Source: a virus
Reading direction: 5' to 3' (one strand)
DNA length: 58,510 nt
IMG/VR virus record: IMGVR_UViG_3300049479_000276
Coordinates: 1 to 58,510 of that record
Shown: positions 1 to 58,510 of the stretch, one piece after another
How positions within the stretch are numbered: the first letter of the stretch is position 1
Layout: the number at the start of each line of letters is the position of its first letter
Made by a program: the position numbers and the translations under genes
Notes under the pieces: generated by a model
What the model saw: the letters and a program-made list of their open reading frames with translations, nothing else
Told to the model about the DNA's origin: nothing
Databases searched by the model: none

Positions 1-511
1 CACCCTGCCTGCTTATGTGTATCGCGCTACCATCTCCGTTGCCTCTGGCTGGGGTGATGGCCGCGTTGCCTCCGGTGTGTATGCCGCAACTGGTAACGTC
101 ATCTCCTTTGGCCGCAGCAATGCCGGTAGCCCTACCGCTGCCTCCGGTATTGGCGAAGCTGTTATCCAGGCAAACCTGACCTCCACCGTGTCTGGTTCTC
201 AGGTTGGCGAAATCTTCTTCGCCGCTGGTTCCGCTGCTTACAGCGCTAACCCCTTCCTGATCGCCTCTGGTGCCGCTGGTGTGACCGCCGGTAACGTGTA
301 CTACTCCGCTACCGCTTCCACCACTCTGAAGGTGTTTGCGAAAGAAACTGCAAACAGCACCGCAACCTCTGGTGGTTTCTATATCTCCAGCGGTGATTCC
401 ACCGGTGGCCGCACTGGTTACCTCGTCGTCGAAGCCTGCTACATTCAACCTGATGAAGCCCCTGGCTACGAAGACATTGATGGTTACCTCCTGGGCCGCA
501 CCGTTAGCTGA
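1..511 (+). CDS. Virion structural protein, 5'-truncated by window edge
   Basis: The frame is already open at base 2 and the first possible start (GTG at 17) has no ribosome binding site, so this is probably the C-terminal part of a longer protein. About 165 residues are visible. They are rich in Gly, Ser, Ala and Thr with alternating hydrophobic residues, as in beta-rich capsid or decoration proteins, and no membrane segment is seen. The last part (EACYIQPDEAPGYEDIDGYL) is acidic. The location at the head of a virion gene run supports a structural role. I do not recognise the family. Confidence 0.55.
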   Translation, partial: TLPAYVYRATISVASGWGDGRVASGVYAATGNVISFGRSNAGSPTAASGIGEAVIQANLTSTVSGSQVGEIFFAAGSAAYSANPFLIASGAAGVTAGNVYYSATASTTLKVFAKETANSTATSGGFYISSGDSTGGRTGYLVVEACYIQPDEAPGYEDIDGYLLGRTVS

Positions 512-546
512 TTGAGTTAAACTAAGACCAGTTAATCACTGGTCTT

Positions 547-975
547 ATGTCAACCACGGCAGCAATGCTTTATCAGCACAAAAAAACTGGCGCTCGAGTC
601 AAAGTCATTAGCGAATGGGATCAAGGCGATTGGTTCATGGTCGAAGATCAGGATGGTCGCCTTTTTACCGTTTACAGAACTGAGATTGAGCCCGACGAAG
701 AGGCTACTAAAAAGGTAAAGACTCTTCAAGTAAAAGATAAGGCAGCGCAAGAAGAACCACGTACCTTTCCTCCGGACGCACGTTTAAACATCAATGGCGC
801 TACCGCTCAAATGATCGCTGATCATATTAAGGGTATCGGCTTGAAGACAGCGCGAGAGATTAAAGATCTTCAGATGTCCTTATCGGGTGAAAGGTTTAAC
901 AATCTCGAACAGCTAAAACAGATCAAAAGGGTTGATTGGGACGCGGTCTTTGCCGCTGACTTGATCCGTGTATAA
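547..975 (+). CDS. Small protein with C-terminal helix-hairpin-helix domain
   Basis: 142 residues. The N-terminal half (about 8-50) looks like a small beta domain with a charged linker to residue 75. Residues about 79-142 start with RLNINGATAQMIADHIKGIG, the ComEA/RuvA-like helix-hairpin-helix pattern that usually binds DNA non-specifically through the backbone. It sits 35 nt after the truncated structural gene and is followed by a strong terminator. A role in DNA packaging or head completion is possible but not shown. The match is by eye; the exact family is unknown. Confidence 0.7.
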   Translation: MSTTAAMLYQHKKTGARVKVISEWDQGDWFMVEDQDGRLFTVYRTEIEPDEEATKKVKTLQVKDKAAQEEPRTFPPDARLNINGATAQMIADHIKGIGLKTAREIKDLQMSLSGERFNNLEQLKQIKRVDWDAVFAADLIRV

Positions 976-995
976 CTAACTCCTTCTGTAGATAC

Positions 996-1021
996 ACCCC
1001 TGGGAAACCGGGGGTTTTTAT
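996..1021 (+). terminator. Rho-independent terminator
   Basis: A CCCCTGG / CCGGGGG stem (with one T-G wobble) around a GAAA loop is followed by TTTTTATTTT. It lies 20 nt after the helix-hairpin-helix gene and should end rightward transcription there. Confidence 0.85.
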
Positions 1022-1052
1022 TTTAGAATGAAGGATAAAAGATCATCGTGAT

Positions 1053-1718
1053 ATGGCTGGCATTACGTTTAAAGGACGTGTTGGTTCCACTGGTAGATCA
1101 ACTGGGCCGCATTTGCATGTTGAAGTACAAGATCTTGCAACGGGCGCCTTTTTAAATCCTGAAACAATTCGTACCCCTTTAAGTGGATTACGCATTGGTG
1201 AGAAGAGGATTCCAGCATTAATTCAAACACCAGAAGGAAAATTTACATTTAATCCTGAAGCTGGTATTACCATTACGTCTAAATACGGCCCCCGTGGAGG
1301 AAGGCAACACAAAGGTGAGGACTGGGCTTTACCAGAGGGTACTCCAATCTTTTATGAAGGTGCCGGTAAGTACGTTCCTCTAGCCAACCAAGGAGCTTAT
1401 GGAAACCTTTCTACGTTCACTACAGGAGACAATAAATATCAAATTCGCTTAGGGCATATGCAATCCCTGGGAGAGGCGGCAGATCTTTCTCAAGGTTCAT
1501 CCACTGCTAATACCAGTGCATCAAATTCTTCTGATTTCCAGGGGATGCTATCTGGTTATCTCCTCGGTTCTTTACTGAGAGGCGAACCAAAAGAAGATCC
1601 AAAAACACAAATGATGCGAGGGTTTGTTAAAGAGCTGGTACAACCACAGCAAAATGATATGGCCGGTGCTTTGTTCCAGCAGTTATTATCATCATCCACT
1701 GGTGGACTGTTTGGTTAA
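1053..1718 (+). CDS. M23-type peptidase-like virion protein with permuted motif order
   Basis: 221 residues. Residues about 10-25 read GSTGRSTGPHLHVEV, which is the C-terminal HxH motif of M23 (LytM) zinc endopeptidases. Residues about 74-140 read TSKYGPRGGRQHKGED and later RLGHM, which are the N-terminal HxGxD and middle YxHL-like motifs. All metal ligands are thus present but the halves are in reversed order. An in-frame TGA at 1029 excludes a missing upstream domain. The rest (about 150-221) is low-complexity and ends in Gly-Gly-Leu-Phe-Gly. A tail- or capsid-associated murein peptidase used in entry is likely; whether it is active is unknown. Confidence 0.7.
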   Translation: MAGITFKGRVGSTGRSTGPHLHVEVQDLATGAFLNPETIRTPLSGLRIGEKRIPALIQTPEGKFTFNPEAGITITSKYGPRGGRQHKGEDWALPEGTPIFYEGAGKYVPLANQGAYGNLSTFTTGDNKYQIRLGHMQSLGEAADLSQGSSTANTSASNSSDFQGMLSGYLLGSLLRGEPKEDPKTQMMRGFVKELVQPQQNDMAGALFQQLLSSSTGGLFG

Positions 1719-1729
1719 TTCAGTTCATC

Positions 1730-1735
1730 TATAAT
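1730..1735 (+). promoter_or_regulatory. Candidate -10 element (TATAAT)
   Basis: TATAAT in the context CTATAATTGAGAAC lies 22 nt before the GTG start at 1758. A nearly identical CTATAATTAGAAC precedes the fibre gene at 14435. No -35 box is visible, so this may be a phage-type late promoter needing only a -10 element. Confidence 0.4.
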
Positions 1736-1757
1736 TGAGAACATACGGAAGTAAGCT

Positions 1758-2219
1758 GTGCAGCTCAGCGATTTTGACAAGAGTAGGGTCCGGTATCACC
1801 TGGGCTACTTCACGGTTTCCGTGCCGGCGGGCGACTTCGCCCGACTTGAAGAAGCGATGAATACCGTTCCGGATTCATACTTCTACGACAAAATCGTTAT
1901 TCAGATTGGTCGTTGTGACACGGCCGAGAAGAAAACAGAAGTTGCTACATCGCCTTCCACTCGGTTAGAAAGCATCGTTGGTGATGTAGACCGTACAATT
2001 CGGTCTAGTAATGCCAAAGAAGCTCTCAAGGTTTGGGATGAGATTTATCTCTACGAGACCAACCGTTTAGCCGGCATCCTTTACGTACCTAACTACAAGG
2101 ATCCGTTCCAAGCTCGTTACCGTTACGAGCGTTCAGGCGCTGAATTTATTCAGGCGCTACCAGGCCCGGCTGATACGGCTGTGGGTTCACGCATTTATTT
2201 ACATGAGGTTTGGCGCTAA
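1758..2219 (+). CDS. Unknown protein, probable virion or connector component
   Basis: 153 residues starting at GTG, preceded by GGAAG at a suitable distance. No motif is recognised. It is a mixed alpha/beta, soluble-looking protein. Its stop overlaps the next start as TAATG, so the two genes are probably translationally coupled in the virion gene run. Confidence 0.75.
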   Translation: MQLSDFDKSRVRYHLGYFTVSVPAGDFARLEEAMNTVPDSYFYDKIVIQIGRCDTAEKKTEVATSPSTRLESIVGDVDRTIRSSNAKEALKVWDEIYLYETNRLAGILYVPNYKDPFQARYRYERSGAEFIQALPGPADTAVGSRIYLHEVWR

Positions 2220-3166
2220 TGTCTCTTCTTAATATCCTGAACGCGATTCCAGCGGCGGCAAGTCGCTTTGGTGGATCCGTCATTCAACAAGCACCAAAAG
2301 CCGCAGCGCGTGTACCACAGGCGGCTCGTGGTGTAGGCTTTGATCCCTTGAACCAAGTACCTGCATTCTTTAGTCGTTTTGGCGGCTCCGTTATCCAATC
2401 CCCTTCTGTGCGGAATGTACAGTCTTTGCGGGGAATTGTCCCTGCAGCGGGAGCCGGTATGGCGGGTTTTTCTGGCGCAGCCCTAGACCCCCTGCTGCGC
2501 GGCAGTCAATACGTGCAACAACAGCTTCAGGGTTTTGGTACAATTCCAAAACCGGGTCAAGCCAAGCCTAAACCTACTGAGGGATATAGCAGTTACGGAA
2601 CATATACCGTCGGGGGCATTGAGTATGACATTAATAGCGGTCGTCCTACATACATGCCCCCTGGCTCTGCGTACCCTTCTAGCTCTGTGGCTCCCTTCAC
2701 ACCCTTCAAAGAAGGTAGTAGTACTGCGGCCGAACGTGCGTATCAATCAGAAAAGGCAAGTGTAGCTCAACAAGCTGCGCAGAACCCTGAACTTCAGCGT
2801 TATGAGGCTGCTCGCCTGAAAGCCGTAGCACCTGGCGCAACAGCAGAACAAGTGCAATCTGCAGAAGATATTGGCATGCAGATGTGGGCAAAAGCAAATC
2901 CAACTCTTGCCGCCAAAGTCAAGCCTGGTCAATCCGGTTATGACGCCATTCAAGGAGCCATGGCAGGGCAAGCGGCTTCTCAAGGTCTTGGCTATCAGTT
3001 GCCACAGCAGATGATCTTTACGCCTCCTCCTGGCGTCAATACTCCTCAAGGTTTACCTGCCGTGGAATCCATTGGGCCTTCTGCTACCTATGGCGCTCAA
3101 GGCATTGATATTGATCCCGAAATGCGTAAGAAATTTCAAGCTTTACTTAATGAAGTAAAATCTTGA
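2219..3166 (+). CDS. Unknown virion-type protein with internal repeat
   Basis: 315 residues from ATG 2219, chosen over an in-frame TTG at 2210 because it forms a TAATG overlap with the preceding gene. The segment SRFGGSVIQ occurs twice near the N-terminus (about residues 15 and 51). The middle is Pro/Gly/Ser rich and the C-terminal part is Ala/Gln-rich and helical. The build suits an internal or tail-associated virion protein. No enzyme motif is visible. Confidence 0.7.
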   Translation: MSLLNILNAIPAAASRFGGSVIQQAPKAAARVPQAARGVGFDPLNQVPAFFSRFGGSVIQSPSVRNVQSLRGIVPAAGAGMAGFSGAALDPLLRGSQYVQQQLQGFGTIPKPGQAKPKPTEGYSSYGTYTVGGIEYDINSGRPTYMPPGSAYPSSSVAPFTPFKEGSSTAAERAYQSEKASVAQQAAQNPELQRYEAARLKAVAPGATAEQVQSAEDIGMQMWAKANPTLAAKVKPGQSGYDAIQGAMAGQAASQGLGYQLPQQMIFTPPPGVNTPQGLPAVESIGPSATYGAQGIDIDPEMRKKFQALLNEVKS

Positions 3167-3369
3167 TTCATTGGCATTGCGCTGCATGTAAGCCCAATCC
3201 AACTGGACACGAATCTTTGATTCACGGGGGCCAGTGTTGTTGCTTTAAAACAATGATCCTTTGTCCCAATTTTGTTAAGCGCCTTGCCGCCAAACTAAGC
3301 CTGGTTGTTGCAGTACAAGCAGTCTTTATCCCCGGCCTCAAAGCACAATCAAATTGGGTAGGAGAATAG
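3163..3369 (+). CDS. Small Cys/His-rich protein with hydrophobic C-terminal segment
   Basis: 68 residues from a TTG start overlapping the previous stop (TTGA). The N-terminal half has several Cys and His residues (CAACKP, then QCCCFK), suggesting metal binding. The C-terminal half has a hydrophobic stretch near LSLVVAVQAVF that could be a membrane segment. It could be a spurious frame, but it fills the space between two tightly packed genes. Confidence 0.45.
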   Translation: MIHWHCAACKPNPTGHESLIHGGQCCCFKTMILCPNFVKRLAAKLSLVVAVQAVFIPGLKAQSNWVGE

Positions 3370-3373
3370 TCCG

Positions 3374-4072
3374 ATGGCAGATCGTAAATTCTACGAACAA
3401 TTTAGACAGACGCCAGAAGGACAAGCCTTGCTGCGAACCATTCGTTTTGCAGAAGGCACAGAACGTGGTGGGCCAGATTCCTATCGAGTCATGTTTGGTG
3501 GTTCTTTAGCGCCAGATCTGAAACGCCACCCAGATGTCGTAATGAAAGGCCGTAGCACTGCTGCAGGAGCCTATCAATTCCTTACGCCAACCTGGAATGC
3601 CGCACAAAAGAGACTAGGCCTCACATCTTTTGGTCCTGTTGAGCAAGACATTGCAGCACTTGACCTGGCTCGTTCTCGCACAATGGGTCTTGGCGGTCTG
3701 TCTTATTTGCAGAAACAAGGATTAACACCTGAGTTTGTTTCTGCCCTGGCGCCAGAATGGGCATCATTGCCTACCAAAGAAGGTAAGAGTTATTACGGGC
3801 AGCCCGTTAAGCCGTACCAAAAATTACAAGAAGTCTATAGCCAGGGCTTAAAACCTCTTCAGACTACTGACCAAGCTTCGCAAGGTCAGCAACAAGACAT
3901 GTCTAGTAATGACTTCTTGAAAGGTTTTATGGCGGCAATGTCCGGCAGCAATACCAAAGAAGCGTCCATGAAAGATCTCTTGAAAGAAAGATTGGCAATG
4001 GAACTGTTTTCCCCTCAAACCATGGCAGGACCCCTTGATTTTTTGTCAAGCTACCTTAATCCGTACGCTTGA
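3374..4072 (+). CDS. GH104-type lytic transglycosylase (lambda R-like)
   Basis: 232 residues; GGAGAA lies 9 nt before ATG. The first 150 residues follow the lambda R endolysin pattern in order: FAEGTE (with the likely catalytic Glu), STAAGAYQF, LGLTSFGPVEQDIAALDL and WASLP followed by YYGQ. Such enzymes cleave the glycan strand of peptidoglycan. Lambda R is about 158 residues; here a C-terminal extension of about 70 residues resembles the tails of neighbouring virion proteins, so a virion-bound entry enzyme is more likely than the main endolysin. Confidence 0.8.
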   Translation: MADRKFYEQFRQTPEGQALLRTIRFAEGTERGGPDSYRVMFGGSLAPDLKRHPDVVMKGRSTAAGAYQFLTPTWNAAQKRLGLTSFGPVEQDIAALDLARSRTMGLGGLSYLQKQGLTPEFVSALAPEWASLPTKEGKSYYGQPVKPYQKLQEVYSQGLKPLQTTDQASQGQQQDMSSNDFLKGFMAAMSGSNTKEASMKDLLKERLAMELFSPQTMAGPLDFLSSYLNPYA

Positions 4073-4086
4073 TTGAAAACAAGCTT

Positions 4087-4092
4087 TATAAT
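4087..4092 (+). promoter_or_regulatory. Candidate -10 element (TATAAT)
   Basis: TTTATAATGTAAAC lies 23 nt before the TTG start at 4116, with no clear -35 box. It resembles the other -10-only candidates before virion genes in this window. Confidence 0.4.
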
Positions 4093-4115
4093 GTAAACAA
4101 GTAGGAAGTAGAACA

Positions 4116-4898
4116 TTGTCGTCATCCGCAACGAACAAGCAGCCACTGTTAATCGATCGTCCGTTATTCGATTCAGTTCGAGTAACCACACAGACGGTTG
4201 GTAGCTCTACTGCTAACACACTCTTTGTTCAAGGTGGACAGGCACCGTCGATTCTGGTCGACATGGATGCTGCTATCCAGGAAGACAACAACAATGGTGG
4301 CGTTGTTGATTCAATTTCTATCAGTCGCAACGACTTCTATCGTTCACCTGACTACACCATCAATGCCTCTACGTCAGGCACTGTCATCTCTCTGGTCAGT
4401 GGGCAGATCGTACATGTAACAACCACAGGCGTCATCACTGCGACCACACCGGCAAGTGGCGTTGGCTACTACACATATACCGGTGCAACGACCTTGACGG
4501 GCGTCAATACTGCCCTGCACTACTCAGGCGGTACATCGAGCGGATTTACGTACAACGGTGTCGCTTACGGCTATCAGCCTGCTGTTACCTTTGTGTTTTA
4601 CCACACCCGTGGAACAACGGTACCTGTCCCTGCGTCAGGTGACTACCGTGTGTTGTTCGCAAAGACTCTGCCCGCCAACAGTGGCACAGTCGATTGCTCC
4701 GACCTGATGCCTCAACTGGCAGCTCCTGTGGCACAAGCAGGTAATACTACTGGTTTAGGATCTACAGCTCCACTGCGCAACAAGGGTATTTACCTGGAAC
4801 GAGGCGACCGTATTTACGTTGGTGTGTTCCCAGATGGCCCTAATATCTCTGGTTACACCCCTGGCGCACACATTGTCGCTCAAGGCGGTTTCTTCTAA
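4116..4898 (+). CDS. Unknown virion structural protein
   Basis: 260 residues from TTG 4116 with AGGAAG upstream; no ATG fits better. The protein is rich in Thr, Ser, Gly and Val with beta-type alternation, and it ends in GAHIVAQGGFF. It is followed 2 nt later by a long structural gene. A decoration, tail or baseplate protein is plausible; I do not recognise the family. Confidence 0.7.
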   Translation: MSSSATNKQPLLIDRPLFDSVRVTTQTVGSSTANTLFVQGGQAPSILVDMDAAIQEDNNNGGVVDSISISRNDFYRSPDYTINASTSGTVISLVSGQIVHVTTTGVITATTPASGVGYYTYTGATTLTGVNTALHYSGGTSSGFTYNGVAYGYQPAVTFVFYHTRGTTVPVPASGDYRVLFAKTLPANSGTVDCSDLMPQLAAPVAQAGNTTGLGSTAPLRNKGIYLERGDRIYVGVFPDGPNISGYTPGAHIVAQGGFF

Positions 4899-4900
4899 TC

Positions 4901-6430
4901 ATGGCCAAAAAGAGTGGAAGCTCTTTTGGTACTTTCACTCAGTCGACGGTCAGCGCTCCCAATGGGATAAAGCCGATCACGACTGAGTTTTCTCGTGGCT
5001 CAGTGCCGGACTCTATTTACGCAGCAAACAGGGAGTCAGCATGGTCCAGATGGCGCCGTGGATATGAGTTAGCAACAGCTACTTTCTACGACAACAGTTA
5101 CGAATATCCTTTTCAATACCAGATTCCTGTTCCATCGGGCACGCCAAGTTCTGTTGCAAATCCTGCGCCTATTATTTCGGGGACGTTTGTAGGATTTCCG
5201 ACCAAGAATAAAGAGATGGGAATGCACTGGGCTGGCTGGCGTTATGCCGGATCCATGCGTAGTGATCGCCTTGTCGATCCCGTCACCACAAGTGGTCTTT
5301 ACATTGAGTCTGTTACAGAAGATACTGAGAATTGGTATGTAAAGCTTGCGGGATCTTGGAGTGCAGCGAACCCGCTTCCTCCGCCTTTTTATGTTGCTGT
5401 TCCAGGAGTGCCAGGTGGTCTCACTCCGCTGAACAGTGAAATTATCGAAGATCGCGTCATTACTCCAGGTGGTCAAATTATTGACAAAGACACGATTGAC
5501 CCTACAACACAAAAGCGGTATGGATATGTACAGGCTATACTGACAGCCACAAATCCAACAACGGGCATCCTTACCTTACGCAAGGCTGGGTCCGTGCAGG
5601 TTACACCTGATCAAGAGTATTTAACTCCTTCCCCTATTGGCTTTACGCCTGGTCGATACATCATTACAGGCGCACGTTTTTGTTGTTCTTGCCAGGACTT
5701 TACGCACCGTGATTATGCATTTATGCGGGATATCACGAAGAGTATTAAGACGCGCTTCCCAAGAAGTGGCTTATCTTCTGTAAAGCCAGGACGTTTTGAA
5801 TTAACGAGAAGAGGTGGGGAGATTGATAACAGTGCCATGACACCTGGCAATGTCAATCGTCAAATGGAAGTTTATGCACCTTCTGGTTTCCAGCTTCCAT
5901 ACAATGTTGCTGACAGTGTCGTCAACAATAAAGCCACACGAGATAATCCAGGAATCTACGCTGATTTTGGCGCAACCTACATCAGGAGTACCGTGAACCC
6001 AGGCATTACAGGTGCCAGAGCAGAAGGCCTGCCCGGATACAATGATTACTCTGCTGAGCAAGGTGAGATTACCTCATTAACAGACAACTGGGAACCACTG
6101 CTTGATGAGATGCGTTACTGCAAGCATATCTATGCACTTAAGTTTGCAGATAATACTTTTCCGCCAGAGCCTTCTGATTTTCCTGTCGGAAGGGAAAGCA
6201 TGACAGCATGGGAGCAACGCCTTGTCGATCAAACCGAAAGTGAACAGCAGTCAATAAAATCATCTCTATTGAATAACTTTTCCCTGGCGCAGATGGATGT
6301 ACCTCCCTACAACTGTCAGTCCGTGATGATGATGCCGATGATGCAGAAGTTATTTAACGTTCCACCAGAGTTTATCTTGATGCAAGGCTTTACGATGTTT
6401 GATAAAGACGGTAGGCCATACAAGCCATAA
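4901..6430 (+). CDS. Large unknown virion structural protein
   Basis: 509 residues starting 2 nt after the previous gene. The protein has a Pro/Gly-rich N-terminal half and a notable Cys cluster (RFCCSCQDFTHRDYAFMRDI) near residue 265. The C-terminal part is Met-rich (MMMPMMQKL). No enzymatic motif is seen. Position and length suggest a minor capsid, neck or tail protein. Confidence 0.7.
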   Translation: MAKKSGSSFGTFTQSTVSAPNGIKPITTEFSRGSVPDSIYAANRESAWSRWRRGYELATATFYDNSYEYPFQYQIPVPSGTPSSVANPAPIISGTFVGFPTKNKEMGMHWAGWRYAGSMRSDRLVDPVTTSGLYIESVTEDTENWYVKLAGSWSAANPLPPPFYVAVPGVPGGLTPLNSEIIEDRVITPGGQIIDKDTIDPTTQKRYGYVQAILTATNPTTGILTLRKAGSVQVTPDQEYLTPSPIGFTPGRYIITGARFCCSCQDFTHRDYAFMRDITKSIKTRFPRSGLSSVKPGRFELTRRGGEIDNSAMTPGNVNRQMEVYAPSGFQLPYNVADSVVNNKATRDNPGIYADFGATYIRSTVNPGITGARAEGLPGYNDYSAEQGEITSLTDNWEPLLDEMRYCKHIYALKFADNTFPPEPSDFPVGRESMTAWEQRLVDQTESEQQSIKSSLLNNFSLAQMDVPPYNCQSVMMMPMMQKLFNVPPEFILMQGFTMFDKDGRPYKP

Positions 6431-6461
6431 AAAACGGCCCCATCACTGACAGGACCGTTTC
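6430..6461. terminator. Bidirectional terminator between convergent genes
   Basis: A stem AAACGG / CCGTTT encloses a pairing CCC / GG segment. On the minus strand it is followed by TTTTTT and would end the HTH gene at 6481-6699. On the plus strand it lies directly after the stop of the 509-residue structural gene. Confidence 0.65.
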
Positions 6462-6480
6462 TGTATCCCCAGGCCGTCCC

Positions 6481-6699
6481 CTAGGCGGCCACTGGCATCA
6501 TACCAGCTTTTGTGAGTTGTTTACGTACTGCAGCCACATTCCAACGGTAACTATCCCTGGAACGAGTCTCCGGAAATGCTGCGTAGTGTGGACCGAGCTT
6601 TAGGGTTCCGTCGTCGCGGAATTTGAAGAGTGTCTTGCGGTCAATGCCAAGAAGTTCTTCGATCTTTTGGGCAGAGACCCAACCAGGATGCGAGGCCAT
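6481..6699 (-). CDS. Small helix-turn-helix (excisionase/MerR-like) DNA-binding protein
   Basis: 72 residues. WVSAQKIEELLGIDRKTLFK is a typical helix-turn-helix of the excisionase/MerR superfamily, followed by a short wing (FRDDGTLKLGPHY). It is the only leftward gene in this stretch and faces away from the HNH gene. A near-palindrome lies 34 nt upstream and could be its operator. A regulatory role for the flanking late genes is inferred. Confidence 0.75.
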   Translation of the reverse strand: MASHPGWVSAQKIEELLGIDRKTLFKFRDDGTLKLGPHYAAFPETRSRDSYRWNVAAVRKQLTKAGMMPVAA

Positions 6700-6732
6700 G
6701 AAGGCAGTAGTAGCAACTCTCTTACCTTACAT

Positions 6733-6758
6733 AAGATCCTTCTGAAGTCAAGGGTCTT
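6733..6758. promoter_or_regulatory. Imperfect palindrome, possible operator
   Basis: AAGATCCTT and AAGGGTCTT form 9-base half-sites with one mismatch, 8 nt apart, between the HTH gene (leftward) and the HNH/structural genes (rightward). Confidence 0.35.
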
Positions 6759-6825
6759 AATTGAAATTTTATCTTTATGTTCAAAGCTGTAACAGTGTGG
6801 ACAACTTAAAATGAATTAACGGCAA

Positions 6826-7200
6826 TTGAAGAGCATGTTTTGCAACCAGCACGAGCCCCTTGCCCTGCTAGTTGAAATTACACCAAAACTTGCCAAAAAA
6901 CGTTTTAGAGAAAGTATTTATCAAGCCTGGGATAACAAATGCGCTTATTGCGGAGAAATAGCCACTAGCTTGGATCACATTGTCCCTAGATTTAAATCTG
7001 GTTGTTCTAATCGAAATAACCTGGTACCTGCCTGCTGTAAATGTAACTCAAATAAAGCTTCTTCCAAAATGGAAACGTGGTACAAACAGCAAAGTTATTT
7101 TAACGAACAAAGACTAGCTAAAATACAAGCCTGGACCGAGCTAAATGGTTCGAATTTGATACACTTGCAAGATTACACAGATAAAAATGAGCAACTCTAG
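6826..7200 (+). CDS. HNH endonuclease, free-standing
   Basis: 124 residues if TTG 6826 is used; ATG 6835 gives three fewer. The HNH core is clear: CAYCG, DHIVPRFKSG, NNLVPACCKCN, with paired zinc-binding CxxC motifs and the catalytic His in DHIVP. Such genes are usually homing endonucleases. Its 3' end overlaps the next gene by 14 nt, and a two-codon ORF (ATG AAT TAA) precedes it, like the other HNH insertions in this window. No good Shine-Dalgarno sequence is visible. Confidence 0.8.
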   Translation: MKSMFCNQHEPLALLVEITPKLAKKRFRESIYQAWDNKCAYCGEIATSLDHIVPRFKSGCSNRNNLVPACCKCNSNKASSKMETWYKQQSYFNEQRLAKIQAWTELNGSNLIHLQDYTDKNEQL

Positions 7201-9094
7201 TTTTTCGCAGCGCTCCTCTTTAAAGCCTTTGTTTTCAGGAGAAAACGTAAATCCTCTTGAGACTGCTTATTTAGACACATCCGGATTGCCTCAGCAGCAA
7301 TTCCAAGGCCCTATTCAACCAAAAGAATTTACACCTTATACAGAGCAGACACGTCCCTTAACAGATAGAGAACATCAGATTTTACGGGAATCCTTGCTAG
7401 GAATTCCTGCGGGAGGTGGTGAATCGATTGTTAACCTTGCCTCGCAAAAGTACATTAATCTTGCAGGAGAACGTACTTTTGGAGCGCTAAGAACTGATGC
7501 CCTAAAACAAACGCTAAAGGAATATCAGAATGCACTGAAAAAAGAGCAGTCTTATACATTGCTTCAGGGCATGGGCTTGCCCAGTGCTACAAGCTTTAAA
7601 GAGGACATTAAAAACTCAATCCTTGGGGACATTGGAGCCGGAGGATTTCTTGCTTTTGGCAAAGGAGAAGAGGTAGAGAAAGGTTTATCTAAAGGTCTTG
7701 AAAAAGCTCTTGGCATTCAGTCATCCGTTCAATACAATTGGCAGAAATGGTTTGACGAAACCCTCTCTAAACGTTACGAAGAATTAAAAGAAGTTACCGA
7801 TCCCACGGATGCCAAGAATATTTATTCAGTCGAAAAAGAATTTGCTAAGAATTTCATAACAGATTACCTGGCTCCGCGTTTTGATGCGTCTAAGTCCATT
7901 GCTGAATTCATTAGCTATATGGACGTAGCTGCGGAAGATGAAAATATTCTGCAGACGCAAACCGTATCTAGTGCCCTTAAAGACTATGCGGCCAAGAAAG
8001 CTGAAGCCTATCTCAACGATCTCAAGACTAAAGGCGTTACAAAAGAATTTGATCCTGTCTTTTATCGCTCCCCTGATTTAATTTCAGGTACCGATAAAGC
8101 AGACAAAGCAGATCTTTACGCACAACAAAAAGACGCCATCCAAAAAGCCTGGGAAAACCGAAAGTCGGATGAAGCCGTAAAGGATGGAATGACATGGGCT
8201 TCCCTCGCTTATCAATATGGAGTTGACTTAGATAACGAAAATGATTTTGCCAGGTTGCATTATGAGGTCTTAGGTAAGGACAAGGGATATGATCCAGTTG
8301 CTGACACGTACACAAGTCGAGATCTTTCCAATTACATACAAACAGATTTAGCGGAAGCCCTGCAAGCGCAGAAAGCTCTGTACTCACCAGATGCTGTCTT
8401 TGTTGATTTTGTAAGCTCAGAACAAAAAGCAAATGAGTTTGTAGAAAAATTAAATATACAAGCATTACCAAGCGACTTGAAAAACCGCTTAAGAGGTCTT
8501 GGTTACAATGAAAAAACAGACCCGGAAGAAACAATTAAAGAAGCCTTGCTTGGCCTGCTGCGCACAGATCCAGCAATTGAAATCCGTGAGAGGATAAAAC
8601 AATTAAACGAAGAAGAGGTCAAACCAACACAAGAAATCCTAGGCTTTGGTTACATACAAAGAGATACAGACGAGGAAGTAAAGGCTCCAGAAGGGGGCAC
8701 AGCCCTGTTTAATCTGTTTAAAAAATCTGGTTACGCTGGCACTGAAAAAGAGTTTTACACCGATTTTTTTCCAGATGCAACAGATGAAGATAAAAATCTT
8801 TATGCCGCTAAGAGTACAACTAAAAAGCCAGGTAGCGCCGCAGAGATGCTTGGCTTCAACCTTCCAAACATGTCAGACCCCTTCTCTGCCATGGCGTCAA
8901 TTGATAGCCTGTTCCAGGACAGTAGTGCACAAAAAACAACTCTGCCCACAAAGTCGAGCTACTTCAATATTTTTACCAACGAAGAAGATGAAGGTGCGCC
9001 TTCCTACTTTAAAATGGGAACTAGCAAGACAACAGTTAGCAAATCTCCGTCTGCCCAAGATTTCCTTGGCAGCTTTGGCTCCTTCTTTGGTTGA
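7187..9094 (+). CDS. Large unknown protein, probable internal virion protein
   Basis: 635 residues starting inside the end of the HNH gene. The protein is highly charged, mostly helical and rich in Lys/Glu, with a Ser/Thr-rich C-terminus ending LGSFGSFFG, which is similar in style to the end of the M23-like protein. No enzyme motif is recognised. Size and neighbours suggest an ejected or internal core protein. An HNH gene inserted at its 5' end suggests an important phage gene. Confidence 0.7.
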   Translation: MSNSSFSQRSSLKPLFSGENVNPLETAYLDTSGLPQQQFQGPIQPKEFTPYTEQTRPLTDREHQILRESLLGIPAGGGESIVNLASQKYINLAGERTFGALRTDALKQTLKEYQNALKKEQSYTLLQGMGLPSATSFKEDIKNSILGDIGAGGFLAFGKGEEVEKGLSKGLEKALGIQSSVQYNWQKWFDETLSKRYEELKEVTDPTDAKNIYSVEKEFAKNFITDYLAPRFDASKSIAEFISYMDVAAEDENILQTQTVSSALKDYAAKKAEAYLNDLKTKGVTKEFDPVFYRSPDLISGTDKADKADLYAQQKDAIQKAWENRKSDEAVKDGMTWASLAYQYGVDLDNENDFARLHYEVLGKDKGYDPVADTYTSRDLSNYIQTDLAEALQAQKALYSPDAVFVDFVSSEQKANEFVEKLNIQALPSDLKNRLRGLGYNEKTDPEETIKEALLGLLRTDPAIEIRERIKQLNEEEVKPTQEILGFGYIQRDTDEEVKAPEGGTALFNLFKKSGYAGTEKEFYTDFFPDATDEDKNLYAAKSTTKKPGSAAEMLGFNLPNMSDPFSAMASIDSLFQDSSAQKTTLPTKSSYFNIFTNEEDEGAPSYFKMGTSKTTVSKSPSAQDFLGSFGSFFG

Positions 9095-9099
9095 TAACA

Positions 9100-9372
9100 A
9101 TGTCAGATAAACGCAAAAAAGCAGCCAAGGCCGCAAAGATTGCTAAGGATTCAATGCCTTGCAACAAGCCCAGGCGGGACGTACAAGGCGGCAAAAAGTC
9201 TGTTGTGAAAGCTTGCGAAAACGGCCAGGAAAAAATTGTCCGTTTTGGTGATGCCAATATGGAAATCAAACGAGATAACCCAGAACGACGCAAGAACTTC
9301 CGCGCCCGTCATAATTGTGACGAACCTAAAAGCAAGCTTACGGCTGGGTACTGGTCCTGTAAAGCCTGGTAG
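9100..9372 (+). CDS. Conserved basic cyanophage protein of unknown function
   Basis: 90 residues from ATG 9100 (an upstream in-frame TTG at 9091 is less likely). The N-terminus is Lys/Ala-rich. The C-terminal half, with KIVRFGDANMEIK, RKNFRARHNC and AGYWSCKAW, matches from memory a small protein seen in many marine cyanophages and pelagiphages. The two conserved Cys may bind metal. Function is unknown. Confidence 0.75.
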   Translation: MSDKRKKAAKAAKIAKDSMPCNKPRRDVQGGKKSVVKACENGQEKIVRFGDANMEIKRDNPERRKNFRARHNCDEPKSKLTAGYWSCKAW

Positions 9373-9398
9373 GATCTATTTGCTGCTTCGTTACCAGC

Positions 9399-9524
9399 AT
9401 GGCAAAACCCAAGTCCAACACACTTCACATTGAAGGAAAGCCAAAGACCACTTCCATCGGTCAAGGTCAGAACAGTCGTCCTCAACGCCGAGGCAAGAAA
9501 AAACTAAGGGGCCAAGGTAAGTAA
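9399..9524 (+). CDS. Tiny basic conserved phage protein
   Basis: 41 residues, starting MAKPKSNTLHIEGKPK and ending KKLRGQGK. From memory, this pattern (KPK-TSIG, then RPxxR, then RGQGK) recurs as a tiny protein in cyanophage genomes. It lies between the 90-residue basic protein and the lysozyme, in tight rightward order. About a third of residues are Lys or Arg, so nucleic acid binding is possible. Confidence 0.7.
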   Translation: MAKPKSNTLHIEGKPKTTSIGQGQNSRPQRRGKKKLRGQGK

Positions 9525-9538
9525 AATTTATGTATATT

Positions 9539-9559
9539 AGGAGTACTTGTTGTACTCCT
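9539..9559 (+). promoter_or_regulatory. Hairpin at the lysozyme start, possible translational control
   Basis: AGGAGTAC and GTACTCCT form a perfect 8-bp stem with a 5-nt TTGTT loop. The only strong Shine-Dalgarno (AGGAG) is in the 5' arm, and the 3' arm ends directly before ATG 9560. Folding would hide the ribosome site. Confidence 0.55.
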
Positions 9560-10219
9560 ATGTCGGATCTTTCGCATGCGGTTAACTTAATCCGTAAATA
9601 CGAAGGGTATAGCGAAAGAGCATACCCAGATCCGGTAACAGGTGGAGATCCCTATACCATCGGGTTTGGAACTCAGTTCTATCCCGATGGTTCTCCCGTC
9701 AAGCGTGGCCAATGTTGCACGCGTGAGAAGGCACTGGAGTATCTCTTCCACGAGATCAATGTCATTGACAACCAGCTAGCCAAGCTCAACCTTGGCCTGG
9801 ACAACAGCATGCGCCAGGCCTTAATCTCATTCATCCATTCCGTTGGCTGGGATCCTTTTCTGTACAGCCACGTAATTGACCGCATCGAAGCTGAGGACTT
9901 CTGTGGTGCCACACAAGAGATAGGACACTGGATCTTTGATGAAGACCATAACGTCATCGGCGGCCTTCTGGACCGCCGCAGGGAAGAGATCAGCCTTTTC
10001 CTACAAGAGATTGATGCCAATCCTTGGTCGTCCACTGAAATTTTGTTGACTGCTTTCCGTAATTACAGCGCTGCTCCCCACGAAGTACGTGCGGTTCGTG
10101 AACTGGAAGAACGCATCAGTCCTTATATCCTGTCAGAGTTTGCCAACTCTTTTCGTGTTAACGAAAACAAGTGGGACGATTTCCTGGATCAGGAACTTGA
10201 CTTGCTATTCACTAGCTAG
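9560..10219 (+). CDS. GH24 lysozyme (T4 lysozyme-like)
   Basis: 219 residues from ATG 9560 (an in-frame ATG at 9530 adds 10 residues). The catalytic triad of GH24 muramidases is present: Glu in RKYEGYSERAYPD, then Asp, then Thr in YTIGFGTQF. It also has SFIHSVGWDPF and GLLDRRREE, typical of the family. It should hydrolyse the MurNAc-GlcNAc bond. The C-terminal 70 residues are an unrecognised acidic extension. No signal peptide is seen. A hairpin covers its ribosome binding region. Confidence 0.85.
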   Translation: MSDLSHAVNLIRKYEGYSERAYPDPVTGGDPYTIGFGTQFYPDGSPVKRGQCCTREKALEYLFHEINVIDNQLAKLNLGLDNSMRQALISFIHSVGWDPFLYSHVIDRIEAEDFCGATQEIGHWIFDEDHNVIGGLLDRRREEISLFLQEIDANPWSSTEILLTAFRNYSAAPHEVRAVRELEERISPYILSEFANSFRVNENKWDDFLDQELDLLFTS

Positions 10220-10243
10220 GATTAGAATAATTGCAACGAGCAA

Positions 10244-10549
10244 ATGCAGAGCGGAATGGAGCGTTCAGTTGAGCCACGGGAATTTGAACTCCCCCTGGAA
10301 CTCCAGTTTTCCATGCGTAAAGCAGAGCTTCAATCTCAAGAGATGACTTGGGATGAACTGCGCTACGCTCTGCTTAGTCTTTATCACCAACGCATGATGG
10401 AATGGCACGCCATCAAAGACATCATGGCGTCTGAAAACATTGAGATCGACTGGGATCATCCCACTGATCTGGAATTAGCCGAACTCGCCGCCGCCTGTAT
10501 GGATGACGACGAGTACGACGATGATGAAGACGAGCTTCAGCCCTTCTGA
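10244..10549 (+). CDS. nblA: NblA-like phycobilisome degradation adaptor with acidic tail
   Basis: 101 residues. Residues about 14-65 (FELPLELQFSMRKAELQ, then EMTWDELRYALLSLYHQRMM) follow the NblA pattern: LxLExxFxxR, a gap, then MxxxxLxxxLxxLYxQxM. NblA dimers tether phycobilisome proteins to the Clp protease so that antenna complexes are degraded. Known NblA proteins are about 60 residues; this one has an extra C-terminal tail with a run of Asp/Glu. Phage NblA genes are known in several cyanophages. The match is by eye, so moderate confidence. Confidence 0.6.
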   Translation: MQSGMERSVEPREFELPLELQFSMRKAELQSQEMTWDELRYALLSLYHQRMMEWHAIKDIMASENIEIDWDHPTDLELAELAAACMDDDEYDDDEDELQPF

Positions 10550-10824
10550 GCCTCATCAAGTTGAATAAGGCGCTCCAGATACCAGAGTGCTTTCTTCAAG
10601 GACTCTGTACCGCCTTTATGGCGCTCCCGCCAGTTATATTTCATCACGTTACCCTTGCAGTAACCACGGAATTCTTCCAAGGTTAATCCGGCTTCAATAG
10701 CCTCAATACACTCAATTCCACCATCCGTGTAATGCGGAGGATGGTTTACCACATCTGGGAGGACGACAGGAGCCTCTTCCTTGACTGCCCAGGGTACCGG
10801 GCAAACACCATCCTTACATTCCAT
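10537..10824 (-). CDS. DUF3310 protein
   Basis: 95 residues from ATG 10824. VNHPPHYTDGGIECIEAIEA, FRGYCKGNVMKYNWRERHKG and LKKALWYLERLI are the hallmark segments of DUF3310, a phage family sometimes called nucleotide-kinase-like, with no firm function. The frame stays open to 11049 but overlaps a better-looking gene there, so the internal start is chosen. It converges with the NblA-like gene and overlaps it by 13 nt. Confidence 0.85.
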   Translation of the reverse strand: MECKDGVCPVPWAVKEEAPVVLPDVVNHPPHYTDGGIECIEAIEAGLTLEEFRGYCKGNVMKYNWRERHKGGTESLKKALWYLERLIQLDEAQKG

Positions 10825-10853
10825 GGGCTGGGCTTCTGGTACAGAATCGGCTT

Positions 10854-11198
10854 TTATCGGATCAAACCACGACGTTTTGCCGACAGCAGTTGTTCCTCCT
10901 CGTCCGGTTCCTCCAGCTCCAGCACCAGAGCCTTGGGTTTCGGAGAGGCTCCCATTGTCAATCCCTGCTCCATCGAGGGGATATAACCCGTCATTCCAGG
11001 ACGTGCCCCCTCGAGATTCAACGGATTCCTTTCGAGACCCTGTTCGCATGCAACTAAACCGCGATTGTACATATCGTACAGCGGAACATCGTTCTCTGTG
11101 TTGTCTAGAGGTGCGCCAAATGTTTCTTCATCAAGACAACGACACTTGACTTCATCCTGCACAAATGCGTCAAGGAAGCTTGCGGCGGAATGCATCAC
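10854..11198 (-). CDS. Unknown acidic protein
   Basis: 114 residues. The protein is soluble and acidic (ALVLELEEPDEEEQLLSA near the end) with no recognised domain. Its amino acid composition looks more natural than the overlapping DUF3310 frame. It probably heads a short leftward pair with DUF3310, 29 nt apart, and diverges from the gene at 11234. Confidence 0.6.
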   Translation of the reverse strand: MMHSAASFLDAFVQDEVKCRCLDEETFGAPLDNTENDVPLYDMYNRGLVACEQGLERNPLNLEGARPGMTGYIPSMEQGLTMGASPKPKALVLELEEPDEEEQLLSAKRRGLIR

Positions 11199-11233
11199 GG
11201 AATTAATTGATTCACTGCTTCTACAATGTTAAT

Positions 11234-11560
11234 ATGGCCAACAGATTTAGACCTACATACGACCCAGGGATCAACTCCGGTACCTCTGGAGCTGAAGTCT
11301 CAGACTTGCGTCCTGAACAGGCCTATGACACGGACTTGCGTCGAGTAGATGCAGGCGATAGGCGTTCAGCAGCATCTGTCAACAGCAATCAAAATCGAGT
11401 CGCCAAATTCATGCGGGCTGCCCGTAGTGCTGGCGAATACCAGAAACGTGCTTTAGTTCGCGAACCAACGAGCGCAACCGCAGGAGACTCAGGTGGGCGT
11501 GCCGGTTCCGTTGGCTACGCCCGTAAACCTAAAGAACAATTTGGCAAGGCCTTTGGTTAA
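11234..11560 (+). CDS. Unknown basic protein
   Basis: 108 residues from ATG 11234, preferred to an in-frame TTG at 11207. It is polar, rich in Arg, Ala, Gly and Ser, likely poorly structured, and ends EQFGKAFG, like other virion proteins in this genome. Its end overlaps the end of dcd by 4 nt on the opposite strand. Possibly a minor virion protein. Confidence 0.65.
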   Translation: MANRFRPTYDPGINSGTSGAEVSDLRPEQAYDTDLRRVDAGDRRSAASVNSNQNRVAKFMRAARSAGEYQKRALVREPTSATAGDSGGRAGSVGYARKPKEQFGKAFG

Positions 11561-12144
11561 ACCTGAGAAAAGACCACGTTGTTAGGCTGGTCTTGATACT
11601 TGCCTTTCCGGTCTTGGTACGTGGTATGGCAGGGGTTGCCACGGTAGAACAATAATTGCGTGATCCCTTCATTCGCATAGATGCGGTTGAAAAGTCCAGT
11701 GCAGTTACTGATCTCCAACGTCAGGTAACCCTCCCATCCACTTTCAGCAGGCGTAATGTTGACCAGGATTCCTGAACGTGCGTAGGTTGATTTACCTACA
11801 GCAACAACAGTGACATCCCTGGGAAGCTTTAGACGTTCTTGCGCAACACCAAGACAGTATCCGTACGGAGGAAGCAAGAAGTATTGGCCGCGTTCATCCT
11901 CCAGTAGATCAGCAGGCTTGAGGATATCAGGATCAAAGTCTTTTGGATCGCAATCGCCGGCTTGTACCTTACCAAAAATCAAGCACTGCTTGGGAGACAG
12001 CCGAATGTCATAGCCGTATGAGCTGAGACCATAGCTCAGGAGCTTGCGGCCATCTTCTTTGCTGACCAGGTGATCAACAAAAGGAGCGATCATCTCCTCT
12101 TCTTCAGCAAGTTTTTTGATTTCCCAATCGGCCAGGACGCTCAT
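11557..12144 (-). CDS. dcd: dCTP deaminase
   Basis: 195 residues, the usual length. The trimeric dUTPase/Dcd fold motifs are clear: SSYGYDIRLS, VAVGKSTYARSGI (with the conserved Ser and Arg) and TPAESGWEGYLTLEISN, where the Glu is the catalytic general base. It converts dCTP to dUTP and so feeds dTMP synthesis, matching the phage ThyX at 50.4 kb. It is in a leftward cluster after the Dam-like gene. Confidence 0.92.
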   Translation of the reverse strand: MSVLADWEIKKLAEEEEMIAPFVDHLVSKEDGRKLLSYGLSSYGYDIRLSPKQCLIFGKVQAGDCDPKDFDPDILKPADLLEDERGQYFLLPPYGYCLGVAQERLKLPRDVTVVAVGKSTYARSGILVNITPAESGWEGYLTLEISNCTGLFNRIYANEGITQLLFYRGNPCHTTYQDRKGKYQDQPNNVVFSQV

Positions 12145-12177
12145 AAATCCCTGTAATCGTCCTTCAGTATACAGAGA

Positions 12178-12774
12178 TCAGATAAGAATATGCCCACGTT
12201 CTTCATAGATGTTTTTGAAGCGCTGGGTAGCATCATCCGTTAAATCAGTGGGAGGCAGATAGACAACAAATGAAGTGCACGTCTGGCGACGCGAAAATTT
12301 CTTTCCGTCGTACTCCTGCAGCACTGGTCGTGTACGCAAGATGCACATCGGAAAACTAAAGATTTTAGGCTCGTAACGAATCATGTCAGGACAGTTGCTG
12401 AAATACAGGCCCTGCTCTATCTCACCTGAAATCCATGCATGGTACATACGCCGAAACCACACGGCATGGGAAGATGTCAATGACACCGCAGAAGCCCTTG
12501 TTTTTTTCCAGCGTCCATTCTTTTTATCCCAAAAGTACATGCCCGCAGGGGGAAACAAATAAGCCTTGCCGTACCACTGTTGTGCATTCAACCCATCATC
12601 CGTTGGTGTGTAAAAGTTTTCAGCTCCTACATACTCATTGGCAACCTTGGAGCTGGCAACATCCAACGTGATGCCACCCATCAACTCATTTGCAGCAATG
12701 ATCAGGTCTGAGCTTGTGATCAGCTCAATGCCCTCTCGGCGGTTGGATGTACGTTGAAGCCCTTCGTTGCTCAT
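12178..12774 (-). CDS. Dam-like N6-adenine methyltransferase relative with altered catalytic motif
   Basis: 198 residues. ITLDVASS, AENFYTPTDDGLN and WYGKAYLFPPAG line up with the phage Dam family pattern (LDVCAS, DGL, then W...NPPY). The catalytic NPPY/DPPY is replaced by FPPA, so adenine methylation may be lost or altered. A long aromatic-rich C-terminal part follows. It overlaps the upstream gene's end by 4 nt (ATGA), suggesting coupling. Family assignment moderate. Confidence 0.65.
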   Translation of the reverse strand: MSNEGLQRTSNRREGIELITSSDLIIAANELMGGITLDVASSKVANEYVGAENFYTPTDDGLNAQQWYGKAYLFPPAGMYFWDKKNGRWKKTRASAVSLTSSHAVWFRRMYHAWISGEIEQGLYFSNCPDMIRYEPKIFSFPMCILRTRPVLQEYDGKKFSRRQTCTSFVVYLPPTDLTDDATQRFKNIYEERGHILI

Positions 12775-13154
12775 TGATCAGATACTTTGTTGTAATCGAT
12801 TTCAAGAAAACGGATACCACCCGCATCGTTAATGAGATACCCAGCTTTTTCTGTTGGATCAATCTTTTGTGCTGCCGACAAGATGCGTCGGAACGTCTCA
12901 GCCAGATCACCGTTATTGTCACGCTCTTCCTGTTCTTGAGCAGCGTGAAGCTCTTTGAGTGTCAAATAGAACATTGTACGATCTGAGTCTGGCTGAAAGC
13001 ACATGACTCCCGGACCTTCTGACTCCCAGAACTTTACGTACAATCCGCCCATATCCCCGAGAATCAACTTCATCGTGGCATCGAGCATCTTTGCTTTTGT
13101 TTCGTCCAGCTCTGGCCCGATCACAGAAGCGATTAATTTTTCACGTCGGTTCAT
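12771..13154 (-). CDS. Unknown protein
   Basis: 127 residues, soluble and mildly acidic. No known motif is recognised. It overlaps both neighbours by 4 nt (ATGA), so it belongs to a tightly coupled leftward operon with the HTH protein at 13593-14030 and the Dam-like gene. Confidence 0.75.
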   Translation of the reverse strand: MNRREKLIASVIGPELDETKAKMLDATMKLILGDMGGLYVKFWESEGPGVMCFQPDSDRTMFYLTLKELHAAQEQEERDNNGDLAETFRRILSAAQKIDPTEKAGYLINDAGGIRFLEIDYNKVSDQ

Positions 13155-13609
13155 TTCTCGAGTAACCCTTGTCGATTCAGTGATTCTAAGAGCTTTGGCG
13201 TCGGCTGGTACATCACCACCAACTTGCCAAGAACGCCGCGTTTTTTGACGAGCTTGCCAAAGTCATCCCTTACCTTATCAAATTCTCCGGAACGGATCAA
13301 ATACTCTGCGACGCAACGCAACCTCCGCTTAAGAGGCAATTCTGCTTGTGGGAATTTACCGCAGATAGTATCTGCTTGCAAATCACAGAAAGCAAGACGC
13401 AATCGATTGGCAAGTGTCATGCCAGAATTGGCGTCCTCTTCTTCATAATTTTTTAAGTTTTCCAAGTACCGACGCAAACATCCATCATCAAACGAGCCAC
13501 TGGGAGGCAAGAACATCTCCACCTGTCTCACCAAGGATTCAGGCAGCAGCTCCTCATGATTCTCAAGAGTCACTGCATCAATATCAATATCTTTAAAACG
13601 GTGCGCCAT
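13151..13609 (-). CDS. Unknown protein
   Basis: 152 residues, predominantly helical and charged, with a basic C-terminus (KKRGVLGKLVVMYQ). No domain recognised. It overlaps the HTH gene upstream by 17 nt and the downstream gene by 4 nt. Confidence 0.75.
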   Translation of the reverse strand: MAHRFKDIDIDAVTLENHEELLPESLVRQVEMFLPPSGSFDDGCLRRYLENLKNYEEEDANSGMTLANRLRLAFCDLQADTICGKFPQAELPLKRRLRCVAEYLIRSGEFDKVRDDFGKLVKKRGVLGKLVVMYQPTPKLLESLNRQGLLEK

Positions 13610-14030
13610 TCTCGGCCGGCTCCCATGTCTTTTGGTACATTGGCTTACGATCTTGGCGCTGAGGGTTCAGATCAACCGTCAGGACTTCAGGATTTTTGGC
13701 AAAAGATTGGATCAATTGGTTCCAGGGAATCCGCAAGACCGCTTTCTTTTTGGGATCTGGAGAAACATTGACATAATGAATGCCTTCCACCCAGCCCTTG
13801 CTAGGTTGTTTCCGACCAATTGACATCCAATTTCGGATAGTCTGATCAGAGACACCAAGACGTTTACCGCATTCCTCTGTCGAGATGTACTCATCGGCAA
13901 AAGCTTGGGGGCTCAAGACGTCTGTCTCTCCATTTGAATAGCGAGAGTGCCACATAGAGCCAAGGATATTCTTAATTCCTTTCAGTTCGTAAGCAATGTC
14001 TTCCAAACTTTTACGAAGTCCGTACTGCAT
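13593..14030 (-). CDS. HTH (MerR/excisionase-like) DNA-binding protein
   Basis: 145 residues. ISTEECGKRLGVSDQTIRNW (about 49-68) is a clear helix-turn-helix, followed by a wing-like region (GWVEGIHYVNVSP, then AVLRIPWNQLI) typical of MerR/excisionase-type proteins. It is the first gene of the leftward operon and lies opposite the gene at 14083, so it may control this divergent region. Confidence 0.75.
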   Translation of the reverse strand: MQYGLRKSLEDIAYELKGIKNILGSMWHSRYSNGETDVLSPQAFADEYISTEECGKRLGVSDQTIRNWMSIGRKQPSKGWVEGIHYVNVSPDPKKKAVLRIPWNQLIQSFAKNPEVLTVDLNPQRQDRKPMYQKTWEPAENGAPF

Positions 14031-14082
14031 ACCTTCACACGCTTTGTTTAGATGCTAATCTGTGAGAAAACAATTTGCGACC

Positions 14083-14388
14083 ATGGAAGAACAAATTCCA
14101 GTCAGTCAACCTCCGATGTCAATGCCTCCACAATTGGAGAATCAAATCACGCCTGAGCAGTTGGCTGAAATGAAGGCTCGTGCCAGGGAGCTTGCAATTC
14201 AGCAAACCATTGCTCAGCAGGCTGCAATGCAACAGCAACAACCAAGAGTGATTTACTTACGTCGCAATTTGACTGTCGCTGAAGTTCTGTTGGTGCTTCT
14301 GCTCTCTTGCGGAATTGTAACAGGAATTCAGTGGTCTTGGAACGCATTATCCAATGTTTTGCCCCGTGTTGAGATTAAGGTGCGCTAA
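14083..14388 (+). CDS. Small membrane protein, one transmembrane segment
   Basis: 101 residues from ATG 14083 (an in-frame GTG at 14062 is possible). The N-terminal half is Gln/Met/Pro-rich and helical. Residues about 70-92 (TVAEVLLVLLLSCGIVTGIQ) form one transmembrane helix, with a short basic tail. It precedes the fibre genes. A holin- or spanin-like role is possible but not indicated by any motif. Confidence 0.7.
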   Translation: MEEQIPVSQPPMSMPPQLENQITPEQLAEMKARARELAIQQTIAQQAAMQQQQPRVIYLRRNLTVAEVLLVLLLSCGIVTGIQWSWNALSNVLPRVEIKVR

Positions 14389-14399
14389 ATAAGCCGCTC

Positions 14400-14405
14400 T
14401 ATAAT
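14400..14405 (+). promoter_or_regulatory. Candidate -10 element (TATAAT)
   Basis: CTATAATTAGAAC, 29 nt before the fibre gene, almost repeats the element at 1730. No -35 box is visible. Confidence 0.4.
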
Positions 14406-14434
14406 TAGAACAAAGGCTTGCGCAGTAAAAGTAG

Positions 14435-16228
14435 GTGGCCAATCGTAGAATCAGCGAATTCCCTGCCATAAGCGGGGGTGATATTGACGAGCAGGATCTA
14501 CTTACCCTGGTCCACGTTTTTGAGGTGGATCCAACGCTGCGCAACAAAAAAATTACATTTACGCAGTTTCGTTCATACTTAGATCAGTACTACGCAAGTG
14601 TCACTGGTGAAACCATCACTGGCAACGTAATTATTGATGGCAATCTATCGGTATCGGGCTCCAGTTCTTTCAACACAATCACTGCGTCTGGAGCCAGTAC
14701 CTTTAGTGGAGTTGTTGTTCAGTACGATGCAACGGTCAGTGGAACCATTAGTGGTACCACTGTTACCGGTACGTATTTACAAGGCACAAACGTAAATGCA
14801 GTAACCGCAACAACCACGACATCCACTGGTACCTCCGCTTTATTTACCAGTGGTGTATATCAAGCATTAAGCGGTGCCACAATTACAGGCAATACCGTCT
14901 CGGCAACCAGTGGTACGTTCAACGCACTTAGCGGTACGACAATCACAGGTACAACAGTTGCCGCAACAACAGGAACCTTCCAGGCCCTTGGCACACCAAT
15001 CCTTAATGTCAGCGGAAATCTTTCCGTTGCAAGTGGACTGACCGTTACTGGTGCAGCTCAATTTTCCAACGGTGTTCAAGTCACTGGGACACTCTCTGGG
15101 ACTACCGTTACAGGCGCTACAGCTCAATTTACAACCGTAACAGGTGTATCTGGAGTCTATACAACCCAGCTTTCTGGCGCAACCATTACCGGGAACACTG
15201 GTCTTTTTTCAAACATAACTGGAGTTTCGGGTACTTTTACAACCAGGGTCTCTGGTGCAACCGTCACAGGTAATACGGGAGCTTTTGGTAGTGTCAGTGG
15301 TATTTCAGGTGTCTTTACGCAGGTTTTATCGGGTGCGTTAATTACAGGAGACACTGGTAGTTACACGGCAATCACCGGTGGCTCCGGTACATTTACTAAT
15401 CTTTCTGGTGCAACGGTCACTGGAAACACTGTTAACGCAACATTTGTTTCCGGGGTATCTGGTGTTTTTAGTAGTCGCGTTTCAGGTCTGACAATTACAG
15501 GCACATCGGGACTGTTCAGCATTGTCAATGGAGTAAGCGGTACATTTACAACTTCTTTAAGTGGAGCCACAGTAACAGGCACGACGGCAGCTTTTACTTC
15601 AATTACTGGTGTTACCGGCGTATTTACGACTTCTTTGTCCGGAGCTTCAATTACGGGTAATGCAGGCAGTTTTACAAACTTAACCGGCATTGCGGGCGTA
15701 TTCACAACAAGTATTTCTGGCGCAACAATCACTGGCAATACGATCCAGGGGACGTCAGGTGTTTATACAGCGCTTAGTGGTTCTACTTATACGGGTACGA
15801 CAATTAACGCAACGACAGGCGTTTTCCAAACCCTTGCTGCCGCCAACCTTGCCTTTACAAATACTGTTGTTTCTGGCAACTTTAGCGTCCTTGGCTCCAG
15901 TACGTTTACCTCAGGTGTTCAAGTCACTGGCACATTAAGTGGCACAACAATTACAGGAACAACTGTCCAAGCGACAACCGGAACATTTGTTTCTTTAACT
16001 GGAACAACGACGACAGGTGTTTCAGCCACCTTTACCTCCGGTGTTTTTACAACACGTGTTTCAGGGGCTTTAGTCACAGGTGATACCGGTACATTCACAT
16101 CGATTACTGGCAGTACACTTGCGGTCACAACTCCTTCTGGCGCAACACCTGCCATTGTGTGTTCTGGTGTTGTTTCTGGCGGCACAAGCGGATTTATTAT
16201 CCAAGGCCCACTGGTAATCTTGCCTTAA
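14435..16228 (+). CDS. Repeat-rich tail fibre protein
   Basis: 597 residues from GTG 14435. The N-terminus (RISEFPAISGGDIDEQDLL, then VDPTLRNKKITFTQFRSYL) is a virion-anchoring domain that I know from cyanophage fibres. From about residue 55 to 580 the protein consists of tandem short repeats of the type GVFTTxLSGATITGNTG, rich in Thr, Gly and Ser, which should form a trimeric beta-prism or beta-helix shaft. No chaperone domain is seen at its end. It is followed by a second fibre gene. Confidence 0.85.
   Translation: MANRRISEFPAISGGDIDEQDLLTLVHVFEVDPTLRNKKITFTQFRSYLDQYYASVTGETITGNVIIDGNLSVSGSSSFNTITASGASTFSGVVVQYDATVSGTISGTTVTGTYLQGTNVNAVTATTTTSTGTSALFTSGVYQALSGATITGNTVSATSGTFNALSGTTITGTTVAATTGTFQALGTPILNVSGNLSVASGLTVTGAAQFSNGVQVTGTLSGTTVTGATAQFTTVTGVSGVYTTQLSGATITGNTGLFSNITGVSGTFTTRVSGATVTGNTGAFGSVSGISGVFTQVLSGALITGDTGSYTAITGGSGTFTNLSGATVTGNTVNATFVSGVSGVFSSRVSGLTITGTSGLFSIVNGVSGTFTTSLSGATVTGTTAAFTSITGVTGVFTTSLSGASITGNAGSFTNLTGIAGVFTTSISGATITGNTIQGTSGVYTALSGSTYTGTTINATTGVFQTLAAANLAFTNTVVSGNFSVLGSSTFTSGVQVTGTLSGTTITGTTVQATTGTFVSLTGTTTTGVSATFTSGVFTTRVSGALVTGDTGTFTSITGSTLAVTTPSGATPAIVCSGVVSGGTSGFIIQGPLVILP
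14870..16150 (+). repeat. In-gene tandem repeats of the fibre shaft
   Basis: Degenerate units, mostly about 50-65 nt, encode (V/I)SGVFTT(S/R)LSGATITGNT. DNA identity is low but the protein pattern is regular, so this is a structural repeat and not a recent duplication. Confidence 0.75.
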
Positions 16229-16238
16229 TTTTTTCAGT

Positions 16239-16244
16239 TAAAAT
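16239..16244 (+). promoter_or_regulatory. Candidate -10 element (TAAAAT)
   Basis: GTTAAAATAGAC lies 20 nt before the second fibre gene, in the same relative place as the other -10-only candidates. Confidence 0.3.
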
Positions 16245-16264
16245 AGACAAAAAGAGACAACAAA

Positions 16265-17917
16265 ATGGCGTACGGCACTATCAAGATTGATACAATCACC
16301 TTTACCGATGGTGGTATTGATAAGAGCGTTTCGATTTCTGGTTTAGTTCAGAATCCTACATTTACAGGAAACATTACTGTCACTGGTACAGTTTCTGGTA
16401 ATACTGTACGAGGTCAAACAATTTCAGGCGTCACAATCACTGGCACGACGGCTCAATTCACCAGTGGAACGTTTGTCTCGTTAACGGGCACTACCCTTCA
16501 GGGAACAACTGCAACTTATACGACTGGTAGTTTTACTTCGTTAACTGGAACAACGACATCTGGTACGACTGCTAACTTTGTATCTGGTGTTTTCAGTACA
16601 CAAATCTCAGGTGTTACTGTCACCGGCACAACTGCGAATTTTACTAGCGGTAACTTTACCAATATCAGTGGCGGTACTCACACCATTACATCGGGTGTAT
16701 TTGCGGCGGGCACTGCTGCAAACCCATCAATCAGTTTTACATCAGACCCCAACACCGGCATTTACTCCCCCGGCGCAGATCAAGTAGCCATCTCGACTAA
16801 TGGCACTGGCCGGTTGTTTGTTGGTTCTACAGGTAACGTTGGCGTTGGCACCGCTTCTCCTGGTGGAAAGCTAGTTATTTCAGATGGATCGACAACATTC
16901 CAATTTGATCCAGTTGGTGGCACCGGAAATATCCTTCGTTCATTGACTAGCGGTGGCTCGCGGGATGCTTTGTTATTTGATGCTTCTCAATATGTTTACT
17001 CTAATGGTGCTACTGAGTACGCCCGCATCGACAGTTCGGGACGCCTTTTAGTTGGCACGTCTACTGCGCGTAGCAATTTCTTTAACACAACACTTACCGC
17101 CGGGCTACAGGTAGAAGGCACAGGTGGCAGTACAGCGCGAGGCGCTCTCAGTATTGTAAATAATGATTCATCTGATAATCCGACGTTACTGATTCTTGGC
17201 CGCTCAGGTGCTGCAACTCTTGGTTCTAATTCCGTTTTATCTAACAACAGTTGGATCGGCACACTCAGCTTCCAGGGAGCTGATGGAACTGAATTAGTTG
17301 AAGCCGCAAACATCACCGCCTATGTAGACGGCACCCCCGGCGCTAACGACATGCCGGGCAGGTTAGTGTTCTCCACTACCGCCGACGGAGCGAGCACCCC
17401 GACGGAGCGGATGAGGATTGGAAGTAGTGGTCAGATTGATATTGGCAATACAACGAACGGGGCATATACGGTTACTCGCAATACAGGAGTTACTGCATAC
17501 TTTGATAGGCGAGGCTCTGACGGAACAACAATTCAGTTTGAACGGGATGGTTCAGGTGTTGGCACAATCTCTGTAACTACGACAGCTACTGCTTATAACA
17601 CATCCTCCGACTATCGCCTTAAGGAAAGCGTCGTCCCGCTGACCGGCGCCATTGATCGCGTTAACCAACTTCAGGTTCATCGCTTCAACTTCATCGCAGA
17701 CCCTGACAAAACCGTTGATGGTTTTATTGCTCACGAAGCACAAGCTGTCGTTCCTGAGTGCGTCACTGGCACCAAGGATGAAGTAGATGCTGAGGGTAAT
17801 CCTGTCTACCAGGGCATCGACCAATCCAAGCTGGTGCCGCTGCTGACCGCTGCGCTGCAGGAAGCACTGCAGAAGATCGAAGATCTGGAAGGTCGCTTAA
17901 CTGCGGCAGGGCTCTAA
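16265..17917 (+). CDS. Tail fibre/spike with C-terminal S74 intramolecular chaperone
   Basis: 550 residues. Residues 1-150 carry the same TxxGTTANF-type repeats as the previous gene. The middle (about 155-430) has GIYSPGADQVAISTNGTGR and VGTASPGGKLVI, common in self-trimerising fibres. The C-terminal 110 residues hold SSDYRLKESV, then HRFNFI, DGFIAHEAQ and LVPLLTAALQEALQKI: the peptidase S74 chaperone of endosialidase type, which trimerises the fibre and then cleaves itself before the conserved Ser-Asp region. It probably determines host-surface recognition. Confidence 0.88.
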   Translation: MAYGTIKIDTITFTDGGIDKSVSISGLVQNPTFTGNITVTGTVSGNTVRGQTISGVTITGTTAQFTSGTFVSLTGTTLQGTTATYTTGSFTSLTGTTTSGTTANFVSGVFSTQISGVTVTGTTANFTSGNFTNISGGTHTITSGVFAAGTAANPSISFTSDPNTGIYSPGADQVAISTNGTGRLFVGSTGNVGVGTASPGGKLVISDGSTTFQFDPVGGTGNILRSLTSGGSRDALLFDASQYVYSNGATEYARIDSSGRLLVGTSTARSNFFNTTLTAGLQVEGTGGSTARGALSIVNNDSSDNPTLLILGRSGAATLGSNSVLSNNSWIGTLSFQGADGTELVEAANITAYVDGTPGANDMPGRLVFSTTADGASTPTERMRIGSSGQIDIGNTTNGAYTVTRNTGVTAYFDRRGSDGTTIQFERDGSGVGTISVTTTATAYNTSSDYRLKESVVPLTGAIDRVNQLQVHRFNFIADPDKTVDGFIAHEAQAVVPECVTGTKDEVDAEGNPVYQGIDQSKLVPLLTAALQEALQKIEDLEGRLTAAGL

Positions 17918-17950
17918 GACCTACTCTCTACTCACCTACCCGATACCACC

Positions 17951-18199
17951 ATGACTGATCGACCCTACAAACTCAAAGGTTTCACTCACCACACGCCTTG
18001 GGTTGAAGACGGCAAAGTCTTCCTCTGCAACGACGAAGATGGTGAGTATCTCGAAGAGTTCAGCACTCGGGAAGAGCTTGAAGCCTTTATTGAGAAGCTG
18101 CGGTCCAAAGCTGATGAAGCCTGGGATGAATACTGCGAAGCCAGCCTTGACTTGAGCGATCAGGAGGATGTTGGCGAAGAGCAAGACGAAGCCCAGTAG
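17951..18199 (+). CDS. Unknown small acidic protein
   Basis: 82 residues, very acidic, with a C-terminal stretch EEQDEAQ. The N-terminal half looks like a small beta structure, the rest helical. It follows the fibre gene by 33 nt. No known family recognised. Confidence 0.7.
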   Translation: MTDRPYKLKGFTHHTPWVEDGKVFLCNDEDGEYLEEFSTREELEAFIEKLRSKADEAWDEYCEASLDLSDQEDVGEEQDEAQ

Positions 18200-18222
18200 T
18201 CACCTTCACTGATCACCCCTGG

Positions 18223-18228
18223 TAAAAT
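18223..18228 (+). promoter_or_regulatory. Candidate -10 element (TAAAAT)
   Basis: GGTAAAATAAAAG lies 20 nt before ATG 18249; same -10-only style as upstream of other rightward genes. Confidence 0.3.
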
Positions 18229-18248
18229 AAAAGAAAATATCATTAACT

Positions 18249-18572
18249 ATGGCTAACACTGTTTGGGATATTGCTAACCTTGAACGTCATCTTCCTGATG
18301 GTGACACCTGTCCTGATGGTGCTGTATACACTGTCCATTGGACTGCATCCTTGGAAGAAGATGGTGAAACTGCCGGTTGCTACGGCAGCATTGGTCTTGG
18401 TGAGCCCAACCCCGATAATTTCACTCCTTTCAGTGAACTAACCAAAGAAGAAGTGGTGAACTGGACGCTGGCAGCACTTGGCGTGGATCAAGTTGTTTCC
18501 ATCGAAGAAGCATTGCATAATCAAATCCAAGCCAAACTTCATCCAACTTCTGAAGCTGGCGTCCCCTGGTGA
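18249..18572 (+). CDS. Conserved cyanophage protein, paralogue of 18796-19179
   Basis: 107 residues. VWDIANLERHLPDG near the start, AVYTVHWTA and PTSEAGVPW at the end match a small family common in cyanophages (from memory DUF7936-like). The gene at 18796 has the same frame of motifs: WGIKNLERKLPD, IHWVAY and PTRELGLPW. Acidic, single beta-rich domain. Function unknown. Confidence 0.75.
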   Translation: MANTVWDIANLERHLPDGDTCPDGAVYTVHWTASLEEDGETAGCYGSIGLGEPNPDNFTPFSELTKEEVVNWTLAALGVDQVVSIEEALHNQIQAKLHPTSEAGVPW

Positions 18573-18606
18573 TTTTTGTTATACTTTTTGAAGTTATTGC
18601 TTCGTT

Positions 18607-18792
18607 ATGGCTTGCACTAAAGCTGAGCTAATCTCCGCTATCAATTCTTTTGGCGCTGCACGTGCTACTGGCGATGGCAACCTTGTTGCTTTCGCTGGTA
18701 ACCTCATCGGCCAACTGATCGAAACTCTTGAGTTTGCTCCAGAGAATCAAGAAGAGGAAGCTGTTGTTGCAGAAACTGAAGTTGTGGAATAA
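18607..18792 (+). CDS. Small conserved acidic protein
   Basis: 61 residues: a short helical body (ELISAINSFGAARATGDGNL) and an acidic tail. A TATACT lies 20 nt upstream of the start. It sits between the two paralogous genes and ends 3 nt before the second. Function unknown. Confidence 0.65.
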   Translation: MACTKAELISAINSFGAARATGDGNLVAFAGNLIGQLIETLEFAPENQEEEAVVAETEVVE

Positions 18793-18795
18793 TCC

Positions 18796-19179
18796 ATGGC
18801 GATAACAAAGTGGGGGATTAAAAATCTAGAGAGAAAGCTTCCTGATAGCTTGTCTTATCCTGGTGGAGAAGTCACAGCTATTCATTGGGTTGCTTACCAA
18901 ACAGAAGGTAAGCACACCGTTAGTGAATCAGGAATCGTAGAGCTTTCCCCTGCCAAACCAGATTCCTGGCTACCTTATCAATATATTGACAAGGAAACAG
19001 CTAGGGGCTGGTGCCAAGATGCCCTGGGTACGGATGTTGTTAAGCACATCGAAGCTGAATTAACAGCTCAAATGCAAGAGCTTTTGTATCCGACGCGCGA
19101 ACTTGGTCTCCCCTGGAAAGTGCCCGACCCTCTTCCCCCACTCCCCTATAGCATTGGCTACGTAACGCCAAAGAATTAA
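18796..19179 (+). CDS. Conserved cyanophage protein, paralogue of 18249-18572
   Basis: 127 residues. It shares NLERKLPD, the IHW(V/T)A segment and the terminal PTxxxGxPW with the gene at 18249, plus a C-terminal extension of about 20 residues rich in Pro. The two are probably an old tandem duplication. No function is known to me. Confidence 0.75.
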   Translation: MAITKWGIKNLERKLPDSLSYPGGEVTAIHWVAYQTEGKHTVSESGIVELSPAKPDSWLPYQYIDKETARGWCQDALGTDVVKHIEAELTAQMQELLYPTRELGLPWKVPDPLPPLPYSIGYVTPKN

Positions 19180-19228
19180 ATTGACATGACCTAGAGTTAG
19201 TACAACGCTCTAGGTCGATATGTCAATT
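19179..19228 (+). promoter_or_regulatory. Long hairpin enclosing the endolysin start codon
   Basis: AATTGACAT + GACCTAGAG pairs with CTCTAGGTC + ATGTCAATT: two 9-bp helices, separated only by a 3-nt GAT bulge, with an 11-nt loop. The ATG at 19220 lies in the 3' arm. As DNA, the same palindrome could also be an operator. Confidence 0.65.
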
Positions 19229-20233
19229 AAACTCACTGATGCTGCTAAGTTTTTTAACGACGAATCGCATCAAATTGAAGCCTGGAATTGGCTCCAGGGG
19301 ACTCTTACGCCAGAGACCCTGGAGGCTTTTGCGCTCAAGTATCGCACTAAACCAAAGCCTGTTGTTGTAGATGACAACACATGGGATGGTGTTCATACCG
19401 CGGCAAAACAAGCTGGAGCTAAATTCCCAGAATGTGTTTGTGCACAGTGGGCACTTGAATCAGGCTGGGGTAAACATACGTCTGGTAAAAATAATTACTT
19501 TGGTTTGAAAGGATCTGGCTCTACGGTCAGTACCCAAGAATTTATCAACGGTCAATGGATCACAATTAAGGCTGGCTTCCTTGATTTCCCTGATCTTGCA
19601 ACCTGTGTTACCTACCTTGTTGATCGTTGGTACAAAGACTTTGGTCGTTTTAAAGGTGTTAACCGTGCGCAGTCACGTAACGAATGTGTGCAACTTCTAG
19701 TAAAGGAAGGGTACGCAACTGATCCTGACTACGCTACCAAGTTGATCCAGATCATGGATCGTCAACTACAGAACAGCGGTAACAAACAAGATCCGGACGA
19801 TCCTCACAGCAATAACTTCAACCCTTGGAGCCCGTTCAATTACAAGATCACACCCAACATCACGTACGGTGAACTGACGCTTAACCAAGAAAAACGGCGG
19901 TTTACCAAGCAATATCAATGCGACACGGCAAAAGAACTTTGTCTATTCCTGGAAAAAGTCCGCAAACAATTCGGTAACAAGCCTTTGATCATTACCAGTG
20001 CTTCTCGTCCAGAGCCTATCAATACACAAGTGGGTGGTGCAAAGAATAGTGAACACACTTACGATGCTCCGTCCAAAGGTGCCGTTGACTTTTACATCGA
20101 AGGCGCTGGGATCTATGCTGTGCAAGAATGGTGTGACAGAAATTGGCCGTTTTCATTAGGCTATGGAGCGCCAAAAGGATTTATCCACCTTGGAATCCGA
20201 CCAGGGAAACCTCGCGTGCGGTGGGATTATTGA
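19220..20233 (+). CDS. Modular endolysin: GH73-type glucosaminidase plus M15-type peptidase
   Basis: 337 residues. Residues about 55-190 carry CAQWALESGWGKHTSGKNNY and FGLKG, the GH73 glucosaminidase pattern with its catalytic Glu. Residues about 225-337 carry SASRPEPINTQVGG, NSEHTYDAPSKGAVDF and FIHLGIRPG: the His/Asp/His zinc site of M15-type carboxypeptidases. The first 45 residues are unassigned. No signal peptide is present, so a holin would be needed. This is the best candidate for the main lysis enzyme. Its start codon is within a strong hairpin. Confidence 0.85.
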   Translation: MSIKLTDAAKFFNDESHQIEAWNWLQGTLTPETLEAFALKYRTKPKPVVVDDNTWDGVHTAAKQAGAKFPECVCAQWALESGWGKHTSGKNNYFGLKGSGSTVSTQEFINGQWITIKAGFLDFPDLATCVTYLVDRWYKDFGRFKGVNRAQSRNECVQLLVKEGYATDPDYATKLIQIMDRQLQNSGNKQDPDDPHSNNFNPWSPFNYKITPNITYGELTLNQEKRRFTKQYQCDTAKELCLFLEKVRKQFGNKPLIITSASRPEPINTQVGGAKNSEHTYDAPSKGAVDFYIEGAGIYAVQEWCDRNWPFSLGYGAPKGFIHLGIRPGKPRVRWDY

Positions 20234-20234
20234 T

Positions 20235-20396
20235 GTGAAGAAACACAAAGACAAGCCGACACGCATCAACATGTGCTGGCAGTTAGGTGACGAAAAAAAA
20301 TGCGTGACTCTACCAAGAGAACACGCATATGAAACAAGAGATTGGGTGGAAGAGCAGGGGGGCGTCGTGTTTTGGACGCAAGTGCTGCCCAATTGA
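20235..20396 (+). CDS. Small Cys-containing protein
   Basis: 53 residues from GTG 20235, two nt after the endolysin stop. Polar, with NMCWQLGDEKKCVTLPREHA, ending in VLPN. No family recognised. It ends exactly where the leftward endonuclease gene ends. Confidence 0.55.
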   Translation: MKKHKDKPTRINMCWQLGDEKKCVTLPREHAYETRDWVEEQGGVVFWTQVLPN

Positions 20397-21101
20397 TCAA
20401 CTGTTTTCTTTTAAATATAAAATTGCATTTTCCAGGTTAGTTACATCATCAAAAAATAAACCAAGACCCGTATTACATTTTGAACAAAGCAGGCCACGTA
20501 CTTTGCTTGTTAAATGATCATGATCCACGCAAAGTACCCCAACTTTTGAAGAGCCTGCGCCAGGAGCGTTTTCGGCGTCAATACCACATATTTTACATTT
20601 ATTGTTTTGTTTTTCTAAAAGTTTTTCATAGCTATCCTGATCAAGTCCGTACTTTTTTAAATTTGAGTTTCTTATTCTATTTTGATATGTTGTACGTTTG
20701 TGCTTATTCTCGCATTCTTTACACCAGCCCGAAACACCTGAGTGACGACTCGGGCTACTAGAAAACATGATTAAAGATTTCTTTTGGTTACATGAACCAC
20801 ATATTTTGTTTCCTGCTTTTAATGCGGCTGCATGTTCGGGATATCTTTTACGCATTCTTTCTTTTGCGGCACACGTTAAGCAACCTTTGCCTGCAAGATG
20901 ATTAGTTGCTAACTGTTTAAATGGACCGCATTGTTTACATATAATCGTTACAAGTGCTTGTTGTTTTGTGAAAGTATTTTTTACAGAGGAATAATCATAA
21001 ACATTGCCATGAATAATCTTGGCACGTTTAATAAAATAATCGGCTCGTTGCTCTCGCGTGGCGTTGCGCGAGATTTCCTGTTTATACTTGGGCATGGCCA
21101 C
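20397..21101 (-). CDS. Endonuclease VII-like (HNH superfamily), probable homing enzyme
   Basis: 234 residues. The C-terminal 80 residues contain CKICG, LCVDHDHLTSKVRGLLCSKC and NTGLG, the zinc-binding and His-Me catalytic signature of the recombination endonuclease VII family. Residues about 35-80 (VTIICKQCGPF, GCLTCA) form a second Cys4 unit seen in homing nucleases. T4 gp49 resolves Holliday junctions, but extra Cys modules like these usually mark selfish endonucleases. It is isolated and leftward between rightward and leftward blocks. Confidence 0.82.
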   Translation of the reverse strand: MAMPKYKQEISRNATREQRADYFIKRAKIIHGNVYDYSSVKNTFTKQQALVTIICKQCGPFKQLATNHLAGKGCLTCAAKERMRKRYPEHAAALKAGNKICGSCNQKKSLIMFSSSPSRHSGVSGWCKECENKHKRTTYQNRIRNSNLKKYGLDQDSYEKLLEKQNNKCKICGIDAENAPGAGSSKVGVLCVDHDHLTSKVRGLLCSKCNTGLGLFFDDVTNLENAILYLKENS

Positions 21102-21122
21102 ACCTATACTGTGGTTGTTTTG

Positions 21123-21155
21123 CAGTGATGCGGGAACATCACTGCTTTTTATTTT
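21123..21155 (+). terminator. Rho-independent terminator
   Basis: A perfect 8-bp stem CAGTGATG / CATCACTG with a 6-nt loop is followed by CTTTTTATTTT. Rightward direction; it could end antisense or lysis-operon transcripts. Confidence 0.75.
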
Positions 21156-21161
21156 AAGCCC

Positions 21162-21326
21162 TTAGCGCTCTTTGGCGCGGCCAATGACGAGACCGGCAAT
21201 CTCTATCAATCTGTAAAATTTACCAACAAGGCGATCGTCTGAGGGTGTCTTTGTTAGGGCGCAGATAGCAGAAGCCGCTGCATGAATAGCAAGAGCAACT
21301 TCTAAATACTGGTTAAGATGTGCCAT
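21162..21326 (-). CDS. Small protein with two hydrophobic helices, cyanophage-conserved type
   Basis: 54 residues, MAHLNQYLEVALAIHAAASA first, then a short polar turn and a second amphipathic helix (FYRLIEIAGLVIGRAK). From memory similar tiny proteins occur in cyanophages. The two-helix layout with a charged C-terminus would suit a membrane-active protein such as a holin-like factor, but this is inference. GGA lies about 10 nt before ATG. Confidence 0.6.
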   Translation of the reverse strand: MAHLNQYLEVALAIHAAASAICALTKTPSDDRLVGKFYRLIEIAGLVIGRAKER

Positions 21327-21361
21327 GGTTATATTCCATTTCTTTTATTCTAGATACCCTA

Positions 21362-21493
21362 TTACCGATCAAAGATATTGTCTTCTTGCACACTAAAGAA
21401 ATCATCCCAGTCTTTTTGAGTTGCCTCAGTGATTCTGGGATTGTTTTTTAAATCTTTAGATTTTTTTTCGTTTTCTTTTTCGTCAGACGTCAT
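21362..21493 (-). CDS. Tiny charged protein
   Basis: 43 residues: a very Lys/Glu-rich N-terminus and an acidic C-terminus (KDWDDFFSVQEDNIFDR). It overlaps the end of the preceding 40-residue gene by 11 nt. Codon pattern and tight packing support a real gene; function unknown. Confidence 0.5.
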   Translation of the reverse strand: MTSDEKENEKKSKDLKNNPRITEATQKDWDDFFSVQEDNIFDR

Positions 21494-21605
21494 AGTAACG
21501 GCAGTCAAGGGCGCTGGGATTTTTAATACAATACTGCGCCCAAGCCAGTGTAGGTGAGTGTTTTGCTACAGGTTTTTTAAAAAACTTTAACAAGAAGTTA
21601 ATCAT
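21483..21605 (-). CDS. Tiny conserved-type protein
   Basis: 40 residues with a basic amphipathic N-terminus (INFLLKFFKKP) and the C-terminal pattern AQYCIKNPSALDCRYYDV, which I recall from other cyanophage small ORFs. Its ATG overlaps the stop of the structural gene at 21602 (ATGA), so it is probably translationally coupled. Confidence 0.6.
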   Translation of the reverse strand: MINFLLKFFKKPVAKHSPTLAWAQYCIKNPSALDCRYYDV

Positions 21606-22519
21606 GGCCTGTTGGTTAACGGGACAAATAACTCAGGGAAGCGATCAGTGTCCTGGTGCTCCCTGTTCCATGCATTCTGCCATTCAGACAGAGAGTGGTC
21701 GTGGATTGTGTCGTAATAAGCATCATCTCCTACTTCAAGAATAATTTTGAAATCATCAAATAAGCTACTGGGGATACGCTGACCAATGTACCAAGTGGAT
21801 CCATCTGATACAGTCACAGTCACGCCTGCATTAACTGTACAACTATCTTCTGTAAAAGCATTAGCGCCTAGGGGAATAAGCGTATCAACTGTAACAGGAC
21901 TATCAATATTTGGTGCATCAATATCAGTCTCTTGCAGGCAAACACTTCCATCGTCATCTTCTAGTTCAAAATACGCTTCATCAACGGGAAACTCAATGAC
22001 AACACCAAGGTTGTACTCAAGTGGTTCATTGCGAGTCGATGAGACACAGATGAGATAGCTGCCCGTGTTCAAAGGATAATAACGATCATCTCCGCGATCT
22101 AGCCTTAAACGATCAAAGCTGTTATAAAGATCTGACTGAGAACTCATTACCGTATCCAAGTACGGGATATAGACTTCTCCGTTGCTGACTGCTGTTACAG
22201 AATCCGCCTCAAAAATAGGATTCCCTTGGATGGGGGTTTTATTGAGATCGTATGCAGAAACCTGGATGTAATTAGGACGCGGCGGTCCTTTTGTCAAAAT
22301 AATCCAGCCAGGTTCGGCAAGTGTTACCTGGAACCAATGGTTGTATGTACCGCCGCCAATGCCGCCATTCGATATCTGACTTGTATCCGCGCGTCCAATA
22401 GGTTTGTATTGGGCGCCAAGTGTTCCTTTCAGATAGCGCAACGCGGTCTGATTAAAAGTGCCAAGCGATAATGGATTGTTTTGCGTCCGTTGCGGCTGAC
22501 TAACCGAACTCCTCGACAT
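21602..22519 (-). CDS. Virion structural protein (tail/fibre-associated), putative
   Basis: 305 residues from ATG 22519; the frame is open further but the start in MSRSSVSQ fits the end of the HNH-like gene. Beta-rich, acidic protein with no enzyme motifs; segments such as YNHWFQVTLAEPGWIIL and YPLNTGSYLICVSS are typical of sandwich domains. I recall similar proteins annotated as virion structural in cyanophages. Confidence in a virion role is moderate. Confidence 0.6.
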   Translation of the reverse strand: MSRSSVSQPQRTQNNPLSLGTFNQTALRYLKGTLGAQYKPIGRADTSQISNGGIGGGTYNHWFQVTLAEPGWIILTKGPPRPNYIQVSAYDLNKTPIQGNPIFEADSVTAVSNGEVYIPYLDTVMSSQSDLYNSFDRLRLDRGDDRYYPLNTGSYLICVSSTRNEPLEYNLGVVIEFPVDEAYFELEDDDGSVCLQETDIDAPNIDSPVTVDTLIPLGANAFTEDSCTVNAGVTVTVSDGSTWYIGQRIPSSLFDDFKIILEVGDDAYYDTIHDHSLSEWQNAWNREHQDTDRFPELFVPLTNRP

Positions 22520-23216
22520 ATGGGCCGTAACATATTGTCTTATCCTCATCATAATCGGGAGTATTTTTGTTCACTAGCGGATGTTGTATCGTGTTTTTGT
22601 ACTCTCGTTCAAGGATTTGAGCAGAGTCGCCTACTCTTTCAAGTTTTTTTGCATACATCAATTTTTCTGGATTGAATTCGTAGTCAAACGGATGAATGGA
22701 CTCCGGTGGAAACGTGCGGTTCCAACTTGAGACCAAATGCAGAGGATTGAGACACGCCTTGTTTTTACACAGCCGTGTGACGAACATTTTGCCGACATCT
22801 CCCCAGGTGCATTGGTAAATCACCTTATGCGCTGAGGTGTTATCGGTAATCTGCTTGTCCCCCATGGATCGATAGGAGGGGAAACGAATGCGTGTTTTGG
22901 TAAGAGACGGTGCTTCCCAGCAGTCTTCAAAGTGACCGACAGGGATTTGACGCCAAACCATCAGCAAACGTGTCTTGTATGCAGCATGTGCATAGTTCAA
23001 ATCAAAAGCGCAATTGTTGCTTTGGATCTTACGCACGCATTCGTAGCACCAGTGTTGGTTTCCATCACGAATAGTGTGACCATAAACGCATGGAAATCCC
23101 TGGTAGTAACCATGAGATAGCAGTTCTTTTGGCGACAGTTTTTCAATGCCTGGTACATGACGGAAACCAGCCCGTGAAGAAGCAATGTCAAGCATTCGAT
23201 CAAGGTTGTTAGCCAT
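22500..23216 (-). CDS. HNH-like endonuclease with zinc-binding Cys cluster
   Basis: 238 residues from ATG 23216. TRLCKNKACLNPLHLVSSWN near residue 175 is the zinc loop and His of the HNH_3-like or phage HNH families, and an N-terminal CxxC pair is visible (HWCYECVRK). It overlaps the structural gene by 20 nt and follows a second HNH gene by 1 nt. It may be a pair of homing nucleases next to the structural gene. Confidence 0.65.
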   Translation of the reverse strand: MANNLDRMLDIASSRAGFRHVPGIEKLSPKELLSHGYYQGFPCVYGHTIRDGNQHWCYECVRKIQSNNCAFDLNYAHAAYKTRLLMVWRQIPVGHFEDCWEAPSLTKTRIRFPSYRSMGDKQITDNTSAHKVIYQCTWGDVGKMFVTRLCKNKACLNPLHLVSSWNRTFPPESIHPFDYEFNPEKLMYAKKLERVGDSAQILEREYKNTIQHPLVNKNTPDYDEDKTICYGPYVEEFG

Positions 23217-23217
23217 G

Positions 23218-23724
23218 TCAGCGCTCGATCCTGATACCTTGTTCACGCTCTAGCTGCTGAATGGATATCCCATCCATTGCTTCATCGCGATAGACAAGGA
23301 GCCCTTCTGCGTTTCTAACACGTCGACGCCATCTGGGCATACGAGAAGGCTTGCGTTGATAGAGGGTTAACTCCATGCGGTTGTCTCGTTGTGGGTTGTC
23401 TGATCCATGGACGACATCTGCGTTACCGGGATCCTCGCCAGTACGCATGAAATACACAACGCGATGAGCGAGGTATCTCTCGTTAAGCAAACCAACGTAG
23501 TAGTGACGACCGTGCTTCCGCGCTCTACCCGCCATCTCGCCAGCCTTGTGATAGGGGCCTTCTTGTTTCCACGCCAGACCGGAAGGGTATTGGTCAGATA
23601 GCTCCAACTGCTCTTCCAAGTACCAGAGCGGCGGCAACTGCTGGTAAGCACGGGCCATTAGTGCCAGGGAATGGATGGACTTCAATATAGCAAGGGTTGT
23701 CCCGCCTTGCAGGGCGGAAATCAT
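23218..23724 (-). CDS. HNH_3-type endonuclease
   Basis: 168 residues from the first ATG; ATG 23658 (MARAYQQ) would give 146. HYYVGLLNERYLAHRVVYFM, GEDPGNADVVHGSDN and DNRMELTLYQRKPS follow the HNH_3 pattern (repeat YxVxxxGxxYLAHRxV, then HxxxN). These are usually free-standing homing endonucleases. It lies directly before another HNH-like gene. Confidence 0.75.
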   Translation of the reverse strand: MISALQGGTTLAILKSIHSLALMARAYQQLPPLWYLEEQLELSDQYPSGLAWKQEGPYHKAGEMAGRARKHGRHYYVGLLNERYLAHRVVYFMRTGEDPGNADVVHGSDNPQRDNRMELTLYQRKPSRMPRWRRRVRNAEGLLVYRDEAMDGISIQQLEREQGIRIER

Positions 23725-23770
23725 GTTTTTTGAGCAGGGACAATGCCCTTAATCTCTTTATATAAGGTTT

Positions 23771-23880
23771 TGCGACACTTTTTTAAAAAGGTCTCATTAA
23801 GCTTGTTGTCTCATTCTAGTCATTCTCACTTCCTTCTTAACTTGATACACTGCGACACTTTTGAAAAAGTGTCTCAGCTC
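23771..23880. repeat. Two spaced copies of a palindromic element in a gene-free region
   Basis: TGCGACACTTTT starts at 23771 and again at 23851, exactly 80 nt apart. Each is followed by a run of A and GTCTCA. The second copy is a perfect palindrome GACACTTTT-GA-AAAAGTGTC; the first is imperfect. AAGC(T/C)TGTTGT also follows both copies. The 23725-24021 stretch has no gene; this looks like a regulatory site or replication-associated iterons. Confidence 0.5.
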
Positions 23881-24021
23881 TTATATAGGGTATATACAAG
23901 CCTGTTGTATCCCCCATTTCCTGCTCAATAAGCATAGTTGTCCCGGATCAGCCACCTCTTTTTGCCCTCACTCAACTCATCCGTCTCACCCTGGACCTAG
24001 CTTTGACACCTTTTGGAGCAC

Positions 24022-24056
24022 AAAAAAGCCCCCACTAACGTGGAGGCAAGGGGGTT
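24022..24056 (-). terminator. Rho-independent terminator of the glycosyltransferase gene
   Basis: On the minus strand CCCCC pairs with GGGGGC around an inner CCAC/GTGG hairpin, followed by TTTTTT. It lies 13 nt after the stop at 24069. Confidence 0.8.
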
Positions 24057-24068
24057 GTGACAATCTCA

Positions 24069-25349
24069 TCAAACAAGCGAACTGGCTAATTCTCGTTTGG
24101 GACTCTTGCGACGCTTTGGTTTCCGCTTCGGCTGCTCACTGATCTCATCTGAGACTGAGTGATCGACTTCCTTCATGACGTCCTCGAAGATGCCGCCAAA
24201 CTGCGACGCAACTGTGCCCCATGAGAACTGAGGATCTGTCACCCGTTGGTAGCAGGCATCCCCTACTTGCCGCCTACGCTCCGGATCGTGGTACAGGGCA
24301 TTGAGGATTTCTGTGAGGTGATCAGCAGATGGGCAGGGCATCTCTCGTGCGTAGTTGGTATCCACGTCAACGTGGTCGCAACGGATCAGCTCCCCACATC
24401 CCTCAAAGATCTCTTTGCATGACGTATGGTCAGGCACCACTTGCGCCACACCACAGGCTGCGTGCTCAAAGTTGACGAGGCCCCAGCCCTCGCCCTTACA
24501 GGTGTTGACGCCCACATCGACAGCGTTATAGATGGTGTTCAGCATGTCCACCGATACGTTTGGCGGCCCTTCCGTCTGCGTGGTCATGATGATGCGTCCG
24601 TTGGGATCCAGCCCCACCCTTGACATTTCTCGTGCAAAGACACCCATCACATCCCAGCCCTGGTCCTTCATCCCCATGTGGAGGTAGAGACGGGTCTCAG
24701 GGCGTCCAACCGCAAACTCAGCAAATGCCTTAATAGTGATGTCGATACGTTTGCGGAACTGGTTTCGGTTCCCGTTGAACACAATAAACAAGTCCTCATC
24801 CAAACCAAGCTTCCGCCGTGCCTCCTTCTTGTCCATGGGATAGAACTGCCCTGGCGTCACGCCGTGGGGAATGACAGCGATGGGCTTCTGGATGCCACCA
24901 CGCACAAATTCGTACGCCCCAAACTCTGTGTACGAAATGACAGCATCCCAATCATTGGCGGTATCAGCGAGGCAGCCAATCCACCCATACGAATCCATGG
25001 GAGCGTAACCCACAAACTTGAATTTACCTTGCTTATGTAGGTCTTGAATTTGTCGGTATTGTTCATTGATGATCCACATGTCATTGATAGTGAACACAAT
25101 GTCAGGTTGTTCACGTTCAACGATCTCGCGTATGCGTTGCTCACCGAAGGGTGCGGTTTGAAATCGATTGGATGACGGATAAATTTTGAAGTCCTTTTGT
25201 TGCTCACACGGATCCCCCCACCAGTTGTGACCAAGGACTACAATTTCAAAATCATCTTTAAGTCTATTGATGACATTTTCAGTGACACGGGCAAAGCCGG
25301 TCATTGCAACGATGTCACCACACCAAAGTACTTTTGTTTTTTTAGTCAA
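24069..25349 (-). CDS. Glycosyltransferase, GT4-like (GT-B fold)
   Basis: 426 residues. The C-terminal half has KGEGWGLVNFEHAACGVAQV, the E-x7-E nucleotide-sugar binding motif of GT4 enzymes, and earlier HGVTPGQFYP, typical of the family hinge. The N-terminal Rossmann half includes ARVTENVINRL. The last 25 residues are highly basic (PKRKPKRRKSPKRE). It may modify host surface glycans, phage DNA or virion proteins; the target is unknown. It is transcribed alone and diverges from 25419. Confidence 0.85.
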   Translation of the reverse strand: MTKKTKVLWCGDIVAMTGFARVTENVINRLKDDFEIVVLGHNWWGDPCEQQKDFKIYPSSNRFQTAPFGEQRIREIVEREQPDIVFTINDMWIINEQYRQIQDLHKQGKFKFVGYAPMDSYGWIGCLADTANDWDAVISYTEFGAYEFVRGGIQKPIAVIPHGVTPGQFYPMDKKEARRKLGLDEDLFIVFNGNRNQFRKRIDITIKAFAEFAVGRPETRLYLHMGMKDQGWDVMGVFAREMSRVGLDPNGRIIMTTQTEGPPNVSVDMLNTIYNAVDVGVNTCKGEGWGLVNFEHAACGVAQVVPDHTSCKEIFEGCGELIRCDHVDVDTNYAREMPCPSADHLTEILNALYHDPERRRQVGDACYQRVTDPQFSWGTVASQFGGIFEDVMKEVDHSVSDEISEQPKRKPKRRKSPKRELASSLV

Positions 25350-25418
25350 GGCATTTGAAAGTAACTCGATTTACTATACCGAAAATTAAAAGAACGTAGA
25401 CTAGAAAAAAACCATATT

Positions 25419-26312
25419 ATGAATCAAGCTGCGCTTGCCGGGAAGTTCCTACAGTTACAACAAAATGATTTATTTCAAGAAGCTGTAGAAGGAACGCTGC
25501 TTGGCGGAACAGCAGGGCTTACTCAACTTGGCACTGACACGCCGCCAGCTCAGGTTGCGATTCAAACTTTGGCGGGAATTGCAGGCGGCGTTGGCATTGG
25601 TTTATTAGGAAAATCTATTGGAGCACGTATAGGTAAAGCAATTAATCCCAATGCTTTAAAAAATCAAGAAGGCGTCTTAGCAACTATAGGCCGAACAACA
25701 GGACAAAAAACTTTAGCCAAAGGCGCAGCCGAACAAGCTCGTTACGCAAAAGGACAGCTTAAACAAGAGATAAAAGAGCAGACTTCCGCTCAACTTTTAA
25801 ACGAAGCTTTGCAAAACCCACAGGCATTTGCTGGTAAATATGGAGTTAATCCTGAAACTTTTAAAAAATATCATACAACCGTAGGGGCGGCTGGCCAGGT
25901 ACGTGCTGGGCTGGAGACATTAGAAAATCTTTCTCCAGAACAACGCAAGCAGCTAGGCGGAGCTGCTCAACAAGTAATGGAACAAGGATTTAATCAGGTT
26001 GAGAACTTAATTAATACTCAAGCCGCAGCGCATTTAGACAACAATCTTATGAAAATGGCAATGCTCAATAAGAACAAAACCATTCCCGGAACGGACGTGA
26101 ATATTGGATCTGCGTTCGAAGCTCTTTTAAAAGACGCAAAACCAATTACAGGCGAACATTTGGGACGCGCAGCGGGCCGTTTTATTGGTGATGAAGTAGG
26201 CGTTGCTCTTGGGATGGGGCTTGGCGGCACCTTATCAGGAGCACTTGGTATTAAATCAGAAAAAGATAAAAAAATTGAAGAGTTAGAACGCCAGCTAGGC
26301 CGGAGTTACTGA
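25419..26312 (+). CDS. Unknown protein with Gly-rich hydrophobic segments
   Basis: 297 residues. Two Gly/Ala/Leu-rich hydrophobic stretches (LAGIAGGVGIGLLGKSIGAR near 55; VALGMGLGGTLSGALG near 270) flank a long helical, Gln-rich core. Such proteins are often internal virion or ejection proteins that insert into membranes. It stands alone on this strand and overlaps the end of speD by 18 nt. Confidence 0.65.
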   Translation: MNQAALAGKFLQLQQNDLFQEAVEGTLLGGTAGLTQLGTDTPPAQVAIQTLAGIAGGVGIGLLGKSIGARIGKAINPNALKNQEGVLATIGRTTGQKTLAKGAAEQARYAKGQLKQEIKEQTSAQLLNEALQNPQAFAGKYGVNPETFKKYHTTVGAAGQVRAGLETLENLSPEQRKQLGGAAQQVMEQGFNQVENLINTQAAAHLDNNLMKMAMLNKNKTIPGTDVNIGSAFEALLKDAKPITGEHLGRAAGRFIGDEVGVALGMGLGGTLSGALGIKSEKDKKIEELERQLGRSY

Positions 26313-26645
26313 CCGCTTTATTTCTTTTTGTTCTACAGTATCCGCCTTTAATTTTTCCGACAAAAACTTTGCAGCCTTGTGCGTTTGCGTGGTGTCACCA
26401 CAGGTGTAAAGATCGATTGCGCAATAACCAATCTCTGGCCACGTATGGATAGAGGCATGTGATTCTGCCAGCAATGCAAGCAGGGTTACCCCTTGCGGCT
26501 GGAACTTTTCCCCAAAGATCCGAAGAATAGTAGCTTTTGCCATCACAAGAGAAGCTTCAAGCAATCGTTGAAGTTCCTCATAATCATCAAGGATCTGCTT
26601 ATCGCAGTCATACAGATCCAAAATAAGGTGACGGCCGTCGTTCAC
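26295..26645 (-). CDS. speD: S-adenosylmethionine decarboxylase proenzyme
   Basis: 116 residues, the usual size of the bacterial class. AESHASIHTWPE followed by GYCAIDLYTCGD is the core: the Glu-Ser bond is the self-cleavage site that yields the pyruvoyl group, and His and Cys are catalytic. Product decarboxylated SAM feeds spermidine synthesis. speD is a recurrent auxiliary gene in cyanophages. Its ATG overlaps the primase-helicase stop (ATGA), so the two are coupled. Confidence 0.92.
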   Translation of the reverse strand: MNDGRHLILDLYDCDKQILDDYEELQRLLEASLVMAKATILRIFGEKFQPQGVTLLALLAESHASIHTWPEIGYCAIDLYTCGDTTQTHKAAKFLSEKLKADTVEQKEIKRSVTPA

Positions 26646-29275
26646 GATACTTCTACAAGTTCCTCCATTCTCTCATGGTTATCCATTGTTGGATCAACAC
26701 CGTACATAGAGGCATACTTTTCAGGATTTGCGGCCACTTCTACCACCGATGGGTAGTGCTCGTATTTCGTTGGATTTGACTCCCTGATTGCCACATTAAA
26801 TACCAGCAAGCCTTTAGTGGTCTTCTTGGAGAAGACATTGATTTTGAGCTGATGTTTACAGATGTCAAAGAAAAGAACTTCAAAACGACCACGCCCAACG
26901 GAACCGATGTTGGTGCCACGGCAGAACTCAGCGTAGCTGGGATACAACCATTGATTCCAGTTGTTGTAGTAGTTACTTGTTCCTTGTGCAGCTTTACAAA
27001 TACCAAGAACCGACTTTATACCTGGATCAAAGACCAGATGTTTATCCATCCAATCCAGCACCGGGTTGGAACGCAGACTCTGCTCCTTCTCATACCGCTG
27101 GAAGAAATCAACATGCTTGGCGGTTTCCATCAGATAGGAACGCATGTCTTCTTCCGACATGTCCAGGAGCCAGTTCACAAGCCCTGGCAGAAGAGGAGCA
27201 AAGATACCCTGGGGGTTGCCTTTGTGATCAAACTTAATTAATTCACGTTGTTCCGATTGTCCGCCCGTAAACGGACGATCGAAAGGAATGGTGAGACGAC
27301 GACGGGCAAGACCAGATGTGTAGTCAGTGGACTGAATAGCTTCATTGGCGGTAATGATGACCATCCCGTGATACTGGAAAGGATCTAGCGTTTCCCCCTG
27401 GTATTTACGCTCGGAGCGAATCCAGTCGCCACCTGTGATTGCTTTCAGCCTGGAAACAGAGCCACCCCAACGATCTGCATCCTGGAACAGCAGTAGCTTT
27501 TTACCCATATATGCCGCTGCTTCAAAGCGGTTTTTCTCCATATTCTCAAAGTCTGTGGAGTAGGTGTTGCTCTTGCCGACCAGTGCTACCGCCAAGTTTG
27601 CGTAGGTTGATTTGCCCGACTTACCCGGTCCAACAATCTCAACAAACTTCTGGATTTCATAGCAACCAAGCAGTGTTGCTCGCAGCCATGCCCTAAGCAC
27701 CTGGGTACGATTCCAGGAATTGTGCTGGGTGTGCTTCAGCCATTTAATGATGTCTTCACAAGTAGCCGATGGGTCGTACTCATACGGCATCTGTTGCGTC
27801 ATATAAAAATCACGACGGAATGGATGCAGCTCCCTAGTGGCAACCTCTAATACACCATTGGTGAAAAGAAGGTATTCGGCTCCGTCATACCACTCATCAA
27901 ACGGGATCATCGACTGGAGTTGCTTGTAGATGTCCTCCAACAAGTTCTGGGTAAAACCATTAGGCAACCAATCGGTACGACAGAGATGCTGCATTTTTTC
28001 CCGCATGGAACCCATCATTTCAACCTTTGTCATACGCTCCCATAATCCTTTGCGCTTGTCGTATAAAAAGAACTGATTATGAGGTTGACTAAACCGCAGG
28101 TTCCCGTTGAACATGGCGAAGACCTGATCTGCAATAACATTTGATGGCAGCCTCTTCACATCTTTATCTTTTGTCCCTTTTGAGCTACTGGAACCCTGCG
28201 CCTGCTGCTCCGGTTTCTTTTGTTGATCACGTGTGGCGGGGAGCGCCAATTCAACGAGAGCTTCCATGTGGGCTTCAATGTCCTGTTCGAGTTGAGGCAG
28301 AATTTCCGATACTGCAGTTAGAGTCTCATCATCAACGTTTTGAACACGGTGATCCTCAGACGGAGTCCAACCATGCTCCTTTGCAACATGAATTAGAGAA
28401 CCAATTCCACGACCACCATTCCGGCTAAAGGAAAGCCAACGCTTATGGCATTCACCTTCTTTGTACTTATCGGATTGCTTGGACCATTCATCCCATACGT
28501 CCAGCAACGATTCATCCAACGAATGAAGCGTTTGACCGACCATGATCCAGATGTCGTAGTCGTCGGTAGCCTCTGGAGGCATGCCCCAAGTTGCTTCCGT
28601 CGCAAGCTTGATGTCGCGGTCGAGACCAACAACGGATTGAATAGCAAACGTGGGACCAATAACCCGTGATGTTTCCTGGGATGGTTTCCCTAGCTTGGCG
28701 TTTTTAGTAATAACGCCATTCAGAATCCAATCCGGCAGCTCAGGCAAATTCTTGGCCCATTCAAAACCAAGGTTTTCTCCTGTGTAGTATCCATCCGTTT
28801 GTGGATGCACACCCATTAGCACCCCTTGGTGACGCTTCCAAAGGATTTCAAGTTTTTCTTTATCTTTTTCTGCGTGCCAGACGTATTTGTTACGGAGGAA
28901 ATGCTTGTGTTTTTCCCGATCTAATTTGTAGAGCTTCCGTTCGCGGCCGATTTTACCGCTGAAGACGGTAAGGGTGGCAGGCAACGCGTCTTGTAGGGGA
29001 AGTCCACTGATTTCTTCGACGAGTTGGTAAACGCTTGGACCATCCACATCCACCCAAACAAGGCCATAGGGGTGATTGTAAACAGGACCACCAAGGACGC
29101 CGATAGCTTTGCAGTCACCTGTTGCCAGCTCCTGTTCAATTTCTTTGACACTAAATGGTTTGTTCTGCCATCCCTGGATGTAGGGATCTTTGTTACCACC
29201 GAGCGGAGTGAGAGGCCAATCCAGCGGGATGAGATCGAGGCGAATTTCACCTGGTTTAACGGATTGGTTTGTCAT
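26642..29275 (-). CDS. Primase-helicase (Prim-Pol plus D5/SF3 helicase, P4 family)
   Basis: 877 residues. The N-terminal 200 residues contain LVWVDVDGP (the DxD metal motif) and HQGVLMGVHPQ, as in Prim-Pol type primases. The C-terminal half has a D5-like region followed by Walker A (VEIVGPGKSGKSTYANLA), Walker B (KKLLLFQDADRW) and sensor-type ITANEAI: an SF3 helicase. It should prime and unwind at the replication fork, replacing a T7-like gp4. It overlaps both neighbours by 4 nt. Confidence 0.9.
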   Translation of the reverse strand: MTNQSVKPGEIRLDLIPLDWPLTPLGGNKDPYIQGWQNKPFSVKEIEQELATGDCKAIGVLGGPVYNHPYGLVWVDVDGPSVYQLVEEISGLPLQDALPATLTVFSGKIGRERKLYKLDREKHKHFLRNKYVWHAEKDKEKLEILWKRHQGVLMGVHPQTDGYYTGENLGFEWAKNLPELPDWILNGVITKNAKLGKPSQETSRVIGPTFAIQSVVGLDRDIKLATEATWGMPPEATDDYDIWIMVGQTLHSLDESLLDVWDEWSKQSDKYKEGECHKRWLSFSRNGGRGIGSLIHVAKEHGWTPSEDHRVQNVDDETLTAVSEILPQLEQDIEAHMEALVELALPATRDQQKKPEQQAQGSSSSKGTKDKDVKRLPSNVIADQVFAMFNGNLRFSQPHNQFFLYDKRKGLWERMTKVEMMGSMREKMQHLCRTDWLPNGFTQNLLEDIYKQLQSMIPFDEWYDGAEYLLFTNGVLEVATRELHPFRRDFYMTQQMPYEYDPSATCEDIIKWLKHTQHNSWNRTQVLRAWLRATLLGCYEIQKFVEIVGPGKSGKSTYANLAVALVGKSNTYSTDFENMEKNRFEAAAYMGKKLLLFQDADRWGGSVSRLKAITGGDWIRSERKYQGETLDPFQYHGMVIITANEAIQSTDYTSGLARRRLTIPFDRPFTGGQSEQRELIKFDHKGNPQGIFAPLLPGLVNWLLDMSEEDMRSYLMETAKHVDFFQRYEKEQSLRSNPVLDWMDKHLVFDPGIKSVLGICKAAQGTSNYYNNWNQWLYPSYAEFCRGTNIGSVGRGRFEVLFFDICKHQLKINVFSKKTTKGLLVFNVAIRESNPTKYEHYPSVVEVAANPEKYASMYGVDPTMDNHERMEELVEVS

Positions 29276-29457
29276 GCGTCCAGTGGATTCTTGATTTCTA
29301 CTTTAAAGGTTCTATCTGGGAAAAAGTCCTCCTTCATGATGTTGTAGGCATGGAGATGCATAAGTGTGGGTAGATAAAAAACGTCCCCATCCATCGCATT
29401 CATCATGCGACTCATGAGACTATTCATCCACTCACCCATGCCGATGTTGATGTCCAT
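29272..29457 (-). CDS. Unknown small Met-rich protein
   Basis: 61 residues, nine of the first 40 being Met, with NSLMSRMMNAMDGDVFYL. It overlaps the primase-helicase start by 4 nt (ATGA) and so is probably coupled to it. No family recognised. Confidence 0.65.
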   Translation of the reverse strand: MDINIGMGEWMNSLMSRMMNAMDGDVFYLPTLMHLHAYNIMKEDFFPDRTFKVEIKNPLDA

Positions 29458-29533
29458 CGTGGGGAGGGCCTGGTTGTTTGTCTCTTTATCCTACGGCTCC
29501 CAACTCATGGGGCCCATCAAGCAAAGATTAAAA

Positions 29534-29719
29534 TTACTGAGTCTTATTAGACTCACGCTCTTTGTATTGCGTGCGCTTATCAATTGATTCAAACTCTTTC
29601 ATCATCTTGTTATATAACGTAATCGCATCTTCTTTTGTTACGACTGCTCTTTCACAGGCGATCGTCCATGCCAGGCGCTTCCTGCACTCCATCTTGCCGT
29701 TCGGGTTGTATGGGGTCAT
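29534..29719 (-). CDS. Unknown small charged protein
   Basis: 61 residues from ATG 29719 (ATG 29734 adds five). Begins MTPYNPNGKMECRKRLAW, then a helical region and a very polar C-terminus (TQYKERESNKTQ). It overlaps the end of the upstream gene in another frame. Function unknown. Confidence 0.65.
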   Translation of the reverse strand: MTPYNPNGKMECRKRLAWTIACERAVVTKEDAITLYNKMMKEFESIDKRTQYKERESNKTQ

Positions 29720-29963
29720 TGTACCAAGGTGCACGTAGTTCCATGGCTCCGCCCAGTTTCCTGGACTCGCCCGTCTGGAGTTCCGGATCTATTTCATGTT
29801 CAATATAGATTGGTTTGTTTTGCTTTTTGAGTTCACGCTCAGCTTCCCATTGGCTCTCCCATTCGATCATGGTGAGCCGCGCTTTGAGCTTGGCTTCAAA
29901 CCACGTCTTCTTCCACCACTTGATAATGGCTTGAATGATGTCGTTAAATAAGGTCGGGATCAT
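29652..29963 (-). CDS. Unknown protein with amphipathic N-terminus
   Basis: 103 residues from ATG 29963. The N-terminus has a hydrophobic/aromatic helix (LFNDIIQAIIKWWKKTWFEA), then a Glu/Lys-rich helix and a polar tail. It overlaps the RecB-like gene by 20 nt and the following gene by 68 nt, typical of dense phage packing. Confidence 0.6.
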   Translation of the reverse strand: MIPTLFNDIIQAIIKWWKKTWFEAKLKARLTMIEWESQWEAERELKKQNKPIYIEHEIDPELQTGESRKLGGAMELRAPWYNDPIQPERQDGVQEAPGMDDRL

Positions 29964-30798
29964 AGACATTACAGTTTTCAATCTGGGTGTAGTACTCTTC
30001 TACAATTTTGTACCAATCATCCCGCAGCGAATCCAAAAACCTACGAGAGATCTTAAACACTTGGGTGCGGATAGGAGTTGATACCAAGATTGCAGCCTGC
30101 TGGACCTTCATGCCCAGGGTTTGCTCAATGGCAATATCGTAGGCTGCCAACTGTTTGCAGGTCTTTTTAAATTTCATGTGACCGCCAAGCAGATCCCTCC
30201 ATTCTTGGGAGCCCTTCTCCAAGTCTTTAGGCCACTTGCGGCTGTAGGGTTTGACGCTGGTTTTTAGGTCGGCAAGCGTCAGCTTGTTACCGGCAACAGC
30301 AATAATATCAGGAGCGCCAGCCCAAGCACGGCCTTCGGGATCGCAACCCCAGACGCGAGCCACATCGTCAGCACCAACAGTAAAATCAAATTTGTCCAGC
30401 ACGGGAGATTCAGCCCAGAGAACTTCCTGAAACTGATCAAGAATCGCTGGCATACCAGCCCAAAAGTCTTTGTAATCCTCTGGTATGTCTGGATTCTTGT
30501 TCCCTTTGAGGTAGCATTCCATGCCGTAGTGGATGGCGGTACCTCTTTCGGCAGCAGCTTCTTTGACACCTGGATTGTTTTTAGACCACATTTCGAGCTT
30601 CCGTTTATTTGCTTCGGAAGCTGTCTCACTGATGATAGTAGTTACAGACGGCGCAGGTCCAGTGGGTAACGGCGTTGTGTAGTGTCTCTTACCGTTAAGC
30701 GTAATTCTGGCTGCGGTCTTGTTAATCGACCGCATAACTTCTGGTTGCTCGTCCTTGGCTTTGATCCAAGGATCGGATGTATTTATTTTAGCAACCAT
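29944..30798 (-). CDS. RecB/Cas4-like PD-(D/E)XK exonuclease
   Basis: 284 residues. ERGTAIHYGMECYLKG supplies the RecB His motif, AGAPDIIAV with LTLADLKTSVKPY gives the D...D-x-K catalytic core, and KQLAAYDIAIEQTLG is the QxxxY motif. Phage proteins of this class process double-strand DNA ends in recombination or packaging, often in place of lambda Exo. It starts the leftward block that includes the primase-helicase. No partner annealing protein is recognised. Confidence 0.87.
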   Translation of the reverse strand: MVAKINTSDPWIKAKDEQPEVMRSINKTAARITLNGKRHYTTPLPTGPAPSVTTIISETASEANKRKLEMWSKNNPGVKEAAAERGTAIHYGMECYLKGNKNPDIPEDYKDFWAGMPAILDQFQEVLWAESPVLDKFDFTVGADDVARVWGCDPEGRAWAGAPDIIAVAGNKLTLADLKTSVKPYSRKWPKDLEKGSQEWRDLLGGHMKFKKTCKQLAAYDIAIEQTLGMKVQQAAILVSTPIRTQVFKISRRFLDSLRDDWYKIVEEYYTQIENCNVYDPDLI

Positions 30799-30831
30799 CG
30801 ACGGTTTTGTATATTGCTGCTAGCTTAACAG

Positions 30832-30954
30832 ATGAATTACCAAAGTGGTATGGACGGATTCAACTACGCAATTGCCTCAATCCTTGGTGCCATGCTCGTT
30901 GTGATTAGCATGGATGCCTACCTCTTCTTCACAGAAGTGTTGTCACGGCAATGA
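30832..30954 (+). CDS. Tiny single-span membrane protein coupled to hli
   Basis: 40 residues. Residues 11-33 (FNYAIASILGAMLVVISMDA) form one transmembrane helix with few charges. The stop overlaps the hli ATG (ATGA), so the two should be translated together. Size and topology resemble small photosystem or thylakoid proteins, but no named subunit is recognised. Confidence 0.65.
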   Translation: MNYQSGMDGFNYAIASILGAMLVVISMDAYLFFTEVLSRQ

Positions 30955-31193
30955 ACAAGTTCTGGCTTGGTTTTCAAGGGTATTTCTCCTGCGTCTCCTG
31001 GATCCCTGGAGCGCTGCTCAAATTCATGTGGGAAGAATGCCCTGACCTAAAGTTTTGGAAACGACACACAAACCTTGACGATCACATCTGGTATGCCGAA
31101 CGTGTCAATGGTCGCATTGCCATGCTGGCCCTTACTTTCCTCTTGATCTGGTGCATCACCCATGACATCAAACTTAACGAGATTTTATTTTGA
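30951..31193 (+). CDS. hli: High-light-inducible protein (Hlip/SCP)
   Basis: 80 residues. WYAERVNGRIAMLALTFLLI is the chlorophyll a/b-binding-like helix with the ExxNGRxAM signature: Glu, Asn and Arg ligate and pair across the helix dimer. It should sit in the thylakoid membrane and protect photosystem II or chlorophyll assembly under stress. Phage hli genes keep host photosynthesis working in infection. The N-terminal 45 residues are longer than in minimal Hlips. Confidence 0.92.
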   Translation: MNKFWLGFQGYFSCVSWIPGALLKFMWEECPDLKFWKRHTNLDDHIWYAERVNGRIAMLALTFLLIWCITHDIKLNEILF

Positions 31194-31323
31194 GTTTGAC
31201 GAGGACTGCCGCACGGGCTGCCTAGAAGGGCTTTCTTTTTTAGACGTAGAAACTATTGAGGCAGATCAGTACGAAAACGAGTTACAATCACAAGACATAT
31301 CGTACACACGCATTGATCTCTAA
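31162..31323 (+). CDS. Small acidic protein overlapping the hli end
   Basis: 53 residues from ATG 31162, inside the hli 3' end in another frame, ending with TAATG that overlaps the methyltransferase start. Sequence (FEFDEDCRTGCLEGLSFL, then IEADQYENELQSQDI) is acidic and of natural composition. Function unknown. Confidence 0.6.
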   Translation: MTSNLTRFYFEFDEDCRTGCLEGLSFLDVETIEADQYENELQSQDISYTRIDL

Positions 31324-31922
31324 TGTCTACTTCTTGGGATCGTTACTTTAGAGATGTTTATCCCAAGCTGGGAGCCCGTGGCAACACCTTCAAACAAATC
31401 TTTAATTATCTAGACGAATTTAAAAATCCCCACATTATTGAAACTGGTACGTACCGCGAAGAAAACAACTACACAGGTGATGGTTGCTCGACGCTTTTAT
31501 TTGACAACTACGTTGCTTGCCGTGGTGCTGGCACTGCCTGTTCAATTGATATTGATCCTAAGGCTTGCAAGCTAGCCAAGGACAATACGACAGAAACCGC
31601 TGTGCTTGAAGGAGATTCTGTTGAAGTTCTTGGCGGCATGTCCGACGCCGTCAAGGTCAATCTCCTTTATCTTGATTCCTACAACATCACAGATTGGAAC
31701 AATGACTGGGCACCGGCCGCCCATCACCTTAAGGAGTTGTTTGCCGCAAAGAACCTAATAGTCCCTGGGACTTTGATCGTTGTTGATGACAACATCAAGA
31801 CACCAGATGGCAAACGCCTGGGCAAAGGACGTTTAATTTACGAGCTGATGGAAGCTCTTGGCATCGAACCTTTGTTTGATGAATACCAGATCGGTTGGAT
31901 TTGGTCGGAAGAATACGAGTAA
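31323..31922 (+). CDS. Class I SAM-dependent methyltransferase-like protein
   Basis: 199 residues. IIETGTYRE followed by CSTLLFDNYV and CSIDIDPKACKLAK give the glycine motif I and the acidic motif II of a Rossmann methyltransferase (Methyltransf_24 style), and VNLLYLDSY and LIVVDDN are later motifs. The substrate cannot be told; small-molecule or glycan methylation is as likely as DNA. A strong terminator follows 9 nt after the stop. Confidence 0.75.
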   Translation: MSTSWDRYFRDVYPKLGARGNTFKQIFNYLDEFKNPHIIETGTYREENNYTGDGCSTLLFDNYVACRGAGTACSIDIDPKACKLAKDNTTETAVLEGDSVEVLGGMSDAVKVNLLYLDSYNITDWNNDWAPAAHHLKELFAAKNLIVPGTLIVVDDNIKTPDGKRLGKGRLIYELMEALGIEPLFDEYQIGWIWSEEYE

Positions 31923-31930
31923 ACCACATG

Positions 31931-31967
31931 CCTTGGTAGTAGTATTACACCAAGGCTTTTGTTTTTA
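31931..31967 (+). terminator. Rho-independent terminator
   Basis: GCCTTGG / CCAAGGC stem followed by TTTTGTTTTTA directly after the methyltransferase gene. Confidence 0.85.
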
Positions 31968-32044
31968 TCGTGCAACAATACATTAGTTGCTACGATATTG
32001 ACATGATCATTGTTCCTGTACTTCGTAAACCCAAGGAATCTGAA

Positions 32045-32251
32045 ATGGCTCTTTCCACTCAAGTCAAAGAAGCAGTCGATCAAGCTTCCAACTGCTTGCG
32101 CGACGCCCTTGCCTTTGCTGCACGCACCGAGCATCCGCTGACTGTTAACACGATTTCTGATCTGCTGTGCCGTCTCGAATCCCTGGAGCAGGTGGACGAA
32201 TTGATGCAGCATTTCTCCAGCAAGAACGATGCTCAGTCCCCAAAGCGATGA
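32045..32251 (+). CDS. Small conserved cyanophage-type helical protein
   Basis: 68 residues from ATG 32045 (AAGGA upstream). MALSTQVKEAVDQASNCLRD and FAARTEHPLTVNTISDLL resemble a small helical protein known from cyanophages. Upstream in-frame ATGs exist (31970, 32003) but lack support. Function unknown. Confidence 0.65.
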   Translation: MALSTQVKEAVDQASNCLRDALAFAARTEHPLTVNTISDLLCRLESLEQVDELMQHFSSKNDAQSPKR

Positions 32252-32396
32252 AGAGCGTCTAGCTAAATACTTTGCTCAACTAGAGCGAGAGTTTCCGTAC
32301 ATTACCAAGCGTGACGTTGACGATGCTTTATTGCGTCCATGTAGGTATCGTAAAATAATAGAAGAGAAAAAGAATAATCCTGATGCCTCAGGATGA
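32229..32396 (+). CDS. Small charged protein
   Basis: 55 residues, overlapping the previous gene by 23 nt and the next by 14 nt. Sequence DEERLAKYFAQLEREFPYIT is helical and charged, with a basic C-terminus. The chain of overlaps suggests translational coupling; function unknown. Confidence 0.55.
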   Translation: MLSPQSDEERLAKYFAQLEREFPYITKRDVDDALLRPCRYRKIIEEKKNNPDASG

Positions 32397-32667
32397 TAGC
32401 AAGTATTCAAAACCTGAGTTACGCGAACGAATTAAAGATCGCGTGATGGCAGGTTCTAAAGGTGGTAAGCCTGGGCAGTGGTCTGCGCGTAAAGCCCAGC
32501 TTGTCGCACAGGAGTACAAGGAAGCCGGTGGTGGTTACAAAGGTGGTAAGGGAGAAAAACAAAAGTCCCTGGAGAAATGGGGCAAAGAAAAGTGGATGAC
32601 TAAAGACGAATATGAAAAGCGTGGTAAAGCTAAAGCTGCAGCTAAAAAGTACAAAGAGAGTAAGTGA
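32383..32667 (+). CDS. DUF5872-like small basic protein
   Basis: 94 residues. RERIKDRVMAGSKGGKPGQW, SARKAQLVAQEYKEAGGGY and KSLEKWGKEKWMT match DUF5872 as I know it from phages and giant viruses. About 30% Lys/Arg; possibly a nucleic-acid- or virion-associated protein. Function not known. Confidence 0.75.
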   Translation: MPQDDSKYSKPELRERIKDRVMAGSKGGKPGQWSARKAQLVAQEYKEAGGGYKGGKGEKQKSLEKWGKEKWMTKDEYEKRGKAKAAAKKYKESK

Positions 32668-32686
32668 TGGTATAGAATGGCAGCTT

Positions 32687-32697
32687 AAGCAATTCAA
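32687..32697 (+). repeat. Direct repeat, left copy (HNH-AP2 flank)
   Basis: AAGCAATTCAA, 11 nt, just before the HNH-AP2 gene. The identical sequence is at 33188-33198, inside the fifth to eighth codons of the next gene. Confidence 0.6.
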
Positions 32698-32699
32698 CC

Positions 32700-33185
32700 A
32701 TGGAAACGTTACCTTTAGATTTTAATTTTTTAAACGCACGCTTTGTGATTGACAGCTCCTCTCCTAGCGGTTTAAAAACTAAAGCAGGCAAAAATGTAGG
32801 TTATAAAAATAAACAAGGTTACTGGAAGACAAACATAAATAAAAAACAATACTCTGTACATCGAATTATTTATGTGTTAAAAACAGGAAAAGATCCCAAG
32901 AATTTGGAGGTGCATCATGTTGATTTTTTAGACAATTCTGGAGAGCTTGTAGCAACGACAACAAGCAATAATCGATTGGCTAGACGAAGTCATCGAGGAT
33001 CTAGTAAGTATAAAGGTGTCCATTGGTTTAAACCTAGGAATCGATGGAAATCGCAACTTCGCATTAATGGAAGAATTATTCATTCGCGTACATTTAAAAC
33101 AGAAAGAGAAGCAGCTTTGGATTACAATGAAGCTTGCAAAAAATATATAGAACAAGAGTATTGGGTTTTAAACGATGTCGAGTGA
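32700..33185 (+). CDS. HNH endonuclease with AP2 DNA-binding domain
   Basis: 161 residues. The N-terminal part has the HNH_3 pattern (KKQYSVHRIIYVLKTGKDP, then LEVHHVDFLDN). The C-terminal 65 residues (SKYKGVHWFKPRNRWKSQL, then FKTEREAALDYNEACKKYI) form an AP2 domain, which recognises DNA. This is the classic free-standing AP2-HNH homing endonuclease. Its end overlaps the next gene by 11 nt, and an 11-nt direct repeat flanks it. Confidence 0.85.
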   Translation: METLPLDFNFLNARFVIDSSSPSGLKTKAGKNVGYKNKQGYWKTNINKKQYSVHRIIYVLKTGKDPKNLEVHHVDFLDNSGELVATTTSNNRLARRSHRGSSKYKGVHWFKPRNRWKSQLRINGRIIHSRTFKTEREAALDYNEACKKYIEQEYWVLNDVE

Positions 33186-33384
33186 CAAAGCAATTCAAAA
33201 GGGTTACACCAAGCGTTACCTACCAGAGTCTGCTTGGGCATCACTGTCTAAAGAAGAGCGTCAAGAGACAGATCAAAAGAAAAGAGCTGGCAGCCGCGAG
33301 GGTAAACAATTTGTACCTAACACAGAAACCGCAAAGAAAGCAGGACGTGCTGCGCGTGTAGCAAAACGCTACAGGGATAAGTAG
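33175..33384 (+). CDS. Small basic protein, interrupted at its start by the HNH-AP2 gene
   Basis: 69 residues, MSSDKAIQKGYTKRYLPESA at the N-terminus and KAGRAARVAKRYRDK at the C-terminus; strongly basic. Codons 5-8 contain the right copy of the direct repeat. A second ATG-led fragment of the same start remains before the HNH gene. Function unknown; possibly a DNA-binding or virion protein. Confidence 0.7.
   Translation: MSSDKAIQKGYTKRYLPESAWASLSKEERQETDQKKRAGSREGKQFVPNTETAKKAGRAARVAKRYRDK
33188..33198 (+). repeat. Direct repeat, right copy (HNH-AP2 flank)
   Basis: AAGCAATTCAA, identical to 32687-32697. Confidence 0.6.
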
Positions 33385-33417
33385 TCCCTTTATACTTAAC
33401 AAAGATTCCTTTTTACC

Positions 33418-33567
33418 ATGGAAAAAAAGAAACCCGTGCCTCCCAAGAAAGGTGCTGTGCCCCCTAAGGGTAAAGGTGGTGCATCTGCTAAGCAGACCGA
33501 AGCACGTGACAAGTTTAAAGAAATGATTGCGAAGAAAAAAGAAGCGGCAGCCAAAAAGAAAAAGTGA
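33418..33567 (+). CDS. Tiny Lys-rich protein
   Basis: 49 residues, about 40% Lys, with Pro-rich KKKPVPPKKG at the N-terminus and an Ala/Lys helix at the C-terminus (KKKEAAAKKKK). Histone-tail-like composition suggests DNA or RNA binding or charge neutralisation in the virion. TATACT lies 26 nt upstream. Confidence 0.65.
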   Translation: MEKKKPVPPKKGAVPPKGKGGASAKQTEARDKFKEMIAKKKEAAAKKKK

Positions 33568-33579
33568 CGCCCCGTGTTG

Positions 33580-33708
33580 TGATATCCTGACACGTGGAGC
33601 AATTCAGCTCTAGGGGTAATAGTCGAAACCCCTTCCACGTTACGAACGTGGTGCTCAGTAAAGCGTAGAAGGAAGCTATGATCCCGGTATAACAACCGGG
33701 ATTTTTTG
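33580..33708 (+). ncRNA. Structured leader with alternative pairings and terminator (riboswitch/attenuator candidate)
   Basis: CCACGT (about 33645) can pair with ACGTGG upstream (about 33591) or with ACGTGG just downstream (about 33656), which are mutually exclusive folds. The first fold encloses GAGC/GCTC and AGGGG/CCCCT hairpins, making a three-way junction. An 8-bp terminator (ATCCCGGT / ACCGGGAT, then TTTTTT) at 33681-33708 runs into the GTG of the next gene. GAAGGA precedes ATG 33678, which opens a 4-codon ORF (M I P V). Confidence 0.55.
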
Positions 33709-34364
33709 TGGCATATCTCAACCACAACCTACCGACCTTCACTTGCTATATACGCAACGAGTTTTTGTACAACCACAAGCAGGGTCATGGCGAGGTAACA
33801 CTTTGCGACGTCCATTCTGTTGCCTCCCTGGAGAAACGCGTCCCATTGTTTGAGGTGTTCTTAGAGAATGGCGTCAACTGGACCCGCCGGCCGATCCATG
33901 CGTTGTGCTGGAAGCCAGATGCTCCAGTCCCCGCTTTGAACGAGTGTATGTGGTGGGATTGCTTCTCCCCCTACATTGATGTACAGGTGCGCTCACGTCT
34001 TGCCAACTTACGCGCAGAGCTAATTAACTATCGCGGAGAAAAAAATCAAGGCGTCTACATGTTTACTTTGGATTGGTCTTGGGAATCCAAGTCAACTCTC
34101 AACACTAACTTCAGTGAAACACCTGAGCACAAGTGTGCACATTTCTTTCGCATGGACAATGGAAATTTTTATGCGTATCCCAATAACAAAATTATTTGGT
34201 ACGATGACGCCTGGCTACGCAACCGGATTGATAAAAACCCTGGCTACGAGATTGACCTGAATGAGTACAGTGTTGAAAACTCACGGATGATTGAGACGTC
34301 AGATCGTTTCATGTATGACATACTTTTAAAGTACCGTGATGTAAGTTGTGTGTATAATATGTGA
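33708..34364 (+). CDS. Conserved unknown protein with aromatic-rich core
   Basis: 218 residues from GTG 33708. No Shine-Dalgarno is close; a good one lies before ATG 33678, which is in the same frame but hits TAA after four codons. Distinctive strings are GVNWTRRPIHALCWK, WWDCFSPYIDVQVRSRLANL and TLDWSWESKSTLNTNFSET. I recall similar sequences in cyanophages but no function. Expression could depend on the leader described above. Confidence 0.65.
   Translation: MAYLNHNLPTFTCYIRNEFLYNHKQGHGEVTLCDVHSVASLEKRVPLFEVFLENGVNWTRRPIHALCWKPDAPVPALNECMWWDCFSPYIDVQVRSRLANLRAELINYRGEKNQGVYMFTLDWSWESKSTLNTNFSETPEHKCAHFFRMDNGNFYAYPNNKIIWYDDAWLRNRIDKNPGYEIDLNEYSVENSRMIETSDRFMYDILLKYRDVSCVYNM
34353..34358 (+). 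promoter_or_regulatory. Candidate -10 element for the structured RNA
   Basis: TGTATAATATG ends 6-7 nt before the first paired bases of the RNA at 34363. No -35 box is seen, as with other candidates. Confidence 0.4.
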
Positions 34365-34789
34365 GTTCCCCCTCTCTTTTCGATGGGGCTCAGTTGGCCG
34401 CTGATGCGCCGGGGACCGATTCGGCAAGCGCGAAGGCTGGGCGACTCGTTAGGCAGATAGCCTAGAAGGAGAGCCCAAGATAGAGGTGCAGTCCCTGCTT
34501 GGATACGCCTGGTTAACTCACAGCCCGATTGTCGGTACGCCAGTCACACTGCATCCATCTAATTAAGGGTCCAAGCATGGTGCATGCTTTGGTGTAAAAG
34601 ACTGACGCCTCCGGCTTCGGACAGCCAACCGTAAGGTTTAGGTCAGCGCCCTAATTTAAAGGGTACAACAAGGAACGTTGTATTAAACGAAGGATCCCCT
34701 CGGCCGCATCGTAGATTCACCGTTAAGTTTGTGGTAACACAGCCCTAGCGATGGTCGGTGAACGTAGGCGGACATCCTCGCCCTAATAC
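34363..34789 (+). ncRNA. Large structured RNA upstream of tRNA-Pro (GOLLD-like candidate)
   Basis: About 425 nt with no credible ORF. Hairpins seen: GAG-CCCC / GGGG-CTC near the 5' end; TAGGC/GCCTA at 34450-34464 inside a longer GGGC...GCCC stem; AAGCAT/ATGCTT at 34573-34589; CTGAC/GTCAG (34602-34646) enclosing TCCG/CGGA and AACC-GTAA-GGTT; TTCACCG/CGGTGAA (34716-34762) enclosing TGTG-GTAA-CACA. Two GNRA tetraloops are present. tRNA-Pro follows directly. Giant ornate RNAs next to tRNAs in phages (GOLLD) are known, but identity is not established. Confidence 0.6.
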
Positions 34790-34861
34790 CGAGATGTAGC
34801 GCAGCGGTAGCGCATCTGCTTTGGGAGCAGAGGGTCACAGGTTCGATCCCTGTCATCTCGA
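34790..34861 (+). tRNA. trnP-UGG: tRNA-Pro (UGG)
   Basis: Full 72-nt cloverleaf: acceptor CGAGATG / CATCTCG, anticodon stem TCTGC / GCAGA with loop TTTGGGA (anticodon TGG), T-arm with GGTTCGATCC. No encoded CCA. Probably co-transcribed with the structured RNA; it may offset codon-usage differences. Confidence 0.95.
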
Positions 34862-34914
34862 TATAACAAACATCAATAAACGCCTTATATTAATTACACG
34901 AATAAAATTTATGA

Positions 34915-35169
34915 ATGGCTTGGGCTGACGCCAAGAAACGTATTGATAAGAATAGAAAGAAGCTGCTGGAGTACAAGCAGACTTTGCAGTGCGAGAAGTG
35001 TGGGCTGGATGATCATCGTGTCCTTGAGTTCCACCACGTTGGAGACAAGGATAACAATGTCTCCAGCATGGTAAACCATGGTTATGCCTGGAGCAGGGTA
35101 GAGGATGAGATTAGTAAGTGTATTCCACTATGTTGCAACTGCCATAGGCTTGAGCACTGGGTTAGTTAA
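34915..35169 (+). CDS. HNH endonuclease, small
   Basis: 84 residues. CEKCGLDDHRVLEFHHVGDK followed by CIPLCCNCHRLEHW is an HNH core with two CxxC zinc motifs. Located beside the tRNA, a frequent site for homing nucleases. It converges with the structural gene at 35166, overlapping its end by 4 nt. Confidence 0.8.
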   Translation: MAWADAKKRIDKNRKKLLEYKQTLQCEKCGLDDHRVLEFHHVGDKDNNVSSMVNHGYAWSRVEDEISKCIPLCCNCHRLEHWVS

Positions 35170-36629
35170 CGACCAAACATTCCTAAAGCACCAAGCCGTT
35201 TTTTCCAGGTATTTATTGCATTACCTAAAACAGCTTGTGCTTGTGTTGCAAAGTTACCTTCACCAGCCACAGAGCCTCGCGGTACAATTACAGGTTTACC
35301 ATTTTTATATGCAATACCTTGATTTGTATACCGTCCTTGTGGATTAAGAACTGTATTGCTTCTTGTATCAACAAATTCCCCCCTGGGACCAAGGCGTTCG
35401 ATTGCTGCTGTAGGAGCACCACCTAAGTTTTCCGCGCTAATTGGATCAGTAACAGCCGTTACAACAGCTTCTTGAGGTGATGCGCCTAATGCATAATTAA
35501 TTCCAGCATCTAATAGCAATGCTTTAGATGCTGGTTTAACAGAGGAAACTGCAACTTGTGGGGCAGCACGCACAACTCTTACTGGAGCACCAAGTGATCC
35601 GCGTCCTGCTAATACATTACGACCAATTAAATAATTTCTTGTGCCAATAGCTTTTTGGAAAGGAGTAAAGTCTTCGGCTGGTTTTGTAGCAAGTGCGCTT
35701 GCTGGTGTTGGGTCAAGTTGATAAAATTCCGTATATGGTTGAAGAGGAAGTAACCGTTCTGAACCAGTAGTAAAACGTTGAACACCTTTTGATTCAAATC
35801 CATAGCCAGTGTTATATCCTTGATTGCTTAAAGGTCCCGCTAAACCTTCTGTTTGATAAAGATCTGCCCGCCAGTTAGGATTTCTTGCGTTTTTTTCTGG
35901 TACAGGTGTAAGCGTAGACACACCACCAAAAGGACCTTGCGTTTCAAAAATTTTATTTTTGAAATTTTCTAGTACTTCTTGTTTAAAGTTTGCAGGTTTA
36001 TCCGTAATGTAGCCGCGTTCTTGCCATGTTCTTGGTGTTTGAGGGTTACCACTATAATCTCCGATATAGTCAGATTGATTTTGTATTTTATCTAATTTTT
36101 CTTGTAGTCTTTCCGGTTGTTTTCCATAGTAAGGATCGTTTCTGATTTCATAGTTTGTTTCGTAATTAATACGATCTTGTATATTAGGTCCTGTTGCGAA
36201 ACTATAATCATTTCCTGCGTTTTTTGGAACCCTAAAATCAAGAAGAAATTGTCTTGCAGCAGGCGTTAAACTACCAGATCCAAAGTCTTTGGGTAAAACA
36301 CCAAAAGTCATTTGCCAAGGTTGTCCTGTGGCAGGGTTAATAACACCCGGCATGTTTGTTGTTTTATAGTCATATCCTATTGATTGATCAATACCACCAA
36401 CAGCAAAATTAGGACGATCAAGCAATGGCCTTAAAGAAGACGTTGTAAGTTTATTTGCAGCTTCGACAGCATCTAATAATTCTTTGTCATTTGCAGGAAT
36501 TCCTTTGCGCCCAACAACGTTCCCTTCACCGTAAAAATCAAGAATCTCTTGATCAGTTGTTGTCTTGCGAAGATAATTTGTTAAAAAGTTATCTAGTTTT
36601 TGTTGGAGATTTTTAACTGGTTCAGACAT
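35166..36629 (-). CDS. Large unknown virion protein
   Basis: 487 residues from ATG 36629, which overlaps the Dps-like stop by one base (TGATG). Rich in Asn, Pro, Gly, Thr and Tyr, with no enzyme motif. A short hydrophobic Ala/Gly part near residue 370 is not a clear membrane segment. Likely minor capsid, tail or ejected protein. Confidence 0.7.
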   Translation of the reverse strand: MSEPVKNLQQKLDNFLTNYLRKTTTDQEILDFYGEGNVVGRKGIPANDKELLDAVEAANKLTTSSLRPLLDRPNFAVGGIDQSIGYDYKTTNMPGVINPATGQPWQMTFGVLPKDFGSGSLTPAARQFLLDFRVPKNAGNDYSFATGPNIQDRINYETNYEIRNDPYYGKQPERLQEKLDKIQNQSDYIGDYSGNPQTPRTWQERGYITDKPANFKQEVLENFKNKIFETQGPFGGVSTLTPVPEKNARNPNWRADLYQTEGLAGPLSNQGYNTGYGFESKGVQRFTTGSERLLPLQPYTEFYQLDPTPASALATKPAEDFTPFQKAIGTRNYLIGRNVLAGRGSLGAPVRVVRAAPQVAVSSVKPASKALLLDAGINYALGASPQEAVVTAVTDPISAENLGGAPTAAIERLGPRGEFVDTRSNTVLNPQGRYTNQGIAYKNGKPVIVPRGSVAGEGNFATQAQAVLGNAINTWKKRLGALGMFGR

Positions 36630-37192
36630 CAACCATTCCGCAACGTAGCTTTAATTTGCCAAGCAGCCTTGAAGGCTTGACCACAGAGTTCAGCCATGTA
36701 GTTCTGAATATCAATAGCACCCACCTTGGCAGCAATCGGCTCCAGCTTCTTGGTCTTCATGCCTAGTTCTTCAAGGTTTTTATAGTACACTGCAAGCATC
36801 TCTGTTCCTTTGTAGCTGGCACAATGATTAAACTGCATACCAGCTTCAGCTAAACCACGACTACAAGTAGGGAGCAAGTAGTCCATGCTGCGAATGAATT
36901 CACCTAACGTATCAAACTGTTCCAGATGAGCTTCGTATTGGTCTTTAAGGAATGCATGCACCCCGAGGAAGTTAGGCCCCTCGTAGTTCAGGTGAATGAG
37001 ATGGGATTGTGTTTGAAGTTCCTTGAGATAGGAGCAGAGGGAAATACACTGCTGGATGAAGGCCCCGACATCACCATTCTTTGATTTACCGGGAGCCTTG
37101 GGTTTTGCTTGAGGCTCTGGAGCCACCCCAGTATTGAGTGGTTCCACCCCCATCTGGGGTGGTTGTTGCGTTTGAGGACCAGGGGTATACAT
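36629..37192 (-). CDS. Dps/ferritin-like protein
   Basis: 187 residues. The first 40 are Pro/Gln-rich. From about residue 65 HLNYEGPNFLGVH, DQYEAHLEQFDTLGE match the Dps helix pattern HWNVxGxxFxxVH...DTxAE: His, His (+12), Asp (+15) and Glu (+4) correspond exactly to the E. coli ferroxidase ligands at 51, 63, 78 and 82. Dps proteins oxidise and store iron and bind DNA. Coupling to a structural gene suggests a virion or DNA-protecting role. The family call is by eye. Confidence 0.7.
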   Translation of the reverse strand: MYTPGPQTQQPPQMGVEPLNTGVAPEPQAKPKAPGKSKNGDVGAFIQQCISLCSYLKELQTQSHLIHLNYEGPNFLGVHAFLKDQYEAHLEQFDTLGEFIRSMDYLLPTCSRGLAEAGMQFNHCASYKGTEMLAVYYKNLEELGMKTKKLEPIAAKVGAIDIQNYMAELCGQAFKAAWQIKATLRNG

Positions 37193-37218
37193 AGCTTTTA
37201 ATCAATAGTTCTAGTTTA

Positions 37219-38538
37219 TCAGCGGCTAATTTCTTCCCAGTCCATGGAAGAAAGAACATCAGAACCAGCCTGGGCACTGCTACATACTAATGTCAATTCT
37301 GTGGCAGTACTGGTAAGACCATTGCGTTCTAACTGAAAAGAAAACAAAGCTTCTTTCAGAATGTCAACAACGGTTGAACCTTGGTTAGAACCAGTGGCAA
37401 AACCGCTTGCTAACACACGCCCTGTTCCCATGGCAAAGGACGTACCAGTGATGTTGTATTCCACCGAAGAAGTTGCTCCAGTAGTATCCCATGACCCACC
37501 TGTGGTTGTACCACCGGTAATTACTTTCCAGTTGTAATTCGCATTGTTAGTAATACCCATGATTGATAAGGCGGTCAAGATAACAATTGCATCAAGACGA
37601 GTTGATTTAAGACGGATAGAAATAACAGGGTACTCCGTGGAGATATCTGTTAGATCACGTGGTGATGCAATCGGAGTACCAATGGCAGACTGTGCTCCAC
37701 GCAGTTCGTACCCACCTTCCGATAGGACTGTCGAACAAACTTGCTTTAATGTACTGCTGCTTGCCGTAGTACCTACATTAGTAATTTCATAACGCAACGG
37801 CAAAGATGCCGTTGTTATATAAGTGGATGCAATTAGGTTGGCGTGATGGAATGAATGGCAGTGAATGAATGCACCATTGATTACAAACCCTGCACGTACG
37901 GTACCAAGGCCAAGCCATTCAATATCAAACCAAAGGATTTGAGCCTTGGTAAGATCAAGCGTAAAACCTGAGGGTCCATTACCATCTAGTTTGTCAATGT
38001 TCCAGTTGGTTTGCAGTACACGTGTCTCAGTAACACTTCCGGTTACAGAACTACGTTCAACAAGAGCAGGTCCCGTGGTACCACTAACCTCTAGATACAA
38101 ACCATTAGAAGCACCATAGTAACCAACACGTTGCCGCAGGTTAGCCTTTGGAGCATTCATTACAAAGGTTGACATAAACAACAAGGATTTACCTGGTTGA
38201 TATGAACAGACCTTGGTAGTTTCCCTGATGATTTCAGAACCAGATGTAGTGGTTACATTGAGATCAACAAGACCTTGGTTTGCGTTGAATGCAAACGTAC
38301 CACCAGCACCACTAGAGGTTGCCCATAAACCATTGTCGTTATAACGATGACTCGAATCAAATAGAGTCAGAGGTGCTGATACACGTGTCCTTCCAAAGGC
38401 ATCACCAGCCATTCCTGCAGGTTGAACATAAACAGTACTACCACTTGCAGTAGTTACCTCAAGGGGTTGACCACTGCAAGTCTGTACTTTTACAACTTCA
38501 TACAGAGTAGAAGCACCTGATTCTCTATAGACCGGCAT
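37219..38538 (-). CDS. Virion structural protein with phage-conserved N-terminus
   Basis: 439 residues. AFGRTRVSAPLTLFDSSHRY followed by NDNGLWAT is a strong signature of a widespread virion protein in marine and other phages, usually annotated as structural or tail. The remainder is a long beta-rich jelly-roll-like region. No enzyme motif. It overlaps the zinc-ribbon gene end by 14 nt. Confidence 0.8.
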   Translation of the reverse strand: MPVYRESGASTLYEVVKVQTCSGQPLEVTTASGSTVYVQPAGMAGDAFGRTRVSAPLTLFDSSHRYNDNGLWATSSGAGGTFAFNANQGLVDLNVTTTSGSEIIRETTKVCSYQPGKSLLFMSTFVMNAPKANLRQRVGYYGASNGLYLEVSGTTGPALVERSSVTGSVTETRVLQTNWNIDKLDGNGPSGFTLDLTKAQILWFDIEWLGLGTVRAGFVINGAFIHCHSFHHANLIASTYITTASLPLRYEITNVGTTASSSTLKQVCSTVLSEGGYELRGAQSAIGTPIASPRDLTDISTEYPVISIRLKSTRLDAIVILTALSIMGITNNANYNWKVITGGTTTGGSWDTTGATSSVEYNITGTSFAMGTGRVLASGFATGSNQGSTVVDILKEALFSFQLERNGLTSTATELTLVCSSAQAGSDVLSSMDWEEISR

Positions 38539-38779
38539 CAGACTTAGGCTTACGTCTCTTTATTATCGCAGCCCTCCATTCACCAGTTAGATGGCCATAG
38601 TCTCTTGGCTCAGTGACAGGTATGTTTTCTGCCCCACAAACACCACAAGTCCCCTGGTGATAAGTGGCATAGTAATGCGGAGGTCCGATGTAAGAACCTT
38701 TTTTGTACCAGGTGCCATAGTCTTGGCCACAAGTGTCACATACCCAAGTCGGGTAGTCGGGATCTTTAAGGCGCGACAT
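38525..38779 (-). CDS. Small zinc-ribbon protein
   Basis: 84 residues from ATG 38779. Two CxxC pairs, WVCDTCGQDYG and GTCGVCGAENIP, about 26 residues apart, should bind one zinc. A basic C-terminus follows. Zinc ribbons of this size act in nucleic-acid or protein binding. It overlaps both neighbours by 14 nt. Confidence 0.7.
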   Translation of the reverse strand: MSRLKDPDYPTWVCDTCGQDYGTWYKKGSYIGPPHYYATYHQGTCGVCGAENIPVTEPRDYGHLTGEWRAAIIKRRKPKSDAGL

Positions 38780-39143
38780 TGTTGTAACGCAGCATGTCAA
38801 CGAGTTGTTTAGCTTTGTTGTACTCTTTTTCTACGCAATCCATATTGTCCATGGCAGCGGCATAGAAAGCTTTGTAGAGTTCTTTGCCGGACAGCTCATT
38901 GGTAAATTCAGCAATAGTATCAGCAAAATACTCTTTTGCTTTTTGGAAAGACATGGCTGTACAGTAGTCAGTTAGTAGATTGTTGCTGCCTTCCAAGGTA
39001 GTTGTCGCATTGCTTGTGTCATGCAGTTGCTCCTTGGAATCTTTGGTAGCCATAGGCGCATCAATTTCAGCGATTACGCGGTGACTGCGATACCACTCTT
39101 GCCATTTTGATATGGCTTCAATAGGTTCTTGTGTACTGTCCAT
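38766..39143 (-). CDS. Unknown helical protein
   Basis: 125 residues, soluble and helical (FADTIAEFTNELSGKELYKA), no domain recognised. It follows a minus-strand terminator, so it likely has its own promoter in the 39144-39205 gap. Confidence 0.65.
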   Translation of the reverse strand: MDSTQEPIEAISKWQEWYRSHRVIAEIDAPMATKDSKEQLHDTSNATTTLEGSNNLLTDYCTAMSFQKAKEYFADTIAEFTNELSGKELYKAFYAAAMDNMDCVEKEYNKAKQLVDMLRYNNVAP

Positions 39144-39149
39144 AAGTAA

Positions 39150-39179
39150 AAGGGACGCACCACTATGGTGGCACGCCCT
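39150..39179 (-). terminator. Rho-independent terminator
   Basis: On the minus strand GGGCG...CACCA pairs with TGGTG...CGTCCC, with a small bulge, followed by TTTTA. Located 27 nt after the stop of the gene at 39206. Confidence 0.65.
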
Positions 39180-39205
39180 AACAACAAGTCAGTTCATTGT
39201 AAACC

Positions 39206-39484
39206 TTAAGAAACAGGTTCGAGCAGTCCTTCTTCATAAAGGCGGACGGCCTCTACCATTTCAAAGTACCGCTCACGCATGATAGGACCGGCCTCACGGA
39301 TGCAAAAGTTTTGCCACAGACCAGTATAAAGACCATTGGTGCGGCCTGAACACTTGTACATGTGCTCCATGAAGTCAGCTTTCTTTTGTTCAGCAGTTAC
39401 GTCCCAGCTACGTAGCTGCTCTTTAAGCCAGGGCGTATCGAATGCACCAGCAGTTCTAAGCCTGATAGCAAGGTCGTCAGTCAT
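39206..39484 (-). CDS. Unknown protein
   Basis: 92 residues from ATG 39484. MTDDLAIRLRTAGAFDTPWL and a Cys/Arg-rich middle. The start overlaps the stop of the previous gene. I recall a similar small cyanophage protein but no function. Confidence 0.65.
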   Translation of the reverse strand: MTDDLAIRLRTAGAFDTPWLKEQLRSWDVTAEQKKADFMEHMYKCSGRTNGLYTGLWQNFCIREAGPIMRERYFEMVEAVRLYEEGLLEPVS

Positions 39485-39671
39485 TGAATTCGATGGAGGT
39501 ACAGGAGGTGCAGACACCGGTCACGTGACCGAGTTCAAATAATAGATCATCCAGGTCGTCTTGGATGGCCTCTGCAATTTCATCTGCAGTTTTGCCACCA
39601 AAGGAATTGTATTCCACCTCGAGATCAACCGCAAAAGATACGGTGAGCTTTGGTACGTAAACGGGTTCCAT
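39477..39671 (-). CDS. Unknown small acidic protein
   Basis: 64 residues with a beta-strand N-terminus (VYVPKLTVSFAVDLEVEY), an acidic helix (AIQDDLDDLLFELGHV) and a CTSC pair near the end. No family recognised. Confidence 0.65.
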   Translation of the reverse strand: MEPVYVPKLTVSFAVDLEVEYNSFGGKTADEIAEAIQDDLDDLLFELGHVTGVCTSCTSIEFND

Positions 39672-39706
39672 TCCTTGCTGTAAGGGTGCAATTACTGTAG
39701 CAGTAA

Positions 39707-39970
39707 TTAGCTACCTAACAAACGCTCAAGAGAATGTGCCTGATGCTCTTGGTAATATCCAAGACGTTTTTGAATCAAGTTGTAATAATTGATTGCAGCA
39801 TCTACCATTTCTTCTGCATCCATAGATGATGCAAGATTTTCATTGGCAAGCATGGCTGCTGTCAAGATGACAACACCATGCTCCATCTTGGAACCAATAG
39901 TTGCTGATAAAGGAGTCCCATCTTGGGTGAACCCAGCAATTAATTTGTTTAAAACGGGATCACCGCCCAT
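39707..39970 (-). CDS. Unknown small helical protein
   Basis: 87 residues. Helical, with AAMLANENLASSMDAEEMVD in the middle. Between two other small genes of the leftward block; no motif. Confidence 0.65.
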   Translation of the reverse strand: MGGDPVLNKLIAGFTQDGTPLSATIGSKMEHGVVILTAAMLANENLASSMDAEEMVDAAINYYNLIQKRLGYYQEHQAHSLERLLGS

Positions 39971-40004
39971 GAGACTCCTACTGCTTTACTTATTGTATTG
40001 CAGT

Positions 40005-40229
40005 TTATTTACCAGTTTTTTCCCGTTGCGTCCAATACCAATAGGCATTAGCTGCATTCTGGTGAAACCGTTTGCCGACTAGAAGCTTGAGTTTCTTTTG
40101 TTCAAGGTCCTCATACTCACTCATGTGATAGTCCAGTACCTTACCGTCTTCCATGAGCATTTCCATTTGCAAACCATTCATCTCCAGTTGGAGATCAAAG
40201 TCTTTAATGGCATGGTCATGACAGCTCAT
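40005..40229 (-). CDS. Unknown protein
   Basis: 74 residues from ATG 40229. An upstream open frame exists but lies inside the Gp157-like gene and has an unnatural Ser/Lys-rich composition, so the short form is chosen. Helical and charged (YEDLEQKKLKLLVGKRFHQN). Located 22 nt after the Gp157-like gene. Confidence 0.6.
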   Translation of the reverse strand: MSCHDHAIKDFDLQLEMNGLQMEMLMEDGKVLDYHMSEYEDLEQKKLKLLVGKRFHQNAANAYWYWTQREKTGK

Positions 40230-40251
40230 TTTGATACGAGCGTCTTCACCA

Positions 40252-40965
40252 TCAGTCGGCGCTGGAATCTTCTGGTAAAAACTCTCCTGGATACTCGGAT
40301 GATACCAAGTCCAGTTTTGGTTCTGAGAAGATTCGCTTGGAACGGACGGAGTATTCCTGGAGGACTTTGACTCCGCTTGGGAGTTGTTGACCTTCTTGAT
40401 AGGCGCTGCGTATGGCATCGAGGTTAGGGAGGACTTTAGTGGTTGTTTTGGGTTCAATCCTTTCGTCAAGGATATCTCCTGACATTGAACGTAACACAAC
40501 TCGTTTGGTTGTGGTGACTTCTTCTGTAACGCAATAAAGTTCTCTTTCTTTAGAGTGCCAAAACTCCGGGTCCGTGGAGACTTCGACGGTGAGTTCTTTC
40601 TTTTTAACAAGGGTGAACTGGTAATTGCGGCCGGTGATTTTGTTCGTGTCTTGTGGAAGGACACGACGCAAATAATTTAGCAAACCTTTGAGCGACCGCA
40701 GTTGGGATTCGTGGTGACGCTTGGCCTGCGTAATGAGATCACCTTCTTTCTTGATGCGTTCAAGGGCGTCTTCATGCGCCGCCATGGCGTAATAGATACG
40801 ATCAATTTTTTCTGACCGTAAGTCGGCGCAAGATTCAAGCTCTGCTTTAGCCAGTTCTTGGGACTCAGGAGTGAGAAGAGGCAGAGACTTTTCGAGAGCA
40901 GCATAATGCTCGTAGAGTTTGATAACAGATAAGTCTTTGAGTTTAGCCTGGGTAATTTGGGACAT
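40252..40965 (-). CDS. Gp157-like coiled-coil protein
   Basis: 237 residues. Residues 1-110 form a long coiled coil of the siphovirus Gp157 type: LYEHYAALEKSL, then KIDRIYYAMAAHEDALERIK and HHESQLRSLKGLLNYL, then the beta-strand motif TGRNYQFTLVKKKE. Such proteins are linked to phage DNA replication/recombination regions and, in a Streptococcus phage, to resistance; mechanism unclear. The C-terminal half (to 237) is a less common extension. Confidence 0.7.
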   Translation of the reverse strand: MSQITQAKLKDLSVIKLYEHYAALEKSLPLLTPESQELAKAELESCADLRSEKIDRIYYAMAAHEDALERIKKEGDLITQAKRHHESQLRSLKGLLNYLRRVLPQDTNKITGRNYQFTLVKKKELTVEVSTDPEFWHSKERELYCVTEEVTTTKRVVLRSMSGDILDERIEPKTTTKVLPNLDAIRSAYQEGQQLPSGVKVLQEYSVRSKRIFSEPKLDLVSSEYPGEFLPEDSSAD

Positions 40966-40968
40966 GAC

Positions 40969-41082
40969 TCAGTTGAATTGAGATTGGAATTTGTTGAGTG
41001 CATAGGTCAGCAGCGCTCCGGCCGCTGCCCACAAAATGTCTTTTAACACCGGCAGTACGGCGGCAAACAAAGATTCAAACAT
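40969..41082 (-). CDS. Tiny single-span membrane protein
   Basis: 37 residues. MFESLFAAVLPVLKDILWAA, then AGALLTYALNKF: one helical hydrophobic segment. It ends 3 nt before the Gp157-like start. Its ATG lies 21 nt after a family A pseudoknot. Function unknown. Confidence 0.6.
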   Translation of the reverse strand: MFESLFAAVLPVLKDILWAAAGALLTYALNKFQSQFN

Positions 41083-41103
41083 GACTGAGCTGAGTTGGTG
41101 TGG

Positions 41104-41130
41104 GGTCAGTTTTACGTCATGACCAGGACG
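41104..41130 (-). promoter_or_regulatory. Family A pseudoknot, copy 1
   Basis: 27 nt, reading the minus strand: stem 1 CGTC/GACG; loop CT; stem 2 GGTCA with TGACC; between them TAAAAC. H-type pseudoknot layout, 21 nt before ATG 41082. Confidence 0.65.
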
Positions 41131-41155
41131 GCGACCCTGCAGGGTTTGTGCCCGC

Positions 41156-41572
41156 TCAGTCTACCTTGTCATCGAGGGTAGTGGCAATCCCCTCGAGGCC
41201 TGCCGTGGTAACCGTAACCAGATTACTGACATAGTCGGTCAGCGCTTGGAGCTTGGCATCAAGAGCTTCGGTGTATTTCATCAAGGTTTCAACAGCCTCG
41301 ATGATTTCTTGGTGAGAAGGAACAATGCCATAGACATCATTCTCTTTCAAGACTTCAGGGTTGTTGTTCTTTTGATACCGCCGACAATCATCGTTAGCGG
41401 CATACATAGCTTCTTGATACAGATCCAAGACAGTCTTGAAGTCTGCATTACCGACCCCTTCGCTGCTCATGATGTTACAAGTATCAAGATAAAGCTTGGC
41501 AGCAAGCCGAAGATTCTTCTGAAAGAATTCGGTGTACTGTTCAGTACTGAGACCGTAGGTGTCAATTGCCAT
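41156..41572 (-). CDS. Unknown helical protein
   Basis: 138 residues from ATG 41572. All-helical prediction by eye, with a coiled-coil-like C-terminal part (LDAKLQALTDYVSNLVTVTT). No known motif. Confidence 0.65.
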   Translation of the reverse strand: MAIDTYGLSTEQYTEFFQKNLRLAAKLYLDTCNIMSSEGVGNADFKTVLDLYQEAMYAANDDCRRYQKNNNPEVLKENDVYGIVPSHQEIIEAVETLMKYTEALDAKLQALTDYVSNLVTVTTAGLEGIATTLDDKVD

Positions 41573-41984
41573 GATCGGATAAAACAGATTCACAAGCTGA
41601 GCGTAGCGCAGTCAAGATAAAGTTTTCTTGACCTTTCTGACCAAGGTTGGTCCAGTATTGAAGATCAGGATCTTTTTCATCCCATTCAATGTGAATGGTC
41701 ATAGTTCCATTTTCTTCTTCAATACATTCCAAATTCAATTTGGATATCCAACTTGGATCATTGAATGCCTTGGCTGTAATGCGTCTGCTGATTGCATCTT
41801 CTGCATGCATCTTAAGAACTTCTTCTGCATAGACTTCGTAGTCCATCTTAAGTTCAGCGCCAAGCTTGACTAATTCCCAATGTAAATCATTGGGAATATC
41901 AAGATGATAACTGTAATGTTCGGGAGGTTTCATGGGTTGATTTGCAACAAGTTGACGTGCGTACTCAAGAATGTCATCGGTCAT
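41562..41984 (-). CDS. Unknown protein
   Basis: 140 residues from ATG 41984. Mixed composition with an acidic beta part (TMTIHIEWDEKDPDLQYW). Overlaps the next gene by 11 nt. No family recognised. Confidence 0.65.
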   Translation of the reverse strand: MTDDILEYARQLVANQPMKPPEHYSYHLDIPNDLHWELVKLGAELKMDYEVYAEEVLKMHAEDAISRRITAKAFNDPSWISKLNLECIEEENGTMTIHIEWDEKDPDLQYWTNLGQKGQENFILTALRSACESVLSDHGN

Positions 41985-42156
41985 CAAGCTGCTCCTCTAC
42001 AAGCGGCAGTGATGGGCCAAGGGTTTCAAGCCAACACAACATGCACCAATTGCCTTCGTGGCCTTCGATGTCGCTGCTGATGTAGTGCTTGTGCGTGCCG
42101 TGCTTGGGGCAGACGACCTGCTTTTGAGAAATCTTGAGATTTAGAAAGTCAGTCAT
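41974..42156 (-). CDS. Small zinc-binding protein
   Basis: 60 residues from ATG 42156. CPKHGTHKHYISSD and WCMLCWLETLG give CxxH and CxxC, a likely zinc ribbon. Overlaps both neighbours by 8-11 nt. Confidence 0.65.
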   Translation of the reverse strand: MTDFLNLKISQKQVVCPKHGTHKHYISSDIEGHEGNWCMLCWLETLGPSLPLVEEQLDDR

Positions 42157-42520
42157 TGAGCTGCTCAAGTGCGCGATGGATGATGTCGATGTCTTCAGGC
42201 TCAAGCTCCATGTGTCCGTCCAATGTAAAGCCGGCTTTGAGAAGCACTTGCATAGCCTGCTCTTTTAAGCTCGGCGGTTTGGGACGGCGGGCGGCGCGGA
42301 GTTTGTAGGTGTCCACATTCAGATCAGGATCCTGTAACCACTCACAGCACGCCTCCAGCTCCTGGTCGGCGCCCCAGCGGGCGCCTTGGGTAGCAATGTC
42401 CTGTAGCTTGGTAGTAGTGACAGTGACTATTACACACGGAGATAGCGCGGAAAACTCGGGCGCTTCTCGCCACTCTTGCACTAGCTCCGGCGGTGGGGTG
42501 ATGAGATGTTGTTGTGTCAT
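42149..42520 (-). CDS. Conserved cyanophage-type protein
   Basis: 123 residues. ITPPPELVQEW, WGADQELEACCEWL and LRAARRPKPPSLKEQAMQVL are segments I recall from several cyanophage hypothetical proteins. Overlaps the SWIM-type gene by 4 nt. Function unknown. Confidence 0.7.
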   Translation of the reverse strand: MTQQHLITPPPELVQEWREAPEFSALSPCVIVTVTTTKLQDIATQGARWGADQELEACCEWLQDPDLNVDTYKLRAARRPKPPSLKEQAMQVLLKAGFTLDGHMELEPEDIDIIHRALEQLND

Positions 42521-43461
42521 TTTTTGATTGCAGCTTTAAGCTGAGGCAAAGCAATGCCAGGGAACGGAACATAGGACGCATCCATCATATTGAAGAACAA
42601 GTCCCATGCATGGTGCTGCGTGAACACTTCGTTAGGTTTGTAGTTCCGCCAATGACTTAGCGGAGCTTGTGCTCCTTGATTGGTATACAACAAAACAAAG
42701 CGTCCATCGCTAATTGCATCCTTGGGTGGTGCATAGAACCATGCCACACACTTCTCAGGTGTGCCACTGGGGCTGGCGTTACGTGCATCTGTGCGCTTGC
42801 AGAGGAGTTCACGATACTTGTTGAACCAGCTCAGGTGGATGCACCATGGTCTAAATCCCTCGATTTCTTCTTGGAAAAAAGATAGGTTACTGAGCTGACG
42901 TTGAAACGACCCACATGAGCACGTAGGCTTGCCAAACATTGCGTCTTGTTTGGCGCCACTGTCCAGCTCAGAGTCCATATCAATCGGCCGATCCGCAAGC
43001 CGCATCCCGTCCGGCGCAACCAAATAGCCAATGTCCGTTTGGTCAGATTGAAGGATGGCGGTGAGCTTACCGGAGTCTGATACGTGTATAAATTTGTCTG
43101 CCCAGTGAGCTTGTAGTTTTGCATTGGAAGTCAGGTGTCCGAGTGCGTGTGTGTAGTTCCAGCCCTTAAACATAATGTAAGCATTGTTGTGCCATACACT
43201 AGGGCCACGATAATTAGGACCAAGGTAAGAAAAGAAATCTTTGAGACGGTTGGTGTAGTTAGTAAAGGCTAGCTTAATCAGCTCCCGTGGGTAAGTCTGC
43301 TCAGTACCATCACGACGCACCACGAGACAATTGTCATCTCGCAGATAAATGCCAGCAATTTCGGTGTCATCAAAATCCTGGAACGCACGACCGATGTTAG
43401 TCCGTGTGTAGATCAGAGACTGAGCAGCATTAAGTTCTTGTTGTTGAAGTTGAGTTGTCAT
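42517..43461 (-). CDS. Protein with SWIM-like CxCx(n)CxH zinc motif
   Basis: 314 residues. CSCGSFQRQL ... FRPWCIHLSW (about 180-212) fits the SWIM zinc finger pattern CxC...CxH, which binds DNA or protein. The rest is soluble, Tyr/Asn/Trp rich, with no enzyme motif. Heads a coupled set of small genes (42517/42520 overlap ATGA). Confidence 0.65.
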   Translation of the reverse strand: MTTQLQQQELNAAQSLIYTRTNIGRAFQDFDDTEIAGIYLRDDNCLVVRRDGTEQTYPRELIKLAFTNYTNRLKDFFSYLGPNYRGPSVWHNNAYIMFKGWNYTHALGHLTSNAKLQAHWADKFIHVSDSGKLTAILQSDQTDIGYLVAPDGMRLADRPIDMDSELDSGAKQDAMFGKPTCSCGSFQRQLSNLSFFQEEIEGFRPWCIHLSWFNKYRELLCKRTDARNASPSGTPEKCVAWFYAPPKDAISDGRFVLLYTNQGAQAPLSHWRNYKPNEVFTQHHAWDLFFNMMDASYVPFPGIALPQLKAAIKK

Positions 43462-43479
43462 GATTGGAATGGTGCGATG

Positions 43480-43683
43480 TTAGATGCAGTGATCCTGATC
43501 AGTTGATCGGTACCGCTTGGCTTGCCGCTCGATCTCTCGATCCCTGGCCTGCTTGCCCATCTTATACGATCCCCAGAGCACTGCACCCCAGGCAGCGGGG
43601 TTTGGTATGCAAAACGCAATAGTGCCAACGACAAGAGCAGTGGCAGCACCGACTTTAAGCGCAGCTTTGTCTTCAGGTTTCAT
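43480..43683 (-). CDS. Small membrane protein
   Basis: 67 residues. ALKVGAATALVVGTIAFCIP and an adjoining AAWGAVLWGSYKMG form one or two hydrophobic segments; the C-terminus is basic (RDREIERQAKRYRS). Possible membrane role; no family. Confidence 0.65.
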   Translation of the reverse strand: MKPEDKAALKVGAATALVVGTIAFCIPNPAAWGAVLWGSYKMGKQARDREIERQAKRYRSTDQDHCI

Positions 43684-43762
43684 TTTGTAATCCTTAACAC
43701 ATTCAGTGGAATCAAGTCAAGTTTAAATGGAGACGTAGAATAAATTCAGTCAATTAAATAAC

Positions 43763-43981
43763 ATGTTGAAATTTGAAATGTCGCCAGAGGATATGTTCTG
43801 GCAAGAAAAGATGATACGTAGCATCAATGACTGCAGTTCTATGAGTGAGCTAAAGGAAATGGCAACCTTGTTAACCAAGATTGCCACGCAACGTCAAATT
43901 GCAATCAAAGGATTAGTAGCTGATGCTATGGAGCTTATGCAAGAGAATTACTCACACAAGCTCCCAGCTATCAAAGACTAA
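43763..43981 (+). CDS. Small conserved-type helical protein, reverse to its neighbours
   Basis: 72 residues. MIRSINDCSSMSELKEMATL and KGLVADAMELMQENYSHKLP are similar to a short protein known in cyanophages. It is rightward between two leftward genes and ends head-on one base before the gene at 43982. Its orientation suggests separate timing of expression. Confidence 0.65.
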   Translation: MLKFEMSPEDMFWQEKMIRSINDCSSMSELKEMATLLTKIATQRQIAIKGLVADAMELMQENYSHKLPAIKD

Positions 43982-44998
43982 TCAGAGGCTGTCATCCTCA
44001 CCAGTCAGGGGATCACGGGCAGGCAATGCCTTCACATCAACTGTGTCCATGGTCCGAGAGACAGGAAGGATCTCAACTCCTTCTTTGATTCCGTATGCAC
44101 CGCCAAGCTTTTGTGCATCTTGACGTGCATGTTGATTGATGTAATCACTGAACATGTCCTGGTACTTCCAGGTTGATTCACGATCCTCATCAGGGATGCT
44201 GAGGCGATTAAGCGAAGTAATCGCTTCATCTTGAGAACTGTAATCAGGAATCTCAAACGATTCGATTGCACAGATCTCTACGTTGTTGGCGCCACGCATT
44301 TCGTTGGCAAGCACGGGTACAAACACCGTAGTAGCATAAAACTTCTCGTTAAATGCCAAGGGTACTTCGGAGTCCAGTGCTTTGCTCAGGCACTTAGACA
44401 TTTCTTTTTCGTACAGCTTGACTTTGTCGCTGACGTCAGTGCCGTTAAGACCCTTGAGTGTAAGCACCATGGGGATCTTGTGAGCACGCTTGTTGTCTTC
44501 GGTCAAGACATAGACAAGATACTTGGTGCGTACGCTGTACTTACGCTTGTACATCTCGCCTTTACTGTTGGCAAGATCAGCGGCCAGCTTGTCGTTATCA
44601 AAAGCGGCCTTGACATCTGGATCCTCAAAGGTTCCAATCGTCTGCCTCATCCCTGTGGTTTCCTCAACCATGAGGGGAGAACGTAAAAGGATTTGCAAGC
44701 GAGGCTCAGTGAAATTGAGTCCTTCTTCAATTGAAGTGTTGGGAGCCATACCAAAAGTTTGCTTGTAGTTCCAGATAACTGAACCCTTAGCAAATTGATC
44801 TTCAGTGGCGTTCCATCCACAAGTGTCAAGGTCTGACTTCCGCACGAACCAACCTCGGATCTTGGACTTGTTGAGAGGTTGAATTGTGACGAGATTCTGG
44901 TATCCGGACACAAACTTTTTATCTTGAAAAAGTTTGAAAGAATCCAGCCCACGTGTTGCAAGTGCAGAGGTTTTCTTAGTAGCCATTGAGGCAGTCAT
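43982..44998 (-). CDS. DUF5895-like protein
   Basis: 338 residues from ATG 44998, chosen because it stands 22 nt after a pseudoknot and after ACAACC; ATG 44986 is possible. SGYQNLVTIQPLNKSKIRGW and YLVYVLTEDNKRAHKIPMVLT recall the cyanobacterial DUF5895 family. Its place next to SSB suggests a DNA replication or recombination role (inference). Confidence 0.55.
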   Translation of the reverse strand: MTASMATKKTSALATRGLDSFKLFQDKKFVSGYQNLVTIQPLNKSKIRGWFVRKSDLDTCGWNATEDQFAKGSVIWNYKQTFGMAPNTSIEEGLNFTEPRLQILLRSPLMVEETTGMRQTIGTFEDPDVKAAFDNDKLAADLANSKGEMYKRKYSVRTKYLVYVLTEDNKRAHKIPMVLTLKGLNGTDVSDKVKLYEKEMSKCLSKALDSEVPLAFNEKFYATTVFVPVLANEMRGANNVEICAIESFEIPDYSSQDEAITSLNRLSIPDEDRESTWKYQDMFSDYINQHARQDAQKLGGAYGIKEGVEILPVSRTMDTVDVKALPARDPLTGEDDSL

Positions 44999-45020
44999 GG
45001 TTGTTTCGTAGTCAAGGACA

Positions 45021-45047
45021 GGCAGTTTAACGTCGTACCAGAGGACG
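45021..45047 (-). promoter_or_regulatory. Family A pseudoknot, copy 2
   Basis: 27 nt: stem 1 CGTC/GACG, stem 2 GGTA with TGCC (one wobble), and TTAAAC between. 22 nt before ATG 44998. Confidence 0.6.
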
Positions 45048-45052
45048 GGAAG

Positions 45053-45307
45053 TTACGCTACTTCCGCAAGGTCATCTTGCTGGAGAGGCAACTGAATAGC
45101 TGGCTCCCCCTGATACAAAGCAAGATACTGCTTTGAGATTTCGTACATTCGCTCAATGATGTTCAGCTCAAGATGACCAACACCACGCATGAAATTAATG
45201 AACTCATCAACAATTTCATCAGTGCCAATGCACTGGAACTCATGCAGCACCTTTCGTTTACCATCCTCATAGAGAAGAGTAAACTGATCTTCGGGTTGAG
45301 TTGACAT
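45053..45307 (-). CDS. Unknown protein coupled to SSB
   Basis: 84 residues. TLLYEDGKRKVLHEFQCIG and a helical middle. Its ATG overlaps the SSB stop by one base (TGATG), so it should be co-translated with SSB. Possibly an SSB partner; no known domain. Confidence 0.65.
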   Translation of the reverse strand: MSTQPEDQFTLLYEDGKRKVLHEFQCIGTDEIVDEFINFMRGVGHLELNIIERMYEISKQYLALYQGEPAIQLPLQQDDLAEVA

Positions 45308-46122
45308 CAGAATGGAACTTCGTCGTTGAATTCAGGCGCGTTGCCGTATTGACCGGGGAGATCAGGCAGACCAGTATTGGGGCCTGCATTCCAGGGATCG
45401 CTGGACTCCTCAACGGTCTTGCCACCCCATAGGCTAGCAACATTCTCTGTGGATGCCACAGTTGTTTGGGATGTCACTTGTTTTGCTTGAGACTCACTCG
45501 TTTTGGGAGCCAGTGTCATCTGCACAAGCTGGAGCTTGGTGACGCTACGGCGCTGGTTGGTTTCTTTATCTGTCCAGGCATCCGTCACAATCCTGGCACG
45601 AATAGTAAGACCAGTGCCTTTACGAGTCATGTTCACAAGAAGCTCAGCTTGATTGAACTTATCTTGTGCCGTGTTAATTGCGTAGAAGTTAAAGAGATCA
45701 GCTTGGTTGCGCCCAGTGTTTACCGAGAGTGTTTGATTGGCAATCATCAAACCATCTGCAGTTGTCTTAAAGGCGCGTGCATCTGTTTGATCAATGTCTT
45801 TGATGCAACGACCCGTCAAGATGACGTCGTTGAAGACAGGGAATGCTTCAGTAACTTGAGCAACAACTCCTCCATTGAGCGAGTACGTCTTTGATTCGAG
45901 ATCAAACCGTAGCTTGGAGCCGTGAATGTAGATGCGGTTTCCTTTGCTGAGGGATCGGAAAGCATCTCCGGTTTTCCCGTAAACATTGAGGACAAGAACT
46001 GTGGGAGCTTTGTTGCCAACCGGCGGAAGAGTTACTTCAGCGCAGTAGTTAAATGTGGTTGAGCTGGTGTATACCTGACGAGGGTTCTCGTTCAGGATTG
46101 CGCAAACATCAACGTAATTCAT
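45307..46122 (-). CDS. ssb: Single-stranded DNA-binding protein with two OB folds
   Basis: 271 residues. Residues about 1-85 form a first OB-like barrel (VDVCAILNENPRQVY, then VLVLNVYGKTGDAFRSL). Residues about 95-205 are a second one with NDVILTGRCIKDIDQTD, KGTGLTIRARIVTDAWTDKE and RRSVTKLQLVQM. The extreme C-terminus EFNDEVPF is the acidic SSB tip that binds replication partners. Canonical SSB has one OB per chain; here two are fused. A family A pseudoknot lies 21 nt before its ATG. Confidence 0.85.
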   Translation of the reverse strand: MNYVDVCAILNENPRQVYTSSTTFNYCAEVTLPPVGNKAPTVLVLNVYGKTGDAFRSLSKGNRIYIHGSKLRFDLESKTYSLNGGVVAQVTEAFPVFNDVILTGRCIKDIDQTDARAFKTTADGLMIANQTLSVNTGRNQADLFNFYAINTAQDKFNQAELLVNMTRKGTGLTIRARIVTDAWTDKETNQRRSVTKLQLVQMTLAPKTSESQAKQVTSQTTVASTENVASLWGGKTVEESSDPWNAGPNTGLPDLPGQYGNAPEFNDEVPF

Positions 46123-46143
46123 TGGATCAAAAGGATTGTGTTA

Positions 46144-46170
46144 AAGCAGTTTAACGTCATGCTTAGGACG
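46144..46170 (-). promoter_or_regulatory. Family A pseudoknot, copy 3 (SSB leader)
   Basis: 27 nt: stem 1 CGTC/GACG, stem 2 AAGCA with TGCTT, TTAAAC between. 21 nt before the SSB ATG. Confidence 0.7.
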
Positions 46171-46180
46171 AACTCCTAAT

Positions 46181-46211
46181 CATCTCCTAATTTTTTCCAA
46201 ATTAGGAGATG
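46181..46211. promoter_or_regulatory. Perfect 11-bp hairpin, possible operator
   Basis: CATCTCCTAAT / ATTAGGAGATG around a 9-nt loop, with an extra CCTAAT copy at 46174-46179. It lies between the winged-helix gene stop and the SSB leader. Terminator unlikely on the minus strand because no T-run follows. Confidence 0.45.
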
Positions 46212-46214
46212 GAT

Positions 46215-46544
46215 TCACTCAACCAAAAAACAAACTTCTGCTTGTTTTCCGCTGCGTGTAGGACGGCGATAGTTTTTTGCTGTAACAGGATCAATACGTG
46301 TTTCTAATACTCCCTTAAGAAATAGTTCCCTAACACGTGCTGAGCTTGTTGTATGTGGCATACCAGTGATTACTTCTATTTCATCACGAGTTAAACCATT
46401 AGGAGCTTCACGTAAAACATTGATAATTCGTTTTTGTAGATTATTGATTTTTGGAGCAATGCTCTCGGCTGCCTCTTGGGACGTGCTGCTTTCTCGCACA
46501 TGAGGCGGCGTACCGCCAAACAAATCGTATTGAAAAGAATCCAT
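46215..46544 (-). CDS. Winged-helix DNA-binding protein
   Basis: 109 residues. NLQKRIINVLREAPNGLTRD and EIEVITGMPHTTSSARVREL form a helix-turn-helix with a wing (VLETRIDPV). The C-terminal strand RSGKQAEVCFLV is typical. Located 5 nt after the DNA polymerase gene. May regulate replication genes such as SSB downstream. Confidence 0.75.
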   Translation of the reverse strand: MDSFQYDLFGGTPPHVRESSTSQEAAESIAPKINNLQKRIINVLREAPNGLTRDEIEVITGMPHTTSSARVRELFLKGVLETRIDPVTAKNYRRPTRSGKQAEVCFLVE

Positions 46545-46549
46545 GGTGT

Positions 46550-48412
46550 TTAGTGGGTTTCAGCCCATGAGGATCCTACACGAGAGTCGCCTTCAATTTC
46601 GCATTGAAATCCAAAGAATTTCTGAGCTTGCGGGAAAGCTGCCATGGCTTGATCGCGGATGCGTTCTGTGTATCGAGGATTACAGACAAGCTGTACTTCA
46701 TCGTGCACCATCAAGACCTGCTCCCAGTCTTTGCCGTGGGTCAAGCCAAGGTTTTGTTCAATGTTGTTATGAATGTTAATAACCACTTGCTTCATCAGGA
46801 TTGCACCTGCTGATTGCAACAGGACATTCAGTCCTTTGAACGCTGAGCGACAATATAAAATACGACGATCAAGACCAATGAGATAACCCCTGGATCCAAT
46901 GTTTTCATCAATCTTTTCCTTGAGAGATTTAAGGGCTGGCACCCCATTCATGAATGAATTAATTGCAGTTCTTCCTAGTTTACGCAGAACTTCTTCATCT
47001 TTTTCATTCGGGCTGATAATGCTACCAGCCTTTAAATGACCAGCGCCATATAGTACAGCATAAAGCAAACGCTTGCTAATGTCCCGTGTTGCCACACCAA
47101 ACCTTTCTTGGTTGTAGACATGAATATCAATCTCAGGATTCGTAACCACACGTGCATATTCCCCTTGGTCCCAATAGGCAAGATATCCCGCAAGACAACG
47201 CAACTCCAATGCTTTGGCATCAATACCAATCATGTCCCATCCTTGTGGCGCATGAAATAATTGACGACATTCTTTACCGTATGGCGAATAACCTGCCGGC
47301 ACTTGACCCATATTTGGGTACCTGTGAGAACAGCGACCAGTGATGCAGCCGTTAGTAACAACGTCACCGTGCATGCGACCGCTGTCATGATTAACCAACT
47401 TAAGCCAAGCGTTGTTTCCATTAGTGATCTGACCAAGACGTTTCTTGACAAGCATGTATTCTGCTAAAGCTTTTGCCTCTGGATAAGGCAACTGCTCTAG
47501 CACTTCATCATCAACGACTGGATTTCCTTTCGCAGTAAATTTTTCTGGTTGCCATCCATACTTGCTCTTGAGTCGATCAGCAATTTGGTCACGAGATCCA
47601 GGATTGAATTCTTCGTATCGTACTTTTTCAAACGGAACTCCTTTGACGTAACCACGTTTGGCGTTATTGACCTTGGGCGTAAACCATGTGCTGTGCTTGA
47701 TTGGTGGAAAGATTTCCTTTAGCTGTGGCTCAAGTTCTGCTTCTTTTGCTCGGAGATCATCCACAAGATCAAGAGCTGCATCCACATCAAAAGGAACACC
47801 TGCTCTAATTTGTCTGTTAATCGCCAAAGCAAACTCATGTTCAAGCTTGAGTGCTGGCTCTGGATAGTTCTGCCTGGCGATATGTTCCCAGAGTTTCGTT
47901 GTGACCGCAACGTCCTGGATGCAGTAGTCCAACATCTCCTGAGAATATTCGGAGAAGTCTTTGAAGTCGATCTTATGATCGGCCAATCTCCATCCCCAGG
48001 TCTTAAGTGATGCGGCACCTCGCTGGTTCGCTGGAACCTGCGGATATTGTTCCGTGTCAAGTTCATAGAGTTTTTCCTTAGGCCAAATCAATCGTGTGCA
48101 AATGAGTGTGTCAATGATGCGTGATTTGCAATCAAATGAATGCAGCTTTTGTAAAACAGGTAGGTCATAGAAAAGAATGTTGTGGCCTATTAAAACATCA
48201 GCGGTTGCCAGATGATCAATAGCAGCAGCAATGCGATCAGGCCCATAACTAAAAGTCTGTTGGCCGGTGATGTCATAGATAACAATGCAGTGAATCTTAG
48301 TAACCTTGTCATAGAGACCATCGGACTCCAAGTCAAAGACATAAAACTTTTCACTTACGGAATTGGGCTTCATCTGAAACTTGGAGTTCTTTACAGGCAA
48401 GGTCTTCGTCAT
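46550..48412 (-). CDS. DNA polymerase, family A, with 3'-5' exonuclease (T7-like)
   Basis: 620 residues. Exonuclease motifs: YVFDLESDGLYD, IGHNILFYDLPVL and YCIQDVAVT. Polymerase motifs: GCITGRCSHRYPNMGQV, motif A MIGIDAKALELRCL, motif B RDISKRLLYAVLYGAG and motif C LMVHDEVQL. The Tyr at the O-helix position (KRLLY) is as in T7 polymerase. Motif A Lys (DAKALE) is unusual compared with common DYSQIE/DASGLE. No 5'-3' exonuclease domain. It should replicate the phage genome. Confidence 0.95.
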   Translation of the reverse strand: MTKTLPVKNSKFQMKPNSVSEKFYVFDLESDGLYDKVTKIHCIVIYDITGQQTFSYGPDRIAAAIDHLATADVLIGHNILFYDLPVLQKLHSFDCKSRIIDTLICTRLIWPKEKLYELDTEQYPQVPANQRGAASLKTWGWRLADHKIDFKDFSEYSQEMLDYCIQDVAVTTKLWEHIARQNYPEPALKLEHEFALAINRQIRAGVPFDVDAALDLVDDLRAKEAELEPQLKEIFPPIKHSTWFTPKVNNAKRGYVKGVPFEKVRYEEFNPGSRDQIADRLKSKYGWQPEKFTAKGNPVVDDEVLEQLPYPEAKALAEYMLVKKRLGQITNGNNAWLKLVNHDSGRMHGDVVTNGCITGRCSHRYPNMGQVPAGYSPYGKECRQLFHAPQGWDMIGIDAKALELRCLAGYLAYWDQGEYARVVTNPEIDIHVYNQERFGVATRDISKRLLYAVLYGAGHLKAGSIISPNEKDEEVLRKLGRTAINSFMNGVPALKSLKEKIDENIGSRGYLIGLDRRILYCRSAFKGLNVLLQSAGAILMKQVVINIHNNIEQNLGLTHGKDWEQVLMVHDEVQLVCNPRYTERIRDQAMAAFPQAQKFFGFQCEIEGDSRVGSSWAETH

Positions 48413-48584
48413 TACTGTTGATCCACGTCAAGATCTGCTGTGCTCCTGCCCTGTAGGGATGAGAGAAGATCTTGTTTAAAGCTACTTCAGAGTCTAGTGG
48501 AATCAACTCAAACTTATTGGATTCTTTGTTGGCTGTAATGGCGTGTGGTACACCCCACCGCATACAAGCAATGACGTAAGACAT
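48351..48584 (-). CDS. Unknown small protein ahead of the DNA polymerase
   Basis: 77 residues. MSYVIACMRWGVPHAITANK and a helical rest (YRAGAQQILTWINSNDEDLA). Overlaps the polymerase gene by 62 nt. A long hairpin ends directly before its ATG. Function unknown. Confidence 0.6.
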   Translation of the reverse strand: MSYVIACMRWGVPHAITANKESNKFELIPLDSEVALNKIFSHPYRAGAQQILTWINSNDEDLACKELQVSDEAQFRK

Positions 48585-48630
48585 GGATCAGATGAAAGAC
48601 AGATCGATGATATCTGATTTCACCTGATCC
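48585..48630 (-). promoter_or_regulatory. Long hairpin abutting the start codon at 48584
   Basis: GGATCAGGTGAAA pairs with TTTCATCTGATCC (13 bp incl. one G-T), plus an inner CAGAT/ATCTG helix. The 3' arm ends exactly at the ATG; no T-run follows, so translational control or RNA processing is more likely than termination. Confidence 0.6.
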
Positions 48631-48646
48631 GCAAGTACCTACGGAA

Positions 48647-49411
48647 TCATTTCTGATTCTTCTTGCTATACCCTACAAACTTGCCTTCTTTCTTGCGTTG
48701 TGTGATAGCAGCCATGGCATCGGACCCAGCACGTTGGGATCCATGGACTAGGAGTGCAAACGGTTTGTCTCCCAAACAATGGCTGTCGTCATGGTCAATG
48801 GATAGCCCACGATCTGCTGCTTCCTCTTCTGTGTATACCACATGAGCAACCCGCCGGTACACCTCAGGATACTTGTCGATCAAGTAGTCAAGCGTACCAC
48901 CGTGCGATGCAGTGAGATAAAAGTTGCCAGGAATCATGTCGCGCAAGTTGTACCACATACCAAGAGACTTGGTATAGGCATAGAACTTTTGTTGCGGCCG
49001 ACCTTGGGCAACCATGATCCAAGCCTTCATGTAGTTCTCGGTCCAGAAATCACCAGACTCATGGATGCGAATCAGATCTTTGGCAGGCTGCATCAAGAGC
49101 GATAGGTCAATCAGATCACGCAATAGCATAGCCTGGTTCCCATTCATGTGAATGGTTTCACGTAGTAGATCCCAGTTGTGCCAGCGTGCTTCCCGTACGG
49201 TGGGACGTGTCTCCGCCATGGCAGCAAAGCAACGGTAGTCCTGTGTTGCCGTCACGCCTGTGTACTGAGGCAAGTCAGTGATCTGACCTGTGGTGCGGTC
49301 AGCAAAAGTCTTGCATACACCAGCATGAGGGCATGCGTACCCAGCAGGCAGATTGAAGATAAGGCGGTTCTTGAGCTTGCCGTTGCCGGTGGAAAACTTG
49401 AGGAGTTTCAT
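48647..49411 (-). CDS. GP88-family-like protein
   Basis: 254 residues. FNLPAGYACPHAGVCKTFAD and later DYRCFAAMAETRP give the spaced Cys pattern of the phage Gene 88 family, followed by RIHESGDFWTENYMKAWIMV. Function of the family is unknown; the Cys set could bind metal. Positioned among replication genes, with a family A pseudoknot 36 nt before its ATG. Confidence 0.75.
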   Translation of the reverse strand: MKLLKFSTGNGKLKNRLIFNLPAGYACPHAGVCKTFADRTTGQITDLPQYTGVTATQDYRCFAAMAETRPTVREARWHNWDLLRETIHMNGNQAMLLRDLIDLSLLMQPAKDLIRIHESGDFWTENYMKAWIMVAQGRPQQKFYAYTKSLGMWYNLRDMIPGNFYLTASHGGTLDYLIDKYPEVYRRVAHVVYTEEEAADRGLSIDHDDSHCLGDKPFALLVHGSQRAGSDAMAAITQRKKEGKFVGYSKKNQK

Positions 49412-49447
49412 GGTGTTGAGTTGAGCTGAATAATAAGAAAAACTAAT

Positions 49448-49474
49448 GAGTAGTTTAAGGACGTGCTCAGGTCC
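49448..49474 (-). promoter_or_regulatory. Family A pseudoknot, copy 5 (GP88-like leader)
   Basis: 27 nt: stem 1 GGAC/GTCC (changed on both sides relative to CGTC/GACG), stem 2 GAGCA with TACTC (one mismatch), TTAAAC between. 36 nt before ATG 49411. Confidence 0.55.
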
Positions 49475-49490
49475 ATCTTCCCGATCGGGA

Positions 49491-49787
49491 TTACTCTACT
49501 TGAGCAGAGCCCTTGAACTTTTCTCTGGATAAACGCAAAACAATTTGGTCACCAGAGTCTGGGGTATCATCTGGTCCTTGGTGGACCAGGATCTCCCATA
49601 TGTTTTGGTTGATCTTCATGATTGAATTACAATAACGAATCATCAAGAGTTCTTTGTCTTGCCCTGGCCTATAAGACAAGACTTTTTTGTGAATGCCAAG
49701 CGGTTCGTCTTCATTGTCTTTGGTGTAGGAGGCAACCCAATAGGAAGCTGTCTTTGTTTGTTGTTGAGTTAAACTAAATCCTTTCAT
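49491..49787 (-). CDS. Unknown protein
   Basis: 98 residues from ATG 49787, one nt after the stop of the upstream gene. Soluble; WVASYTKDNEDEPLGIHKK and a basic/acidic mix. No domain recognised. Confidence 0.65.
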   Translation of the reverse strand: MKGFSLTQQQTKTASYWVASYTKDNEDEPLGIHKKVLSYRPGQDKELLMIRYCNSIMKINQNIWEILVHQGPDDTPDSGDQIVLRLSREKFKGSAQVE

Positions 49788-49788
49788 T

Positions 49789-50052
49789 TCAGATGATAGA
49801 CAAACACCCGTTTTGATCAAGTCCAACAGTTACATACTCAATCCATTCAGTAGATACGTTCCTGCTAGCGTTTTTAAACTCTTGCGTTTCTTTTTCAGGA
49901 TGCTTTGGAAGATATTCCATGGTTTCTAGATCTAAGTAATTACACTCAGCTTCGCCGAGGTAATAAGTATTGATTGCTTTTCGAGCTTCTTGTTGTTGTT
50001 CAAAGCTTAAACAAAAAGTCACAGGGATTTTAAAAGAGGCAAGCATGTTCAT
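49789..50052 (-). CDS. Unknown protein
   Basis: 87 residues starting after ACAACACC with no Shine-Dalgarno. FEQQQEARKAINTYYLGEAE helix and a beta C-terminus. Coupled to the next gene. Function unknown. Confidence 0.65.
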   Translation of the reverse strand: MNMLASFKIPVTFCLSFEQQQEARKAINTYYLGEAECNYLDLETMEYLPKHPEKETQEFKNASRNVSTEWIEYVTVGLDQNGCLSII

Positions 50053-50128
50053 GGTGTTGTGTTACATGGTGAACGACATCATATACATCAATCGTCATAT
50101 ACTTTCCGTATCAATAGATACAGAACTC

Positions 50129-50281
50129 ATGACGTTAACGTATCGTGGTTGCAAATACAACCAAGAGGATCAGGCCAAAAAGGACAGAGCATGGTGGAAC
50201 TTAGCACACCGTCCATGGCTTTGCCTGACCTACCGTAACATTTGCTACTTTCCTTACGTCACTGGAGGACAAATCAAATGA
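50129..50281 (+). CDS. DUF4278-like small protein
   Basis: 50 residues from ATG 50129. MTLTYRGCKYN and a second CLTYRNICYFPY match DUF4278, a short domain common in cyanobacteria and their phages, with unknown function. The frame extends upstream but composition there is poor. It overlaps the next gene by ATGA. Rightward pair inside the leftward block. Confidence 0.75.
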   Translation: MTLTYRGCKYNQEDQAKKDRAWWNLAHRPWLCLTYRNICYFPYVTGGQIK

Positions 50282-50394
50282 ACAAGGCACTGATCGTCTA
50301 CCTGGTGGACAAACGGAAAAAGCTGGCACGCAAGGATGTGGAGTCCAAGCATGCCACCACTGAATTAAAAAAACAAAGCGCCGCGACCTTCTGA
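50278..50394 (+). CDS. Tiny basic protein coupled to the DUF4278-like gene
   Basis: 38 residues, MNKALIVYLVDKRKKLARKD, with a basic helix. ATGA overlap with the previous gene and ends 19 nt before the end of thyX on the other strand. Confidence 0.55.
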   Translation: MNKALIVYLVDKRKKLARKDVESKHATTELKKQSAATF

Positions 50395-50413
50395 TCGCCA
50401 CTTATTTAATTCA

Positions 50414-51064
50414 TCAGTTTTCTGCAAAGGCTGCTTCTCCGATGATGGGGAATTCTTTGCAGAAGATTCTTTTGATTGCTTCTGCAATTTCTCTGTGTTC
50501 GAGTTGGGTACTTGGGTCACAACGAACTTGTAGGTAATGGATGAATGAACGCAAGGTTCCGTTCATGTAAAGACGGGTGGGTGCAGCAAGAGGCAACACA
50601 AAACGCGCTGACTCTTTTGCAATGCCCTCGCTGATCATCTCTTGGTACAGATGCTTGGAATCTTCCAAGATTGTAGACATCCGTCTGTAGTAGTGAGCAA
50701 GCTTCTCACCGCCCAAGCGTTCTTTTAAATCATCGTTGGAGTTCTGTCTGTTCTTGTAGTCTTGACTACGCAGATGCGGCAGAGTAATGCTGCCTACATC
50801 AGAGACATCAGCATAACGCTGACTGAATTCCTGGAACGAGAAGGAGCGATGCCTAAGGATCTGTGGTGAGATTGCACGTGTTGTGTTGATTTCAACACAC
50901 ATGTTGGCCATCTCGTACGGCGACCAGTGCTGATGCTTAATCAGATAACGCAACAACTTGGGCGCAGTGTCCATGTTGTCTTGGTTCTTTGGTGCAGAGA
51001 CGCGTGCCATGCGCGTGATCATCTCCTCTGCATTGGGCGTTGCCCAAACAAGTTGTACATTCAT
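50414..51064 (-). CDS. thyX: FAD-dependent thymidylate synthase
   Basis: 216 residues. RHRSFSFQEFSQRY is the ThyX motif RHRxxSxxxxSxR that binds dUMP and FAD; LPLAAPTRLYMNGTLRSF and LQVRCDPSTQLEHREIA complete the fold. It makes dTMP from dUMP with methylenetetrahydrofolate, working with Dcd. Start at 51064 forms ATGA overlap with the upstream membrane gene. Cyanophages commonly carry thyX. Confidence 0.95.
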   Translation of the reverse strand: MNVQLVWATPNAEEMITRMARVSAPKNQDNMDTAPKLLRYLIKHQHWSPYEMANMCVEINTTRAISPQILRHRSFSFQEFSQRYADVSDVGSITLPHLRSQDYKNRQNSNDDLKERLGGEKLAHYYRRMSTILEDSKHLYQEMISEGIAKESARFVLPLAAPTRLYMNGTLRSFIHYLQVRCDPSTQLEHREIAEAIKRIFCKEFPIIGEAAFAEN

Positions 51065-51264
51065 GAGCACTTAAAAAGGTAATGCCAACGTTGTGTTGTG
51101 TCAGTGTATCTGATCACATCACAGTTTTCATACTTGTCAACCACTTGAAACTTAGGTTGAGGTTTTGAGTCTTCTGTCATAAAGATTCCAAAAAACAATA
51201 GTGTAAATATTGATGCAATTAGCAGTGATGCTATAAAGTACTGCGAACGTTCCAATGGCGTCAT
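51061..51264 (-). CDS. Small membrane protein coupled to thyX
   Basis: 67 residues. One transmembrane helix near the N-terminus (FIASLLIASIFTLLFFGIFM), then a polar domain KYENCDVIRYTDTTQRWHYL. I recall the CDVxRYT pattern in small cyanophage proteins. ATGA overlaps on both sides. Confidence 0.7.
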   Translation of the reverse strand: MTPLERSQYFIASLLIASIFTLLFFGIFMTEDSKPQPKFQVVDKYENCDVIRYTDTTQRWHYLFKCS

Positions 51265-51560
51265 TCTCCTGGTACCAAGGTGTTCATTGATAGCTTATCA
51301 AGTTCTGATATAGGGCAGATACGCATCTTGGCATGTTCAGTAGGTGTCTTGAGATTATCCCACTGGATCACAAGAACTTTCATCTTGCGATTACTGTTGA
51401 GTAGCTTGGTCTTGATGTCAACTACTGTGCCATACCGCTGCTTGCGGTATTGAGCTATACGTTGACGAACATCAGCATGCCGCGTGTAGATGCCATGGGT
51501 CTTAGGACGTTCTGCTACGCGATCACCAATGGCGTAACGGTATTGAGGCTTGTTTGTCAT
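51261..51560 (-). CDS. Conserved cyanophage-type basic protein
   Basis: 99 residues. RYAIGDRVAERPKTHGI, RYGTVVDIKTK and VIQWDNLKTPTEHAKMRICP look like a small beta-barrel (SH3/KOW-like) module. Similar proteins occur in cyanophages from memory. Overlaps neighbours by 4 nt. Confidence 0.7.
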   Translation of the reverse strand: MTNKPQYRYAIGDRVAERPKTHGIYTRHADVRQRIAQYRKQRYGTVVDIKTKLLNSNRKMKVLVIQWDNLKTPTEHAKMRICPISELDKLSMNTLVPGE

Positions 51561-51895
51561 TTGATGTTGCAGTAGGTTTTGTAATTGATGATCCTTGAGA
51601 TAGTACTACGATTCTGTTTGAACCGTATTGCTAGTTGTCCATTGCTTAATCCATCTTGATGTAACCGACGAATCGTTAAGACATCATTAACAGTCAGTGT
51701 TGAGTTGGGGCTTTCACATCCACGTAGTGGAGTGAAGTCCAAAGGCATGACTGGTTTTGATACCTCGTACCGTTCAACAGTACGAAACTTGCAGCCACAA
51801 TCAAGACATCTGCAATAGCGTTTGATTACATCATTAGCACGTTGATCTGTTGAAGTGACGCGTGTGTTCTTGCTGTTGCATGAACGACATTTCAT
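51557..51895 (-). CDS. Zinc-ribbon plus helix-turn-helix protein
   Basis: 112 residues. Residues 3-45 (CRSCNSKNTRV, then YCRCLDCGCKFRTVERYE) form a NrdR-like zinc ribbon. Residues about 68-108 (VNDVLTIRRLHQDGLSNGQL, AIRFKQNRSTISRIINYKTY) form a resolvase-type helix-turn-helix. A phage transcription factor is likely. Overlaps on both sides. Confidence 0.75.
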   Translation of the reverse strand: MKCRSCNSKNTRVTSTDQRANDVIKRYCRCLDCGCKFRTVERYEVSKPVMPLDFTPLRGCESPNSTLTVNDVLTIRRLHQDGLSNGQLAIRFKQNRSTISRIINYKTYCNIK

Positions 51896-52200
51896 TCTTC
51901 AATAAAACGTTGAAGTTCTGCTGAGTTAAGTAGTTCAAGACAATTGATTGCACCCATAATTTTGAATGCATCAATGATCAATTCATGTTGTTTGTCAGGG
52001 AGTTGGTAGAAATCAAATAGACATTGCTCTGCTTGATCGAAGTCATCATAGCTACCCGTCAGCCGCTCGATTACAGAGCCAGGCATGTTATCAACTAAAG
52101 CTGTAACAATCACCTGTCTCACATGAGTCCAAGCTTGTTCTGGTATGAGTGCAATGGTTTTGTCAACAAGATCAAGATCAATGGATTGAGTTTCTGTCAT
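51892..52200 (-). CDS. Unknown helical acidic protein
   Basis: 102 residues, helical. First of a leftward ATGA-linked chain down to thyX (52200 to 50414). No motif recognised. Confidence 0.65.
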   Translation of the reverse strand: MTETQSIDLDLVDKTIALIPEQAWTHVRQVIVTALVDNMPGSVIERLTGSYDDFDQAEQCLFDFYQLPDKQHELIIDAFKIMGAINCLELLNSAELQRFIEE

Positions 52201-52209
52201 AGAGAAAGA

Positions 52210-52227
52210 CCCCTGCTTGCGCAGGGG
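52210..52227 (-). terminator. Terminator-like hairpin
   Basis: CCCCTGC / GCAGGGG with a 4-nt loop followed on the minus strand by TCTTTCTC. Placed between the gene at 52248 and the chain starting at 52200. Confidence 0.65.
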
Positions 52228-52247
52228 CCGAACATTCCGCTAGCAGT

Positions 52248-52613
52248 TTAGGCTGCTTGGGCTTCAGTGTCTACCACCTGGTCCAACAGGCCGGACTCCT
52301 TGAGGCGATCCAGCATGTTGACCATAAGCGTGGCATGAGCTTGTGTCTGTTCCATAAATGCCCTGGCACGATCAGCACTCATGGTGTGTACCCGACCACA
52401 AGGCTCGATGTACTGCCATGACCCATCGGGTTGCGGCTGACCTTGTTCGATGGCAAGCTTCTCGGAGTTGTACTGATAACGCAGCTCAATGTTATGGTAA
52501 TCCCTGAGACCATTCTTATCAGTCCATGTAGCACCAAGGTTGTAGCGTTGATCTTCATCGCTAAATGCATGCAGTTCAGGGATGAGATGTTTGAAGGCAG
52601 CAAAGATTTGCAT
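52248..52613 (-). CDS. Unknown protein
   Basis: 121 residues; ATG after AAACAACACT without Shine-Dalgarno. IFAAFKHLIPELHAFSDED at the N-terminus and a helical C-terminal half (FMEQTQAHATLMVNMLDRLK). No family recognised. It lies directly after tRNA-Leu. Confidence 0.65.
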   Translation of the reverse strand: MQIFAAFKHLIPELHAFSDEDQRYNLGATWTDKNGLRDYHNIELRYQYNSEKLAIEQGQPQPDGSWQYIEPCGRVHTMSADRARAFMEQTQAHATLMVNMLDRLKESGLLDQVVDTEAQAA

Positions 52614-52636
52614 AGTGTTGTTTAAGGTTGGGTTGG

Positions 52637-52719
52637 TACAGACAGAGAGACTTGAACTCTCACGGCCAATGGCCTACGGATTTTAAGTCCGTTGCGTCTA
52701 CCTATTCCGCCATGTCTGC
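52637..52719 (-). tRNA. trnL-UAA: tRNA-Leu (UAA)
   Basis: 83-nt cloverleaf with a long variable arm: acceptor GCAGACA / TGTCTGT, anticodon loop CTTAAAA (anticodon TAA), T-arm GAGAG-TTCAAGT-CTCTC. An encoded CCA follows at 52636-52634. The 5' 18 nt overlap the end of the upstream CDS. Confidence 0.95.
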
Positions 52720-52929
52720 ATCACTTGGACTTACGCTTACGTCAATTGACGCATGCTGCCAAGTGTGGTCTTGAGGTAGGACTTCCATTCCGTAAGTCCA
52801 GCTATCATAGTCATCCTCATTACGAGGATCTTCTTCAATCAAGATGTACTGCGGTGAGTTGTCATGAATGTACTCACCAATGTTGGCCATGGCCATGGCA
52901 AGTAGTTGGTCATCGGTGTAGTCAGTCAT
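52702..52929 (-). CDS. Acidic protein whose 3' end overlaps tRNA-Leu
   Basis: 75 residues, acidic (EEDPRNEDDYDSWTYGMEVL). The last six codons lie in the tRNA acceptor/D-arm, and the preceding 44 nt contain a family B RNA element, so the C-terminus may be constrained by RNA structure. Real gene likely, function unknown. Confidence 0.55.
   Translation of the reverse strand: MTDYTDDQLLAMAMANIGEYIHDNSPQYILIEEDPRNEDDYDSWTYGMEVLPQDHTWQHASIDVSVSPSDADMAE
52722..52765 (-). promoter_or_regulatory. Family B RNA element, copy 4 (just before tRNA-Leu)
   Basis: Outer helix CACTTGG / CCAAGTG, inner palindrome CGTCAATTGACG, with CA on one side and GTAAGT on the other of the internal loop (minus-strand reading). 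It ends 2 nt before the tRNA 5' end. Confidence 0.5.
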
Positions 52930-52980
52930 GGGTAGAAACCAGCCCTAGTATCGAGGCTAAGGCTGGTAAGCCGTGCGGAC

Positions 52981-54720
52981 TCAGCTACATGCTAGCTGTT
53001 TCTCGCGTTGTTGCAAGACCTCACGGAAAGCTTCTGTGTAAGCTTCACGTTGCTCTTCAGTGAGCCGCTGGTTAGCGACACCAGCGATCTGCTTGACAGA
53101 CATCAGGCCCATGTCAACCACCAGTTGAATGGTGAATGTGGGCTTACCATCAATCATGCATAGCACGATGAAGTGCTTACGCTTCTTGATGTCATCGGCA
53201 TAGTGTGATGCGGAGCCGACGCAGTTGCGTACGGCCTGACCCCACATAGCCAACTGATGTGTGTCAACAGGCTGGAAGAATGACCAGGTCTCACCATTGC
53301 GTGTAACCCTGATGGGTTCAGGGAATAAATCTTGACGCAATGATTCGTTGGGATTCTGGATCTTCCAGGACTCAGCTTGTACATAGTCGTGGAACTCATT
53401 GATGCGCCAACGCTTGGGAGGTGTTAGTTCTCCTTTGTGCTTGAGGATACGGATTGCCATGGAGAATGTGTCATTCAAATGAGGGAATGAATAACGCGCA
53501 TAGCCAACATCAGAATCTGTCCATATGCGCAAGCGGTCTGCCGTATCGTTTTCTTCAACATGTTTACGCATCATTTTGAAGAGTGATGCAACAGGCATAT
53601 GCTCACGCAACCAACTAATCAATATATCTTCGTTAGCATCAATACTGCGCACACGAACTTGATGAAGCTTAATAAAAAGAAGTTCGTTGTAATAAGTCTG
53701 GTAATAATCAAGCGGGCAATCAGGCCAGATGTTGTTAATCCAATCGATAGCATTAATAACCTGGAGGAAAGTATTCCAAGCTTGCTTAATTGGTTTCTGG
53801 TGATGGTTATTTGGATCGTTGTATTTTGTTATGCATTGATCAAGATTTGCTTGCAGAAGCTTCTTGATTGCAGGCTTGGCAATGATGTGAGCGATAGATG
53901 TCAATGTGCAGTAAATACTAGATGTCATTGTTGATCTGACATTAAACTCTTCTGCTGCTGCAACAAGTGCATCTACAGTAAAGCCATGCTTGGGATCAAT
54001 GAACTCAGACATCTGCCTTGGTAGTTCAATTACATCAAAGATATTTTTGCAACGAATGCGATCGAATAATCCACGGGAATCTTCCCACGTAGGAATGTTT
54101 TCACGTAGGCTTTTCTCAAATGCTTCTACAGCATTGTCTCTGATTTGATAACCTTTCTGGCAATAAAGATTTGATGCACGCCACTGGTAGCTACGGAACC
54201 CATATTCATCTTTAGTCTTGATATCTTCTTCTGTGATGTTCATGGAATAAGTAAAGATTTGGACACCACGCGTACCTTCGTGCTCGATGCACTTATCTTT
54301 GCTGGTCCAGATATGATGCGGTGCAGTCTTAGCAGCAGCCGCTGTGTTCTTGAATGCGTAGGCATGGCCATACACATACTCATTTGCTTGCTGCTTAGGA
54401 GGCAGCCATGCTGCGTACCACACCTGTTCGTAATGGTAGAGTATGGCAATAACTTTGAGACGAGCCTGCGGAGTTGCTACATCCACAGGCGTAGTAAACA
54501 CACGGTAACGATCAGGTGCTTTTTGCTGGTTGATGTGATCAATCGCAGCTTGCTGGTCTGACTCACGCACCACGTTGTGTGGGATGAGATGAGGGATGTC
54601 ACCCAGTGGATACTTAGACTTCTTAGTAGTTGTGGGCTTAGCTTTTTGAGCCAGCACTTTCAGTGTTGGATCGTAGGCAAGCAGTTCGGTTTGAAGGTTG
54701 GAAGGTAAAGCAAATTGCAT
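52981..54720 (-). CDS. PcfJ-like protein
   Basis: 579 residues. The C-terminal 110 residues hold HQLAMWGQAVRNCVGSASHY, FIVLCMIDGKPTFTIQLV and MSVKQIAGVANQRL: the PcfJ domain pattern with the conserved Cys-Val-Gly and Lys-Gln. PcfJ proteins are linked to conjugative plasmids and mobile elements, function not firm. The N-terminal 450 residues are helical and unassigned. An HNH-AP2 gene is inserted at its 5' end. Confidence 0.7.
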   Translation of the reverse strand: MQFALPSNLQTELLAYDPTLKVLAQKAKPTTTKKSKYPLGDIPHLIPHNVVRESDQQAAIDHINQQKAPDRYRVFTTPVDVATPQARLKVIAILYHYEQVWYAAWLPPKQQANEYVYGHAYAFKNTAAAAKTAPHHIWTSKDKCIEHEGTRGVQIFTYSMNITEEDIKTKDEYGFRSYQWRASNLYCQKGYQIRDNAVEAFEKSLRENIPTWEDSRGLFDRIRCKNIFDVIELPRQMSEFIDPKHGFTVDALVAAAEEFNVRSTMTSSIYCTLTSIAHIIAKPAIKKLLQANLDQCITKYNDPNNHHQKPIKQAWNTFLQVINAIDWINNIWPDCPLDYYQTYYNELLFIKLHQVRVRSIDANEDILISWLREHMPVASLFKMMRKHVEENDTADRLRIWTDSDVGYARYSFPHLNDTFSMAIRILKHKGELTPPKRWRINEFHDYVQAESWKIQNPNESLRQDLFPEPIRVTRNGETWSFFQPVDTHQLAMWGQAVRNCVGSASHYADDIKKRKHFIVLCMIDGKPTFTIQLVVDMGLMSVKQIAGVANQRLTEEQREAYTEAFREVLQQREKQLACS

Positions 54721-54721
54721 G
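54713..54721 (-). repeat. Direct repeat CATGCAAT, inner copy (PcfJ-like start)
   Basis: CATGCAAT at the start of the PcfJ-like gene; the same 8 nt occur at about 55264-55271 in the leader, one on each side of the HNH-AP2 gene. Confidence 0.55.
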
Positions 54722-54722
54722 A

Positions 54723-55265
54723 TTAGTCTTGGGTTAAATTGATTTGATTGAGGCGAGCAAACTCACCAAAGTGTAACAAAGCAGCTTGGTTATAAGCCAA
54801 GGCTGCTTCTTCTTGTGTTGCGTACACACCAATGTGTTTGAATTGTTTATCAACACGAATGGATGCACGCCATCGACCAGTCGCTTTAATTAAACAGACA
54901 CCTTTGTAAATGCTGCTTGTGTTTTTGCGACCGTTACGATTATGTGAGTTTTGTAATTTAGTAGCCAATCGCAATGGTTTGTTGTTGTCTTTGTCATTGT
55001 GTATATGATCTACAAACATATCCCCTGGATCGGAGCCATGTTGTAGTGCATACACAATTCGATGAGCCATGTAATCCACCGCTTTACCTTGATACTTCCA
55101 GCGAACACGCCAGTAATGATCTTTAGTACGTTGAACACCTGCAACAGAGTTAGCTTTGGTCCAAGCACTTGGCGCTTTAAGCCAACGTAAACCACTAGGA
55201 GATGTTGTATCTAGATAAAACATTTGTTGCAAGTAGTCAACAGGTGGAAGTGGCCTAGGTTTCAT
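54723..55265 (-). CDS. HNH endonuclease with AP2 domain inserted before PcfJ-like gene
   Basis: 180 residues. HNH_3 part: DYMAHRIVYALQHGSDPGDM, FVDHIHNDKDNNKPLRL, then N-H-x-R. AP2 part: SSIYKGVCLIKATGRWRASI and YATQEEAALAYNQAALLHFG. It separates the pseudoknot/ACAACACC leader from PcfJ, and a two-codon ORF (ATG CAA TGA) overlaps its start. Probably a homing endonuclease. Confidence 0.85.
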   Translation of the reverse strand: MKPRPLPPVDYLQQMFYLDTTSPSGLRWLKAPSAWTKANSVAGVQRTKDHYWRVRWKYQGKAVDYMAHRIVYALQHGSDPGDMFVDHIHNDKDNNKPLRLATKLQNSHNRNGRKNTSSIYKGVCLIKATGRWRASIRVDKQFKHIGVYATQEEAALAYNQAALLHFGEFARLNQINLTQD

Positions 55266-55291
55266 TGCATGGTGTTGTGTGGTAGTTGGAA

Positions 55292-55318
55292 AGGCAGTTT
55301 AACGTCATGCCCAGGACG
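55292..55318 (-). promoter_or_regulatory. Family A pseudoknot, copy 4
   Basis: 27 nt: stem 1 CGTC/GACG, stem 2 GGGCA with TGCCT (one wobble), TTAAAC between. 21 nt before the ATG at 55270 that follows ACAACACC. Confidence 0.65.
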
Positions 55319-55323
55319 ATTGG

Positions 55324-55476
55324 TTAGTACAGTTCTTCGTACTGTTCGATGGTATATGTACCGGTCGGTGTCATAACTGGCATGCGTTTAGCAAAGCCAG
55401 TTGCCAAGTACACTCGACCCTTAGGACCACGTAGTACAAAGTACCAACGCTTGAACTCAATTGAAAAACCAATCAT
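55324..55476 (-). CDS. Small basic beta protein
   Basis: 50 residues, MIGFSIEFKRWYFVLRGPKG and TPTGTYTIEQYEELY. ATGA overlap with the upstream gene and 5 nt before the pseudoknot. Function unknown. Confidence 0.6.
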   Translation of the reverse strand: MIGFSIEFKRWYFVLRGPKGRVYLATGFAKRMPVMTPTGTYTIEQYEELY

Positions 55477-55733
55477 GAGTCTAAATCGTAGTCAGAGGTG
55501 TCAACGAGTTGCCAGTGAGGATCGAGGTCATCAAGATAGCTACAGAAGCCATCTTCGTCAAGAGGAATCGGTTCCTCTGGATCCAGTTCAATAGTTGCCT
55601 GACACAATGCAGGAGCCCATTCTTCAGGGTCAAAGCGAGTTGCCCGATAGAGCAGGCGCATGTCGTCAACAACTGCTGTAACTGTGACATGAGTGTCAGT
55701 GAATAATGTATGTTCGATTGCAAGTACTGTCAT
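55473..55733 (-). CDS. Unknown acidic protein
   Basis: 86 residues from ATG 55733, which overlaps the previous stop (TGATG). Acidic (IELDPEEPIPLDEDGF). No family recognised. Confidence 0.65.
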   Translation of the reverse strand: MTVLAIEHTLFTDTHVTVTAVVDDMRLLYRATRFDPEEWAPALCQATIELDPEEPIPLDEDGFCSYLDDLDPHWQLVDTSDYDLDS

Positions 55734-55918
55734 CAGTCTTCGTCGATGTAGGAATAAGTGGAATACTTGACAAGGCGGTACTTCATCCACAGACGTGCTG
55801 TGTCGTACTCGCCTTCAAATCGTGTTGAATCCAACACATTTGCTGCTGCTCTGCGTCGTGCGCAGGCAGCAAGGTTAATGCGATCAAACAAGTTGATGTT
55901 TTCGGTAATAGCAGACAT
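55733..55918 (-). CDS. Unknown small protein
   Basis: 61 residues; start after CAACTCAACTC, no Shine-Dalgarno. FDRINLAACARRRAAANVLD helix then YDTARLWMKYRLV. Preceded by a family B element. Confidence 0.65.
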   Translation of the reverse strand: MSAITENINLFDRINLAACARRRAAANVLDSTRFEGEYDTARLWMKYRLVKYSTYSYIDED

Positions 55919-55942
55919 GAGTTGAGTTGAGGTAGTGGACAG

Positions 55943-56004
55943 GATCTGGGACTTACACCTACGGCTTGGTCCTGGACGCGGCGTTGCTTTCAGATGCCCA
56001 GATC
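55943..56004 (-). promoter_or_regulatory. Family B RNA element, copy 3
   Basis: Outer helix GATCTGGG / CCCAGATC (8 bp perfect), CAT on one side and GGTGTAAGT on the other of the loop, with variable inner sequence. 24 nt before ATG 55918. Confidence 0.55.
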
Positions 56005-56005
56005 T

Positions 56006-56170
56006 TTAATTACTCCAGAGATCAATCTCTTCTTCTAATTCTTCTTCGGTGAGAAGACAAACAACTATATTGAGGAAACCTTCAATACATCCTGGATCTT
56101 TGTGAACAGCATTCATTATTTTTAGAATAAGGTTCTGTTCTTTTTCGTAACGCTCAAGATTAATCGTCAT
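56006..56170 (-). CDS. Unknown small acidic protein
   Basis: 54 residues, helical and acidic, with a hydrophobic middle (EGFLNIVVCLLTEEELEEEI). Starts 6 nt after the DUF4236-like stop. No motif. Confidence 0.6.
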   Translation of the reverse strand: MTINLERYEKEQNLILKIMNAVHKDPGCIEGFLNIVVCLLTEEELEEEIDLWSN

Positions 56171-56176
56171 GATTCT

Positions 56177-56371
56177 TTAGATTAGCTTAATGTTTGGTAG
56201 GCTTACGCCTGTGCCGGGGATACCAATAGTACCACGAACGCCAGACGCACGTGCGTTGAGTGTTACTTGGAATAGACCAAGCTTAATTGATTTACTGTAC
56301 GAGCGCACACCGCGCTCGGTAATGTTAAATCCTCCGATAGTTTTGTCAAAACTTACGTGTGATTTCTTCAT
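56177..56371 (-). CDS. DUF4236-like small protein
   Basis: 64 residues. SYSKSIKLGLFQVTLNARAS, then VRGTIGIPGTGVSLPN, resemble the DUF4236 pattern (KSIKIGPGVRLNxSxSG...GIPGTGLSY). Function unknown; beta-rich and basic. Confidence 0.65.
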   Translation of the reverse strand: MKKSHVSFDKTIGGFNITERGVRSYSKSIKLGLFQVTLNARASGVRGTIGIPGTGVSLPNIKLI

Positions 56372-56373
56372 GA

Positions 56374-56583
56374 TTACTTAAGATCCTCTGGCATTAATGC
56401 ATTGATGTCATTGTCGTCTGTCATGTTGGTCATGACAAACTTCTCTCCGTTAGGTGAAATGAATCCACCAATGAATCCAATGCCATGTCTCTCAGCAGAT
56501 TCCTTCATCTTGGCAACAAGTTGCATAGCTTGAAGTCTTTGCATATCCACAGAGTCTGGTATGCGAGGAGTGTTGTCAGTCAT
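56374..56583 (-). CDS. Conserved cyanophage-type small protein
   Basis: 69 residues. AERHGIGFIGGFISPNGEKF then VMTNMTDDND; similar small proteins occur in cyanophages. Starts after CATCTCAACCC. Function unknown. Confidence 0.65.
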   Translation of the reverse strand: MTDNTPRIPDSVDMQRLQAMQLVAKMKESAERHGIGFIGGFISPNGEKFVMTNMTDDNDINALMPEDLK

Positions 56584-56639
56584 GGGTTGAGATGAGTTGA
56601 TTAACGATGTAAGTCTACCAGGTGATGCAAGGACTGGGA

Positions 56640-56728
56640 CATAAGTATGTCCTATATAAATCCAAGGATTCCCTGGTTCTCCACCGGGGGAGTGTGAGGG
56701 GGAAGTACTTGTGTACTAATCCCCCTAG
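56640..56728. promoter_or_regulatory. Gene-free stretch with two hairpins
   Basis: GGACATA-AG-TATGTCC (about 56637-56652) and a longer AGGGGG-A-AGTAC / GTACT-AAT-CCCCCT hairpin near 56697-56727. No T-run follows either on the minus strand. Probable intergenic control or RNA end points between the genes at 56374 and 56736. Confidence 0.4.
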
Positions 56729-56735
56729 CTGGTTG

Positions 56736-57011
56736 TTACCGATGCATCTCCTGGTGTTCTTTCCATGCAGCACTGTGCATTTCATTCATCGTCATGGGTG
56801 GTTCACCAGGTTCGTTGGGTGTTGGATCGTAGTCAATGATCTCTTCAAGCAAGCCGATTGCTTCTTGAACAACATCATTGTCCCCTGGGACTAAATGTTC
56901 ATCCATTTGATGACGCTTTGATTCACGCTCAATGACAGCTTTGAGTATGTCCAAAGCTTCTTGCAGTTGTTGATACTCGTTCTTCTTCCAGTTGATTTCA
57001 GGGTAGGACAT
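56736..57011 (-). CDS. Unknown helical protein
   Basis: 91 residues. QQLQEALDILKAVIERESKR and IGLLEEIIDYDPTPNEPGEP. Starts after AGATCAACC. Preceded by a family B element. No family. Confidence 0.65.
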   Translation of the reverse strand: MSYPEINWKKNEYQQLQEALDILKAVIERESKRHQMDEHLVPGDNDVVQEAIGLLEEIIDYDPTPNEPGEPPMTMNEMHSAAWKEHQEMHR

Positions 57012-57042
57012 GGTTGATCTGGAGTTGAGGTTGATGTAAAAC

Positions 57043-57081
57043 CTGGGACTTACGCACCGTACTTACGTAGGTGCTGCCCAG
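57043..57081 (-). promoter_or_regulatory. Family B RNA element, copy 2
   Basis: Outer helix CTGGG / CCCAG, inner helix GCACC / GGTGC, CA on one side and GTAAGT on the other of the loop. About 31 nt before ATG 57011. Confidence 0.55.
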
Positions 57082-57159
57082 AATTGAGGCTATGACTGAA
57101 GTATTGGCATGTATTCGCTATTTGCGAATAACAAACAATATTAAGTATAAATACTTACG

Positions 57160-57402
57160 TCACGCTTCCTTAGGTGCAAGCATGATCCATCCAGTGTAGT
57201 TATCACTGGTTCTGTCTACACGTATCAATCCGTACTCTTCTAGTCTCACCAATGCTTGGAGATATTGCTCAAGCCTGGAGCTTTGCGCCGCAAGCTTAGG
57301 TACAAAGCATGGTGTGTTCCCATACTTCTTCTTGTGATTCAAGAAGTATGCATAAAGATTGCGTTGGTTGATACTAAGTGATGGCGTTGCAGTTGCTTGC
57401 AT
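57160..57402 (-). CDS. Small winged-helix-like protein
   Basis: 80 residues. NQRNLYAYFLNHKKKYG then LEQYLQALVRLEEYGLIRVD and YTGWIMLAP are consistent with a winged helix. No strict match; regulatory role possible. Confidence 0.6.
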   Translation of the reverse strand: MQATATPSLSINQRNLYAYFLNHKKKYGNTPCFVPKLAAQSSRLEQYLQALVRLEEYGLIRVDRTSDNYTGWIMLAPKEA

Positions 57403-57405
57403 TGA

Positions 57406-57774
57406 TCAGCAGTAGTACGGACGGGATTCAGGGTAAGCCTTAGCTAGTTTGTTGGAGAAACAAATGTCGATATTGGATCGAGTTGTTGTATCTCCAAGAG
57501 ACGGCTGCCCTTCGATCTCGTACTCTTCGAAGTACTTGACGTAGGTTTGGATCGCTTGCCTCTTGGAGAAGATGCAGTGGCTAACAAGAGGTTCCCCTTG
57601 GGTGTAGTACCAACCTCCTTCTTCTGGTCCGCCGTACCTGAGGCAGGTTTCGTGGACCGTGACGACCGTTGGGTCTTCGTGTTCGAAATACTTGTGCGTG
57701 TTGTAAGCGTTGATTGCGAAGCGGGCTTTGTAAGACTTGGGGTAGAACTTCTTGAGTTCTGAGATGTAAGACAT
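57406..57774 (-). CDS. Unknown protein
   Basis: 122 residues. MSYISELKKFYPKSYKARFA, later YGGPEEGGWYYTQGEPL, natural composition. It shares 331 nt with another long frame on the same strand (57444-57875). Start 3 nt upstream of next gene's end. Function unknown. Confidence 0.65.
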   Translation of the reverse strand: MSYISELKKFYPKSYKARFAINAYNTHKYFEHEDPTVVTVHETCLRYGGPEEGGWYYTQGEPLVSHCIFSKRQAIQTYVKYFEEYEIEGQPSLGDTTTRSNIDICFSNKLAKAYPESRPYYC

Positions 57775-57875
57775 GATGCAAACTCCGTGATGATGATTGA
57801 AATGATCGCAATCAGGATGACGATGATGTCACCGTCATCCCATGCTTGACGTAGTGTGTACTTAGGCTTGGTCAT
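57444..57875 (-). CDS. Overlapping frame with N-terminal membrane segment (possible overprinted gene)
   Basis: 144 residues from ATG 57875. The first 34 (ending IIVILIAIISIIITEFASCL) give a membrane segment and lie in unique sequence; the rest overlaps 57406-57774 in another frame and is Ser/Thr/Lys-rich, which suggests it is mostly a shadow. It may be a truncated TM protein reading into the next gene. Confidence 0.35.
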   Translation of the reverse strand: MTKPKYTLRQAWDDGDIIVILIAIISIIITEFASCLTSQNSRSSTPSLTKPASQSTLTTRTSISNTKTQRSSRSTKPASGTADQKKEVGTTPKGNLLLATASSPRGKRSKPTSSTSKSTRSKGSRLLEIQQLDPISTFVSPTN

Positions 57876-58044
57876 CGTACTCCTCAGTGTTATGTACACT
57901 AAAGCCAATAAAATTGCCATGGTCATCTTCGATGAGTGACCATTGTGATTGCATTGATTCACGCATGGCTTCTTGTTCTTCTTCGAACTGATCAGCCATT
58001 GCATCAAGCAAGTCAGCGTTGTAGTTGGGATCGAGTTCAGTCAT
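57862..58044 (-). CDS. Unknown small acidic protein
   Basis: 60 residues, LLDAMADQFEEEQEAMRESM helix. Starts after CAATCCAAACA, no Shine-Dalgarno. Overlaps the TM frame by 14 nt. Confidence 0.65.
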   Translation of the reverse strand: MTELDPNYNADLLDAMADQFEEEQEAMRESMQSQWSLIEDDHGNFIGFSVHNTEEYDDQA

Positions 58045-58073
58045 TGTTTGGATTGAATAGATGAACAGTAAAA

Positions 58074-58127
58074 CCTGGGACTTACACCACTGTTATTGAG
58101 AAGCGTTCTCAATTGTGGATGCCCAGG
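58074..58127 (-). promoter_or_regulatory. Family B RNA element, copy 1
   Basis: Outer helix CCTGGG / CCCAGG, inner CCAC / GTGG plus an ATTGAGAA / TTCTCAAT hairpin, CAT on one side and TGTAAGT on the other. About 29 nt before ATG 58044. Confidence 0.6.
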
Positions 58128-58136
58128 TTATTGGAG

Positions 58137-58484
58137 TTACTTCATGTAAAGATATGATCCGGCCCAGTCGGCATTGTGTAGGCAGGTCTCAAATGATACG
58201 TCATCAAGCAAGTTGTAACGTACATGCTTGGCCGGTGCCTTCCACGATGCTGGTTTAAATACAGCACCTGATTGTCTGTGGACAAAGGCATGAACACTGC
58301 CTTCGTAACTACCAAGACTGTTACGTCTGATGTTACGTTGGATGATCTTGTAATACTTGTTGCCACGTACGAGGTCAAACTCGATGCCAAGTTCTCCGTA
58401 CTGTTTGTGGTACTTTTCAAGCAGCTTATCAATCAAAGCATTGATACGTGCTTCGAGAACTTGAGTGTGTTCAGCGAGCTTCAT
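58137..58484 (-). CDS. Conserved cyanophage-type protein
   Basis: 115 residues. GSVHAFVHRQSGAVFKPASW, KAPAKHVRYNLLDD and NADWAGSYLYMK resemble a short protein widespread in cyanophages. AGGAG before the ATG (unlike most neighbours). Function unknown. Confidence 0.75.
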   Translation of the reverse strand: MKLAEHTQVLEARINALIDKLLEKYHKQYGELGIEFDLVRGNKYYKIIQRNIRRNSLGSYEGSVHAFVHRQSGAVFKPASWKAPAKHVRYNLLDDVSFETCLHNADWAGSYLYMK

Positions 58485-58510
58485 TAGTTTTCTCCTGGGT
58501 AGGTTGAGGA

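Follow-up and report, generated by a model that had tools for sequence, protein, structure and literature searches.

What is encoded by a stretch of viral DNA that has no open reading frame, reads as a series of hairpins and runs directly into a tRNA gene? The locus lies in a viral contig of 58,510 nucleotides (IMG/VR record IMGVR_UViG_3300049479_000276), referred to here, at its full length, as the window. The DNA polymerase A of the window phage is 69% identical to its counterpart in Synechococcus phage S-EIV1, which leads all other matches by a wide margin, and by this sequence measure the window is an S-EIV1-like cyanophage. The original prediction, made by inspection of the letters, placed at positions 34363–34861 a large structured RNA directly before tRNA-Pro, possibly a new member of the giant phage RNAs or a new class. 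The comparison reported here yields a different picture, in which the region is a series of at least six small cassettes, predicted to fold separately, that are gained, lost, reordered and traded like tRNA genes among cyanobacterial viruses.

Genomic setting and comparison with known RNAs

The region is bordered on its 5′ side by the stop codon of a plus-strand coding sequence (33708–34364; phrog_3704, labelled ‘ferredoxin’) and on its 3′ side by a plus-strand tRNA-Pro gene (anticodon TGG; 34790–34861), identified by ARAGORN and by Rfam (RF00005, 70.4 bits). The 425 nt between the upstream stop codon and the tRNA (34365–34789) contain no open reading frame of 60 or more amino acids, and a −10-like TATAAT is located just upstream on the plus strand (34353–34358); in these respects, and in the tRNA that follows directly, the locus is as it had been described. 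The C-terminus of the phrog_3704 product diverges past residue 205, near the array start, as if the array had replaced or displaced the end of this gene. Beyond the tRNA lies a plus-strand HNH endonuclease ORF (34915–35169; phrog_2255 HNH, 1.6e-19; Pfam HNH E = 0.0023, under the gathering cut-off). An HNH gene also follows the array in relatives L002, L004 and L005, and HNH genes adjoining the arrays are a possible vehicle for exchange between lineages.

A reader working by eye had been unable to match the RNA to GOLLD, ROOL, tmRNA or RNase P RNA, and the Rfam search bore this out. Positions 34363–34789 have no Rfam relatives; a search of 34300–34920 at E ≤ 10 returned tRNA only, with no match to the GOLLD covariance model, and ROOL, HEARO, tmRNA, RNase P RNA and group I/II introns were likewise unmatched in the region. 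ARAGORN found no tmRNA. Across the window, the manA and wcaG covariance models gave no match, nor did the abiF RNA model (RF03085) at E ≤ 0.001, and BLAST of the whole region against plasmids returned chance-level matches only.

Anatomy of the array

Downstream of the conserved −10 box, the plus strand of the window carries the order M1h-M1d-M1a-M2-M3-M4-tRNA-Pro. M1h (34363–34391), the first cassette, is a 5′ end hairpin with CCCC/GGGG arms here and CCCG/CGGG arms in L005; it opens every array of the window type, and various cassettes can come next. M1d (34392–34438) has the core GCGCC...GGCAAGCGCGA, and M1a (34439–34477) is a 39-nt hairpin with the near-invariant core GYUAGGCANAUAGCCUAGAAR. 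The conserved shell of M2 (34478–34560), GAUAGAGG..GUCMCUG / ACAC..CCAUC, encloses an exchangeable inner domain (~34499–34545 in the window), whose variants comprise UAUAUCC..GGUAUA, the M1a core, a GUAAGUCC motif and the long domain of the window. M3 (34564–34654) is present in six other contigs. M4 (34660–34784) consists of an 81-position core, in which two hairpin arms sit on a GGG/CCC stem, and, at a single site (~34716–34760), a peripheral hairpin that varies. Modularity is apparent on two levels, that of whole cassettes and that of interchangeable inner parts, namely the M2 inner domain and the M4 peripheral hairpin.

Covariation support for small RNA families

Hairpins are indeed numerous, and two of them are capped by GUAA tetraloops, in M3 (CCGUAAGG) and in M4 (UGUGGUAACACA), but the hairpin content is no greater than chance. 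The minimum free energy of the 427-nt region is −146.6, compared with −142.7 ± 6.3 in dinucleotide shuffles (z = −0.62); the stretch is GC-rich, so that hairpins can be counted in shuffled sequence as well. Among the six pieces, M1a was the sole one with significant stability (39 nt, z = −4.25). Given these values, single-sequence folding was rejected as evidence, and the structural case is one of comparison among homologues, not of energy.

Comparative folding, which had been suggested as a check, gave covariation beyond shuffled controls in M4, M2, M1a and M1d, in alignments whose conserved core letters are fixed by construction through the seed patterns used for fetching sequences, whereas the majority of the varying stem columns lie outside the seed letters (M4 stems 3–4, M2 columns 10–12, and the outer stems of M1a and M1d). 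For M4 (alignment A1, 30 sequences), 99.8% of cells were paired and 8 of 23 pairs were doubly changed (0/500 shuffles), with a covariation score of 0.281 versus 0.155 in shuffles and at most 0.127 in slid controls; RNAalifold concurs on the main stems. The M2 shell (A2, 20 sequences) was 97.1% paired, with five doubly changed pairs and a score of 0.354 versus 0.123. M1a (A3, 35 sequences) was 94.3% paired and had eight doubly changed pairs, 29 further pair types and a score of 0.484 versus 0.139, while M1d (A5, 20 sequences) had 99.0% of cells paired, four doubly changed pairs and a score of 0.258 versus 0.108 (0/500 shuffles). For M3, with six sequences only, two doubly changed compensatory pairs and a score of 0.162 versus 0.045 give limited support. 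Covariance models of M4 (R1) and M2 (R2) match the window at E = 1.3e-21 and E = 1.5e-14, respectively, the window sequence being among the training rows of each.

On this comparative evidence, M4, M2, M1a and M1d clearly qualify as covariation-supported RNA families, with more limited support for M3. The suggestion of a new class holds in the sense of several new small RNA families forming a composite, and not in the sense of a new giant class.

Reassortment of cassettes among relatives

Relatives carrying the array were retrieved with the upstream coding sequence as query. Their arrays start and end alike and differ in the middle. In a comparison of 35 arrays, differing cassette sets lie between the same 5′ hairpin and the tRNA. 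With modules called by pattern rather than by covariance model, L004 reads M1h-M1d-M1a-M2-abiF-M4-M3-tPro, in which the position of M3 differs from that in the window, and L002 reads M1h-M1d-M1a-(new module)-M2-abiF-tCys-M4-tPro. Shorter arrays are seen in L005 (M1h-M1d-M1a-M2-tPro), L087 (M1h-M2-M4-tPro) and L121 (M1h-M4-tPro), and L125 carries M1h-M1a-M2-abiF-tCys-M4-M3-tPro. M1d is cleanly absent from L090, L125 and L295, and in other phages M1a, M2 and M4 are found singly as well, flanked by a wide variety of tRNAs.

These arrangements bear on the reading of the locus as one large ornate RNA of the GOLLD or ROOL kind, including or abutting the tRNA and self-assembling. Size, the neighbouring tRNA, the GUAA tetraloops and the phage setting all suit such an RNA, and GOLLD and ROOL are likewise large phage-associated RNA regions close to tRNAs. 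However, neither was matched by Rfam at E ≤ 10, and the pieces are inserted, deleted and reordered separately and are found alone, so that the region is modular and separable rather than one fold. GOLLD was rejected as the identity of the locus, for want of an Rfam match and because the modules, which vary independently of one another in presence and order among relatives, do not form a single continuous multi-domain RNA. A single large RNA is now highly improbable and largely refuted, although the structured phage RNA region beside a tRNA stands. It is very probable that the modules are instead cassettes in their own right, within an RNA operon of the tRNA type.

Scans of viral contigs, which are partly redundant populations and whose copy numbers are not independent events, found M4 in 89 contigs, the M1d core in 40, M3 in 7, and M2 and M1a in more than 119 each. 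Copies without annotation also occur in isolates: M4 in S-CREM1 and DSL-LC03; M2 in S-SRM01, S-CREM1, S-RIM8, S-SZBM1 and S-RIM32; and M1a in S-SZBM1, DSL-LC02 and S-EIV1. The modules are common to S-EIV1-like phages and T4-like Kyanoviridae, which points to exchange across lineages. A search for the M2 pattern in 84,980 genomes of bacteria and archaea returned 10 matches, which by eye have no conserved paired stem or ACAC motif; as candidate host originals they were dismissed and taken as chance. No earlier description of these modules was found among the open-access papers searched.

Several further arrangements were observed. In L002, an additional module lies between M1a and M2 (3771–3856; TTAAGTCCAGG...CCCCGGAGTAACAATG). 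L178, L179 and L184 carry a tRNA-less non-coding RNA of a few hundred nucleotides that contains M1d, an M1h-like hairpin into which a GGACCGGAAAYCUCCAGUC-type motif is inserted, and a K motif (AAGUCC..GGCC), and that ends in an apparent intrinsic terminator; this is another RNA absent from the catalogues. In L329, L339, L351 and L387, M1a is found inside a GGGC..GUAAGUCC-type shell between an ORF of ~150 amino acids and a capsid-like ORF of ~350 amino acids. This placement, beside a capsid-like gene and away from tRNAs, resembles an mRNA element and suggests that use of this RNA domain extends beyond tRNA arrays.

Linkage to tRNA genes and a putative promoter

With identical contexts removed and random positions drawn from the same loci, a same-strand tRNA lies within 300 nt of 82% of M4 copies (10% of random positions), 81% of M2 (15%), 71% of M1a (10%) and 58% of abiF RNAs (4%). 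The spacing is tight: M4 mostly ends 4–8 nt (mode 5) before the next tRNA, which can be of many species, M1a starts 0 ± 2 nt past the end of the preceding tRNA, and the end of abiF RNA coincides with the start of a tRNA. Such spacing is expected if tRNA-processing enzymes separate the pieces, a step that we infer.

The majority of the 25 distinct upstream contexts have a TATAAT-like box (TATAAT, TAGAAT, TATAGT and similar) at a fixed position, 6–7 nt before M1h. Several of these boxes come straight after the T-run terminator of the upstream gene, and M2-first arrays show the same arrangement. A fixed box, sometimes right after a terminator, suggests that the array is probably an independent transcription unit.

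We therefore consider a model in which a sigma-70-type promoter, with its −10 element at 34353, would drive a non-coding transcript M1h-M1d-M1a-M2-M3-M4-tRNA-Pro, each cassette of which would fold independently. RNase P and the tRNA 3′-end enzymes would cut at the tRNAs and free the intervening RNA for work in trans. In the window the tRNA lies only 3′ of the array; tRNA cleavage alone would release M1h–M4 as one piece, and other nucleases would be needed.

The modules could also serve the tRNA operon in cis, as leaders, trailers or spacers that aid tRNA folding, processing and stability, or as portable stability or processing domains. This would fit the tight abutment to tRNA ends, the 5′ hairpin right behind the promoter and the occurrence of M1a in an mRNA intergenic region. 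Yet many tRNAs of the same phages have no module, the conserved cores are elaborate beyond the needs of a spacer (81 positions in M4), M1d is also part of an RNA that lacks a tRNA and ends in an apparent terminator, and the same slots hold abiF RNA, a known toxin binder. We consider a cis-acting role rather unlikely, and action of the cassettes in trans reasonably probable.

Known RNAs in the same arrays and possible function

In relatives, abiF RNA takes the same array slots as the window-type cassettes. Rfam matched it in S-CREM1, where it sits between tRNA-Asn and tRNA-Gly, in S-SZBM1, and in L015, L156, L176, L201, L113 and L116; scores above gathering (RF03085) were obtained in L015, L082, L084, L156, L176, L201, L113 and L116. 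L002, L004, L049, L062 and L264 hold abiF-like RNAs with an extra loop hairpin, none of the five reaching the Rfam cut-off. abiF RNA is probably under-counted in cyanophages.

The toxin partner of this RNA, AbiF, is a HEPN protein. The abiF RNA RCd22 of C. difficile binds AbiF directly, neutralising the toxin in cis and in trans (PMC12373285). As with the window cassettes, abiF RNA is a small structured RNA cassette in cyanophage tRNA arrays; it differs from them in sequence and structure and in having a known toxin partner, and is missing from the window. A precedent for phage RNA acting against host defence is the PhiTE mimic of the ToxI antitoxin, which defeats ToxIN, a host RNA-antitoxin system, and evolves via repeat expansion and recombination (PMC3475682); that RNA is a tandem-repeat mimic, whereas the window cassettes belong to tRNA arrays and have distinct folds. 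Antitoxin-type genes are also present inside arrays, Phd in DSL-LC03 and MazE/AbrB-type in DSL-LC02 (loci L083 and L085, respectively), with no annotated toxin adjoining. Phd/YefM accounts for 3 of the 102 array ORF clusters, and no toxin family is among the 25 Pfam families listed for them.

abiF RNA in the same slots, the ToxI mimic and the antitoxin genes together make counter-defence the leading functional reading. Some cassettes would mimic RNAs bound by host toxins or nucleases, or occupy their RNA-binding sites, as abiF RNA does for AbiF, and a shifting set of host defences would cause cassettes to be gained, lost and reordered. For M1a, M1d, M2, M3 and M4, this role is suggested by neighbourhood, and against it stand the absence of abiF RNA from the window and of a host original of M2 from the 84,980 genomes. 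A counter-defence role for at least one window cassette is a tentative proposal, less likely than not.

The cassettes might instead be trans-acting takeover RNAs unrelated to defence that bind, for example, the ribosome, RNA polymerase, RNase E or Hfq-like proteins and redirect host expression. The conserved purine-rich AAGGAAC of M4 and GAAGGAG of M1a, in predicted loops, and the restriction of the modules to cyanophages within the searches made are in keeping with such targets, while the frequent changes in presence and absence are more readily explained by an arms race than by a core role in takeover; we judge this explanation unlikely.

Other structured RNAs are found amid the tRNAs of other phages. 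manA (RF01745) and wcaG (RF01761) both occur in such arrays, as in the tRNA-Leu|manA|tRNA-Asn order of S-CREM1, and for the cyanophage copies a cis-regulatory role towards coding genes has been proposed (PMC2864571). By this parallel the window modules would be cis-regulatory or riboswitch domains. Here and in most relatives, however, the modules are followed by a tRNA and not by a coding gene, which makes a regulatory role of this kind improbable. An older parallel is offered by the stable RNAs C and D of T4, non-tRNA RNAs of unknown function that are encoded in the T4 tRNA cluster and co-transcribed with the tRNAs; by description they are similar to the window cassettes, as non-tRNA RNAs beside phage tRNAs, and we know of no report of combinatorial shuffling for them.

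Taken as a whole, the best explanation of the locus is a phage RNA operon that releases trans-acting RNAs, most likely for host takeover or counter-defence, and we rate the chance that this full account is right as even.

Implications for cyanophage tRNA arrays

At least four covariation-supported families (M4, M2, M1a and M1d) are unmatched in Rfam 15, and the copies located in isolates are unannotated. abiF, manA and wcaG RNAs have each been treated singly in the papers cited for them, and the cassette pattern offers a general explanation for the non-tRNA spaces in cyanophage tRNA arrays. More speculatively, and in our estimate somewhat unlikely, these arrays may be combinatorial islands of RNA antidotes, reshuffled by unrelated lineages against varied RNA-guided or RNA-inhibited host defences; besides abiF RNA and small antitoxin proteins, the shared pool would contain at least five structured RNA cassettes that had not been described before. 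Isolates bearing the modules exist (S-CREM1, S-SZBM1, DSL-LC02, DSL-LC03, S-SRM01 and S-RIM8), so that direct testing is feasible. If the antidote reading is right, the proteins bound by each RNA would provide a route to new host defences, and M1a, M2, M4 and their relatives would be handles to undiscovered defence systems of cyanobacteria.
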